Source of the DNA: Myrmaecium sp. VS I D KN 1
Lineage: Eukaryota; Ascomycota; Dothideomycetes; Valsariales; Valsariaceae
Direction: 5' to 3'
DNA: 64,000 nucleotides
Assembly (NCBI GenBank): GCA_019775845.1
Contig: JADQAV010000025.1
Location: 310,001 to 374,000, forward strand
The notes under the pieces were generated by a model that made no database searches, was not told where the DNA came from, and saw only the letters and a list, made by a program, of their open reading frames with translations. Within the stretch, counting starts at the first letter, position 1. Each line of letters opens with the position of its first letter. The position numbers and the translations under genes are program-made. Of the stretch, positions 1 through 64,000 are shown in pieces.

Positions 1-627
1 TCTTCTGCACGGAAGGGTAACGTATCAACCAAGGAACGAAATGAACGAACCGAGCAACAAGGATGGGGATGAGGTACAGGATGAAGATCGTCTTCCCTTG
101 CACCTTCTCACCTCCACGCTCTACAGTACTCTCTTCTCTCTCTCCGCTCTGGGGCGCGGAATGCGGGGGGGCGGAGAGCAGAGCATACGCTGTCGTGGAC
201 ATGAACATGAATAATGTATGCAGAAGATACTATTTGACAACGTACTTGTGGACAACGCCCCCCCTTTCCCCTCACCTTTCCCCCCTTGTCTCTTCCCCAT
301 GACCTTCCCCACCGAAGAGATAATAAAGATAATAGAGAGGATGGAGAGGATGGAGAGACGTTAGAGATAATGTACGTAGGCATGACACCGGTCGTTCAAG
401 AAAACAAAACGGAGGCAGAGGAGAGAGGGACAAGAACACCCATAGTATGGCATAGTCGATGGTATATCCCGCTCACTCAAATCACTCGTAGATATTTTGA
501 TAAAGCGAGCCAAAAAAGAGCAGCAACAAAGTGCATAACGCAACATAAAGAAAAAGGAAAACCATCGCTACAATTCCCTCCACTTGACCCCCAAACCCCA
601 GCTCCCAACCCCCTAGGGGTCCCCTCC
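1..627. other. Region downstream of noxA
   Basis: This stretch lies beyond the stop codon of the minus-strand noxA gene and reaches the window edge. It holds purine/pyrimidine-rich tracts and no reading frame with a recognisable protein. A long plus-strand frame that begins here is an antisense shadow of noxA. It probably carries the noxA 3' UTR. Confidence 0.5.
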
Positions 628-2464
628 CTAAAAATGCTCCTTCCAAAACCGAAACTGCACCTCCTCACACGTCGCCTCCCGACACGCCTTCTTGATATCG
701 CGCGCCGCGACCGTGGGCCCGCAGAAATAGACCCCGACATGCGTGCGCAAGCTGCCCTCGGTGCCCGCGGTGGCGGAAGCCATGTACGAGCGATCGAGGA
801 GGCCGTCGCGCATGGAGGCGAGCAGACGGGCGAAATCCGGGCGGCCAAAGTTCGTGCGGGCGCGCAGGGCGGTCAGGGGGTCCTTGTCGGTGCCCACGCT
901 GTTGAGGACGATGTTGTTGGCGGTGTCGAGGTCGACGCGTTGGGTGAGGTAGGTGTGGATGCGGAGGAAGTCTTCGTCGTCGGCGCCGTTGGGCCCGCCG
1001 GCCATGCTCTGCGCCTCCAGGCTGCTGAGCAGCGTTTGGAACCACTCGAAGCTGGACGTGTCCTTGCACACCCAGATGAACTCGACCCGGCGCAGCCGCT
1101 TGGGCGGGTTCGGCGAGAGGCGCAGGTGCCAGATGTTCTTCAGGATCGCCGCCCACGGCGTCACCCCGATCCCCGTCCCGATCAGCACCGCGATCTCGTT
1201 CTCGAACACGTCCTCCGCCGGCGCCCCGTACGGCCCGTCGATCCGCAGCCGCGGCATCCGCTGCCCGTGCTCCAGCGCGATCTCGTACATGCCCATCGGA
1301 TCCATCTCGTCGTAGAGCTTGGCTTGGGCTTGGCCAGCACCTAAGGCGTCGGCGAGCGCGCGGGTGAAGTCGCCCACCTGTCGGACGTGCACGGAAACGT
1401 AGGGGTCGAACGGGCAGGAGGTGATGGTGAAGGGGTGCCACTGATGGTAGCTGACGTCCGGGCAGTTGAGGAAGAGCCACTGGCCGGCCTTGTACTTGAA
1501 CGACGGCTTGCGAAACTGGATCTCGACGGCGTCTGTGATGCTCTTAGCAGATGAACCGAGCCGAGCGTACGAGATCAGACTTACCGTACGGATGACGGAT
1601 CACCTTGGTGATCTCCGTTTCGCGGCGAGCGCGGATCTCCCGGTAGAGGCGCTCCAGAAGGTAGAGTCCGCCCCCGACCAGCTCCCACCGCCATCCTTCG
1701 TACCCAAGGCAGTGGTCCCAGAACTCCTTCCCGGCAAAGGGAGAGATGGGATCGGTGGTGTCGCGCACGAAACAGCCGGTGGCGTGCGTGTACATCCCGA
1801 GCAGGAAGGGGACGAAAAGATGATGGGTGTACCAGAACGTCTCGAACGACTGTTGCCGTATCCTGGCGTGAGCGGTGGTGTACATCAGCATCATGCAAAA
1901 GAGCATGATGTGCCCGGTGATACCACCTGCTTGGGTGTAGTGGATTTGGATCGCCGTTTCTGGACGAACTTGCGTCTTCTCGACGTTGAAAAAGCTGGAG
2001 GGGGGTCATGTTAGTCCGACTCCGGACGCGGACTCGTCGGTCTCGGACTTACTTGACATAATGGCCCGCTGTATGAATGATAACGAAGAAGAGCATGGCA
2101 TACGCGACTTGCCGGTGAAACCAGATCGACTCGTCCAGAGGGAGCCACCGGATCTTCGGTCGCACGATGCGTAATAACGTTCGGCACATGGGCAACAGAA
2201 TCATCAAGGTATCCACGCTCAAGACCAACCCTGCACCACGCGAGATCCAGACGGAGTACTGCAGCGCGTTCAACGCCGCCAGGCGCTCATCTGTAGCTTG
2301 CTTATACCTGTAGCGTGTTAGATCTCACGGATCTCAGGGAAAAGAGCGAGTACCACCTACCATCCGACCGCGAACAGCGCCCAATGCAACCCCCAAAATA
2401 TAACGTAGAAAATAATCTTCCTCATGGTGAAAAGCCGCTTCCATCTCTCTAAAGCACTCATCAT
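628..2464 (-). CDS. noxA: NADPH oxidase catalytic subunit, NoxA/Nox1 type
   Basis: Catalytic subunit of the fungal NADPH oxidase, a flavocytochrome b that passes electrons from NADPH through FAD and two haems to oxygen, making superoxide. In fungi this isoform is tied to sexual development and hyphal fusion. Exons are 2464-2361, 2307-2053, 1994-1585 and 1532-628, giving 557 residues with every junction in phase. The N-terminus reads MSALERWKRLFTMR, typical of NoxA, and follows a doubled ATG; the second ATG may be the real start. Six hydrophobic helices hold the haem histidines (the HRQVAYAM to HTAGHYV helix and the MYTTAHAR to FWYTHHLF region). The FAD motif HPFTIT lies near residues 289-294 and the NADPH motif GTGIGVTP near 376-383. 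The family C-terminus FRFWKEHF is intact. There is no EF-hand, which excludes NoxC. It sits head to head with a p22phox-like gene. Confidence 0.95.
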
Positions 2465-5264
2465 GGCAAGTCCCTTTCCGTCAATCTCCGCAAATAATGA
2501 CAGAAATCAAATCATGCACGCGCAAGAAGACACGTGGCTGAAGCGGGTATCGATGCGTTCAAGGTCGTGAAGGAATCCGGTATGCAGCCCCAGTCCTGTA
2601 AAATCAAGGGAAATCGTTCCTATTAGGATAAAACAGAAGAGAGAGGTAAGTAAGAAGAGAAAAAAAGGTTTCTCCTCACGGATGAACCTGCACCGTCAGT
2701 AGAAGTGATGGGAAAAATCCGGCCAGCCGTACGAAGTGAAGAGATATGGTGATAGCTGGACAGAAAGCAAAGACAGAGAGTTCCGGTAAGGAAGAATAAG
2801 CTTAAGCAGTGGAAGACGGGGGCTGGAAAGGGTGGAGTAAGATGTGTCTTTCCGGATCTGGGGATCGACAGGATCAGGAGGCTAACGACGGAAAAGTGTT
2901 CCAGGCACTTCAGAGCGTTTTCGCTATGATACTCGGGCTTGGCTGATCGATATGCCGATGACAGCCCTCGAGGAGCAGGTCTACTAAGCCCCAGGGGAAA
3001 AAGGGCGTCTGCCCTCGATTGAGGATGGTGAAGGCTTGAAGGTAGCAAGCCTGAAGCACAGAGCGGCCGTCGCAGTGAAGAGCCTGCTGAGTGCCAAGGA
3101 GGAGGAGGTTTCCTTTGCAGAGTCGATGCTTGAACAGGCGTCTCAGGTTTGCGACATTCGGCGATCGATCATAGTCGCGCGGGACTCAGGATAGTCAATG
3201 CTGGGGATCTCGAGAACTTTAAGCTTCCTTTAAGCTTGGTGCTCGTGTCACTTGCGCTCTCGTACCCTCTGACGGAAGGGACGTCTGGCCGAACAGATCT
3301 ATTGCACGGCTGGTTTAGGTACGGTTCGAGCGTTGGAGTGGTCGAACGCGGCCAAGAGTGGTTCGTGCGACTGCCGCAGTAGTGAAATCGCTGGTGATGG
3401 ACGTGTTCGAACGCTCTCCTTTCTTTATGCTCTCGTGGCGTTCGGAGAGTTCCCGTCTCTTTCATGCATGGGTCAGTATCGAGCTGTGTGAAGCAGCATA
3501 GAAGCGATGTCGCGGAGTGGTGATGTCCGGTCTGGGGAAGTTGCGGAGAGCAGCAGCTGTGAGACGCAAGGGGTAGGCAAACTTGGCGCTTGAACGTTTG
3601 GGCAGAACCGCTTTCAGCAGGAGAACACTGGAAGGGGACGTATAGAGGTCAAGGATAATATCGAAATGGGAGAGGGGGAGAGAAGAGACACATAAAGATG
3701 CCAGGCAAGTAGTGGGGTCAGGTTGCGTAGTGCTCGCAGCAGAGATCGTTGAGGAACCCACGATGTGTAACCAGACGACGTCGTGCCCGGTGGACAGAGA
3801 GCAGACCGCCTTCCCGTCGCGGCGCGCCACCGGCGGCCCCCTGGTCTCTCGTCCTCACATCGAACCGAAGGGTGAGGGTGATCCATGGGCATCCCGCCTG
3901 CAGCTGTACGGCGTAGAACTTTATCACGGTCGTTGGGCCCGATTGGGGCCGTCCACCTGTTTCCAGGATTTTTGACGAGGGGACGTCGGCATGTCAGGAA
4001 CAACGGGGGCGGAGTCGTCCGGGGGGAGGGGAGAAAAACGACCGGCGGGAAGGCTGATTGGCAGCCGCGTCGGCTTCGCGTGGCGCCCGGGGAGCCTGTC
4101 ACGCCCCGGTTGAGCCCTGGGCGGGGGAGGTCGAACCAATCGCTGGCGCTCTCGTAGCGCTCGCTCTCCCGGGCCTCCGCACGAGGCGCCGTTATCTTTT
4201 TTATCCCGACGGCATTTTCCTCTTCCCCAGGGCTTTCGGAGGTATAATAGAGAATACATAAAATGGACTGGGCTGGCCGAACCACCACCATCAGCATTTT
4301 CTCCTCCTGGTGGAGACGGGATGAGAGGAAAAAGAGCTTTATGGTCTGCTCAGACCAGATGTCGGTCTTTTTGCGGATGGACCAACGGCAACGGCGGTCA
4401 GGTGCAATTTTGCTAGAGCTTCCAGTCAACGACGATAGACGCGAGGAGAGTAATTGTCACGGCGAGACGAGTCGATAGGAATATTTTGATAACCGCAAGA
4501 ATCGCGAACAAGGGGAAGCGAGCGAGTCAGTCTGTCTGCTTCGCCTCAGCCATCGCACTGAAATAACAGCACACGCGGCTGGGCTAAATTTATCAATGGA
4601 AGAAGATCCTCTGAAAAGCCGCCGTTCGCGTCCCATCCGCCACACTTGTCGCCCTGCGCGCTTGTCTTCACGATGGAAGGTGGTTGGGGTAGACGAGCGG
4701 GCGGTGGTCGTAATGTCTCAGCCGTGGACTCATTCATACGGCAAAGTGCCGTGGACTCGAACGAACGGGGCGAGCGAAGTCGTCTCATCTCGCTCCGAAA
4801 GAAGAAGAAAAGACAAGACCCAGGATGGCTAGATCGTGGAATCGGGGGACTGCTCACGATCATCGAATGATGATCCCACGTTGCAGCCCTGTTGCTCTGC
4901 TGCAGGAGGGTAAAAGCTCCGTTCGGCACTTGAAGGGTGGATGATCTCACACCTTCGGTACTTAGGATGTGATGGAATGGAATGCTTGCCCGAACGAGCG
5001 AAAAGAGGTTCGCATCATGACCATGGGTGGTAGTGGAGGTGCAGGTGGTGGAACGGCTCCTGCTCACCGCATATCTCTCGGGAGGCAGCGTGAGGGAAAG
5101 AGATGTGAATGCGGATGAGGATGTGGAGACACAAAGATGCTGCAGATGGTGGAGGTTCTTCTCGCCCAATAGCGGACGTGTTACACACGTTTGGCCGGGG
5201 GTGCTGGTGTGACAACGTCCGGGAAGCTCACAGGCACCCGTGGATGTGGTGGATCGGCCAAGGC

Positions 5265-5300
5265 AAGGGACTGGGTAAGGGACTGGGCGAGGGACTGGGC
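5265..5300. repeat. Three tandem copies of a 12-nt unit
   Basis: The unit AAGGGACTGGGT/C is repeated three times with one or two substitutions. It lies in the noxA/noxD intergenic region, outside any gene. Confidence 0.8.
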
Positions 5301-5942
5301 AAGCCACCAGGGGACCACAAGGCACCAAGGGATCCCCCCCGGGCGGTTACAGGCGACAGGGCATCATCATTGGGGCCTGGGGCAGGGGAACCCTCGGGAC
5401 CCTCGGGGCGCCTAAACCGCTTGGGATGGAGAAGCAGCAGCAACAGCATGGATTGGAACAGCCTTGGAACGGCAGCAGCAGCAGCAGCAGCTCGGCTGGC
5501 CCCGCCCCGCCCGCCCAAAGCGATGCACCCACGACGTCCCTTCCCCTCCCATCCCATCCGCATGAAATGGAATCCACATGTACCTAAAGCCCCCGGGCTG
5601 CCCGCCCCTGCTGGACCCGAGACGACAGCAGTTCGAACTTTCTTCCCCCATCCTGACACCCGTCGCACATCACACTGAGATTCATCCTGAACACGAGAAA
5701 TTCTCCCTTCCTCTGTCGCTCGCTCTCTCTTCACGATACGAACGCAGTAGCTCAGCCTCGTCATCGGCATCGTCAAACGGTCGATCGATCAAAACCCGCC
5801 ATCCCCCCCCCCGAAACCCCCGGAGCGACTACCGGTGAAATAAAAGAACTTCGTCATGCGCATTCGATAGCGGACAAGGAAGGCTGGCACTCGCTGCGCG
5901 AAATTTAAACTTCCCTTCGCTTTCCATACTACGGCATTCAAG

Positions 5943-5961
5943 AGACAGACAGACAGACAGA
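5943..5961. repeat. GACA tetranucleotide microsatellite
   Basis: Just under five GACA units lie about 140 bases upstream of the noxD-like start codon, probably in its 5' UTR or core promoter. Confidence 0.85.
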
Positions 5962-6103
5962 CCGCTGGCTCGGTTCACATATACCAAACAACACTTCGCT
6001 TTTCCCCAGTTCGGATCAAGACATTGCGTTGCTTGCAGAGACAAAAGCTTCACCGTCCGTTTCACTGCTGCTGAGCTTCGCTGGGTTTCTTGGGTGAGGG
6101 GGC

Positions 6104-6714
6104 ATGGGACGACTCATCAAGAACCACTGGGCCCGGCTGATCATCCTGACCGCCGCAGCATGTAAGTCCAGTCCGATCCAGCCCAACATCTCCCACAGGA
6201 CGAAGAAACAAAAGGAAAGAAAAGCAAGACCGAAGCAGCAAAACTGACACACCACCACCAGACCAAGCCGCCGCCGGCCTCCACGGCATCTTCTGGCCCA
6301 AACTCTTCTGGGACTTCCTGACCAAGACGCTCGACGGCGCCGTCAAACCCACGCCCATCCTCCAAATCCTCAACATCATCCTCGGCCTCGTCGGGCTCGC
6401 CGTCGAATGGCCGCTGCGGCCTCTTGTCGCCGGCGTGCCGGCCCTGCACCGCTCCATCCCCGCCCGCCTGATCGTGTACCCGCTGGCGGCCCTGGCGGCC
6501 GCGCTGCTCTACCAGGGCACCAATGCGGCGCTGTATTATGTGGTGGGTATGGGGGTGTATTTTTGGGCGTATAGTGAGGGGGAGGTGAGTGTGATTGTCC
6601 CTTCTGTTGGAGCGAGTGTGAGTGCGATCCTTTGGCTGACCTTTTTTTTGTTTCTAGATTGTTTGTCCGGAGCCGTGGACGTTGCCAAAACGCAATTTCC
6701 GTGGAAGCGTCTGA
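6104..6714 (+). CDS. NoxD/PRO41-like p22phox-type membrane adaptor
   Basis: A 145-residue protein made almost entirely of hydrophobic helices. Exons are 6104-6161, 6262-6584 and 6658-6714, with GTAAGT, GTGAGT and CAG/TAG signals and clean phases. The start is fixed by MGRLIKNHWARLI, which resembles a conserved fungal family of the same size. By eye it matches animal p22phox in order and spacing: initial MG, a central EWPLR (residues 68-72; p22phox has EYPRG), then two helices ending in GVYFWAYSEGE (117-127; p22phox has GIYLLAAVRGE), followed by a short Pro/Trp tail. Fungal NoxD/PRO41 is the ER-membrane partner of NoxA/Nox1, so the head-to-head noxA neighbour supports this call. The fold and size are seen directly; the identity as NoxD is inferred from similarity and position. 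The alternative is an unrelated small ER membrane protein. Confidence 0.72.
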
Positions 6715-7566
6715 GGCTGATCAGCCTCTTCTCCCTTTTTTCGATCCTGTCATCTTTTTTTTTTTTCGAATCCGCTCGGTTCATAATACCCCTAAGCATA
6801 ATCCTCTCTCTCTCTTTAAGCTCTACGACTAAAAAGAAGAACAGAAAATAAAAAAAGCTATGAGCAAAGAAAAGGGAGTTTTTCCGCATCGCGAAGGCGT
6901 TTTTCATACCCATCATGACCTGTTTTTTCGTTCTTTCCACGGGGGGGGGGGTGCCGCCCTGCGCATGATGTATTGTATATACGTACTGGATCCGTCTCAT
7001 CGGTTTCGTTGGGAAATGAATGAATGATCAATTGAAGATTTAAGCATCCATCGTCCGGGGAGAAAAGTGAAGTGACGTTTTGTCTGTCTGTCCCGTCGCT
7101 TCCTGATCCCGTCATGGCTTTCCTTCCTTCCTCGCACTGCAGCAGCAGCAGCAGCAGCAGCAGCTGGACCCAGTATGTGAGCCGGAAGCAGCGAAGCACA
7201 CTCACCTCACCGAGTACCGCCTTCTGTTCACAGCCGTGTCGAAGAAACATACTTCACCCCCATCAGAACTACCACTCCTACTGCTTACACTCCACTACCA
7301 TTCACTATCGTTTTTTCCTTTCCCAAGTCGCAAGACGACATTGCAACTCTCAGTTCTATCTGGAATATACTCACATCGCATGTACTAAACATACATATCG
7401 CCCACGCGGAACACCCATACACCAACTTCCCTCACAGCATCCGAATCCCTCTCCACACAACCAACCCTACCAAGCCAACACACCTGGCTCCATCCACACA
7501 CCAACTACTCAAATCCCTCCCAACACCAACTACTCAAATCCCACCCAACACCAACTCCCACCCACC
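6715..7566. other. Intergenic: noxD 3' region and orphan-gene leader
   Basis: The first part has poly-T and poly-A runs expected of a 3' UTR. The second part is a pyrimidine-rich leader with a CAG repeat and, at about 7500-7555, two imperfect copies of a roughly 25-nt unit rich in CCAAC. The frame of the next gene stays open upstream to 7072, but that extension is low complexity and was not taken as coding. Confidence 0.5.
7140..7163 (+). repeat. (CAG)8 trinucleotide repeat
   Basis: Eight perfect CAG units upstream of the orphan gene start at 7567. They lie in an open frame with that gene, so they would encode polySer if translation began further upstream. Confidence 0.9.
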
Positions 7567-9783
7567 ATGGGCGCCATCCTCAGCACCCTCCAACACCTCC
7601 TCCTCCCCCCCTTCATCGCCCTCAACAGCACCCTCTACCTGCGTCTCGCCCGCATCCTCGCCTACCTCGAGCAGCGCATCTTCCTCGCCTTCTTCCTCGC
7701 CTGGAGCGCGCTGTACGCGTGCGACGCGTTGCTCGTGCGGCTGCGGTGCCGCACGGAGCGGGCGAGGGGTCAGGAGGGGGAGGGGAGTGGGGTTGAGGAG
7801 CGGGTGCAGCAAGCGTGGAGGGGCAGGGTGGAGGAGGTGGAGGGGAGGTGGAGGGGTTATGGGGGGTGGTGGGGGGAGAAGGTGAGGGGGGTTGAGGAGG
7901 GGGAGGGGTCTGTGGAGGATAGGGGGGATGGAGAGGGGAAGGAGGATGGGGAAGAGGAGGAGGAGGAGGGGGAGGAGGAGAGCGTGGCAGTGAACCAGCC
8001 TGCGGAGTTGACGGAGGAAGAAGCAGCGGACGAGGGAGCGATAGCAAGAGTCACAGCCTCCGAACTTGGGCAGAAGCTGCTCTCGCGATGGAAGCTCAAA
8101 GAAGAAGAGACGTCCGCGGCGCGGATAGAAGCCGAGCTGTCAAAGCTGGTCAAGGAGCAGGAAAGGCGGATCGTGCAGTGGAAGGAGGAGGAGGCGGAGG
8201 GGCTCACGAAGATCCACGAATCCTTACTTGCGCAGCTGGGGAAGACCGACAACGTCGAGGCGATGCTGAAGTCTCTGGACGACACCAAGGCCCGCATGGA
8301 GGCCGCCTTCCAGGCGGCCATGACGCAAGCGATGGCGCGGTTGGAGGAGGAGAACCGCGTGTGGAGAGGGCTGATGGAGTCGAGATTGGCCAAGGAGACT
8401 CGAGCAAAGTTCCACGCGGGGCGCCAAAGCCGTTCCAGAAGCGCACCGGATGGCCATGGTAAATCGATGATAAAGATCCTAGACGGTCTATGCAACAAGC
8501 TGGAGGCGATTAAGAAAGACGGCGCGGACCAGCCAGCCCCGAGCGACGATCTCGATGACGCCCGGGAACTCATGCCAAGCAACTCGCCAGATGTCCTCAA
8601 ACCCAGCACCAGCACCACAGTACAGCCTTACGTCTTCACGTCCGAGCCAGCTCCGGCAAGCGTCGTCGCCGGTCCGAGGAGGACCAACTTGCCAATTCTT
8701 CCATGGTGGAGAGGGATCGATCCCGGAAACCACGTCATCCAGCCGCAGGGCGGCGGCGATGACGAGACGAAGAGCGAGAATAAGAATGGTCCCCGCGGAA
8801 TTAAAAGACCCCGCGAGAGAAGAAGACCTCGCGAGATAGTAAATCTCTTCGAGGACGCGCAAGTGGAGAAGGAGACAGACAATCCCTTCGAGGACGCGGA
8901 AGAGGAGAAGGACTTATCAGATCTCGTCGAGCGTTACGCTGCCTGCCGGATTAGCAAGGGTACCGATGAATCCGTTCCTAGCAGCAGCCGCAATCCATTC
9001 GTTCCAGCGTTGGAGGATAAAGGTGCTCGCACCGATCCAGCTCAGCCGCAAATCGACACCGAGGACGAGACGGAGTCGGAGGCGGTGATCGAGGATGAGG
9101 ATACCTTTCGCACTGTACGAGTGAGCTTGGAGGAGTCGCTGAGGAAGGCGCTGGGAATCGTCACCAGCTCCGAGAGGGTCTATCAGTCCAACATCGACCA
9201 GCATCCGGTTCGCATCTCGGTGACGGCCCCGTTGTCGGGAGGCCAACCGAGCCAGCATCCCTTGCTGCGTCCGCCTCCGTTGTCAGGCAGCCAAGAGAAT
9301 CAGAGTCCCCTTCTGCGTCCGCCTTCAAGTCTACTAGGCCCAGGCCAGGAGACAAGGTCACTACCGGCGACCCACAAGACACCTCCATGGACTCCCACCG
9401 GGCCGAGCGGGCCATGCTCCGAGCCGACTGATTTTCCCTACGGTAATCTATCCCCAATTCCTGGGTTTAACCCCCTGTGGGGTGCAGATCCGTTCAGCCA
9501 CGAAGCATTGCCTTCTTGGCCGTCGTCGAGTTCTTCCTCCGATGTCCCTCTGGAGCTCCAAAGGAAGGCGCGGCCGAAGAAAGAAACCAAGTCCAAGGCG
9601 GACACCCGGGATACCAAGGCCAAGGCTGACACCCGAGAAACCAAGTCCAAGGCGGACACCCGAGAAGCCAAGTCCAAGGCAGACGACCAATCGACGGCGG
9701 ATGCAAAGCCTCAGGGACAGTCCAAGAAAGGGAAACAACCCAAGAAGAAGTCGAAAAGGAAGAAGAAGGGCACAACGTTTTGA
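7567..9783 (+). CDS. Hypothetical protein with N-terminal membrane segment and coiled coil
   Basis: I do not recognise this 738-residue single-exon protein. The start at 7567 has a good context (CACCATGG) and begins the first non-repetitive sequence of the frame. Residues 1-60 are hydrophobic (LLLPPFIAL, then IFLAFFLAWSALYA) and would give one or two membrane segments. Residues 75-140 are a Gly/Glu-rich acidic linker, and residues 155-290 form a charged alpha-helical, probably coiled-coil stretch. The remainder is disordered, Pro/Ser-rich and acidic, with RKRPRERRR-type basic patches. The C-terminus is strongly basic and contains four 9-residue repeats. The layout would suit a membrane-anchored scaffold, but nothing assigns a function. 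Composition suggests fast evolution. Confidence 0.7.
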   Translation: MGAILSTLQHLLLPPFIALNSTLYLRLARILAYLEQRIFLAFFLAWSALYACDALLVRLRCRTERARGQEGEGSGVEERVQQAWRGRVEEVEGRWRGYGGWWGEKVRGVEEGEGSVEDRGDGEGKEDGEEEEEEGEEESVAVNQPAELTEEEAADEGAIARVTASELGQKLLSRWKLKEEETSAARIEAELSKLVKEQERRIVQWKEEEAEGLTKIHESLLAQLGKTDNVEAMLKSLDDTKARMEAAFQAAMTQAMARLEEENRVWRGLMESRLAKETRAKFHAGRQSRSRSAPDGHGKSMIKILDGLCNKLEAIKKDGADQPAPSDDLDDARELMPSNSPDVLKPSTSTTVQPYVFTSEPAPASVVAGPRRTNLPILPWWRGIDPGNHVIQPQGGGDDETKSENKNGPRGIKRPRERRRPREIVNLFEDAQVEKETDNPFEDAEEEKDLSDLVERYAACRISKGTDESVPSSSRNPFVPALEDKGARTDPAQPQIDTEDETESEAVIEDEDTFRTVRVSLEESLRKALGIVTSSERVYQSNIDQHPVRISVTAPLSGGQPSQHPLLRPPPLSGSQENQSPLLRPPSSLLGPGQETRSLPATHKTPPWTPTGPSGPCSEPTDFPYGNLSPIPGFNPLWGADPFSHEALPSWPSSSSSSDVPLELQRKARPKKETKSKADTRDTKAKADTRETKSKADTREAKSKADDQSTADAKPQGQSKKGKQPKKKSKRKKKGTTF
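9586..9693 (+). repeat. Four 27-nt repeats coding TKSKADTRE-like units
   Basis: In-frame tandem repeats near the 3' end of the orphan gene. The nine-residue unit reads T-K-S/A-K-A-D-T-R-D/E; the fourth copy begins A-K-S-K-A-D and decays. The DNA copies are nearly identical, so the expansion looks recent. Confidence 0.9.
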
Positions 9784-10599
9784 GTGGCTCTTGGGAGGAC
9801 TGCTAACGCCCTTGTTGGCGCTTCCAGAAGCGATGGTATGCGAGGTCTAGATATGGCGTCGAGGTTGAACTGGTGGGCCGCCTAGGGATGTGTCCTACTG
9901 CTGGTGTTATGATGATCATTTTTTTCTGCATGGATAATTTTAGTCTACGGGGATGGGAAAGGGGAATCGAATGCTTACAGAAATAGATGAACCAATGTAT
10001 AATTTTTAATCGCGTTTCTCTGCCTTTGATAGATCACGTCAGTTGCGGTTATATACAGTAACCAAAACGTCTGTGATGTCGATCGTCTCCAAGGCTGCGG
10101 AACTGCGAGACACCAAATAAATTGCTCATATTGAAAGGAAAGCTATATATAGTAGTCATTGGTCGAGATAGTTAAACGCCGCAGGAGGTGAGATTGAACG
10201 AAGAGGAGAGAGCCAACAAGCGAGCACAGAAAGCCTAGAGCAAGTAAGCGTCATGAAAGGAGCCTTTCTGGACGAACCAACTCCCGCTCAGTTGGAAAAG
10301 GTACAGAATTAGGGGAAGCGGAAGTCATACATACCTTAAGCCCATAGCCAATCCCGTCGCAAGTTCAACCCAAGACAAAAGAATGAGAAAGTATTGACGC
10401 CTAACAAGTTCCATATAGATATCAACCCACGGAGTCCACGCCCGTTCTCCAGGAAACTCCCCCTTTCCAAGCCAGAAGATTCGATGCAACACCCCTAACG
10501 CCCACATGTCATATACCATTCGCCGAACCCCTCAAATCAATGTAAATATAAATACGTAAGAAATAGGCCGAAGTCTGCTGCTTTGCGAACCTGTTCGCA
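9784..10599. other. Convergent intergenic region, orphan gene / RMD5
   Basis: It holds the 3' UTRs of two convergent genes; AT-rich sequence near 9910-10160 suits transcript ends. A minus-strand frame of 64 codons at 10325-10519 ends in a GTATGT donor-like sequence, but I cannot show that it is a gene. Confidence 0.4.
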
Positions 10600-12015
10600 T
10601 CAGAGATACACCCTCCTCGCGTCTTTCGAATAGCTCTCGATCGGACAGTACGGGCATTTGAAGCGTCCATTCTTGCTGAGCCGCTCCATAGACTCCCGGC
10701 AGATCACATGGCCACACGTCATCATCATGGCCGGGTTAGCATCTGTCGCTTGTTCCTTCGAAACTGGACACACGAAGATGGAGTGGAATTGGTAGCCGGG
10801 AGGGAGTGGGATTTCGACCTGTAAAGTGGCGTTAGCGATACGGCAAATGGTAAATTTGAAGGGGAAACTCGTACCGGAAGCTCATGCGATGTCGTCCACT
10901 CCGTGTGCTTCTGCTTCATGATATTTTGAAGCTTGAGGAATGTTGGCAGCGCGATGCTGCCTGCGGTTGCGGCTATGTAAAGAGGGGAGTCCGCCGAAAG
11001 CCCTAGTAAGGAGCAGAATTCCCGTGTGAATGATGTTGCCACCTCTTCCCATGCAGAGTCGTTATGAAACAGTCGCCGATATGGAGAGTCCCAAACGTTG
11101 GTATAGAATGCCATGGCTCCGATTAGTTGCTGCAGCTCCTTGGCGTAACGGTACTGGAACGGTTGGAACTCTTTATATGCATATTGCCATGCTCGCACAG
11201 GCCCTAGTTCAGGATCCATCGTCGGAGATTCGGAATCATGGCCCATGTACAGGCAGATGAACTGTAACCGGCACAACTCAAATTCCAGATTACTGCCGCG
11301 GTTCTCCAGCACCGTGCGGTTCTGCCGGGCCCACTGGATGGCGGGAGTGAGGTTCTTCTGCATCCGAAGCTCGTGGAGGATGTTGTACATCTCACCAAAC
11401 TGCTCTTGGAGTTTCTTCGAGTCGAATTTTCCGTTTGCAAGCTCCTTCTGCCAGACATCCTCCATGTAGGGGTCTGGTGTTCCAGGAGTAGGCTCCGGGA
11501 CCGGTGCTTGTCGGTTTGCTTCCTCGATGAAGGTGGAAGCTACGGAGAATTGTCCTTCACGCAGGAGGTGCATGGCGAGCGCACGATTGATCAGAACCGG
11601 GTGGGAAGATAGGGCATCGTTCTCGGCGCTCGGAAGAGGCTTATCCTTGAATTTCTGTAGAGGGGCGATCTTAGTATGCGCTTTCAGCGGAGCGAATACC
11701 GCGGTGGCGGCGGTCCCACCTTGTCAAGGGCTTTGGAGTAACCCTTCAAAGCCTCATGGATGGGCTTCAGATGTTTGTTTGCATTGTCTAGCGGAGTCTT
11801 CGTGGCATTCTTGAGCTTCGCCAGGGCGAGCCGCCCAGATTCTGGATCTGGAGATAGTATTAGCTCTGGGATCCTACCAGACGACGCAACGCCATACCTG
11901 CTGCTATGCCCTCTCTCGCCCGCTCCATAAGCTCTATGACCTGGTCGATGTCCTTTATGCTCATCCCCAGATTTTCCTTCTCTAACCCCTCGTGTTCCTT
12001 CCTAAGAGCTTCCAT
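10600..12015 (-). CDS. RMD5: GID/CTLH ubiquitin ligase RING subunit Rmd5/Gid2
   Basis: RING-like subunit of the GID (CTLH) E3 ligase, which ubiquitinates gluconeogenic enzymes after glucose return. Exons are 12015-11898, 11847-11720, 11654-10875 and 10818-10600, giving 414 residues. Junctions restore family sequence (for example [15 protein letters not shown] and [13 protein letters not shown]). The LisH/CTLH part is represented by [20 protein letters not shown] (about residues 99-118). The C-terminal degenerate RING reads [20 protein letters not shown], then HVICRESM and FKCPYCP, with the Cys/His pattern of Gid2. The length is normal for the family. It shares a 533-bp divergent promoter with the STB6-like gene. 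Confidence 0.93.
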
Positions 12016-12548
12016 GACGGGGACTATCGGATGGGTCGGTAATGGATGGATGTCACCGAGCCGTTCGTGTGGACAGGAGTTACCAGCGAGGCAGAAGAGG
12101 CGGATAGATTAAATGAGTGGCCAGCCAGAGCAGCATGCATCACGGTCCATCCTTAGACGGGCGTGTTTATCGGGGGAGGCGAGCGGTTATGTGCGTGTGT
12201 CCGAATGATTGAGGCGTGGACTCGGCTGGTGGTGACGTTGGGGTGGATGACCTCCCGAACGCCGCGCCGCGTCAAACCAAACCATCTCCGCACCTTGCCA
12301 GGAACAAGCGCATGGGTGGTGACTGCTCATTTCTGTTTCACCGCCGCCTCTATTCATACACGTACGACGACCGGCGGCCACCTCTCCCCCTCTGCTTCCT
12401 CCATCAGGCTTGCAGAACTGGCCCGGGGGCCGGTGTCCCTGCGGCCTTGTCCACCATGCGCCAGAGCTTCCCCGAGCACCTGCTCCTCACTTAACAACGA
12501 ACTGATTCAACACCTACACACAGAGCCTTCCGCCCATGTTCGGCGGCG
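12016..12548. promoter_or_regulatory. Divergent promoter, RMD5 / STB6-like
   Basis: A 533-bp gap between two divergent start codons, with no coding sequence of its own. No factor site could be assigned. Confidence 0.55.
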
Positions 12549-15301
12549 ATGGCAGCCAGTCCTTCAGACGCAGACATATATCGGCGAGCGCAACGCCTTC
12601 CGCACGAACAGTCTCTCGCTGGCACCATAGGTGCCGCAGAAGGACAGAATGGATCCCTTACTCGCAGCAGCACTGCTCATTCAGATGCACAACCTAAACC
12701 TGCAGGGCCGGCAACGCATCAGCGATTTGTCTTGACGGATCCAGTTGCCTTCAGGTATGCACGATAACCCTGACCAGTATCTTTTTCGCGAGCTAAAGCA
12801 AATGTAGATATCTGGAGCAAGATAGCTCAACCACCGTCCTCGATCGCCGCACAAAGCTCGAAGGATATGACTGCTATATTGTTGAGCAATGGGCTTGCTC
12901 CCGCTCCCACCCTACTTTCGTCATAACAACGTACACAGGGGATCCGAACAATACGGTCATGGTCGGAGTGCTTAGCATACCCACCTCGGAAGCGGAATGG
13001 TCTCCCCAACTCAAGATATACTTCAAGGCCCTGGATCAATACCACGCCCGGAGAAGGGAAACGCCCCTGGGAATCTTGATGGTTACAAACTTAAGCAGCT
13101 TCCCCTCGTCACTCACTGTCATACCGGTACCGGAAGGTGACGTCAAAAAACATCGTGAACACTTCATTGTCAACGAAGACCTGAAGAGGCTGGGATGTTC
13201 CGGACGCGTCGGATTACAGCTCACTGTGCCGAGCAGCGCGACGCAAGCAAAGTTCCATCAGCTCTACAGAACAAGCGACAAAATACCCATATTTGGCGCA
13301 GTGATAGAGCTCGTTAAGCTATGTCAAGGTGCCCTCGTTCTCTTCGGGAAACTAAAATCGGAATATGCCGATGGTCTTTTGTGTGACATTACCGAGAAGG
13401 CCATCAACGACTGGTGGGTAGAGTTTGGAACTGACTACTACAACATTGAGCCGAATGACGGCATCCTTGGACCGACAACAGTCGCTGCTTTACTTGGCAT
13501 GGCTCATGGTGCACGGAACCGCCTGAGCGCGTACGGTGCACCTGTTAGCAAGGACGTCTTCGATTTGGAGAGCACCAAACGTGGAATAGCTTACTTTCAG
13601 CGCTCGCAGCGTATGCCTAAGACGCGTCGACTCGACCGCCCAACATTGGAAAGACTTCGCAAGGTCACGGCGAAGGCTGCCAGCAACGAAGGCTGGACCA
13701 TGCCAAGAGCTGTCAAGTCTACGGTAGCAGAGCTGAGTGGAAAGGGAGGGGAAATGGTGATGGACATGGTGGGCGCCAAAGACAAAGCAGGAATTGCAGA
13801 AATAGAGACGGTGGACCTGGATCGTTTTGTGGAACTCGTCCATGGAGAAAGATCGAAATGGCTTTGGTACGGAAAGCCTAGAAAAAACGCCTCGGGGGAC
13901 ATGTTTAGTCGACTGCCCGGGAATGACGAACTCATCTTTTCCAAAGACGAGCAAGGCAACTTCAGTTGGTCGACCGGGAAAAGGGGAACTTTATATTCCG
14001 AGGACGTATCAAAGGAGCCAGATGCTGCGGATTCCGACGCCAGAGATTTTGCTCCCGACGGGCTAGAGCGGACAGATAAGGACCTGAGAGGCAGACGAGG
14101 GGCTTTGAAGAGAGCTATTACGAGGAACAATGAGGCGCGCAGCGGGTTCGGCCGCATCAAGGATGCTGTGGGACGTCGTCATGAGGGCAAGCACTCAAGA
14201 GATGAGCACGGCCAAGTCTATCTCAACCGCACTGGTACGGAGTCATCGTCTGCCGCTTACGGAAAACCCGAGAACTTCTCCGGCAGCTCCGGCATCGCCA
14301 GCCCACCGTCCCAAAGCGCCCCAGCTTTCACGCAGATCCTCACTGAAACACCAAGTACCTCCAACCAAGCTCTCTTCCCGGATCCCCCTCGCGAACGCAC
14401 ACGCTCTCCTGCTCATGGAACATTCTCTCCCCTTGAGCCAATCTCGACTGCCGAGACGCTCGCCCTTTCGAAAACATCCACAGCCGAGGACTCCATCGCA
14501 GGGTCCATCTACCACGGCTTTGATCTCCGCCAAATCCTCCCAGCCGACGAACTCTACACCAAGGACATCGGCCCTTGCCTCCGCCGCACCCAGTCCTTCA
14601 GCGAAGGCTTCAGCGACGCCTTCCCCCTTCCCAACCCACCCGACGATAACCGCTGGCCCCGCTCCCTCAGCTTCAGCATCACGGAACCCAGCGTGCTCAC
14701 CTGGACGCCCATCGGCGCCGACCCCGAGCCCGCCGCGCCCGCCACCGACCCCACCAAAGCGCTAGCGCAAGAGCAACGCCTCGCGGACGCGGCGCGCCGC
14801 ACGCGCGAGCGGCTCGCCCTCCTCGCCGCCGTCGAGGGCGCCTGGGTGGACGCGAACATCGGGGCGGTCGAGCGGCTGGCCGCGCAGGCCGACCGGGACC
14901 AGGAGCAGCTCGAGGACCTGTACGGGCCGCGGCTGGAGGGCTACCGGGCGCTCCGGCAGGAGGCCGGGGCGGCCGTGGACCGGGCCAAGGCCGGCCTGGC
15001 CGACGCCCTCCGCGACCTCGACGCCCTCGCCGCCAAGCTCGAGTACGAGCTCAACGCGCTGGCGGTCAAGGTCGATGACGTGGAGGATGGCGTGGAGGAG
15101 TTTGCGACCCAGGTCCGTGCCACCGAGCTCCGGGTCAGGGAGATGGAGGATGTGCTTGGGGATCCGGATGAGGGGTGGTGCGGATGGGTGTGCAAGAAGT
15201 TGGGTTGGTGGGGGAAGGGCGGTGGAAATGGTGGTGGTGGTGCTGATCGTGATTGTGATCGGGCGAAGGAGGGCGGGGAGGATGCGGAGACGGAGACCTA
15301 G
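12549..15301 (+). CDS. STB6-like N-terminal domain protein
   Basis: Matches the fungal family that shares its N-terminal domain with yeast Stb2/Stb6, proteins found as Sin3-binding partners. Exons are 12549-12754 and 12808-15301 (52-nt intron 12755-12807), giving 899 residues. The junction rebuilds QRFVLTDPVAFR|YLEQD, a conserved start of the domain. The conserved part covers about residues 55-340 and includes YFKALDQYHARRRETPLG, FHQLYRTSDKIP, NDWWVEFGTDYYNIEP and DGILGPTTVAALLG, the last resembling a peptidoglycan-binding-type helical motif. The middle is Ser/Pro-rich and disordered. The C-terminal 200 residues are an Ala/Arg/Glu-rich coiled coil with strongly GC-biased codons, ending in a Gly-rich tail. 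A role in chromatin or transcription is inferred from the family only. Confidence 0.82.
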
Positions 15302-15773
15302 AGTGGGGAGTGGCTGCTTGGGAGTTCTGTTCTTCCTCGTTTACCTTGAATTCTGTTCTTGTATGCTTCTTTTTTTCCCTTTATCTTACAGCGCACTTTC
15401 TCAGTGCGACCGCAGACGACGGGGTTATGTGAGACTGTGGGTTGCTATTATATATATTCAGCAAGATACCCTTTTTCTTCTTCTATCGAGTTGTAATACA
15501 GTGCAGTATACGTACAAATACTTATATCGATCAGGCACACTCTTCTTTACATGTCGTTTCAATGTCTTGCGTCGTGACTTTTTGAGCCTGGCAAATAGGG
15601 GGTATAGACACGCTTGGAACGACAGAGGCGGCAGAGAGCCAGGGCAACTGAAAACATGACCTCCGGCAGACGCTTTGTGCATGAACCCAAGACCAAACAT
15701 GCGAGAATGTGCCACCATTCCAAGGATCCTTGACAGCCGACGTTGTGAAACGCAAAGAGCCTCACTAGCATCT
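15302..15773. other. Convergent intergenic region, STB6-like / TRK
   Basis: T-rich and AT-rich sequence just after the STB6-like stop suits the 3' UTRs of two convergent genes. No gene seen. Confidence 0.5.
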
Positions 15774-18073
15774 TCAAACCATCTCGACGCCCCTCTCCCC
15801 ACCACGGCTAACGCTCAACCTCCCCTCCGCCCTTCTCCACGCATCCTCCTCCTCCGCCCTCTCCAGCGCCTCACCAGGCAAAAGAACAGCCTTATCAATC
15901 GCCACCGGCAAGCCCCGATGGCGTCCCCGGATCATGACGGCGCAGAGGACGAGCTTGCTCAGCTTGTGCCAGCTGCCGCAGAAGCTGTACGAGTTGTCCG
16001 GGACGCCGACGGAGATGCCGACGCATCCGTACGCCGAGACGGTTTCGAAGACGACGTTGAAAACGCTGAAGTGCGCCGGGTCCCGCTCGAACTGGGCCGT
16101 CTCGATGATGGCGATCACGAAGACGGCCAGGACGATCCACCAGAGGTCGTGCGCGAGCTGGGCCCGGAGCTGGTGGCGGACGAAGTAGGCGGTCGTGGCG
16201 TGCTCGTGCGGGTCGGCGCCGTGGCTGCCGTGGTGCGAGAAGCGCCGGGTGATGCGGCGGAGGATGTTGCGGTTCTTGCCGCTGGTGGTGTCTGAGGAGC
16301 TGGAGGGGAAGTAGTCGTGGTAATTATAGGTCGGGGGCGGGTCTCCGGCGTAAATTCCCAGAGAACGTTCCTCATACACGTTGCTGTTGCGCATGCTGAT
16401 TACGACGGGGTACACGGAAATATACATCATGACCACGTAGAGGATCTGGAGGGAGATGCGCACGTCGGGGATGCTAACGACGTAGAAGCCGCCGGAGCGA
16501 ACAGCCAAGGCTTGAAAGAGACCGTCGATGATGTAGATCCCTGTTGGCAGACTCCGGATCTTGTTGTTTCCGATGTTGAGAACCTCGAAGGCCACCCAGT
16601 CTGTGCCATTGAGAACGATTACGGAAGCAAGGAGCCACCATGTATGCTGGGCAGGAAAAAGATTAGTGTAACAGCGGCGTGGATGTTCTAGAAGGAACTT
16701 AAGCGTGGTCCTATAGTCATCCCAGCGGGGAGAGTCTGGGAGTAAGTGGTAGAAGGTCCAGACGATCAACCGCAAGAACACCGGATACATGGTATTGCCC
16801 GCCAAGATAAGAAGGCCCATGGTGAGGAGCATATAGATGCTGGTTTGAAAAGCGACCATATTCGCATCGAGCAGGGACATTCCTGAATTGTTGAATGCCG
16901 ATACTGCATTGAAAGCACCAACCCACCAAGGATTCAGGCCATTCTCACGTGCAGTGCTGGGACGATTGTAAGCAACATAAGCGCCAAGAGCAAGGCAACC
17001 AAGGAGTTGAAAGAGTATAAAGTACAACGGCACGATAACAGCAAGGAATTGGACGGCTTTGTACTCCACACCGCCGAGCTTATGGCGTTCTTCTTCGGTG
17101 AGATGATGGAAGGAAGAATTGCGAGACACTGCTCTAGTGAGGAAATTCTTCGCGCCTTGTCCTGTGCTCTCTCCGTCTGGCAGTGGCGGCGGCAGATTGA
17201 TGGCAGGGTGTGAGCCGGACCTCCTATGGATGCTTGCGCCGGGGTGGGCCCCAACACCTTGCATGCTCAAAATGCGGTGATGATGACGATGGTGATGGGC
17301 TTTGGGATGAACGAGGTCATGTGTAGGAATACGAAAAATTGTCTCCGGGGTGAACGATATGTGGTCAGTTCCAGACGTTGTGCCTCTGGCGGTGGACAGC
17401 GACGATGGTCCTGCCTGGGCCTCGTCCTCGGGCTCGTCTACAATCGCACAGGAATTGGAACGGCCTCGCTGTATCCGCATCTCAGAACGGATCCTTTCTG
17501 GAGAAGCAAGGTCTGGAACCGGATCTTTCTTCCCCTTCTCCGAACGATTCCCTTCCGGACCAACGTTGGATTCGCGAGAATGGCCGCTCTGCAAGTGAAC
17601 GGGCTTTTCTCGAACGTCGTCTCCGCGTTGGCTGGCCACGACGCTCTGGAACCTCCGCTCGAAGGCACGAAGACGCACGTGAACAACGAAAGCTGATACG
17701 AATATGGCGGAGCCAATCATGATGAGAATGAAGAGCATGAACTGCTGGAAGGTATTGAGGGTTGACAAATTGACCGTATTGAGACCACTACAGCCGGTTC
17801 AGCATGCTTCAAGGACTGCTTCTTAAGGAAGAGCGCTCACGCTAAAGTCATTGCACTCGTTGCAAGGAAGATGGAATCAGTGAAGCTGACGCTTCGAGCA
17901 GGAGTGGAAGCACCCCAGAAGATCAAGGCGGATATCAGGCATGTTGCAACAAAGTAGGCATAGTGGATGGTAATGAAATTCAAGGGGGGTAAGCTGGAAC
18001 GAACAGTTCGCGCAGCCCGCTGGACGGAACGGAGAGACGGGGGGGATCGGATTCCAAGCTGTGGGACCACCAT
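15774..18073 (-). CDS. TRK-family potassium transporter
   Basis: Plasma-membrane K+ uptake protein of the TRK/HKT superfamily. Exons are 18073-17841 and 17787-15774, giving 748 residues; the junction rebuilds SAMTLA|GLNTVNLSTLNTFQQF, a family hallmark. The protein opens with LNFITIHYAYF, the usual first membrane segment. Pore-loop regions include FNNSGMSLLDANM, VRSGGFYVVSIPDV and VSAYGCVGISVGVP, each with the expected glycine. A hydrophilic loop of about 150 residues separates the first and second pore units, as in yeast Trk1. The tail ends in RGRHRGLPVAIDKAVLLPG, also typical. At 748 residues it is shorter than yeast Trk1 but normal for filamentous fungi. The start is the furthest upstream ATG in frame and could lie slightly further in. 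Confidence 0.93.
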
Positions 18074-18877
18074 CCTGAGTGAACGGCGGGTGCTGGAGAG
18101 CCTCTGGTGGAAGACGTCTTGACGGTGTTGAGGTGCCTAGACTGCACAGCGACAGCCAGGCAGCCGAGTATAGGAAGGGGAAAAGGGGAGTTGAGGTGAG
18201 TGAGCGAGGCGAGATGGGCCAACGCTGCGCCGGATGAAAGCTTCTTTTAAAGAGAAGAGAGGGGGGATGAGACTGTTGTCTTATCAATGGCGGTCAGAAG
18301 AGGAGAAGGAAAAATACCGGGAGGAGAAGTGTTTTGGAGGAGGAGAGGTCTGTTCCGACCGTTCGAGTTCGGGGTTCGCTTGGCGGTCCATGGACCTTAG
18401 TAAGATCTTGTACGGCGGAAGGGACTCTCAAATGGATGTCGGTGTCATGGATGTCGTTCAAAAGTAATTCCATGGTTTCCGATGGACAGGTATTGTATGA
18501 GATATATACAGACATGTGCAACTTACGTACTTGATGCCATGTGGAGTATCCATGGATGGAGTGTAATCGGAGCCGGCGGCGGGGGGTTCGGGTGGCGGAA
18601 GGACATGATCTGTGTGCACAGCCACATGCACAGCCTCCCGTGCCACAAACCGTTACTGCATGACGTCTGGCCCCTGGTGGGGGGTGGGGTGCCAATGACC
18701 TCCTCCTGTGCCCCAATTCAACCCAACAGGCGCTTAAAGACCCTCATCTCGTTCACATAAATAAAGAACTCCTTGTCTTCCTGCTTTCGGTTTACGACTC
18801 ACACATCTACTTCTTTTTTCGTTCACTCTTCGCCTTTCCGTCGCGATCCTCCGGCTTCTCCTACACTCGTCCGCAGA
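18074..18877. promoter_or_regulatory. Divergent promoter, TRK / spartin-like
   Basis: 804 bp between divergent starts. An AT-rich ATAAATAAAG element near 18758-18767, followed by a pyrimidine-rich leader, could be the core promoter of the spartin-like gene. The plus-strand frame is open back to 18773, so a start 35 codons upstream is formally possible. Confidence 0.5.
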
Positions 18878-20500
18878 ATGTCAGGTCACAATGACCCCCG
18901 CCTTCTTTTCTCCATTCCGGGCATCAAAGCCTACCACATCCAGAATGGCGAAGAGTCCTCCCTCACCCCCTCAGGCCCTCAGACGCTGTCTCTTCTCATG
19001 GTCCCAACCAACTCTCCCTTCTCCGGCCTGAGCAACACCTACCCTCAGAACGAAGCGCCCGAGGACGACTTCTACCTGCACCTCAACCTGCCTCCCGAGC
19101 TCGACCTACCACTACCCGCCACAACCCAGATCTACCATCAGCCGCCTCGCAGCTACCTCATCCCCCGCTGGGACCTAGGTCCTGAGAGCGGAGCTTTCAC
19201 TCGTATCGAATTTCCTCCCATCGGCACCGGCCCGGGAAAGGTGACGCAGGAGGATGTCGACACTTTCGAGACGATTCTCGCTCAATGTACGGCGTTCCTC
19301 GAACGTGCTGCGCCACCCCAGACGGAAAAGGGACAAGCCCCGAAGCCTTACAACCCGGCGGACTACGCTTTGGGAGAGGGTTACGCCGGGCAGACGTCTG
19401 GTCAGATCGTCCTAGTTGATGAGGACAATGGCAGTGTCGTTGGCGAGTTAGCAGAAGGTGCCAAGGTCCATGAGGACCCAAGCTTGAAGCCTGGTTCAAA
19501 GAGTAAGTGGCTCCGTCGCACTGTCGTTCTTGCGTACCTCCATTGATCACTGCTGACAGCCGGTCCCTCAGACCCGGTCGAGATACAGATTTCTCCGGAC
19601 GGCAACCGCATCGATGTACGTCCCATCAGCGATGATTACCTCCGCATGGCGCGGCATCCAGCATACCGCAGCTCCTCGCTTGTACAAAATGCCGCAGCCG
19701 CCTCCCAGCTTATCGTCACCACTTCGTCACATCTATCGAATATCCTCACCAAAGGCGCCGAAGGCTTTCAAAAGCGCATTCAGCCCGTTGAGAAGCCCCT
19801 CACCTTCCAACCCACCACCCACGATCGCGTCCGCAAGATCCACAACTTCACAAGCTCCGCCGCCGGCCTCTCCGCAAAGACCGTCGGCCAAGCCACCAAG
19901 ATCGCCCAGAACATCGGCGCGTCGCTGGCAAACAAGGGTCCCCGCAAGACCAAGGGCTTCGACAAGGACGGCAAGCCCATCGAAGACTACAAGCCCGGCT
20001 TCCTCAACAAGAGCATGATCGCCTTCTCCACCATCGCCGACGGCATCGCGGTGTCGGGCAAGCAGCTGCTGACAAGCTCCGGCGCCGCCGCAACCGACAT
20101 GGTGCGCCACCGCTACGGGCCCGACGCCGGCTCCCTGGCCGCCGATCTCGCCGGCGGCGTCAAGAACGTCGGGCTCGTCTACATCGACGTCACGGGCGTG
20201 AGCCGCCGCGCGGTCATCAAGAGCGTCGCCAAGGGCATGGTCGTCGGACGCGTCAAGGGCGGCGGCGAGCTCGTCGTCGGCGGCGGCGATGGCGGCACGA
20301 TTCCGGCGGCTGACCTCCAGGCCGCGGGCGGCGTGAGCAATGAGAACCTCGGCCAGGGCGTGCCGGGTGCGGCGGGTCAGGGGGCTGTTGGCTTTGGCAA
20401 TCAAGCCCTCGGACCGCAGGATTCCGGGCGGTATACGCCGGGTGTGGGTGAGGGGCTGACGGGGAGTAGGGCCCCGCCGAGTGCGACGCAGAAGAGGTGA
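18878..20500 (+). CDS. Spartin/senescence-domain protein
   Basis: Contains the senescence/spartin-associated domain found in animal spartin and plant ERD7; these proteins associate with lipid droplets and membranes. Exons are 18878-19502 and 19572-20500, giving 517 residues. The 69-nt intron rebuilds SK|NPVEIQISPDG. The N-terminal half (LLFSIPGIKAYHIQNGEE, residues 6-23) matches the fungal members. The senescence domain is in the C-terminal half, with alternating small residues and helices (GLSAKTVGQATKIAQNIGAS, GIAVSGKQLLTSSGAAATDM). The C-terminus is a Gly-rich tail. The start was chosen at MSGHND, where family similarity begins. No introns interrupt the domain. Confidence 0.85.
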
Positions 20501-21611
20501 TTGGACTTGCGAATCGGATGCGGTTCTTTTCTGGTATCCGTACATCCGTCTGAGTCTTTCTCGCTTCTTTATGACTCTTTCTTTGCGATGTGTATGACTT
20601 TTTCTTTCTTTTCTTCTTTGTCACTTTTTTTCCATTTCATGGGAGAACATTGATGGATATGGATATGATAACCTTAGGGGCTCTAAAATGGTATGATGGT
20701 GCGTAGGTAGGGGCGGGTAAATTTGCGGTTTAGCAGTCAATCGATATCCTGTAGCTAGCTAGGGAGGAAGGGATGACGCGGGCTCGCCTCCGGCCTTTTT
20801 ACGCCTTTATGAACGAATATCATGATGACGATTTATTTTCTTCGTACTTTTGCTCCTTTCTTGCTTTTGACGCGGACTCGGTTCTATTAGACGGATGGAA
20901 TCTATATGGCGTGGAAGGCCAGAACCGCCAATCTCGAGTTCATTGCTCACGTTTCTCCACCGGTGAGGTGTATGAAAGACCGACAAAGAAAAGAAAAGAA
21001 AATATAACGAACAACCATCAAGATACCGAACGCCTTCAAGAACGCCGCCTTGCGGTTTGGAAAATGGTAGATTGATCACCCTTTTCCCATCCATAAACCC
21101 TTAACACCGAGTAGTAAGTACCCAGCATCATTCTGCTGCTACAAAATGAAGCAACGAGGGCGAAAGTCTCGTTCTTCTTTCTCCTCTTTGGCACATGCGT
21201 ACGAACGGTAGTCGGGGAAGGTGGCCGTCGAGGACGTCGAGGAGGCTGGTAAAGGTGATACGAGTGCCTATGTGACTCTGCCACTGGATCGGGATCTATC
21301 GCGGCGAGGCATCGGCGCTGAAGGCGGTTGTGGTGGGGTAATGACGTCCGCGTTGCGGACGGAGAGGTTGGAGAGGTTTGCAAGGTTGAAGCGCGCGGGA
21401 TGGTGCGTCGGTTGGGTGAGGATGATGCGCAGGCCTGAGTAAGATGTGATGGATCGGGAGGAGTGTGAAAAGCGAGATCGGCGGCCCTGTAACGTGGGAG
21501 TGTGATGTCTTCCGCCGAGAGCGCTCGTGTATGCGGGGGTATCTTCGAAACTTTGAAGTGTTTGGCAGCCGGCGTACGCGTCCAGAATGTAACGTAGAGG
21601 ATGTCGCTCAT
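20501..21611. other. Convergent intergenic region, spartin-like / UTP11
   Basis: T-rich sequence right after the spartin-like stop suits its 3' UTR. The rest, up to the UTP11 stop, has only short frames without recognisable content. At 1.1 kb it is long for a convergent gap here. Confidence 0.45.
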
Positions 21612-22569
21612 TCATCGCTTCCGCTCGCGAATCTTGAACTTGACGCCATTCTTATTGACGCCGCCGATGCTGTGGGACATCTTCGCGCGCTGGAGCTCGA
21701 GCGCTTCCTCCGCCGTGCGCAGTTCCCGCTCGCGTTCCTTGACGGCCTCCAACCGTGCCCGGCGCAGCTCCTGCATCCGTTCTCGCTTCTTCTGCATGGC
21801 TCGCTCCTCTTTCCATGCTTGTAGCGCGGCTTCTTCCTTTTTCTTTGACACTCTGCCCTTGGGCTTCGGCTCGTCTTCCTCGTCTTCCTCGTCCTTATCA
21901 TCGCGCTTCTGGTCGGCTCCACCGACCCTTCTTCGGTTCCATACACGATCGACATCTTCGCCCGCCACCCCAAACCACTCGTCCGGCTTGAACTTCTTCT
22001 GCTCCTCCTGGTCCTCCACAAACACCGTATGTCCCTTCCTTCCCTTACCCTGCTTCCCCTTGAACACCTCCGCCGCCTCCTGGTCATCCAAAATGACGCC
22101 CTGCTCCAGCTTCTCCCGCTCTTTCCGCACCTGCTGCAGCATCGTCCGGATGTAGCCCACATCCTGCGTCTTGAGTAGCTTCACCACCTCTTCGCTCAGC
22201 GCCTTGTTCCCGCGGTCGGTGATCTTGCGGCCCCCTTCCGTCCGTGAGGACATCATCCCGAAGGAGAACTCATCTGGGTTGCGCTCCGCCGCCTTCTCGC
22301 GCAGGATCTTCAGCCGCTTCTTCTTCTCGTTGAAGTCTTTTGCACGGAGGGAGTAGTCCTAAATGTACGTGTTAGAGGCGGCCCTGCGCACATGACATGA
22401 TGGTGTTGTAGCCGTACCTTGTGCTTTTCGAGGATTCCCCATTTCTGACGCTCCAGAGGCTGGGCGCGCTCTTTGTGATTCCGCCGCTGGCAAAAAGTGT
22501 TAGCTGTGCGCAGATATAAGACCGAGAGGAGATGATTCGTACTTGAACGGCATTTCGCATAGAACTCAT
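21612..22569 (-). CDS. UTP11: U3 snoRNP / SSU processome protein Utp11
   Basis: Component of the small-subunit processome, needed for 18S rRNA maturation in the nucleolus. Exons are 22569-22543, 22486-22418 and 22358-21612, giving 280 residues. The spliced N-terminus reads [29 protein letters not shown]|..., the family signature, so the first exon codes only nine residues. The conserved core continues with [19 protein letters not shown] and [18 protein letters not shown], then a charged acidic/basic linker, and ends [13 protein letters not shown]. Length is close to the family norm (about 250-280). It is divergent from TAF9. Confidence 0.95.
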
Positions 22570-23052
22570 TTTGACAGTCTTCCGGGGAGATGTTGCAAAG
22601 AACGTCTGCGGAGAAAGAGAGCGGCGTGGATGTCCATCCAGAAATTCCCAAGATTTCATCGCGGAGCTTCCGGGGTTTTGCCGGTCCGGAGCTTTTCGCG
22701 CGTAGGCTTGGCGCGCGCTCTCCGTCGCCCGTGTCTACTACCTCCATAGTCAAAGCTTCACCACCATCTTCGAACTGCGCATGCGTCGCACGTTGTTATT
22801 TTGACATACACGCCTTCCACCAGACCTCACAATAGCCGCCATTCTCACATACTTCCGCTCGCCCTCAAAAGCGCCTTTTAAATCCGCGATCGCCCAGTCT
22901 CAACTCCATCCTTCATCCTACTACTGCAGATACCCACAGTCTACACCAGTTACATTGTGAACTTGCCGCTCGCCGGCCAATTATTCCAGTGCAGCTTGGA
23001 GATATCAAGACAACTCTGCGATCCCTAACACAATATCCTAACCTTGCCCACC
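22570..23052. promoter_or_regulatory. Divergent promoter, UTP11 / TAF9
   Basis: 483 bp between two divergent housekeeping genes. Frames here are spurious. No TATA element stands out; the TAF9 leader is C/A-rich. Confidence 0.55.
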
Positions 23053-23835
23053 ATGGCATCGCCGGCTCCAGCGGCGGCGGAAGTCCCCAATGGCATCTCC
23101 ACACCTCCGAACAACACTCAGAACGCCAGCTCTCCAACCACACGACAAACACCCACAGGCGGCACGCAACCAGACGGTGGCCCAACTCCAGCCTCCACCA
23201 ACGGCGCCACAGCCAACTCCGTCGCCTTGCCCGGTCAACCGACGCTCTCCACCAACCTCTCCGGGAAAGCTAAAGGTCCGCGGGACGCCCGCCTCATGCA
23301 CATCGTCCTCGCCTCCATGGGCGTCAGCGCATACGAACAGCGAGTACCGCTTCAACTGCTAGACTTTGCATACCGTTACACCTCAGGCGTACTTTCGGAT
23401 GCGCTAGCCGTCTCCGAAGGCCAGCCCAGCGGGCCGGGTAACAAGAAATCGAACGACGACAGCGGAATCAGCCTCCACGCGGTGCGGCAGGCGGTCACGT
23501 CTCGACTAGGCTATCAGTTCAACTCGGCGCTGCCGAAGGAGTACATGGCGGAGCTGGCGCTGGAGCGGAACCGCGTTGCGCTGCCGAAGGTGGAGCGGGA
23601 GTTTGGGATTCGTCTGCCGCCGGAGCGGTACTGTCTGACGGGTGTTGGCTGGAATCTGAAGGAGGAGTGGGATGAGGAGGTGGAGGTGGAGATGGAGGAT
23701 GAGCCGCAACAAGCGCAGAATGGGGAGGTGGCGGGAGCGACGGCGGATGAGGTCATGCGAGATGAGGACGAGGCGGAAGATGAGTTTGAGGAGGTCATGG
23801 GAGTTGGTGAGGACCAAGAGATGGCGGACGGCTGA
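23053..23835 (+). CDS. TAF9: TFIID/SAGA subunit TAF9
   Basis: Histone-fold TBP-associated factor shared by TFIID and SAGA; it pairs with TAF6. The single-exon gene gives 260 residues and begins in a CCACCATGG context at 23053 (a second in-frame ATG lies nine bases upstream). The first 75 residues are disordered (Pro/Thr/Asn). The histone fold runs about residues 78-165 with PRDARLMHIVLASMGV, VPLQLLDFAYRYTSGVL and SLHAVRQAVTSRLGYQFNS. It is followed by the TAF9 extension LPKEYMAELALERNRVALP and an acidic tail rich in Glu and Asp. All TAF9 landmarks are in order and intact. Confidence 0.93.
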   Translation: MASPAPAAAEVPNGISTPPNNTQNASSPTTRQTPTGGTQPDGGPTPASTNGATANSVALPGQPTLSTNLSGKAKGPRDARLMHIVLASMGVSAYEQRVPLQLLDFAYRYTSGVLSDALAVSEGQPSGPGNKKSNDDSGISLHAVRQAVTSRLGYQFNSALPKEYMAELALERNRVALPKVEREFGIRLPPERYCLTGVGWNLKEEWDEEVEVEMEDEPQQAQNGEVAGATADEVMRDEDEAEDEFEEVMGVGEDQEMADG

Positions 23836-24424
23836 TGGCGCATTCATGGTTCCTACAAGTTGACCAAAGAAGGGCATGCTGTGATGCTTGCAAAATCACC
23901 AGAGTTCGGTGCGCAAACTGGCGTATAAGGAGTTACAGGCGTGACGTTCTGATACTGCTTCGAAGCATACGGACGGCGTTGGAGGGAAATGAGGACACCT
24001 TTTGAAAGGAAGCCAGAGATCTTGTCTCCCACCTGCCGCATGTCTAGTCGGCTGTGACAGTTTCTTCTCATCTACAACCCATGATAATCATACAACCGGA
24101 ATAATGTGCTACGGCAGCACGTTCCTTCCAACAGGAAATATGACAAGACGTCTTGTTACAACTCAAAGAAACGTGTGTCGTGCTTTTTCCGCCTTCCGCA
24201 TCACGCTCGCATGCATCTCCCCTATAAATGCCCCCAGTCGCGCCCAAAACGCCATCGAAAAATGCAGTGTCCGCTCGCCATGCCCGTAAGAACGTCAGCG
24301 GCGACAACACCCCGCCCTCAATCCGGACACGGCATCTCGTCCCGGTGCCCCCATAACGAGACAAGCCGAGTGACAAGCCAACAAAGGCCGCTCAAAGCTT
24401 TCCAACAAATCACACGCCCACCGC
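23836..24424. other. Convergent intergenic region, TAF9 / CMC1
   Basis: Presumed 3' UTRs of two convergent genes. Nothing else recognised. Confidence 0.45.
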
Positions 24425-25049
24425 TCACTTCTTCCGCCGGCCATGCTCGTCCAAGCCCCACCACTCGTTGTGGAACTTCTCCTGCTCCTTCCGCTTCGCC
24501 TCCTTCTCCTCGCGCGCCTTGATCCGGGCCTCCTTGCCGAGGAACCACTCCTCCCGCGCGCGGTCCTGCTCCTCCTGCGTCGCGTGCTGCACCATGCAGC
24601 CATTCATCGCCAGCCGCTGCTGTCGGCACACCCACGTCGCCGTGAAGGTGCGGTTCGTCGCGCACTCGGCGAATTCTATGTGTATAAGGCTCTAATATCA
24701 GCGAAATGCACTTGCGCGTGCTGTCCCGACTCGCGGGGAAGGAAGAAGAGGGGTTGGAAAGCCGCCAGCCAGTATCCCGAGTTGAATCCCGGCATGGCTC
24801 TTGACTTCCTCCCCTACTCCCCCGTCCCGGCCTTTCCGGAGGTCGTATCTGGGACGTACCTTTGATTTCCTTCGCGCAGTATCCCCGCACGCGCTTGTAG
24901 TACAGGTCCCGCACCTGCGCCTCCTGGGCCGCGGACAGCGGCATCGGGTTCACCGGCAGCTTCGCGCGGGCGCTGGGCGGGATCGGGGCGGGCGTGGCAT
25001 CGACCGGGGACGGGGCCGCCGCCGGGGCGGCTGGTGGTGCGGTTGCCAT
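24425..25049 (-). CDS. CMC1: COX assembly twin-CX9C protein, CMC1 family
   Basis: Mitochondrial intermembrane-space protein for cytochrome c oxidase assembly. Exons are 25049-24860 and 24675-24425 (184-nt intron), giving 146 residues. Splicing joins CAKEIK|EFAEC and so completes the first CX9C motif; the second is CRQQRLAMNGC. Both Cys pairs that Mia40 would oxidise are therefore present only in the spliced product. The family start MPLSAAQEAQVRDLYYKRV appears at about residue 37 after a Pro/Ala-rich N-terminus, and the tail EKFHNEWWGLDEHGRRKK is typical. In-frame TTG codons lie upstream, but the first ATG is at 25049. Confidence 0.9.
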
Positions 25050-26244
25050 CGACGCTGCGGTCAACGAGGGAAGCCGGAAGCGGGTGGTGCCGGTCGGGTT
25101 GGTTGTTTTTATGCTGGCTTGAGAGATCGGTTGAAGGGGCGTGGAAGTGTGGTAGTGGTGTATTACGGGATTTTGTGAAAGGGGGGTGTTTGGTGGTGCG
25201 ATTGGCTTCGAGGGCAGCTCTTGGGCCCCGGAGGTTGCAGTGTCGTTTGCTCTCAGTTGAGGGTCGTTCGAGAGCGTTTATGCCTGCCAAGCGCGGCCGG
25301 AATCCCGGTAGGGCTGACGGTGTGCCGGGTCTGTTTATCTCAAGATCTCGCGCATTAACGGTCCTACGGAACAAGAGCAAAGAACATATCTTTGTGATAA
25401 ATCAATACCAATCTCTCATCCAACCCCTGAGAATGACCATTGCGCAAAAGACCCCTTCTCCACCATAACCATGATCGCCATATACCAGGCTTGATCAGAG
25501 CTTACCCGCCGTCCCCTGATTAATCCGATCTTGAGGGCATCCAAACATAAATGAGACAGGAGAGTGGCCAAACTATTTCGGATGGAATTCTTGGCCAACA
25601 TTGGGAGTTCTCTCGGCTGATCTCCTAAGATCTGTTGCCTTCAAGCAAGGAATCCAGGGGCTTATCACTCCCTCTGGGACTAAATCCTGACTACTCTGAT
25701 TGAGTACAGGAATTTCTCAGCATATATGGTAAAGCACAGTTTGAGAGTCCGTTTCGTTGTTAGAAGAGAAAGCATCGGACCGTCGGAGGGACGTCAACGC
25801 CAGTAGAAAACATCAGATGTTCTGAACTAGAATATCAGACTGACTACGGAGCCCACTAGAGCTACAGGAAGCCAGAGACATACCGGCAAGCGCTGAATCC
25901 GCGACTAAATCATTGTTGTAAATGTGAGAAATCTCTAGCAGACACATTCCCATTGGCATCGCACCATGCCCTGCCCTCAGACAACTAAGCAGACTGAACA
26001 AGTGTAGTCATGTTGCGCCTTATGCTAGATGGCACAGAAGCAAGGGAATCCCTCAAACGTCGGCGTCGAAAGCGCCTCATAAGCCTTGTTGTATCATTAG
26101 CCTTCCAACTCTCCTCCCTTCCCTTTTCCCGACCGCTGGTCCCCCTCACTCAGTCTCACGCCCAGCGAGTGGCTGTCACATAGCGCCATGTACAGCTCAG
26201 AAGAGCACTTTCTTCATCCCACAAGGCATCGTACATAGTCATGG
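25050..26244. other. Intergenic: CMC1 promoter and bZIP 3' region
   Basis: 1.2 kb without a supported gene. The part nearest CMC1 is GT-rich; the rest is balanced in composition with frames shorter than 65 codons. I looked for transposon or repeat signatures and found none. Confidence 0.4.
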
Positions 26245-27980
26245 TTAGCAACAGGAATGCCGATGCGCCCAGTCGCCCACCGTCTTCCAAAGCACGTTCC
26301 TCAGCTTCCCGATACTCGCCCTCGTCAACTCAGCCGGGTACGAAAGCACCTCTTCCGACGACGGCAAGATCGTTCGCCGCGGGAACTTGGTCGCGTAGCG
26401 CTCGTCATACATGCAGGGGAAGACATCGAAGAACGGACGATCGACGGCGAGCTGCAGCAGATCCTGCGGTTGGATGGCATAGTTGGCGGTCAGGTTGGCC
26501 ACTTCGGCCGAGCTTGGGATGTGGACCATGGCGTGGGCGTCCGGCGAGAAGACGGAGCCGGCGTGTTTTTCCAGGAGGTACAGTTCCCAGACGCGGATGG
26601 TGGCCGGTTGATGGGCGCCTGGCATTCGGTCGGGGCTACCGTACGGCTCGACGACGGTGTTGCTGAGGGCTACCTGGAAGAGAAAGTCGAGGTCGACTTT
26701 GTCCTGCATCTGGATGATCTTATCCCGAAGATCGGGCCACGGTATCCAGTCGATTGCCGGCTTATGGAAAACCGCGATCTGCATTGGCGTTGGTCGGAAA
26801 AGCGGGTGTAGATTCTCGTATGTCTCTTTACAAGGGAACATGCGGAAGAGCTCGTAGTCGAAGATGTGTTTATATGTTGACTTTGGTGCCGTTAGCAACG
26901 CCGGAAAAGCTACGGTGCGGAGGACGTTTTACCATGAATTTGAAACAGTTCTTGGACGCCAACCATGCCTCTCGAACCAGCCAGCAGAAGGCAGAAGCCA
27001 TGAGCTCCTTGGTCAGTTCGTTCGATCTGCCAGGCTTCGTTAAGCACTTGCTCGAAAAGTGTTCATAGGGAGTCATACCGGTATGGTAGTGTAGAAAACT
27101 CGTTCCAGATGACCTGGTTCATCGCCATTATGTGCCGGGAGATTCTGCATGGAAATGGAAAGGTCCATAGACTATGTGCTATTGCGTAAGTGCCTCCCAT
27201 GATCGTCTTTGCCGGCCACTGGGGATCCAAGAACCCGAACTGTGCCAGAACGTTGTGCAAATTTCTGACCGTCGGCTGTTGCCCGATGATATGTATACCT
27301 TTGTTGTCATCGTCCGTCTTGTTCTGCGAAATGTCATCGATGAGACTATCTGCCGCACCGAATGGGTCCGATTTGGGAAGTAGCGGTAGTGACGTCCATC
27401 CGGCATCCATCCAAAGCTCGTCATAAGGTGACTTAGTCTCCTTCGCGTCGAGTGAATGCGCCGAGATTGGCGATATGCTGGCATCCTCGCTGGCGGCTTC
27501 GGGCTTAGTTTGGTATTCGTGCACTATAAAAGGGCCTACTCCCAGAGGTTCCATCACCTCGAGAGATACATGGTTTCCAGGTAAGGGTTCAGGTAGAGCA
27601 CCGTTAACCGGGCAGCACAATGTTTCTGGTGGAGAGCTGGACTGGGGCCAGTATGATGTCGTAACATTCCCATTGACAGTCTCAGGTATTGCGCTGCGTT
27701 GAAGCCATACTTCCTTCGGGAGTTTGGTTGATTCCGCATTGAACGCTTCGAGGGTGTGGGTAAGCTGGAGGTTCGCCTCTTGCAAATGTCGAATTTCCTC
27801 CTGAGATTTCTGTTCGATCGACACGAGCCGTTTGATCTCCGCTTCGAGTTCTGCCACCACCTGGGTATGCCTCTGGTGTGAGAGTCGTAGCTCCTGGAGT
27901 TGCTTCGTTTGCCGCTCGCGAAACTTCTTCTGGTTCTCACAGTTCTGCCTCCGACGTCTAACGGGGTCTGACGTTGGCAT
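26245..27980 (-). CDS. bZIP transcription factor with DUF3425
   Basis: A fungal-specific regulator with an N-terminal basic leucine zipper and a C-terminal DUF3425 region. Exons are 27980-27079, 27026-26933 and 26880-26245, giving 543 residues; the introns are 52 nt each and carry CTTAAC- and GCTAAC-like branch sites. The basic region is RRRQNCENQKKFRERQ (residues 8-23). The zipper follows to about residue 75 with leucines in LRLSHQRHTQVVAELEAEI and IRHLQEANLQLTHTL. The middle is disordered. DUF3425 features include FGFLDPQ, LPYR|SNELTKELMASAFCW and HPLFRPTPMQIAVFHKPAID, then WPDLRDKIIQ. In related fungi such proteins act in stress or secondary-metabolite control, but no cluster lies nearby and no target can be named. 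Confidence 0.85.
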
Positions 27981-29309
27981 TGGGACTAAAACAATATAGA
28001 AACAGTAACGGTTGGGAAAGAGCTAGACGATGCAGTCCAAGATGAATTGAGGATATGCGGGGGCGACAGCTATTAAGATAGTCTCACATGATAAATCTTT
28101 AGCACAACAGCCTTGTTCCTGCGCTGAACAATGAGGCGCCACTTATAATCTAGATCTCCTGAACAGTGGAAACGGAGGCTGCAGACCTTCCGAGTTATTC
28201 CTGCTATCGAAGGTTAGCCTATGCAGGTCGTGCCCGCGGAGAACAAATGTTCGCAGTCTCTTCAGGCCCTTTGGCTGATAAGTTAAGCTAGAGGATGGAG
28301 ATAATACTTTCCTCACGGTTCAGGCTTCGTCATATATCGGTCATTCTGACCACATGGCTGGCCGTATCGAGCACCCGTTCCCAGATCCTCGGATATCGCA
28401 AGCCTGTAGCATGTGATGACAGGGTTGTACCAGTTCTCATATCATCACGGCAGCCAATCACAGCTGTCGATCAGGGAGCTCTGGTCTAAGGTATCGGGCG
28501 CTGCGCCCATGCAGGCATTCCCGGAGAGCGGTTTCGTCGGAAGCTTGACAAGGCTGAAGACCATAGCCACTGAGGTTTCTGGTTGACACGCCCCGGTCCC
28601 ATCTTATAACCACTATCACGCAACTGACGCCATCACTATTACTCGAGCGCTCCCGGGAAACCCACGCGGTCGGAGCCACTAGAGTGAGGGCTGGGACCAA
28701 ATTGCGGCAATACCCGCCAGTCGGGTCACTCAACGTGACTTCCTTGTCGGGGACGGACCGCATGCCGGCGCGCATACTGCCTGTTGTTCAAGGAATATGC
28801 TCGCATCTCAGGACGGCTTGAAAAGCCAGGCTTCTTGATTTCCTTGGATCTGAGGTGGGTGGCAGGCTCATATTGACGCTAGGAATGCTCTAGTAAAGTG
28901 AGATCCGATAGATCCGGTGGTTGCGGTCTGATACGCAGAGCAGAAGAAAGGATGGAAGATTGATAAAGCTGTGAGGGTTAAGAAGTCTTAAGCTTACCAT
29001 TCATTGCACATGGCAATATAGATATAAACAGATAGATATCCAGCAATCCAGCCTTCCTTTCTCTTCGTCTGAACAAGATTCATGTGGCAGATAGCTTTCG
29101 TACAGCAAAGACCGTTACAGGTGTGGACTTCAGGCACCCAGATAAGCAAGCAAATGCTGTGCTGCTACCGCAGCACGCCACAATCACGAAAATCTGATAC
29201 CGAAAGAGGCTGAGGCACAACCTTCCCAGCGCCTCCAATTGCTTTCATGAAGGATAGTCGCATTGGGGCTCGACAGTCCCATTAGATGGGACGTTGGCAC
29301 GAAGCAATC
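27981..29309. other. Intergenic: bZIP promoter and DMC1 3' region
   Basis: 1.3 kb with no supported gene. The longest frame (minus, 28458-28775) has no recognisable feature. The sequence is less GC-rich than the neighbours and has many stops in all frames. It must hold the bZIP promoter on the left. Confidence 0.4.
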
Positions 29310-30866
29310 TTAAGCTTTATCAGGATCGTTGATTCCCCCATTCGTGATGATGTAAGTGGCTTCACGCTCCGGGCAGTCTTACCCCTCATTAGAAAGCCGA
29401 AGCTAAGCTTGGGGCAGGATGCCATACCTGGTGAGTCTTGAATTTTGGCCACTCTCTCTTCTCCGCGGCCCTTGCGGAGGAGGATCCTGGTTGCAGAGGC
29501 GTGTGCAAGGATGTGTCCGCCTACGGCCTTGCGGCCGTCGGCTCCAGCGAAAAGCGCACTTGCTCCCGGGTCACTTTGAACTTGATTGGTCATGAGGACG
29601 CATACATTGAATTCTTCGGCCAGATGGGTCAGCTTGTTGAGAAACTGGTTGAGCTTCTGCTGACGCTCGTTAAGCTCGCCGCGGCCGGTATAATCTGTGC
29701 GGAATAGCGCCATGATGCTGTCGATGATAAGGAGGCGATACTCGTTCGTCGAGAAACACTCAGAAAGCGTATTGAGCAACTCATACTGGTGCTCGCTGTT
29801 TTGTGCTCGTGCATACAGGATGTTTTGCATTGCTTGTTCTCCATCAACTGATGTTGTTAGTCGCGAAATCTCATAAGCAAAGCAGTCACTCACCTCCAAA
29901 ACGCTCTGCGATCTGTTCAATTCTCTCCGGCCTAAAAGCACCCTCGGTATCTTGGTCTATTGTCAGAATTGGCTCATGGTAGCAACGGAGTCCTACTCCG
30001 CTGTCTTAGATGCATACCAATATACGCAACCTTGCCTTCAGCGCCGCCCATACTCTGAATTCAGTGAGTTGCCGCGCAGCAGCATAGCCAGGAACTCCTA
30101 CCTTAGGAAGCTACCACTGAAGTCAATCTCAAGGACGGATATTAGAAGCATAATTGACGTACCTGAGCAACCACAGACATCGTGAGCGACAGCTGCGTCT
30201 TCCCACAGCGGTACTCTCCAAACACTTCACTAATACTCATGCTCTGGAAGCCTCTGTCGCCGCACAGATGAGCTTGCAAAGAACCTGATGTATCGAGAGT
30301 CATCCGGGGGAGTTCTTACCCGCCCAATATCGTATCGAACTGCTTGCTCCCCGTCGAAATCTTCACGACCCTCTTCCGCACCTTTCCGAGCTCGAACGCC
30401 GTCGTGAAGCCGCAGATGCTCGGCTGGCACTTGGCGATCGCTTCCTTGATCTTCTCCACCTTGATCTCGCTGAAGCCCTTGATCTTGAGCAGCGTCCGGC
30501 GGGTGGCGGAGTGGACAGACTGCGAGATGGGAGAGAGGTCAATTGTGAGAAGACAGCGAACAGCAGATGCAAGCAGGAGGGGGGGATATCTTACAGCGAC
30601 GGTGTAGTACCCGTTGGTTTTGAGCTTGGTGATGTCCACCGCACCGATTCCTGAAGGGGAGCATGAGGACTTTTCCACTTCCTTCATCCGAAGGATAAGC
30701 AGACAAAGTCTGCAAGGATGACTTACCATGCGCTTGTATTTCATCAATATCAACTATGAAGCCTTCCTGCAGGACGGAAGACTCGGTCAGCTCAGCGGTC
30801 AGACGACGACAGGATAGGCAGCCATACCTCTTCAACGTCGCTAAATTCTTCAGTAGAAGCCGGCAT
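29310..30866 (-). CDS. DMC1: Meiotic recombinase Dmc1
   Basis: RecA/Rad51-family strand-exchange protein that works at meiotic double-strand breaks. Ten exons: 30866-30828, 30766-30727, 30650-30595, 30519-30320, 30253-30163, 30110-30102, 30054-30018, 29950-29894, 29847-29428 and 29377-29310. They give 338 residues, the usual Dmc1 length, with every phase matching. The N-terminal HhH part is [20 protein letters not shown]. Walker A is GEYRCGKT (124-131) and Walker B LLIID (215-219). Loop 2 reads [18 protein letters not shown], and the end reads [18 protein letters not shown]; the Dmc1-type [17 protein letters not shown] separates it from Rad51. One exon is only nine bases (Leu-Pro-Lys) and rebuilds [15 protein letters not shown]. 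Two acceptors are AAG. Confidence 0.95.
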
Positions 30867-32044
30867 GATGATGGTCACGAAGCGTCCTCACAACTCTCCT
30901 GGTAGCCGAGGGAATGGAAATGAAAGGAATATGGAGTAGAAATGACGGTAAAGTAGGATTCAACGATATCTTGACCTGCGGAAATGTAGATCTACAAGAA
31001 AAGAGTGGAGGGACGTTGAAGTAGACTTCGCTTATAACCCCTCATGGGGTCTGTTGCCTTGTCAAGGCGACGGAGGAGCAGATGCATGGCTTGCACCCTC
31101 AAGAACTTGAGCAACATCAAAGGCGTCAAGAAACCAACAGGATGGATTCATGAACCTTCCTAATGTGCATTAGTATAGCAAGTCGGAGGTATAACTTCGA
31201 ATACTCACCCCTCGCGCAAGCGTGATGCCACAGGCTGCGCAGCGCCAGACTCCTGAAGTTCGAGCAGTCAAGTGAGACGACCCTGAGTGGTAAAGGGAAC
31301 CCGGCCTGTCGCTCATGCTGAAAGACTGGAAAAGAGAAAGCAAACAAAATATGAGAAAAATTAAAACGTTGACCAGAAGAAGAGTTGTCTTGGGATTGCC
31401 AATCGTCCTATCTTATGCCCGACAAGTTACGAGAACGCGTACAGCTCCGCTTGACTCTTTTTTCCATCTTCTTTTCCTCGTGCGAAATCTAGTCTCCCTG
31501 CTACGTTTCACTTCGCCCCCCATTACTCTATCCTGTAACGCGGATCCAGCTTCTCCGCCTTTTCCCCCCTGCCGCCTTTCGCTCAAAGTACACGCTCTAC
31601 TCGAATTCCGCTAAACCACCTGTGTCGGAAGGCCGAAGATGTACATTGTGCCAAGGAGACACAAGAGACATCTTCTCGTTCCAAGTACAAGAGGCGAAAG
31701 CGAATGTAAGAGTAGAGCCATCCTTTTCAGCGCCAATTCGATGGGTGTCGAGGTTGTGTATAACGGGGATGCAAAATCATGGGTATCGGGATCTCGTGAA
31801 ACTTTTCGCAGCGATTAATTCGTGGAACGGTAGAAGTCGGTGCCAGAGGAAAAGAAAACGAAAAAAATGGCAGCCGCAGGCGTGTTAAGAGATGAAAAGA
31901 GAAAGATCGTGGGTGATATCACGGCGATAGAATCCAAATGAGATAAGAAGACATTTTGATGGCGAGGAAGTTCAGAATGGCGTTCGCTTGTATGTCATGT
32001 TACCATGAACTACCAAGTGGTTTCATGACCTATCCAAGACGAAT
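30867..32044. other. Intergenic: DMC1 promoter and GIS2 3' region
   Basis: 1.2 kb. Frames are short and unrelated to known proteins. The stretch at 31860-32040 suits the GIS2 3' UTR; the part next to DMC1 is presumably its meiotic promoter, but no specific site could be named. Confidence 0.4.
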
Positions 32045-32849
32045 CTAAGCGACGGCGGGAGCCGGCGCGACCGCAGCGGGAGCAACGGGAGGGAGACCGT
32101 CACCGTTGACCTCGTTCTGGGGGCACTCCCTGGAGATGTGGCCGGCCTCGCCGCAGCGGTAGCAGGTCTTGCCAGCGGTGTTGAGCGGGCCGCCGTTAGG
32201 GGCAGTGCAGTCCCTGGAGATGTGGCCGAGCTTGCCGCAGGCGTAGCACTTCATGGCCTGAGCCTGGCAGTCACGGGCGTAATGGTTGGGACCACCGCAC
32301 TTGTAGCAGGTAGCAGGACGAGGGCCGCCATAGGCACCACGGAAACCGGCACCGTATCCGCCACGGGCAACGGGGACACCACGGCCGATGCCAGCGGGGG
32401 CAGGGCAGTTGCGCTGGACAGGTTGTCAGGTTTCCAGATTACTTCAACAAAGACTGGCTGCACTCACAGCAAGATGGCCGATCTGGCCGCAAGCGTAGCA
32501 ACGTCCGCTGGTGGCACCGCTCAGGCGAAGAGTCGGGCAGTCAGCCTGGACGTGGCCAAGACCCTGGCAGTGGTAGCACTGCTTGGCTGAAGTTGCTGTT
32601 AGACTTCATCCCCAAGCTTCGCATGTTTTGTATGGTGGCTTACTCTCGGTGGTGCGCGGGTGAGGGCAGCCGTTGGACTCGTGGCCTGAAGTAGTACGTT
32701 AATCATCCGGTCCCTTCCGTCCGAACTGTTTAGCGACGCATACCAGGCTGCTTGCAATTGTAGCAGAGCCTCTCCGAAGAGGAGCAGACCTCAGCGTAGT
32801 GGCCAACGTTGCCACACTTGTAGCAGGCGCGACGAGAGAGAGAAGACAT
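32045..32849 (-). CDS. GIS2: CCHC zinc-knuckle protein, Gis2/CNBP/Byr3 type
   Basis: Small nucleic-acid-binding protein of the CNBP family; yeast Gis2 binds mRNAs and associates with ribosomes and stress granules. Exons are 32849-32744, 32685-32644, 32586-32468 and 32413-32045, giving 211 residues. Seven CX2CX4HX4C knuckles are visible: CYKCGNVGHYAEVC, CYNCKQPGHESNGC, CYHCQGLGHVQADC, CYACGQIGHLARNC, CYKCGGPNHYARDC, CYACGKLGHISRDC and CYRCGEAGHISREC. Knuckles 2 and 4 are each split by an intron, so they exist only after splicing. A Gly/Arg-rich spacer (GIGRGVPVARGGYGAGFRG) sits between knuckles 4 and 5, as in CNBP. The tail is Pro/Ala-rich. Confidence 0.95.
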
Positions 32850-34063
32850 CCTGCTTATTTCCTATCGCAAAGTGGTGTAAGCGCGGGAGCGTTTTATCGA
32901 GACGCGAGATGCCAAAGAGCGCATGAACGGGCCGTATGAGGCAGAGGAATGCAAGGGCAGAGCAAAGGGTGGCAGCTTGTAGAAGAAGCGCGTGGGCGGT
33001 GGGATATTCGTGGGCTATGCGCAGAGAGGGGCGGCTGATGTGAATACCTGCAAAAATCCTTCACGCTGCGAGCGGCAGGCAGTCAGCGGATCGCTCAACC
33101 CGAAGGCAGTGACGAGCGAGGAGGGCATCACTCACGTTCCTAGGTTCCCAGCTAAAAGCTCTCCGTTCCTCAGCGACAACGACGTCCGTCCTCCAAGAAT
33201 AATCTGAAAGAGCGCAAAAGTATATGTAGAATGTGCGGTACGTACGAGGGGTGCAAGAGAGGAGGGCACTCGGTGGGCGCAGGGGCCTCCTCAATGTGCG
33301 GACTATGAGACCAAGGCATTTTTCCTTCCGCGGTCACCGCGCCGTGGCGAGCCCAACCCGGTTTTGGTGTGGGTTGGGATGGGTGTCGCAGCGCCTCTCG
33401 GTGTTATGATTCGAGTGCGCGCGGTGGTTCGCTGCGGAACTGGTCTATTACCACCAATTTTTCACATGGCCGTCTAGTATCGTACCGTGGTCATTGGCTG
33501 AAATCTTCGGCCGCCAAAGAGGGGCGAAACGCCGCCGCGACACCGTTCGCGCGCGGTCTTCTCCAACCTTTGAGAGGAGCCACGATGACCGCTTGGTCGC
33601 GGAGCCTCTCACTCACCCGGCGCCTGCTCCCTGATTGTGCGAGATTGCAAGTTTGCGACACGTTCGGACATGGCCGCACCAGTAGATGAAAGTGGTAATT
33701 TCGGGTCAGGAGTAAGGAACGCCAGCGATCCGACAGCACCGGCAGTTAAGGTGACTCCAACCCTGCGTAATTATGGATAGGGACCATATCCCATATGAAC
33801 CTATCAGATACTGCTTCTTGCTAGCATGCTTCCATGGGCGTAGAGCGTCGACCCAATACATCGTCTGCTTTGTAGTAGCCAAAGTGATGTACTCTGGAAA
33901 GTAACACGCCCGCCGAAAAGAAAGACGCACGTTAAAATAGGCAACGGAGATGACGATATATCTTCAATATTATCTCTAAACATGAGCTCCTTATAGGTGC
34001 GACTGAGGCATATGTCGTTTATATGATTTCCGGCGCAATCTGATGTCATACCGTGATGCTGCG
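32850..34063. other. Intergenic: GIS2 promoter and UAP1 3' region
   Basis: 1.2 kb without a supported gene. The half near GIS2 is GC-rich with CT-rich tracts, as expected for a strongly expressed housekeeping promoter; the half near UAP1 is AT-richer. Confidence 0.4.
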
Positions 34064-35670
34064 TCACTGCTCCTCCTTTTCAATTACAGCAGGCGCCTTA
34101 ATGGTCCGGTTCTTGAGGAATTCGAGACCTTCGCCAGCCTATATAATAATGCAGTTAGCAATAACATTCTATTGTGTTGTGCAAACATTATGTGACTTAC
34201 GTAGCTGATCAACGGCGATACCTCCACGCTATTGTCCTCGCCCTCAGAAACCACAACACCTCCGGCTTGCTCGATCCACCTCTTTCCTTGAGTCATGATA
34301 TCCCTCCGGCTGGTATCAGGGTCATCTTCGCCGGTACCGCGGGCGTTCTTGAGCGGCGAGAATTCGTCCTCGCGTTTCACCTCCATACAAGCAAACTTGT
34401 CCATCGACAAGAAAGGGAAGCAGTCAAAGACAAACTGCTCCAGCTTGATGCCATTGGGCTTCTCGGGCTTCACAGTCTCGCCCTTTTCGAGGTCGACGTA
34501 GGGAATCTTCTTGCGGGCGATATGGTGGGGAAGCCTGTGGGACCAGCTGGGAATGCTCTCAAGGAAGCGGTATGAGTAGTAGTGGTTGACGATGTTGGCG
34601 GCCCGGAACTTCAGGATCTCGGGGTTCTTGGGATCCTTCGCCTCGGCCGTCGCAGCATCAATCTCGGAATACTCAACAACGTCGGGCTTGCCGTTCTTCT
34701 GGAGGATAAGGCCCACTGACTCCTTAGCGTTACGCTTGCGAACCACTTTGGTCGCAATGTCGACATCCTTCGAGGCGGAGAAGCCAATGAAGACAGGGTC
34801 AGCCACCTTCACTAGGCAGTTGTCGACGCAATATGCGTGCACATGCTGGATGCCACGCTTCTTCATATCGGACACGACGGAGGAGGTAATGAGAGCCTGG
34901 TAAAGACCACCGTTGCCGTCCGGAGCAACAGCGACCTTGGACTTGCTCTCCAGCAAGATCTTGCCATCATTGGAAATGCAAGGCAGGACACCCTGCTCGA
35001 AGATTGTAACGTTCTCCTTCTTGAGGCCGAAGTAGTTGTGCTCCTTGAAGAAGTCCTCGGTAGGCTTTCTGGTAGGGCCGCTGGTCATGACATACCAAGG
35101 AACGATGACCTCCTCCTTGCCATGTGCCTTCTTCGCCAACTGCTGCACCTTCCAGATCCTCTCAGCCTGAAGCTGGAAGAGCGACTTCTTGCTAGGAAGA
35201 CCAATGTCGTAGCATCCCTTGGGCGCAGAGCTACCCAACCTAGTACCTTGTCCGCCAGCCATCAACACCACAGCAACCTGGTTTTCCGCAACCAGCTTCA
35301 GACCAGCATCGTACCATTGTTTCAGATCCTCATCCTTGGAATCGAGAACGGAGCAGGTAGCCGATTCGGGGAGCGGCTCGAGAGAAGGAGTGCTGTCCTG
35401 GGCCTCCTCTTTCGGGGGGTTGAGGGCTCTTTGGGTGATGGCGTTGATGTGGTTCGGGTCAAAGTTGGAAAGTTGCTGAAACAACAAGGCCTTCTCGGCA
35501 GTGCTCAAGCTATCGTAGAAGGTGAAGACTTGGCCTTGTCCGGCCTTCTCATATTTCTCTCTGAGCTCATGGAGCTGCTCCTGGCTGGGCTCTTGCGCAA
35601 GAACCTCATTGCCGGAGCCGGTGAGCTTCTCCAGCAACGTGTTTACGGTGCCTTTCACTGCGTCAACCAT
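34064..35670 (-). CDS. UAP1: UDP-N-acetylglucosamine pyrophosphorylase
   Basis: Makes UDP-GlcNAc from UTP and GlcNAc-1-phosphate in the cytosol, the precursor for chitin, N-glycans and GPI anchors. Exons are 35670-34201 and 34138-34064, giving 514 residues, close to the usual 480-510. The nucleotide-binding signature [19 protein letters not shown] lies at about residues 134-152. Further markers are [37 protein letters not shown] and [10 protein letters not shown]. Without the 62-nt intron the frame would end in unrelated sequence; spliced, it ends [15 protein letters not shown], the expected C-terminus. A TATAAATA element lies about 240 bases upstream of the start (near 35916) and could serve either strand. 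Confidence 0.96.
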
Positions 35671-36337
35671 GATGTCGAACCTGTAGCGATATGGGGTATA
35701 TGGAAGATTGAAGCGAGAACAATAACGGAGGGTCGTAAGGGGAGCGTTAGGTAAGAAGCTCTAGAAGGGGGATGGAGGGGTGTTTATGGGGGTTGCAAGC
35801 GTGCTATTACGTTCACCGCCTGAGCTCGCAACATTAAACAAGATTCCTTCCCCATTCGTCCAGCCCCACAGTTGTCTGGAGCGCAGACCCTGCATGAGAT
35901 CATCGTCGTCAACTATAAATAAACGACTAGGGGATGAAGAGCGCAAATACGAGGTTCAACATTTGAACAGTATACATACAGGCGATGCTTCATACACTTG
36001 CTCGGGGGGTCTCGTGGTGAGGCTACGCTGTGGTACTGTACATCACTTATCAAGCGAAGGTGGTAGGCAGGCAGAAAATTATTTTCATGTATTTACTGCA
36101 TTATCTGCATTAATGGTCACGATTATGTTTGGACCAATTTTTTATCTGTTCCTGTTGTATGTATCACAACGTTCAACCAGATACCTTCCATGCCTTGCTC
36201 TTGGAAGATGCATAACAACCGCATTGAAATCCGCACAACTGCGAAAACTTTGGGACAGACTTGTCCGCAGAAGCATGTTTGAAACTATTTTCAAGATCAG
36301 CGTGCTCGAGGAGCCTGCTTGCTCATGTTTCACGTCC
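35671..36337. other. Intergenic: UAP1 promoter and Clr2 3' region
   Basis: 667 bp between two tandem minus-strand genes. It contains a TATAAATA sequence near 35916 and AT-rich sequence at 36080-36160. No gene seen. Confidence 0.45.
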
Positions 36338-38419
36338 TCAGTCGATGACAATGACAGGATGGTTCCCCGGAGGAGAAACGACCTCGAATCCTTCAACATC
36401 GCTATCCTCATCACTCTCCATCATCTCATTAGTTAAGGGCAGATCATCCATTGCGACCTCAATCTCGCTGGCCTCTTCTTCGTCTTCTTCGCCGTCAAGT
36501 TCCTCTCGCCGGCGCTTGAGCGAGCCCACTTCTTGCTTCGTTGGCTCTTTCCCCTTGTCGTTCCCGTTCAGCCTGGGTTCTCTGAGGCCCCTTCGAACGG
36601 CTTCCGCCGCTCTCTCGGCCTTCTCCATCTCCACGAGGGTCTTGCACCACTTCCGCCAGTACTTCGGCTTTCTCTCCTCATCGGCATTCCGTACTTCCGA
36701 CCCGTTAACAGTCTCCAGATCTAGAGCTTCCGCCCGGGTATCAGCCCAGAACCAGCTCTTCCCAGCCATCTTATAGATGCGCTTATCGTGATTGTAAGCA
36801 TAATCTCGCGCGTAAAGGGTCCCGTCAAGCCCATGCGAAGGGTCGGGGTATGTCTCGTCTAGATCGTTCGACGCAACCGTATCATCCTTCATTGACTCAG
36901 CCTGAGCTCCAAGCTCCTGAGGTGGCGGAAACCACATCAGCATAGCATCGTCTTCGTAGACGCGGCCGAAGACGCGATGGAAAGGAAGCATCAGTTCTTG
37001 TGTCGGGCCATGTATAGGGTAGAGCTCGTCATATCCGCTTAGAACTGGCGGGAGGGAGGTTCCGTCATGGTTTGTATATCCGTCATAAAGAGCGCCAGCT
37101 GCACGGGCAGGGTCCAGCGACCAAGCGTCGCCAGATACATGGACCGTAGTGTTATAAGGATGACCGTCGTCGTAGTCGTTATCACTGGCCTTGTCGAGGT
37201 GAATGAACTTCAACTTGATCGACCGAATCCGGAGAAAGTCCGTGACGGCAGCGCCGGCGGTTCTAGGTGTGATGCGCACGACGTCGCCAACGAGAAGAAG
37301 CTCCGGCCCTAGGTAGATACCTTTACAGTAGATTTCAGCGCATGGCCATATCCCTTTGAACTGGTACTTCTCCAGCAAAGAGAATGTGCGCGCCGATTTG
37401 AAGGCATGACGAATCGTGGGATGCCACTTATCCTCCGGCACGCCGCGTAGGAACTCCTGCCAAAAGGTGAAGGGGCGTATCTGGTGCATAGGCACATATT
37501 TGTATTGTTTTGAAAGTGATTTGTCTTCGCTATTAGGATCCGGTAATGGCTCGACGCGGAAGCCAGTGTAATTGATGCCACGGTTCTTCGGAGACTCTTC
37601 GACTAGATCTTCGACCGGTATATCGACAGTCGCAGGCTGGCTAACCATGCCAGCTTCCCAAACAGGATGACCGGTGTATTCCTTACGGGTGGTGTTCCAA
37701 ATTTTGAACTCATTTTCCGTGTCATCAAAGCATATCTCCTCCCCATCGGAGAGCTTCCGCACGAAAAGAACGAGCTCGCCTATTCGTGGGATCCACGCGG
37801 GCTTCTTGCTGATATTCTCGAACATATCCGGGAGCAACGTCCGTTCGGCTCGCCAATCCATACTGAAGGGCTCTTGAATCCTAACGTCTATTTCTCCCTT
37901 GCGTTGCAGCAAGTTGATCAACATCCGGTAAGCATCAGGAGTTCCTTCGTCATCCAAAGCTTCTTTCACATGCAACTTTGGACGGCCCTTGAGCTTCGGT
38001 GACGGTAGCGCTGCCTTTGGTTGAGACGGACTGGTGGTCGCCAGGCCACCTCCACTCCAGGGCTTGCAGACAGTACATGGACATCCGATGTTGCTCCCGT
38101 CATTCTCCATTAAGTGAAGAAAATGGGGGAAGAAACGGTTCGGCGAGTCGAAGGTCTTGTGGTTGGGGTTGCCGAACAGCCATCTATCTGCACTATGACT
38201 TCCGCCAGCGTTAGATCTTTTCTTTTCGTAAACCGCGTATCCTTCCGGTAAACGATCCAGTAGGTATCTGACTCCAGGCTTCGACTCCTTTCTGTAATCC
38301 ATCCAGAGCTTCGCTAGCTTCTCCCGGTGGAGTATCGGATCGACAAGGTAGTAATCGTGACTTTTGGGCCGATGAGTGCGGTCACCATCGGAGACATCTT
38401 TGATCCTGACTACAGACAT
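36338..38419 (-). CDS. Clr2-type transcription-silencing protein
   Basis: Resembles cryptic loci regulator 2, a subunit of the fission-yeast SHREC deacetylase/remodelling complex that silences heterochromatin. It is a single exon of 693 residues. The N-terminal Clr2 domain (about 20-135) has DYYLVDPILHREKLAKLWMD, LLDRLPEGYAVYEKKR, RWLFGNPNHKTFDSPNRFFP and a Cys cluster CPCTVCKPW. The C-terminal Clr2 domain (about 210-560) includes IGELVLFVRKLSDGEEICFD, PFTFWQEFLRGVPEDKWHP and YLGPELLLVGDVVRI. The end is charged and acidic, with EDEEEASEIEVAMDDLP-like composition. Family assignment is from the domain pattern; SHREC membership here is inference. Confidence 0.82.
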   Translation of the reverse strand: MSVVRIKDVSDGDRTHRPKSHDYYLVDPILHREKLAKLWMDYRKESKPGVRYLLDRLPEGYAVYEKKRSNAGGSHSADRWLFGNPNHKTFDSPNRFFPHFLHLMENDGSNIGCPCTVCKPWSGGGLATTSPSQPKAALPSPKLKGRPKLHVKEALDDEGTPDAYRMLINLLQRKGEIDVRIQEPFSMDWRAERTLLPDMFENISKKPAWIPRIGELVLFVRKLSDGEEICFDDTENEFKIWNTTRKEYTGHPVWEAGMVSQPATVDIPVEDLVEESPKNRGINYTGFRVEPLPDPNSEDKSLSKQYKYVPMHQIRPFTFWQEFLRGVPEDKWHPTIRHAFKSARTFSLLEKYQFKGIWPCAEIYCKGIYLGPELLLVGDVVRITPRTAGAAVTDFLRIRSIKLKFIHLDKASDNDYDDGHPYNTTVHVSGDAWSLDPARAAGALYDGYTNHDGTSLPPVLSGYDELYPIHGPTQELMLPFHRVFGRVYEDDAMLMWFPPPQELGAQAESMKDDTVASNDLDETYPDPSHGLDGTLYARDYAYNHDKRIYKMAGKSWFWADTRAEALDLETVNGSEVRNADEERKPKYWRKWCKTLVEMEKAERAAEAVRRGLREPRLNGNDKGKEPTKQEVGSLKRRREELDGEEDEEEASEIEVAMDDLPLTNEMMESDEDSDVEGFEVVSPPGNHPVIVID

Positions 38420-39706
38420 CGTGGTGGCTTGAAGAAACAGGAAAGGTGTGAAGGGTTGAAGACGTTGAGAAGTTGTGGCCCCGCGACGTCAGTCTTGTTG
38501 CTTGTGTGAGCTGGTTAAGCTTGTGACTTCAAACGGAAACTTTGGTATTGATCGCGTCACCCAATACGCGAGAAGAAGACAACAGTTGGAAAAGCGCAGG
38601 GTATCAAGAAGCATGAACAAACAAACTAGTGACTGCTTGAACGCTCAAATCGGGCTTCGCAAAAGCAGCTTTACTCAACGGCCGCTGACTATGGAGCGAC
38701 TGAAAAGGTTCGGAATAGCAACTTGGCACACGGCAGGCAAATCATTGTAGACTTGCGCGCAATTGGTCAATTAGCGTGCGCAGAGAGTGTATGTACTCGT
38801 TGAAGTCGGACGTAAAGCTGCGAACTGTTGATGGTCGTCGCACATGGGAAGCGATCACTAGCTTTGGTGCGCGCCGCCGCGCATAACTCGGGAACCAACG
38901 CTAGCACCCGACCCTGAGCTTCCCCGGACGGACTTCTGCCGAAGCCAACATCAACCACTTCTAATATAATTAGGCGTCTTTTCCACCATGTCACAGCTTT
39001 ATCGAGTCCTGGCTTACATGGAGTTCAGAAGTTAGGACTGCCTAGTTTGAGCGGAGCTACTCTCCGGTCCTCTGTTGTACTCGAATCTCAAGCTGTATCA
39101 GGCTATGGTACTTCACACTAAGAAGACAGTGCAGCATCATCTGCGTTCAGAGGACCGTTCGCAAGTGATCCGCCGCCTCTCATCAGCAGTTCATTTACCT
39201 TTGCCTCAGGGATAGGGGCAAGCTCTCTGACCGAACCTAGGATCGGCTGAGGAGGCAGCAAATGGGCACGCCGGAACGGTCGATACCCCTGTACTGAGAA
39301 AGACACAGGCCACTAGCGCCGCATCCATCCGATGTATCATGCCCGTTGGCGCCCCGACACAGCACGTTAGAAGACATCCCGAAGACTCTAAAGAGTTCTG
39401 CTCTCCTAATAGGGCTTGGGTATCGTACCCATGCGCAAAGCTATGGTGCAACATGATCGGTGCGGGGATCTGTCAAGCCCGTTCCCTCAAAAGTCCCAGC
39501 TCTGCTGGCACCTGCCCCAGACTATCTCGGCCTGTATCTCCTTCAGCCCCTCGATATCTATCCATGGACGTAGAGCACGAAAGACGGTGCCTTGGCCGAC
39601 TCTGCAATCGCTCGTGCCCTCGAAAGCGAGCGTTCCAGCTTATTCTTACCTTGTGAACTGCGATCCTTTTCATGAATTTTGATATTATCCAGCAGCTCTG
39701 ACGAAT
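38420..39706. promoter_or_regulatory. Divergent promoter region, Clr2 / membrane protein
   Basis: 1.3 kb between divergent starts. Short frames only; no domain, repeat or RNA gene recognised. Confidence 0.45.
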
Positions 39707-40907
39707 ATGGGAGTCATGGGCTTCCTCCAAAAGAAAAGGAGCCGGGCAAAATGCGACCTACCTGCCGAAAAAAGGATCTCAACGCCAGCGGGAGCCCGCC
39801 TCTCAGTGATCATGGAAAGTGGCAATGGCGCTTCGAAAAACTCCCGCACCGGAGATTCGTACCGGTCGTCGTGGCGGAAATCGGGTGTGACGGCGTCTTA
39901 TGTTGTCGAAGTCCCGCAAAGCACGCCCGAAGAACAAACCGGTGGTGTTTCATCGAACATATGGTCGGAGCCTACAGAAGAAACACCGAGAAGGACAAGG
40001 CTGGATCGATGCGCCTCGAAGATAGGAAGCTGGAAGAAGTGTGCTTTCGTTACGGCGACTGTGATCATAGTGGTAGTCGCTGTTGTCGTGGGTCTCTTGG
40101 TTGGACTAAGGAAGAAGACGGCGACAACAAAGTAAGCCTGCTGCATTGCTAGGGACATTATAAAGCAACGCTGACGTTGGATCCAGACCGAACGAGGCTG
40201 CAACAACTGGAGCAAGTTCAACCATAACTTCTGCAGCAACCTCCACAAGCAGTAGTGCCGCGACTGCTTCATCGGTTCCATCCGGTTTTCCCCTAGGGAA
40301 TTACTCGATGCTTACGTTCCTTGATACCGTACAGACGGACTGCACATCCGACGCCGACACCTGGACCTGCTACCCTGGTACGATATACAATGACGACGAT
40401 ATTAGCGCTGCCGTGGACTTTGCATGGATGATCGCATCCAACGGAGAGAGCTCCTATCAAATATCCAGCGCAGAGAATTCGATTTGCATCAACTTCAAGG
40501 ACGAGCCATTGGAGCTTGTTGATGAGGGTGAGGACACGGAACACTACCGGCTCCAGGTCATGCTGGATAAGACCGTCGTTCTGAATGGTTCTTTGATCGA
40601 CGACGGTTCATCGGCGACCTGCTTCTTCAACAGCACGACCTTCCAGGCGTATTTGTATACAAAGGCCAGCAAGGATTACCCATCCGCCTCAGAGGCATCG
40701 GAAATCACTGCCTCCAACCAAGAGTGGCCTTATCGGGTGAGAATCGAGCAGGTCATTGGAGGAGGGGACAATGTTCCGAATTGCTATAAAAGCGGAAATG
40801 GAACGTTGGGAGATGCCATCACGGATGGTCTGGAGGCGATGGATGCGGGGAGCCTGTGTAGTTGTCTATACCGGAACTATCTGACTCCGGATCCCAATGA
40901 TACATAG
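39707..40907 (+). CDS. Single-pass membrane protein with extracellular domain
   Basis: I do not recognise a named family. Exons are 39707-40131 and 40187-40907, giving 381 residues; splicing (GTAAGC...CAG, 55 nt) converts the AAG-TAA end of exon 1 into a Thr/Ser-rich linker. The N-terminal 110 residues are polar and basic. One membrane helix follows (about 112-134, FVTATVIIVVVAVVVGLLVG), then a Ser/Thr/Ala linker that is likely O-glycosylated. The globular domain of about 200 residues carries cysteines (DCTSDADTWTCYPG, SICINF, ATCFFNS, NCYKSGNG, LCSCLY) and NGS/NST/NGT sequons. This is a type II layout: cytosolic N-terminus, extracytoplasmic C-terminal domain with probable disulfides. Such genes are common and uncharacterised in filamentous ascomycetes. 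Confidence 0.75.
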
Positions 40908-41865
40908 GATTTACCGGCCCGTAGGGGAAACAGTTTTCTTTTCGGATGATACGGTTCACTTCCTGATTTTCCTAAGTGATCTAGCGTGGAGTTTTGCGGG
41001 ATAAGGAGTCTGAGAAATAGCTAGGCTTGCGAGATTAATTGTATCCGACCGGGAGATTCGAATATCTCCAGATATTTTTCCGAACAGACGCTTGGGCATG
41101 ATCTGAAGTCTCTGTATGCCTTTTAAATTTAGTATATATCCTAAATTGCTCATCGCTTTCAGACATATATAAAGAATTAAAAGGAAAGACCATTGAATCA
41201 GGTTCAAAGAGAAGATGATGGAAGCATCATTTCTACCAGAACACTCAAAAAACTTTTGGGCCCTATATCTTCCGTATAGCCGGACCGGTGGAGGTCGTGA
41301 GTTGTCGGAGGGGTTTATCCCAGTCTTACCACTGGCGTCCCGGACGTATGCAAGGTACCCGCCATCTCTGCAAAATGAGCCAAAATACGAGAAGGGCCAC
41401 CATGCATAGTGACGCCCTGGCGGCGACAACGCATGCACATAGAAATTTCGATGAGATGATTGCACAGCCAGCCGTCACCCACTGCGCCCGCCAGCTGTAC
41501 ATATTCGATCCCACCGACATCCGAAGTTACCCTGGACGAACGATGAGGCTGGGGATCTCGCATTGTGCAAGGAACGAGCGGAGCGTGGGAGGCACTAGGG
41601 TGGTGGCAGGGAGATGCCAGCAAGCTCGCCGCCGATTCGCCGAAGCGAACAAACCCCACGCTCCGCGACACTGAGTCCAACCTGCATCCTTGCCGAGCTT
41701 TCTCGTCAATGACCCTTGACCATCATCACGGCTCCCCATGACCGCATCCTCCGAACCTTCTACAACTCCACCACCATCGCTTCTTATTCTTTCCCAGTGG
41801 TATGATATAGCGACGCCGACGACTCTCTGAACGCCCTTGATCCTCGCGACTACCCGCTGGTAGTC
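40908..41865. other. Intergenic: membrane protein 3' / coiled-coil gene promoter
   Basis: About 960 bp. The left half is AT-rich (3' UTR-like); the right half is a C/T/A-rich leader. No gene supported. Confidence 0.45.
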
Positions 41866-44517
41866 ATGGAGGCCACGCCCTCCTCCTCCCTCACGATCCC
41901 GGATGGCCACGGCCAAGACTCGGCGAGCATTCCACGATGTTGCTGCGGCAGGGACGATTGCGCATTCCTGCAGCATAACGGCAGGCTTGTAGACGGACTC
42001 GAGCGAGACGTCCACCAGGCTGCTAAACTCGGTCAAGTGAGTATGCACCTGCTCATTTCCTTTGATGTGGCTCTCCACCGTGACAACGGCCTCATCTAAC
42101 CTTAAACCCTGCCTCATCAACCCACCTTCAAACAAAACGCCCACGCAACCCCACGAGTCAACATCGCGCAAAAATAATAATTCTTCTTTTTCTTTTTACT
42201 TTATGGCGACAACATGGAGGCACTGACATTCTCCTTGCAGGCATTGCTCGTCCGGCATGAGGCTTATATCGCCGACGCGGAGCAGGAGCGTAAGCGCATG
42301 GCCGCTTGCATCGAGAAACTCGAACAAGAAAAGCGGGAACTGCAAGAGAAGAATGTCAAAACAGAGGAAGAGAACAGGGGCTTGTTGGAACAGTTGGACA
42401 ATTTGAACCACACGGTCACCGAGTCGGACGCTCACGTGCAGAGCTTGAATAACAAGCTCAAGCAGACGGAAGAAGAGCTTCTACGCGTCAAAGCTCTCGC
42501 TTCTAAGACTGAGTCTCTGGAAATACAGCTGGAGCAATCGGAGAGGGAGCAGGCCTACCTGCAGGAGACGCTTACTACTACTGCGGAGGAAGAGAAGGCT
42601 GCCGTTCAACGCTGGAAGAATGCTGAGAGGACTATCGTCAACCTCCAAAATCAAGTCGACCGTATCGAGAGGGAATCCAGGGCGGAGCGGGAACGTCATG
42701 TGGAGATCATAGGGCGCATGGAACGGAGACGCGTAGTGGAGGCGGAACTGGACCATGCCGCTGGAAGGCTAAAGGGCGCCGCCGCTGCGAAGGCTGTTGC
42801 GGCTGAGAAAAGAGGCAGCACGGTCGTCTCTCACTTTGTCAAGGACATCTTGCAGGACAACGCGAACCTGCAGATGGGCATTGTGGAGCTCCGCGAGATG
42901 CTCATGAACTCGAACGAGGAAGTTGAGCGCTTGAGAGAACAGCTCATGGCACTCCAGCCTTTCGAAAATGAGTCTGATGGCTCACGAACACCAACGCTGC
43001 TCAACGAGCTCGGCCTGGATGCGCCTCGCCAGGAATATCACATTCACCATCACTACCATGGTCCGAACAAGGCGGAGAAGAGGAATTCATTGCAGCGACG
43101 ATCGAAGAAGCGACGAACAATCATGTCCCCACTCACGCATACTCCACGCACATCCATCTCCAAGTCCTACCGGAACTCGGCATCTCCATGTTTCCCTTCC
43201 ACTCCATCGTCTAGTGCCGCAATCTTGTCCCAGACCTCTGTGACTGTTCCGCACACGCCACGACGCTGGTCCGCTCAGTCTAGTCTGGGTGGCGCCTCGA
43301 TTGCCAGTTCGTCCATCTCCGACTCTCCATATGCGCACTCTCACCGTGCATCGTCCATCTTCGATCGAGGCTTCAGTGAGTACGGCTGCGATTCTTCTCG
43401 CCCTACAAGCCCTGAAAGCAATGGCACACTATCTCCAGCTCAATTTGGCTCCAAAGCGATGAAAATGCAGTCATATGGGGGAGAAAGGACGCAAACAACG
43501 CCCAGTCGCTTGAGACACGGTGACAGTCTACGTCGCAGCTTCACTACGCCTATGGGTCAATCTACGGATCGTTACTGCGCTAGCCCTTCATTTTCCTCGG
43601 ACTCATATTACGACGCACCCCCGCACACGGACGTCGACGATCTTGCCGATTTGCATTATATGCATAATCCGCCAACAATACCGGAAGAAATGGAAGAGAA
43701 TGGATCGCGAGAGACTGCAAACGCCACTAATCGACCGACACAGCATGGAGAGCCTGACATAGGCATCGCTGACATATACTCCCACCTACGTCCCAACCTC
43801 CGACGGGTTTCTTCTCACGACTCTCTCATCTCTATCTCCGGAATGGACATTCATACACTTTCCTCAAGACCTAGTCAGCTCCTCACACCATTTGCGTCGC
43901 CATTCGGCTCTCCTGCAACGTCACAGCCATCCACCCAGCCTGTGCTCTCCTCAACGAACGTACGCGCGAATATGTCCAGAGACCGCCGTGGACTGGACAG
44001 CAAAAGCATCCTCTATTGCATGGCGACGGAGCAGCGGATCAACAGTAACAGAACTACTGGCGCCAAGACCAACAAAGAGTCTTTCGGCAAGAAAGTCGGT
44101 GGTTGGGTATTCGGACGATGGGGCGCGACACCGGCGCCGACGTCTTCGCAGCCCGAAACGCCCACCTCTAGCAAATCCGCGTCCTCTCCATTAGCCGCGA
44201 AGCCTCCAATTTCCGCAGAGGGAGATTCCCAAGAAACAAACAGCAGCGATACCGGCACCTTACATGTGCCTTCCGACCCTCGCTCTGCCCACCCACACGA
44301 CGGAGACAATGCCTCCATCCTGACGGCATCAACCGGCGCCGCATCGGCCACATCGAAGTCTACGCAACTACAACAACCCGTTCGCTTCCGCTCGCCGGGC
44401 ATCAATCAATCCGGTCCGCTGTTGGGCTTTTTCGAACCGAAACCGACGCCGACGAAGATTGTGGTCCGCGAAACGGATGTGGATCGAGAGGCGTTGATGG
44501 AGAGTTTGGCGGAGTGA
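41866..44517 (+). CDS. Conserved coiled-coil protein with N-terminal CCCGR motif
   Basis: I cannot name this 815-residue protein. Exons are 41866-42036 and 42241-44517; the junction joins HQAAKLGQ|ALLVRHEAYI in frame. A Cys motif CCCGRDDCAFL stands at residues 25-35, followed by a long coiled coil to about residue 245. It contains VVSHFVKDILQDNANLQMG and ELREMLMNSNEEVERLREQL, which look like the conserved family core. Next come a His-rich YHIHHHYHG, a basic RRSKKRR patch (possible nuclear or membrane targeting) and about 500 Ser/Pro-rich disordered residues. The conserved C-terminal piece is KKVGGWVFGRWG. The pattern suits a cytoskeletal or spindle/cortex scaffold, but that is inference. The intron (204 nt) is unusually long for this window. 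Confidence 0.8.
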
Positions 44518-45486
44518 TTACCTGGCTTTTCACCGTGCAGATGGACCTGGCCATGCGCAAGCCACACGGCGGATACTTGACCGCTTTGAACGACCGTTGA
44601 TGATTTGACAATGACTGCGCGAGAGGAGGGGTTTTTCTTCTTTCCTTTCTTTGCAACCGCGATTCTCTTTCCTAGCGCTGGTGTCGTTTGGCGTTTATTT
44701 TTTTGGAGAGAGAGAGCTTCGCTATCGGGCTCTTTCTTCGCTTCCGTCGTCGTGTTATTTTTCCTTTGTTTTCTTTTTCTTGCTTGTGTTGGATATACCC
44801 CCTTTTCTTTTCTTGTTCGCTTGCTTGCCGCATCGTCATTCCTCTCCGTTTTTTCCTTTGTTTTCCGGTTGGTTGGTTCGGTTGGATTGGAACCGGTTGG
44901 GTTGGGGTAATGGATATGGAACCGGGCAGACGGGGCCGGTTTGGATTATACATGGGATTCGGCGTGTGAGTGGGTGACTGGAGACGGCGTCGTGATGGTG
45001 GTGCGGGTTATAATGGATTCATTCTTATCTTCTCTTCATATGACTCTTTTCGCGTGCTGCTTACTCTACGTTACCTCATCCATCGACGCTCTCGGCCAGA
45101 TGTCTACCTCGCATACGCGGAGACGAAGCGCTCGTGCTTGCCTTGCCTTGCCGTGCTTGGTCATGTCGCGCGTGTCGCGCGCGGCAGGCACCGTACCGTA
45201 ATTGGATGCGCATGGAGATGGTTTTTTGGAGGTACTACTTCTACGCGGCATAACATAATATGGTATGGTTTAATTTGGTATTTTCTGTGGAAAGTGGTAT
45301 ACGTGGATGATGAAAGGGGAGGCGATCCATCGAAGTACAACCACGAAGAACCACCCACCCTCTCCTTCCCTCCCATCCTCCCTATATACAACCAAAACGC
45401 ATCTCTGCTCGTCCTCGTTCTATCCCATCACCCCCTCATCCCCACCCAAATACACCTTCTGAAAAAGGAAGAAAAGAGAAAAAACC
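44518..45486. other. Convergent intergenic region
   Basis: 970 bp between convergent genes. The first 400 bases are T-rich and fit the 3' UTR of the coiled-coil gene; the rest has no recognisable content. Confidence 0.45.
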
Positions 45487-48400
45487 TCAAACCTCACCCT
45501 TCCCCCCCTCCCCCTCTTTCCCCTGCTCTCCCCCACTCTGCTGTTGCTGCAACTGTTGCTGCCCCCCTCCCCCCTCCCCCCCTTGCCCTAGCCCCCGCTG
45601 CCCCCGCTGCAGCCCACTCCGCGCACCCCCCAACCAATCGACCCGGACATCGAGCATGTAATCCGTAATGTTAAACTCGCTGGACGCAGGGTTGACCGCC
45701 CAGCCGGACCCTCCGGGGCCGTCTAGCCCTCCGGACCCTCCGGCGCCTCCGGCCCCGCCTGACCCCGAGGAGCCTCCTGGTCCTGCGGCTCCTGCGGCTC
45801 CTGCGGGCCCTGCGGGCCCTGCAGACCCTGCAGGCGCTAACCGGGGCACGTTGAAGAAGTCGAAGACGTCGAGGTAGGCGAGTTCGTTGGGTTGCGGGGT
45901 GTGGGTGTGATTCGAGATGTGCGTGGTGGTGCTGGCAGTGGGGGGGAGGGTGGGGACGGAGGAGCTGCTCCCCCCGCCTCCGCCCCCGCCGCTCCCGCTG
46001 TTGTGGTTGTTGGGATTGCTACTACTGGTAAGCCGCGGCTGCCGACTAATCAGAAAATCGAGGTCGAACGCGGTGCGGCGCATGTCGGCGAGGATGCGGA
46101 CGGAGGAGGGGGCGGGCGCGGCGGGGGCCTGGGCGCGGGAGGCGGCGTACTCGTCGAGGACGCGGGCGAGGAGGGAGGCGTAGCGGGCGGCGACGGGCCA
46201 GTGGGCGCCCAGATCGCGCAGGTGGGCGACGAGGGCGTGGACGTCCGGGCGGAGGGGCGGCCCGTGGTCGAGGACGTGGTGGTCGCCGGTGCTGCTGCCG
46301 TGGACGAGGAGGACGCGGGCGGCGACCCAGAGGGCGAAGGCGAAGGGCGGGCCGAGTCGGGGTTGCAGCCGGTGGGCGGCGACGTGGGTGGCGAGGGTGA
46401 GGAGGTGCTCGACGGCGGTGAGGCACTGTTGGGCGGCGGAGTAGGAGGGGGTGAAGATGGGGGAGCGGGTGGTGGGGTAGGCGGCGGAGGAGTGCAGGCG
46501 GATGATGGTGGTGTAGTAGGCCGCGTGCAGCATGACGCAGCCGGCGGTGGTGAGGGCGTGGTGCTTGGTCGGGTGGTGGTGGGAGGTCCCGCCGAAGAGC
46601 CGGGAGATGTTGCCGTACTCGGCTGGTAGGTTGTATTTCCATGTGCTGAGCGCGCTGTCGAGCTGGAGGTATTCGCCTTGCCACTTCTCGACGTCGGCGA
46701 GGGAGCCGATGTCGACGGGCTTTTTGAGGAACTGGTGGATCCGTGAGAGGATGCCGTTGATCTCGACGTAGTAGGAGAACCAACCCAGGTTCTCGGGCTT
46801 GTCGACGGTGTGGATCTCGTCGACATCCTTTCTCTCACTGGCGCGGAACCACCGCGTCTCGACCGGCTGATTCTTCGCGAAGAGATCGTCGCGGCATGGC
46901 AGTCTTCGATCGATCTCCTTCTCGTCCAGAGCGAATTCAAAGGCCGTGGAGATGGTGGCAAAGCGGTCAAGAAGATAGATCATCCAAAACAGTCGACGTC
47001 GGCTCTCTTCCTCGATCCAATCCTTCGGATCGGGTAAGACCATGGCCCTGAGGGTGTAGATCGACGGATATTGCGGCGAGACAAGGGAGGAGGTGGTTTC
47101 GACAGCTAAGCCAAGCTGAACCACCGACCGCGCCATTAGTGCGAGGAGATTCCAGCCGGGCGGGCCGTTCTCCGAGCCCACCAAGTCCAGGGCAAGGATC
47201 ACCATGGCTTGCAGGGCCTTAACGGAGCTGTTCTCTAGACCGTATAGAAGCACCTTCTGCTTAGAAATCTGATGATATCGCGCTCGACTCTCCGGGGTGA
47301 GACGCGGGTCGGTGGAAAAGCGCAGGGTGGTGGCGACCATCGCATGCAGAAGGATCCTGTCCGCTTCCTCTAACGGTGTTTGTCCAAAGAGTGAATCCAG
47401 CGTGCTGCGACGATGCAAGATGGGACACCACGTGTTGATGTGAGTGAAGAACAGGTCGGCAAGTGCATAGAGGAGATCGTAGGGAGGAAAGTCTTCCTGG
47501 AGACTGGTGTTGGTGGAGTCCTGAGGTGGATTGATGTTCAAGCTTGGAGAGTCCACCGGTCGACTTGTGTGAGAATACATATCACGGTCATGTGTAGGGA
47601 GCGCATGGATTGAGTGCTGCGGCATGCCGTCGCTTGGTATACTTGATGCTCCAACGCTAGGAGGATCCGCCGGAGTATGTCGTCCCGCAAGGCTCCCGTG
47701 GAGATCATGTATCAAGGAGGTGTGCTGGGTATATGGTGATGGGTTCTGGAGAAACAATGCCGTCTCCGGTCGTGGAATGTGCGGCGTCTGTATGACGGGC
47801 GGGCTTTTGAAGACGGAGCCATCGTGCGGAGAGGATTGGGAGGGTGAGATTGCGTTGTTAACCAGATGAGTGATCGTGGCTTGTTGTCGCTGTATGAGTT
47901 CTTCGAGCTTGTCTGCGGCGCATGTCAGTGTAATGGTCTCTCCTCAATGTTGTCCCAGGTACGTATTCTAAGTGTGATCAATCTGGTAGGAAAGACGATG
48001 AGGAGAAGCCGAAGATGTAATTGTCGCTTCCTCAAGATTGCAGAGCAATGATCAGTCACAGCTCAACCTTCAATGTCTTACAAAACCTTTTGCGTCCCAC
48101 GACATGAGATCCCATGGTTCGTCAATTTGTACAAACAGTGCCATTGCGACGAAGAGGGGTCCCAGATCGGATGCAATTAAAACAGTACAGAAAATCCACC
48201 TACCCAACCGCGCCTCAAGTTCGCGCCCATAACCCGCGCGCAACCCAGGCTTCTTGCGCTCGCGATATTCACAGAGCTGGCTGTTGCGCACACACCATCC
48301 GCACGCCGGCTGCCCTCGATCGCCTGCAATCTCGCATCAGCATTGCCCCAGCAGGAATGTGCATGGCGACCGCACACTTCACCTTCCTCTGCTTGCAGAG

Positions 48401-48802
48401 CTCGCATGAGACGGACATCGGCCGCTTGCGCTTGCGCGACCCATCCGGTCCCGCCTCCTCGTCCTGGGACGCGCCCTCGGACCAGCAGTTCTCTGGATCA
48501 TCGGGCTGAGGATGTTGATGTTGATGTTGAGAAGATGGTGGTAGTGGAGCACCGCTGGCGGATCGCGCGTCCGAAGCAGCATAGGTAGTAGTAGCCGTCA
48601 CGGCAGCGGCCATGAGTTGCTGCGCGTTCCTGCCCGAGGTCCCGTCGGTCGTGTAGGTAGGCTGGATGGGGGTTCGGGGCGCGGCGGGGGGATGCGCTTC
48701 GTGAGATGTTTGAGCCGAGCGGCTCGCGGGAAGAAGGACCGAAGCGGGGGCGGGGAAAACCCCTGGCTGGCGTCGAGTGGGGGTGCCTGGGGCAACCCGC
48801 AT
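45487..48802 (-). CDS. Zn(II)2Cys6 transcription factor next to L-rhamnonate dehydratase
   Basis: Fungal binuclear-zinc-cluster regulator. Exons are 48802-48376, 48323-48204 and 47912-45487, giving 990 residues. The first junction (GTGCGG donor, TTGCAG acceptor) splits a cysteine codon and rebuilds CELCKQRKVKCDRGQPACGW plus CVRNSQLC, a perfect six-Cys cluster at about 138-164. A linker helix follows (DKLEELIQRQQATITHL). The fungal-specific factor domain covers about 290-650, with LADLFFTHINTWCPILHRRS and RRRLFWMIYLLDRFAT. The C-terminal 200 residues are low complexity: Gly/Ser runs and a collagen-like Gly-Pro-Ala tract (45700-45840), then Gln runs. Intron 2 is 291 nt, long for this genome. 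It is divergent from the dehydratase over 370 bp, which suggests but does not prove that it controls it. The start could lie further in. Confidence 0.85.
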
Positions 48803-49172
48803 CCCCAACCACCACCGAGGTCTCCGATGAGGCCGCCAGGCATCTCACGGATGGGAACGGGTGGGATGAAAGAGTGCCGATGGTGAATGGCTACGCGCGA
48901 GGAAATGTACCGAGCGGGCACGCCGGAATGGATTCCTCGGCGCAAGTCACGTATTTCGAGGTCCGCTCGTCCAGATTGACTCCTTGTCTGTACAAGTAGT
49001 ACATATATAGCACTGTTCGCTGCCCCCATCGTTCATTACCCTCGCATTCACTCCTCCTCTCTCTTCGCCCTCTCACTCCCTCTATTCCCTTCACACTCCC
49101 TCTGTCCCTTTCACACTCCTCTATCCACTCTTCTCCTCCCATCCCTCTTCCCCAGCCTTCTAACCCTCCACC
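48803..49172. promoter_or_regulatory. Divergent promoter, Zn2Cys6 factor / L-rhamnonate dehydratase
   Basis: 370 bp. It contains a TATATA box at 49004-49009, followed by a long CT-rich leader (about 49045-49165) before the dehydratase ATG, and a palindrome at 48921-48942. Several CGG/CCG triplets, the half-sites read by zinc-cluster proteins, lie in the left half. Confidence 0.6.
48921..48942. promoter_or_regulatory. Palindromic candidate regulator site
   Basis: A near-perfect inverted repeat centred on GGAATGGATTCC, bounded by CGCCG on the left and TCGGCG on the right, so CCG/CGG half-sites face each other. It lies about 60 bases upstream of the TATATA box. A zinc-cluster operator is a reasonable inference; there is no direct evidence of binding. 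Confidence 0.35.
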
Positions 49173-50572
49173 ATGGCATCCTCCACACCCAACTCAGCCC
49201 GAAGCTTCCCCACCATCAAAGCGATTCGAACCTTCATCCTCCACGGCGTCGGTTCCGGGGGCGACTACCACAACGTCCAAGGCGGGCACTGGCTGATCGA
49301 CTCCAAGATCGCCACGCCCATGTCGCAGTACGCGGAGTACCGGCGCTCGCGCACGAGCTGGGGCATCAACGTTCTCGGCTCCTTCTGCGTCGAGATCGAG
49401 GCCACCGACGGCACGAAGGGCTTTGCGACCGGCTTTGGCGGCCCCCCGGCCTGCTGGTTGGTCCAGGAGCATTTTGAGAGGTTTTTGATTGGGAAGGGTA
49501 AGGATTATTCACCACTTGGGCCTTTTCACGGCCTCCTAAAAAGCCATCCAAAAAAAAAGGGATTTCTCACACCTAACACCCCCAACCCCCAGACCCCCGC
49601 GACACCAACCTCCTCTTCGAGCACATGTACCGAGCCTCCATGTTCTACGGCCGCAAAGGGCTCCCCACCGCCGTGATCTCCGTCCTCGACCTCGCCCTCT
49701 GGGACCTCCAAGGGCGAATCCGACACGAGCCCGTCTACAAACTCATCGGCGGCGCCACGCGCACAAGACTCGACTTCTACTGCACCGGCCCGGCCCCCCT
49801 GGCCGCCAAATCGATGGGCTTCAGCGGCGCCAAAGTCCCCCTCCCCTACGGCCCCGGCGAAGGCGCCGAAGGGATGCGGAAAAATGTGGACTTCCTCGCC
49901 GCCCATCGCGCCGCCCTGGGCCCGGATTTCCCCCTCATGGTCGATTGCTACATGGCCCTGACGGTGCCCTACGCCATCGAGCTGGTGGCGCGCACCAAGG
50001 AGCTGCGCCTCAATTGGTGGGAGGAGTGTCTCTCGCCCGATGACGTCGAGGGGCTTGCGCTGCTCAAGCGCGCGCACCCGGATGTCCGCTTCACCACCGG
50101 CGAGCACGAGTACTCCCGCTATGGCTTCCGTCGCTTGGTCGAGGGGCGCCACGTCGACATCCTTCAGCCCGATGTCATGTGGCTGGGCGGACTGACGGAG
50201 TTGCTCAAAGTTGCCGCGCTGGCGGCCGCGTACGATGTGCCCGTCGTCCCGCATGCGAGTGGACCGTATTCCTACCATTTCGTGGTCGCGCAGCCGAACT
50301 CGCCGTTTCAGGAGTATTTGGCGAATGCGCCGGATGGGAAGGCGGTGTTGCCGGTGTTTGGAAATCTCTTCACGAATGAACCGATTCCGCTGAAGGGCTA
50401 TTTGGATGTGGCGGAGTTGGATCGGCCTGGGTTTGGTTTGGAGGTGAATCCGGCGGCTCCGTTGATTGATGCGAAGGGTTTCTTGAATCCGGCGCCGGGG
50501 AGGGCGTTGAAGCCTGCAGATCCGCCGGTGGAAGTGCCGGTTGAGGGCGAGGGGAGCGGGCATGATGCGTAG
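49173..50572 (+). CDS. LRA2: L-rhamnonate dehydratase
   Basis: Enolase-superfamily enzyme that dehydrates L-rhamnonate to 2-keto-3-deoxy-L-rhamnonate, the third step of the non-phosphorylated fungal rhamnose pathway. Exons are 49173-49497 and 49593-50572, giving 434 residues. HWLIDSKIATPMS and YRRSRTSWGINVLGSF match bacterial RhmD strongly, separating it from galactonate or mannonate dehydratases. Metal ligands are Asp226 (LMVDCYM), Glu252 (WWEECL) and Glu279 (TTGEHE). The acid/base dyad is Asp302 (LQPDVMWLGG) and His329 (VVPHASGPYSYHF), at the spacing expected of RhmD. A Pro-rich tail of about 30 residues extends the usual end. The start has a CACCATGG context. It is flanked by two Zn2Cys6 regulators; other pathway enzymes are not in the window. 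Confidence 0.92.
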
Positions 50573-50943
50573 CGAAGGTGAAAGAGAGAGAGACAGTGCG
50601 GTTCCCGGGTACGAGTAAGGTTCTCTGTAGGGGTTTTGTCATATATAGTCCTGCCGCAATTCGTATCTTCGTCGCGTAGCATAAGCGCTTCGATTGCATC
50701 ATTCATCCCTTCTCTGTTTTTCTTATTCTCCCCCTCGATTCGGCCTGAGCATCGTGCAATCAGATGTGACGCTCGTTCGTTACTGTACAACATAACATGG
50801 TCGGTTGAACGCGCCGTGAGATGATCGTACGTAAAATGAAATGAACTGAAAGAGAGAAATAAGGGGTAAATGGCGCAAGACGTAGGAAGGACGGAAGGAA
50901 GAATAAGGACAAGAAAGAAAGAAAGACGCGCTCCCCACCCCCG
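50573..50943. other. Convergent intergenic region, LRA2 / second regulator
   Basis: 371 bp of presumed 3' UTR sequence for two convergent genes. No gene seen. Confidence 0.5.
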
Positions 50944-53476
50944 CTACAAGAAGCCAAACTCCGCATGACTGCCTCCATGGTTCCCAGCGGTAGCAGCAGG
51001 CCCGCTGGGCACACCAAACCCGCCAACCTCAGTGACATCCATGAAGTCGAACAGGCCACCGCCAGCAGCACCCCCCGCGCCGCCGCTGACGAAGCCGGCC
51101 ACCAGCCCGTCGTCCCCGCCGGCCATGAAGCCATCCATGGGTATTTGCAGCAGGTCGTCCTGCAGCAGCAGCGAAGGTGGAGGGCCTTGTTGTTGCTGCT
51201 GTTGTTGCTGCTGTTGTTGCTGCTGCTGGTGTTCCATGCTCGCGGCAACGTCGGCCAGATGCGCGATGCTGGCGACGTTGGTTTCGAGGTCGCGCAGGGT
51301 GCCGGGGGCGGAGGAGGCGGAGGCCACGTTCAAGCTGGGCAGGGCGCTGGGGCGGGAGGGTGGTGGGAGGGTGGGCGGGGGTGGTGAGCGAGCGGACCCG
51401 CCCCCGGCCCCGGTGCTGCCGCCGCGGAGCAGCTGCCGCTCCAGCCCGTCGGCCATCATGTGCAGGAGGTGGGCGCCGCTGACGGGGATGGCGCGGAGGC
51501 GGGCGATCATCTGGGTCGTCAGCCGGGCCACCTCGGCCGTCTCGATGAACTGGCCGGGGTAGAGGGTGGCGAGCTTGAGGAGGAAGACGCAGGCGAAGCC
51601 GGTCATGGTGATCATGTAGTGGGGCATGCCGGCCAGGCCGGCGGCCAGGTCCGGGTTCTGGAGGATGAGCTGGCAGACCTCGGTCGCGGCGGTGACGGCG
51701 GCGGTGGCGGAGGAGAGGAAGTACGGCGGCACGGGCGCGGAGCCGAGGTTGCGGAAGATGTATGAGTGTAGGTGTAGGAGGGCGAAGTGGTAGTGCAGGA
51801 CGACGCCCTTGGTGGGGAAGTCGCCCAGGTTGACGTGGTAGCGCTCCAGGCTGTTCGTCCACAGGTTGACCCACCGGGTCAGCCGGTCGTGGAAGTCTTC
51901 GATGAGCGGCTTGAAGGATTCGGAGAGCTGTTCGCCCGTGTCTTCGGGGCCCATGCGCTCGCGGATGTTGCTGACGATGATAACGAGGGTCATTTGAGCG
52001 ATCATGCGCCGATCTGACTCGGTCGCTAAGGGAGTGTCGAGAAAAGCTTCCCAGCCTCGGATGGACAGGTCTTCGACCAAGACGGAGGAACGGCCGTAGA
52101 GGATGGACAGATGTCGGTCACAGATATACTGGCGGAGGTCAGTGGAAAGTCCAAGAGGGCTTGTCATTACCTGGCCATACCAATATATACCACAACCTTA
52201 GTCGCTCCGCTGCCTCCTCATCATGATCCCGGATAACCTTGTGAAAATTGGCGCTGAGGTTCATCTCCATCGCTCTCCGGATCGCGTACCCAGAAATCGT
52301 CCAGGAGATGTCTGCAAACCAGTACGAAGCCATGCACATGGCCGCTAAGTGGTTTCTGCACACGCGACGTCTGAACATCGCCGTAGCGACGAGGCGCCGG
52401 AACTCTTTGCTACACGCGTTGTACTGCTCATCGCAGTTGGGAGAGTGCATGGCGCCGACGGCACATATACAGGCGGTAAGGATGGATGAACTTCGTCGGA
52501 GGGAATTGAGGTCCTTGAACTGCCCACCGATTCGGTAGATGAAGTTGTCCAGACGGGTGTTGTATAATTCCAGAAACCGTTCGGCATCCTGGACACTCAG
52601 TTGCCCCCTGGAGATGAAGTCATCGATAGCGTCACTATCCCGTATGGATGCGGTATTCTGAAATTCGCCTTCAGTATCCGTTGCCCGAAGAGCACGAAGC
52701 CTAGTTAAATGGTAGAGCGAATCAATGGGAACCTGAGGAAGGGGATCTGCCTCTCGAGGTGACTGCTTTGGAGAAGCGTCATAGGATGGCGCCACTTCCT
52801 CGTTCGGTTCTACTGGCTCATTGCTAGCCGCCTGTCTCTGTTGCTCCTGGATTTGGGCGGGCGTTTGCAAGGGTGGAAGTGCGGGCAATGAAAGCCTCTT
52901 GAGCACATCCTGAAGCGCGGAATGCATTTGCTGCAGATCCTCACTCACTGTCGACTTCCACCTGCACCAAGTTGAGAAGCATGATCACAGCTCGCTCAGA
53001 TTGCAATTCACTTACTGCGACTTCTCATCTATCAGTGTCTGCAAACTTTTATTGAGTACACATGACAGATTTCTTTCTTTACATCGCCGGCAAGGGGGCC
53101 CGCTGTCATCCATGATACATTTGATCTAGCTCTCATCAGAATAACGGAATGCGTTCTCACCCGAACGGATTGGGCCAACCTTCTGTTTCCGACAAGCAGC
53201 GCACGCCTTCACCTTGCGGGAGATCATCGGGGTAGCCTGGTTCATGTGCGGAGTTTGGGAAGCAATCCGCTCCTTTTGAACCTGGGGGGAGTCCGGAGTG
53301 CCGACGGTCTCTGAGCCGTTCAAGATGTGGTGCGCATCACTTTCGCGCCGTACGTGAGGAGTAGAGACAGTCCCGCCCTGGATAGAGTCAGCAATCTCAA
53401 TGAAGACACAATCAGATTGACATAGAGTAAAGCCCATCATGGGTTCATCATGGCAGCGTAAATAATTAAGAAACAT
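50944..53476 (-). CDS. Zn(II)2Cys6 transcription factor, PrtT/Leu3-like
   Basis: Second zinc-cluster regulator beside the dehydratase. Exons are 53476-53180, 53125-53016, 52961-52181 and 52128-50944, giving 790 residues. The six-Cys cluster (about residues 92-119) is assembled across the first intron: CAACRKQK|IKCIMDDSGPPCRRC, then KERNLSC. Its donor is GTTGGC, weaker than the rest, but only this choice keeps the C-X2-C-X6-C spacing. The regulatory domain has DDFISRGQLSVQDAERFLEL, SSILTACICAVGAMHS and LWYIL|YICDRHLSILYGR, the last rebuilt by splicing. This layout resembles the PrtT/Leu3 group. A 14-Gln tract and a Gly/Ala/Pro-rich C-terminus follow. The exact start is uncertain; later Met codons in exon 1 are possible. 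Confidence 0.82.
51187..51228 (-). repeat. 14-codon glutamine tract
   Basis: Mixed CAA/CAG codons encoding 14 consecutive Gln in the C-terminal part of the second zinc-cluster factor. The mixed codons suggest selection for the peptide or an older expansion rather than a fresh microsatellite. Confidence 0.9.
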
Positions 53477-54802
53477 ACGATAGCCCTAGCCTCGACAGCT
53501 GGAGGCGTGTTTGCCTGTGTCCAGGTTCTTTTGTTACTCATCTTTCCTCCTTTCCTTCCCTCAATCCTGCGCGTCCGTGTGTTTTGAACGGTTCCCCAAG
53601 TTTGCGCACCGGTGAGTCAGATGGCAGGATCCAGGTAATTCAGCAGAAAGGATGGCGGGGCGTCCTTCTCTAACCCACTCTTCACATCATTATTCCTTTC
53701 CTGGAGCTTCTGAAAGCTGAAGTTGTCTTCTTCAGCTTGATGAGGTTTAAGAATGGAATGATTGGATGTCTCTTGGAGGAATCCATAGCCGATAGGGCTG
53801 AAGTGAAGGCCGACATCGTTCAAGGGTCCGGCCGTCGGGCTTCCATCGCCCCGGATAAACGGTTTATCCGGTGGATTTGTCCCGATCTCGAGGTTTGAAG
53901 ATGTGTAACCCTTTTCGACCATTTCATCACATCTTCTTGGAAACAAGTCAGGTTCAAAGGACGGCATCAGTCTACAAACCCGCTGTGAAGATTTGTGGGC
54001 CTTCGGAAAGATCAAGCCTCCTGAATTGGGAGTCTGCCACGTAGTGTGATGCAGCTTGAGACAGATTCCGCAAAAGGACACAAGGTCACAACTGGGGATA
54101 GACTCCTGCTCTTGGCTGTGAGTTTGGTCAAGCCGGAATAATAACCCTCCTTGGTCGTCAGGCTCGAAAGAAGAGAAAGTCGATAAAGAAGGTATTGACG
54201 ATCTGTCCGATTCGGATAGATAATGTGACTATACTCGAATAACGACCCTTCTCCTGCAACAGAAAGCCTCTCACAGCCGGGTCAGCAACCTTCAGCTGCA
54301 CCTCGGCACCCACTCCAGCATGCTCTCCGTTTCCCATATTCGCTCCAGAGACTCACTCGCTTGTACCTTCAGTTGGAGGAGGCGCGAGCTGATCTAATTT
54401 GTATCAGACGAGAATCGGTTTATTACCTGCATTGTCCCTTGTAATCGGGCATAGATATAGACGTAGCCGCATACTCAGAACTTGAGCAGCGATTTGATAG
54501 CCGGACTTGTAGAGAAGATCAATGTTAGGGTAAATTCATATGTACAATGGAGAGAAATGTTAAGAGATCAAGGTCGAGTATGTCGTCTTTAATGTATATG
54601 GTCACGTGACAGCGTTTACCCGTGGCGCTACTTCCTCGGCCAGGCAGCCGCGTCCAACGCATCTCCAAGCGTCTCCAGCACCGTTAGCATCCGTCACTCC
54701 GCGCTTCAACTGCCACTGAAACTTGGCTGGAGGACGGAACAGTAAACCAGCTATCAGAAGTTGCCGTAGCTGGTAGCATCAAATTAGTGCAAGCTTGCGA
54801 AA
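53477..54802. promoter_or_regulatory. Divergent promoter region, second regulator / RAD50
   Basis: 1.3 kb. It contains one minus-strand frame of 154 codons (53617-54081) with no recognisable domain. The RAD50 side is AT-richer. No repeats or RNA genes found. Confidence 0.4.
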
Positions 54803-57800
54803 ATGTGAGCTTCAGCTTCTGAGAAGTGCATATCCCCGTCACTAACTATGCATCTTTAGGTGTAAGTAAACCCACAACCTCTTTCGCCTGGCTGAAGGCA
54901 CCAGAGTTAACACACTTAGCCAAAATTGACAAGCTTTCCATCCTGGGGTGAGATAGAGATCCTTTCACGGATTACACGAAACCTAACATATTGCCAGTGT
55001 CCGCTCTTTCGATAACACCCGAAGTGAGACGATCCAGTTCCACACGCCACTTACCTTAATCGTAGGGTACAATGGATCTGGAAAAACCGTAAGTTTGCTG
55101 CTATGTTCTGTCCCAAGCCGCCACTAACGGCAAGTTTTGCAGACCATCATTGAGTGTCTGAAGTATGCAACTACTGGAGAGCTTCCCCCGAACAGCAAGG
55201 GTGGAGCTTGGATCCACGATCCAAAAGTGGGTGTTTCATTGTTCCTTCAGTCGAGCTCACGTCTCTGACACCGTTCAGCTATGTAACGAGAAGGAAGTGC
55301 TGGCGCAGGTGAAGCTGTCCTTCCGGGCAACTTCTGGTGCGAAGATGGTGGCCACTCGAAGCTTGCAGCTGACAGTAAAGAAAGCTTCAAGAACGCAGAA
55401 AACTCTCGAAGGGCAATTGCTTATGTTGAAAGATGGAGAGCGTACAGCCATCTCCTCCCGTGTTGCGGAACTGGATCAGATCATGCCTCAGTATCTGGGT
55501 GTGTCAAAAGCAATTCTGGACTCCGTCATCTTCTGTCATCAGGATGAGAGCTTGTGGCCTATGAGCGCGCCCGCGGATCTGAAGAAAAGGTTTGATGAGA
55601 TTTTCGAAGCAATGAAGTACACGAAAGCTATCGACAACATCAAGAAACTTCGCAAGGTGCAAAATGAAGAGCTTGCGAAGTTTAAGATCATCGAACAGCA
55701 TGCCAAGGAAGACAAAGACAAGGGCGAGCGCGTTGAGCAGCGGACAACGGAATTGTACGATGAGATTGAGGGGCTTCGGGAAGAGGCCAGTGCGCTCGAT
55801 GGGAAACTGAAAGAAGCGAATGCGAAATCAAGGGAGGCTTGGGATCACGCCGCCAAATTTGAGAAGATCGTTGCCCGGCTTGAGGGTAAGAGGATCGAAG
55901 CAAAGGCTCTCGAACGCAATGCTTTGGAGTTAAAAAGCAGTCTTCGCGTGATGGAAGAGTCGGACGAAGAGCTCCAAGCCACCCTGGACAAATATGAGGA
56001 TCGCGTTTCGGCATACTACCAGGAGCGAGAAACCCATCGTCAACAATACGCGGAGCTTACGAAGGAAATCGAACAACGGCGTGGAATTCTCAGCGCGAAG
56101 CAGAACGAAGTAGGCCGATATGAAGCCGAGAAGAGCGCGTATGAGCGCCAGTTACAGAACCGCGAGGACCTAATCAAGGAGACCGCCCGCAGGCACAACA
56201 TTCGCGGGTTCGATTATGACATCTCAGAAGAGAACGTACGAGAATTCATGGAGAGAATCGGGAAGATGGCGCGAGATCAGACCGCTGCCTTTGAAAGAGC
56301 TAGACAGGAGACCCAGGAGGCGCTGCGAGGGGCGCAAAACACTTTGAACGAGCTCAAAGAACGCCGCTCTGCGCTGACGCAGAGGAAAGAGTCTGCTAGG
56401 ACATCGATAGCCGCCAATGATAGGAAGATTCTCACCCTCCAAGCCGAATTGGACCGAATCGATATCGATGAAGGCGGGAAAGCAGCTCTGGAGTCGGCGA
56501 TCGGAGACATCGAGCGTCGTCTAGCCACGGCCAAGTCCGAATTCAGCTCTGCAAGCTGGGACGACCAGATCAGCGGTCTTGAGGCTAAGCTTCGCGACTT
56601 GGATGAGAGAAAGGATAAACTGGATGCAGAGTTGATTCAAGGAACGAAACAGGCCGGTGACTCTGCTCAATTGGACTTCTTGCATAAAGAGCTCAAAGAC
56701 AGACAGCAGAGACTGGAGACCATGATTGGAGCACATGGAGCGAAGATCTCTGAAGCGACCGGCTTGCAACTCAATCTTGACACACTCGATCGGGATTACC
56801 AGACTACGATTGCACAGAGGACCGCCGAAATCAAGGAGGCCGAACTTGAGCGGGACGGGTTGAGCCGTGAGCTAGAGCAGCTGGAGTTCAGGCTGAAGTC
56901 GGCCAAGGATGAGTTCAAGAAGAAGAGAGAAGAGAAGAAGCAGTGCGAAGAGACGATCCGCAGTGTTACTGAGGAAGAAGACATTGACGAGTTCCCGGAG
57001 TACCTTGAGCGATGTGAACGAGATTATATGACCGTCAGCACCGACATTGCCAATTTCAGAGAGATGGGCGACTACTACAAAAAGTGCTTGTTAGCGGCTG
57101 AGTCACACAGTGTATGCCAGCTGTGCCGCCGGTCATTCAAGGAAAAGGAGAAGTCCCTTTTTGTTGATCGTATGCGAAGAATGATCGACCAGGCTACACA
57201 AGAGATTGAGGAGTCAGGGAACATGATTGAAGTGGAAGCTTCCGTCAAAGCAGCCAGGAACGCACAGCAAAGCTACGATTCCTGGCAGACCCTCAAGCTC
57301 GAAGTCCCCAAGCTGGAGAAGGATTGCAAGCAGCTGGAGGCGCGACGGGAGGAGCTGGTCCTCAAGCTGGAAGGACATGACCTGGTCATTCATGAACGGC
57401 AGGAAGCCAAGCAGGAGGTCGAATCGATGTCGAAAACGGTGCAGAATATCGTAAAGTACCACACCGATATTGGTAGTTTTGAGGCCCAGATTAAGGAACT
57501 ATCAGCCAAGCAGAAGAGTGCCGGGCTTTCACGGGGTCTGGAGAAGATTCAGGAAGACCTCAGACAGGTCAATGAGCAGTCAAGGTCGCTGCGTGCCAGC
57601 CTGAGCCAACTCACCTCGGAGAAGGAGCGCACTCGCAGTCAGATTAACGGTCTCGAGTTGGAGGCCCGCGACGTCCGGGCCAAGCTCAGCACTGCAATCT
57701 ACCAGTTGAAGGAGAAGGACAGCCTCGCGGCCCAGATCAAGGATCTCAAAGCTCATAATCACGAACAACAGGAGGCCCTGCGGCAATTAGACCGGGACAT

Positions 57801-59069
57801 CCAGGCACTTGTACCTCAGATTGCGCAGGCGCAAGCCCGATATGATGAGATCGAGCGCCGCGGGACCGAAAAGGAGCGCGACCTTCAGCAGCAGGCTTCC
57901 AAACTATCGGACAGTGTCCGTGCTCTGAAGCAGGCAGACCAGGAGATTCACACGTACATTGACCGGGGCGGCCCGCTTCAGCTTGACCGTGTCCGTAGGG
58001 AGATCGAAAATCTCGAGACCGAGCTTGGCCGTCTTGACGAAGAGGTGCGTCAAACGACCAAGGAGATCAAGAACATTGAGGACAAGCTACGGAACGTCGA
58101 CGATACGAAGCGCGCCATCAACGATAATTTGAGGTTCCGTCGCAGCGAGAGGGATCTCGAGAGCGTCACGGCGGAGATCAAAGAGCTTGAGAGCCACAAT
58201 GCCGAAGCCGACAAGAATCGATACGAGGAAGAAGGCAACAAGTGGCAAGATCGACGCAATGCGATTGCTGCCGAGCAAGCCACACTGGTTGGCGTTATCA
58301 AGTCGAAGGACCTGCAACTTACAGAACTCCTTAAAGATTGGGAGACGGATTACCAGGATGCCGCATACAAATACAAAGAAGCCCACATCAAGGTCGAGAC
58401 GACCAAGGCGGCCGTGGAGGATCTGGGACGGTACGGCGGGGCGCTGGACAAGGCGATCATGAAGTATCACAGCATCAAGATGGAGGAGATCAACCGGATC
58501 ATGGAGGAGCTGTGGAAGAAGACGTATCAGGGCACGGACGTGGATACGATCATGATCCGGTCGGACAGCGAGAACGTGAAGGGGAACAAGAACTACAACT
58601 ACCGGGTGGTGATGGTGAAGCAGGACGCGGAGATGGACATGCGAGGGCGGTGCTCGGCGGGCCAGAAGGTGCTGGCCTCCATCATCATCCGGCTGGCGCT
58701 GGCGGAGTGCTTCGGGATCAACTGCGGGCTGATCGCGCTGGACGAGCCGACGACGAACTTGGACCGGGATAACATCCGCGCGCTGGCGGAGGCGCTGGCC
58801 GAGATCATCCGCATCCGTCGCCAGCAGAGCAACTTTCAGCTCATCGTCATCACCCACGACGAGGACTTTTTGCGCTGCATGCAGTGCGCGGACTTTTGCG
58901 ATAATTATTACCGGATTAGCCGGAATGATCGGCAGAAGAGTATTATTGAGCGGCAGAGTATTGCTGAGGTGAGTTTTTCTTTTTTTTCCCCCCTTTCTTT
59001 CTCGCCCTTCATTCTTTCTCTCTCGAGAGCACATGGCTGACGTGAGGATGCAATACACAGGTTGTATGA
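54803..59069 (+). CDS. RAD50: DNA repair ATPase Rad50
   Basis: SMC-like subunit of the Mre11-Rad50-Nbs1 complex, which tethers and processes DNA ends. Proposed exons: 54803-54804, 54860-54861, 54920-54947, 54998-55088, 55143-55226, 55279-58968 and 59061-59069, giving 1301 residues, the family length. Spliced, the N-terminus reads [17 protein letters not shown]; the ATG is split between the first two exons. Walker A is GYNGSGKT (34-41). Two long coiled coils flank the zinc hook CQLC (682-685). The ABC signature is SAGQK (1195-1199) and Walker B ends LDEPTTNLD (Asp1224, Glu1225). The last exon adds only Val-Val-stop, the usual ending. Everything from 54920 onward is firm; the two tiny 5' exons are inferred from excellent splice signals and family sequence. 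Confidence 0.93.
54860..54861 (+). other. Putative 2-nt exon completing the RAD50 start codon
   Basis: The sequence reads AAAAT|GTGAGC ... CTAAC ... TTTAG|GT|GTAAGT ... CACTTAG|CCAAAATTGAC. Joining AT + GT + CC gives ATG TCC AAA ATT GAC, which is Met-Ser-Lys-Ile-Asp, the expected Rad50 start. The flanking introns are 55 and 58 nt, both within the normal range for this window. No other upstream ATG yields the family start with GT-AG introns. Confidence 0.6.
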
Positions 59070-60268
59070 GTGTATTTGATAGTCAGCCTAAGGCTCGAAC
59101 AATTTAGTTCACTTACTAAGATCGAAAAAAATGGGGATCAAGGGGACCACGTGCCGGGATGGGAATTTATCTTGCATCCGAGGTCCCTTTCCGATCATCG
59201 ACCGCTCGTGCTCTGCCTCAGGTTCGAGGGATTCAATGCGATTTTCTTCTTCTGGTTTCCTTTCGCTCGTACTGTATACGGCTTCGTCGAATGACTGTAT
59301 CAAGGTCCCTCGAAGAGTACCTGTTTTCAGGATGGAAAACAGGAAAAGGGTCGAGTCAGGGCAGGGGGAATCTTCAAATCCGACCCCGACCAGGGGCAAA
59401 ATCCCATGTTTCCCCTCCACCTCCCATCCAGGGGCACACACGCACACGCACGCCCAAGCTCACGCCGTTTTCTCCTCCTTCCCTCCCTCCCTTCCTCCCG
59501 GCCACACCCCGCATGCTGCAGATCCTGTCTAATTTGACTACCACTTACTTCATTTATTCATATCCCATCAACCTCATCCATCCATAATTTCCTCTGTATT
59601 CACTCAGGCGCGGCGGTAGCAAGTAACGGTAATAAATCCGAATATGAAAAGATTTCCACCAGACCTTTTATTTCCCATGCCATCCCCCATTGTTCCCACT
59701 CGCTGCCCTGTCAGATCACCCCGCTAGGTACTTACTGATTCCACCTACTCGGTACCTTACATACGGTACGATACCCAGCTACGCCCTCCTCAGTTAGCCT
59801 CCCCATCCGCCCATCCACCAGCTCTCCACCACCCACCCGCCCGCCCACTCACCCACCCACCACCCATCCGGCATCCGGCCCATCCCATCTGGATCGATCA
59901 TCTTTTCTCCTCCACTCTCCCCCCCCGTCCGTCTCCCTCCCTCGCTCCCTCCCTCATTTCTTTCTCTCCGCACCACGCCACACCACACCATCCATCCCAT
60001 CGCTTTCGGGTGCTCGAGAGTGGCTTGCCCGCATGCGTCCTACTGCTGCCACCCTGCCCCATCCTCGACCAAGTCCACATCATCATCATCAGCAGCAGCA
60101 GCATCGTCACCATCGACATCCACGCTCACATCGTCCGCATCCCTCCACCTCCACGTCTCACGCGCATATCCCGATCGCCACACAGATCTCGATGTACTGA
60201 ACGTTTCATCACCCCGCGCCTGCCCACCTGCCACCTGCCGCCTGCCGCCTGCCGCCTGTCCCCCCCCG
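59070..60268. promoter_or_regulatory. RAD50 3' region and wc-2 promoter/leader
   Basis: 1.2 kb. The right part (about 59780-60000) is a long pyrimidine-rich tract dominated by CCCACC/CCTCC runs. The wc-2 frame is open back to an ATG at 60020, so the leader could be partly coding. Confidence 0.45.
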
Positions 60269-62387
60269 ATGCCCAGCGTCGCACCGCCGCCCATCCCGTC
60301 CGGTCTCTTGGACCAGCCCGGCCTCGTGCCCGCCGGGCTGCTGCCCCCGGGCCTCGACGTGGACCTCGTGAACATCCAAGATCTCGATCTGTCCCATTTC
60401 GACCAGAGCCTCGACCTGGCCCAGTTCGATCAGAGCCTCGATCCCACCTCCCCCACACGATCCCCGTATACCGCCGATACCACCACCACCACCACCACCA
60501 CCACCACTGCCCACTCGACCAATACCGCCGCCGCCGCTGCCGCTGCCGCGCAACAACCAGATCGCACGCCACAACAACACCCCTCCGCACCGCCGCAAGG
60601 CTTCCCTCCCACACCACCGTCCCACCCTCCGCCTGCCGCCGACACGAGCGCCGATCCGTACGCCATGGTCCCCAATCACAACATGGCTGCCGCCGCGGCC
60701 GCCATGGGCGCGGGGCCCCTGCCGACCGGCTTCGGTCTGCCTCCTCACCCTCCTCCTCCCCCTCCCGCCGCCGCCGCCGCGGTGCCGAGCAACAGCACGC
60801 TGAGCGAGTTCACCAAGCGGCGCAACTGGACGCAGCGGGTGCTGGACGAGCTGCGCGACCTGCTCCACATCCTCACCCCGGACGGACGGATCCTGTACGC
60901 GTCCGCGTCGAGCCGGCAGCTGACCGGGTACGAGCCGAAGGAGCTGGCCGGCCGGTTCGTGTACGACTTCATCCACCAGGACGACCGGGCCGTCTTCGTC
61001 CGGGAGTTTAACGAGAGCATCGCGTCCGGGAACCCGCTGCGATTCTTTTACCGGTTCCGGAAGGCGGATGGGTCCTTTGGCATCTTCGAGTGTCATGGTC
61101 ACCCTCACCTGGCCCCGCCGGAGCCCGGGCCCGGGCCGGTTCCGCTGCCCCCGTCGGCGGATCCGTCGGGAGCGGGGGTGTCGGCGGCCTCGTCGACGAG
61201 CGCGGCGTACTGCCGTGGCTTCTTCATGATGGCCCGGCCGTACCCAACCAAGAACACCGCCTTGCTGGACAGCTTCCTGGAGCACAAGATCGAGAACGAG
61301 CGACTGACGCGCCGGATCGCGGATCTACGACGGGAGGAGCAGGAGGAGAACGAGGCGGCGGAGCGGAGCTGGCGGGAGAGCGGCGGCGCCGGGGGGAGCA
61401 TCGGCACGGCCAGCACGAGCACCAGCCCGATCCACCAGTCACCCCACCTCCCCCACCATCTGGGCGCCGGACCGGGCAACCCGGCGGGGCTGACGGCGAC
61501 GAACCCGGCGCTGACGCGGCAGAACCTGGACGAGGCCCTCGCGGCGCACCGGCCGGACAGCATCACGGACAAGATGGCGCGGTACGAGGGCGGCGCGGCG
61601 GCCCGGACGCACCTCGATCAGATCGAGATGCTGACCGGCTTGCGCTACCGCGACGGCGAGCGCAGCATGGGGATCAGCACCGGCGACGCGAGTCCGCTGC
61701 TCATCAAGGGGGATGCGGGGATTGCGATTCCGATCGATAGCGCGCGAGGGGGTGTTGGGGGGGGAGGAGGGGGCGGCGGTGGGGGGGGTAGCGTGAGTAG
61801 TGACCGTGACCGTGATCGCAAGAAGAAGATTAAGGTGGCGGATGAGTATGTGTGCACGGATTGTGGGACGCTGGATAGTCCGGAGTGGCGGAAGGGTCCG
61901 ATGGGCCCGAAGACGTTGTGTAATGCTTGTGGCTGTGAGTTTGCCCTTTCCCTCTCTCTCCCTCTCCGGTTTTCTTCCTTTTTTATACCCGTCTAATCCG
62001 TCCATCTATTCAGTGCGCTGGGCGAAGAAAGAAAAGAAACGCCAGCAACAACAGCAGCAACAAGAAAACCAACAGCAAAATGGGACCGATAGCCCGTCCA
62101 CCACCCCTGTGGGCCACGCTTCTGCTTCTGCGACGCAAGCTGCGGCGGCGGCTGCGGCGGCGGCGGCGCAAGCGATGCCCCCACCGCCGCCTCCGTCGCT
62201 TCAGCAGCAGCAGCAGACTCAGCAGACCCTTTCGTCTCCGACGGGGGTTTCGAGGAGTAGTCCTGTGACGGGGGTGGGACAGGGGATGGGGCAAGGGACG
62301 CTGGGGCAAGGGTCAGGTTCGGGGCAGGGGCAGGGTCAAGGGCAAGGCGCGATGGGGCAGGGGGAGGGGGATCGGATGGTGTCGTGA
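60269..62387 (+). CDS. wc-2: White collar-2 photoreceptor partner (PAS + GATA)
   Basis: GATA transcription factor that forms the blue-light White Collar complex with WC-1. Exons are 60269-61934 and 62014-62387, giving 679 residues; a start at 60020 in the same frame would add 83 low-complexity residues. The N-terminal half has acidic repeats (DLDLSHFDQSLDLAQFDQSL), a Thr run and Pro/Ala tracts. One PAS domain lies at about 185-290 (LRDLLHILTPDGRILYASAS, LAGRFVYDFIHQDDRAVF, FRKADGSFGIFECHGHPH). The GATA finger has Cys at 529, 532, 551 and 554 (CTDC, 18 residues, CNAC). The 79-nt intron lies directly after it and rebuilds CG|LRWAKKEKKR. The C-terminus is Gln-, Ala- and Gly-Gln-rich. A single PAS and no LOV domain separate it from WC-1. 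Confidence 0.93.
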
Positions 62388-63393
62388 TGATGATATGATG
62401 GGGTTTGAGGGGGGCTTTTGGGGGTGGCGGAGGTTGAGGTGAGGGTGTGGGAGTAGGTGGGGGAGAGGTTGGGGGGAGGGGGAATAGAGGGAGGTAGATA
62501 TGGGCTGGGGGGTGAAAGGTGAACGATCACCTGTTTTTGATTATTCTTTCTTGATATACACAGATACACATATAACGTATTACATTCAGATTTTCTTAGA
62601 TATGGATATCCATCCATGCACACACAGCCCGATATCAGGAGATAAAGCTATACATCTCGGAACGAGCTCGAGGTGACGCACGGTTCGAGGGTTTGGGGGC
62701 GAGGCGGGATGTGTGAAGTATAGCTTATACTTAGCGAAGTGGGCGTGAGATACGGTAGAAAGTAGAGGGGTTATGCTGTAGCAGTGTGGCAGTGCGAAAT
62801 GGTATGCCGTGCTACGGCTGGTTGGCACCGATGGAGAAAGAGCAGAGCAGAGCAGGTCTGTTTCCGTCTGCGGTGAATGGATGATAGATGGACAGACTCG
62901 TTCGCTCCTTCCTTTCTTCCTTCATCCGTTCATGTATACCTACATACTTACGGAAAGCTCGAAAACCCGCACGCTCACCCGCTATATGATAAGGTGTCCC
63001 GCCATCCCGCCTTCCCGTCCTGCATTTCTCGCCATCCCGCCTTCTCGCCGTCTACAGTAGGTAGCCTTATAGCCATCTTGCCTCGCACAAGGGTCGTCGA
63101 TGCTGTACATATATACTGTACTGAATTAGTACATACAATACCTATTGATCTACGAACCTCATCTACAGTACCTCATCTCTTGTAGGCGATCGCAGGCTCC
63201 TGCTCGTGTTCGTGTTTATTCCACGCTCTTCCTTCTCCGCGTTGGTCACGCCATTCACACTCCCTAAGGATATTTCGTATCCCCTCCGTCCTTCTCCTGC
63301 TTCAGCTCGCTTCACTCACCCCACCCATCCCATATAACATATACACAACACACACACACCCAAACCCCCACTACCCTCCCAGACCAAACCATA
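62388..63393. other. Convergent intergenic region right of wc-2
   Basis: About 1 kb between wc-2 and the partial minus-strand gene. The left 130 bases are G-rich, the middle AT-richer with repeated CCCGCC/TTCCC words around 62995-63050. A CA-rich stretch lies near 63340-63360. No gene recognised. Confidence 0.45.
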
Positions 63394-64000
63394 TCAATCC
63401 CTCATCTCCTGATCCCCATCCTCATCCTTCCTTCCCTCCTCCTCCTCCTCCTCTCCCACATTTCCACCTCCATCACCACCATCACCTCCCTCACCCTTCC
63501 CCGTCCCCCTTCCCACACCCCCAATACCACTTCCCGGTGGCTGCGGACCTACATCCTCATCGCCAATCTCCAGCGGTCCCGTAGCATGCGCGACCGGTCG
63601 ACCTGCCGCATCCTCTGCGGCCTCTCGTGCGCGCGCGTCGTCCGCTGTGGGCGGGCCGGCTTCGCTCGGTCCTGAACTGAGGATGCTGGCGGGCACCACG
63701 CCGGCTTCTTGTTCCTGCCGGAGGAGTTCGCCTTGGGTGACGGCGCCGGAGGGACGGGGGTCCACGGTTGTTGCCGTCGATGATGTCGACGTTGATGTGG
63801 TTTCCGGGTGAGCGTCGTCGGGGTTGGGGTCGGGATCGTTGCCGCGGGAGGGAGAGGGGTTGTAGAGGCTGGCGTTATCGTTGTTCGCGGAGGAAGAGGT
63901 GGTGGTAGTAGTGGTAGTGGTCATGACGCCGTTGACGACGGAGACGGTCTCGACGCGACCGCTGCCGTGCGGCCCGTCGATCATCTCGGTGGACTCGGAG
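63394..64000 (-). CDS. 3' part of an unidentified gene (runs off window)
   Basis: The frame is open from the window edge to a stop at 63394, giving the last 200 or so residues of a minus-strand gene. It is likely truncated by the window, because codons upstream of the first ATG (63984) read SESTE in frame and continue the same style. Visible parts: MIDGPHGSGRVETVSVVNG, then a Thr run, a disordered stretch, GAVTQGELLRQEQEAGVVP and an acidic Gly/Glu-rich tail ending DGDQEMRD. The two ordered motifs look conserved, perhaps from a nuclear protein, but I do not recognise the family. Confidence 0.6.
   Translation of the reverse strand, partial: SESTEMIDGPHGSGRVETVSVVNGVMTTTTTTTTSSSANNDNASLYNPSPSRGNDPDPNPDDAHPETTSTSTSSTATTVDPRPSGAVTQGELLRQEQEAGVVPASILSSGPSEAGPPTADDARAREAAEDAAGRPVAHATGPLEIGDEDVGPQPPGSGIGGVGRGTGKGEGGDGGDGGGNVGEEEEEEGRKDEDGDQEMRD

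Follow-up and report, generated by a model that had tools for sequence, protein, structure and literature searches.

noxA and noxD are divergent neighbours in Myrmaecium sp. VS I D KN 1, and their linkage is seen in several classes of Pezizomycotina

The 64,000-nucleotide stretch of the genome of Myrmaecium sp. VS I D KN 1 analyzed here (hereafter, the window) carries two neighbouring genes that are transcribed away from each other. The first, noxA, encodes a catalytic, gp91phox-like NADPH oxidase of 557 amino acids and occupies positions 628..2464 of the minus strand (exons 2464-2361, 2307-2053, 1994-1585, and 1532-628). The second, noxD (PRO41/HAM-6, p22phox-like), encodes a protein of 145 amino acids and lies at 6104..6714 of the plus strand (exons 6104-6161, 6262-6584, and 6658-6714). 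Between them is a shared upstream region of 3,639 bp (2465..6103, with no strand assigned), in which no recognised gene was found. The models came from reading the window and splicing by script and by hand, and all five introns showed GT-AG borders. These spliced models confirmed the proposal of the first-pass annotation that noxA and a small 145-residue gene are adjacent and divergent; the pair is real and correctly read, and both proteins are ordinary.

In the Pfam search, Ferric_reduct, FAD_binding_8, and NAD_binding_6 all scored above the cut-off in the window NoxA, and no EF-hand family was matched at E up to 1. Among the matches listed, this protein was at most 83% identical to Dothideomycete-type NoxA proteins and 82% identical to the closest named NoxA, and the noxB-like paralogue of the same genome showed 43% identity to it. 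Judged by its sequence, with this domain set free of EF hands and a greater closeness to NoxA than to NoxB, the protein belongs to the fungal NoxA (NOX1) subfamily. The genome holds one copy of noxA, the noxB-like paralogue on contig C29, and two distant ferric-reductase-like matches on contig C13. In a NoxA tree of 55 rows, inferred by maximum likelihood with NoxB rows absent, Botryotinia in, and Magnaporthe and Sordaria out, the window protein fell within the Dothideomycetes (100/99) and grouped with Boeremia, Lophium, and Cenococcum (96/90). The closest named NoxD among the matches listed was 78% identical; with this value and the 82% for NoxA, there is therefore no near relative among the listed rows. 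Some Botryosphaeriales seem to have a second NoxA-like copy that has diverged and lies on a different contig (Neofusicoccum P0131 and P0148; Macrophomina P0177 and P0201), and a Macrophomina paper lists four NADPH oxidases.

The small protein matched the Pfam family DUF7727 (PF24853) with 168.2 bits, its residues 1-127 covering profile positions 1-139 of 139, and it shares this family with the fungal NoxD/PRO41/HAM-6 proteins of Sordaria, Podospora, Botrytis, Neurospora, and Magnaporthe. Its length and its two introns resemble those of FgNoxD, described in PMC8928025 as having 146 amino acids and two introns. A separate noxD elsewhere in the genome, which the first-pass annotation had named as evidence against the pair, was sought in all 25.66 Mb (66 contigs) at E up to 10, and the search returned only the three window exons. 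As expected, no NoxD relatives were confirmed in viral contigs and prokaryote genome contigs.

To examine the linkage in other fungi, the best 120 of 1187 NoxD matches were cross-matched against two NoxA lists (the best 120 of 1502 and the best 120 of 2093), using only contigs of at least 20 kb, and this left 83 NoxD rows and 159 NoxA rows under their deposited names. These lists hold a tenth or less of all matches, the best-scoring ones, and so sampled the nearer relatives. NoxA and NoxD were found on one contig in 16 pairs, with contig sizes identical to the base and ranging from 105,362 to 5,700,105; the genus agreed in 16 of 16, and no unequal pair came within 50 bases. The contig was shared in 15 of the 16 species named in both lists, the discordant one being Diplodia seriata, whose rows perhaps come from different assemblies; the sixteenth pair was from Coniosporium, with rows under different species labels. 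Lineolata, Aplosporella, and Coniosporium, all with same-contig pairs, are Dothideomycetes, as is the window according to the NoxA tree.

Seven species had tags of the same series for both genes, and in six of them the tags were consecutive, placing NoxA and NoxD as immediate neighbours. These were (NoxD/NoxA) Pycnora praestabilis (M1827_001331/001332), Caeruleum heppii (M1817_000249/000250), Thelocarpon impressellum (M1832_003044/003043), Sclerophora amabilis (M1837_000549/000548), Heterodermia speciosa (HETSPECPRED_001330/001331), and Helicocarpus griseus (AJ79_06241/06240), and they represent the Candelario-, Coniocybo-, Euro-, and Lecanoromycetes plus two unplaced leotiomyceta genera. In Rasamsonia emersonii (VTN96DRAFT_10003/10001), the tags differed by two. 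The tags give adjacency only, and the head-to-head order and spacer size were read in this genome alone. Collectively, the same-contig pairs and the consecutive tags bore out the earlier expectation of linkage in distant classes, beyond close relatives: it is seen in at least five classes and is no local oddity. No earlier report of a conserved noxA-noxD linkage was found in the titles, abstract starts, and passages covered; Lacaze 2015, Nowrousian 2007, and Siegmund 2015 fell outside this material, so an earlier report is possible.

The two genes lie apart in three model species. These are Botrytis cinerea (noxD Bcin01g08690, noxA Bcin05g00350) and Magnaporthe (NOXD MGG_09956, NOX1 MGG_00750), and Sordaria (pro41 SMAC_04848, nox1 SMAC_05007), whereas the window noxD is the divergent neighbour of noxA; the linkage is therefore dispensable. 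In the NoxA tree, the classes of these three species, Leotio- and Sordariomycetes, lay across a weak midpoint split (55/87). With same-contig or neighbour pairs in the Dothideo-, Euro-, and Lecanoromycetes and separate genes in the Leotio- and Sordariomycetes, the linkage looks ancestral to the former side, and its presence in the ancestor of this side of Pezizomycotina would be the simplest reading. The linkage may also be older and have been lost on the Leotio-/Sordariomycete side.

We consider it very probable that the locus specifies the membrane core of the NADPH oxidase A complex of fungi and that its genes have been neighbours since a common ancestor. NoxA, with its haem, FAD, and NADPH sites, would move electrons across the membrane to oxygen, and NoxD, as a p22phox-type four-helix partner, would stabilise NoxA and link it to soluble regulators. 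Both genes would have been inherited as neighbours from the ancestor of the Dothideo-, Euro-, and Lecanoromycetes and their allied classes; in Leotiomycetes and Sordariomycetes they would have been separated, or never joined. NoxD/PRO41 is reported, for Botrytis and Magnaporthe, as the partner of NoxA in one complex; by analogy, a NoxA-NoxD heterodimer probably forms in this species, NoxD presumably has a stabilising role, and balanced expression of both subunits may be advantageous. NoxA-type oxidases have been reported to control hyphal fusion and the development of fruiting bodies and infection structures.

In animals, the gp91phox and p22phox genes are unlinked. If their equivalents stay together as a single locus in much of Pezizomycotina, NoxD, which Pfam still lists as a 'domain of unknown function', would become easy to annotate, its status as the NoxA partner would gain independent support from genomic context, and linked versus unlinked lineages would offer a natural experiment on co-location and subunit balance. 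The linkage raises a testable question on the co-regulation of the subunits, and their staying together may matter.

The genes could instead be ancestral chance neighbours that are still unseparated and share no regulation, a passive linkage to which we give slightly less than an even chance. It agrees with the separation of the genes in the three model species. In filamentous ascomycetes, the abstract of PMC3219968 describes gene order as shuffled and genes as kept on the same chromosome; because of this shuffling, same-contig pairs alone are weak and the consecutive tags carry the argument, and same-chromosome retention explains the shared contigs but not the neighbouring tags. Against a passive linkage, the regression for Pezizomycotina in PMC5937819 (gene-order divergence = 0.236 ln(x)+1.055; half-life 0.095 in protein distance) implies, by our own arithmetic, that about 7% of neighbouring genes are still together at a protein distance x of 0.6, yet the genes were adjacent in six of the seven tag-informative species. 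This is no formal test, because the species share ancestry, the pair had been picked in advance, and there was no control pair.

The spacer also agrees with chance neighbours. It measures 3,639 bp between start codons, with 56% GC, and the transcription start sites could lie closer together if the 5' leaders are long; bidirectional pairs are defined in abstracts by a spacing below 1 kb, and the noxA-noxD gap is long for a shared, bidirectional promoter. A hidden gene in the spacer was rejected: the two longest open reading frames had no Pfam match, and whole-frame codon scores were at most 0.18, compared with 0.17-0.50 for nine training frames and 0.29-0.43 for three noxA/noxD exons outside the training set. 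Some stop-free stretches of 150 bases reached 0.32, and a small unrecognised exon is therefore possible. The spacer contains one 12-bp tandem repeat (5262-5303), and no RNA families reached the gathering score in the whole window. GAL1-GAL10 and niaD-niiA are examples of functionally related fungal genes conserved as divergent pairs; like noxA and noxD, the members of each serve one function and are transcribed outward from a common spacer; noxA-noxD differs from them in its spacer of 3.6 kb and in having no known shared regulator.

Selection of the linkage for co-regulation, with the shared intergenic region driving both genes, is possible but the less expected outcome. It is favoured by the occurrence of the linkage in several classes and by the reported action of both subunits in one complex. 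In addition, for Sordaria, PRO1 and its motif are reported at four promoters, those of nox1, pro41, pls1, and nox2 (PMC6589725, citing Steffens 2016); nox1 and pro41 are unlinked there, so joint control exists in trans. A shared motif was sought in the spacer and not found: the exact ADV-1 and PRO1 motifs, GCGCTTA (reported in PMC5217103) and GGCGCTTA, were absent, and the scan returned only GGCGCTTG at 3585. A PRO1/ADV-1 motif was accordingly set aside as shared regulator. By our own arithmetic, only about 0.3 (GCGCTTA) and 0.05 (GGCGCTTA) occurrences are expected in the spacer by chance, and for this reason the absence says little; genome-wide, the PRO1 motif had 360 sites in 25.7 Mb. More tentatively, the pair might be an ancient, selected two-gene 'flavocytochrome locus', kept against gene-order decay since the ancestor of Dothideo-, Euro-, Lecanoro-, Candelario-, and Coniocybomycetes as its divergent spacer set matched expression, and the Sordario- and Leotiomycetes might have replaced this cis linkage by PRO1 control in trans.

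When the model of a 76%-identical NoxD homologue (P0001), which has four long helices, was submitted to Foldseek, human p22phox took ranks 1 and 2 among solved structures (E 0.06-0.14), with 110-115 residues superposed at 2.2-2.6 Å and 15-16% identity. Human p22phox (CYBA; NOX2-p22phox structures 8gz3, 7u8g, and 8kei) has a four-helix membrane fold, which the homologue model may share; it has 195 amino acids with a long proline-rich tail, in contrast to the 145 of the window NoxD, and the sequence similarity is below significance. The three places previously aligned by eye did fall in register in the NoxD-p22phox alignment, but its score was within the range of shuffles. The single NoxD sequence had no match in PDB at E 10, the NoxD profile found only a TARP chain (E 3.3), and hhalign of NoxD with p22phox aligned 17 columns at a probability of 0.2%. 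The suggested profile comparison linked the protein to the PRO41/NoxD family; it had no match to the p22phox profile PF05038 (Cytochrom_B558a) with an E limit of 1. With the limit raised to 10, though filters remove most matches above 0.1, PF05038 matched 0 of 51 NoxD relatives, and in the own genome it matched nothing, which is uninformative because the control genomes were likewise blank (0 of 14). The predicted fold of NoxD relatives thus has p22phox as its best, though tentative, match among solved structures.

It is very improbable that the small protein, as an unrelated membrane protein with four helices and unknown function, simply happens to be encoded beside noxA, since, despite the unspecific name of its Pfam family and p22phox sequence comparisons that all stayed below significance, 51 of 51 sampled relatives matched DUF7727, 9 of the best 120 of 1187 relatives are deposited as PRO41/pro41, PRO41/NoxD proteins are reported as NoxA partners, and p22phox is the top fold match of the homologue model. 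The DUF7727 profile and the PRO41-named relatives identify it as NoxD/PRO41.

Other candidate parts of the oxidase complex were located in this genome: a NoxR-like frame (TPR+PB1) on contig C46, a Cdc24-like frame (PH+PB1) on C24, and a Bem1-like frame (PX+PB1) on C10, whose PB1 match was below cut-off. Among the parts located (NoxA, NoxD, NoxR-like, Cdc24-like, and Bem1-like), linkage is confined to the two membrane subunits. A NoxB-Pls1 linkage was discarded as a parallel: the noxB-like gene lies at 89.8-91.6 kb of contig C29, and the sole tetraspanin-like frame found, a possible Pls1, is a weak match below cut-off at 934.8 kb of the same contig, about 844 kb away.

Elsewhere in the window, a 915-codon open frame adjoins noxD (7036-9783, plus strand); it is rich in charged residues, has a lysine-rich repeat at its end, and lacks a Pfam match. 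A CTLH-domain frame at 10728-11723 (minus strand), with a RING-like stretch seen by eye directly downstream, is possibly a GID ubiquitin ligase subunit. Further along are a Clr2-type transcription-silencing protein (36341-38488, minus strand), a frame for a RAD50-like ATPase (AAA_23, SbcC Walker B; 55162-59037, plus strand), and a PAS and GATA domain frame (59798-61993, plus strand) that resembles a white-collar-1-like light receptor in its domain make-up.
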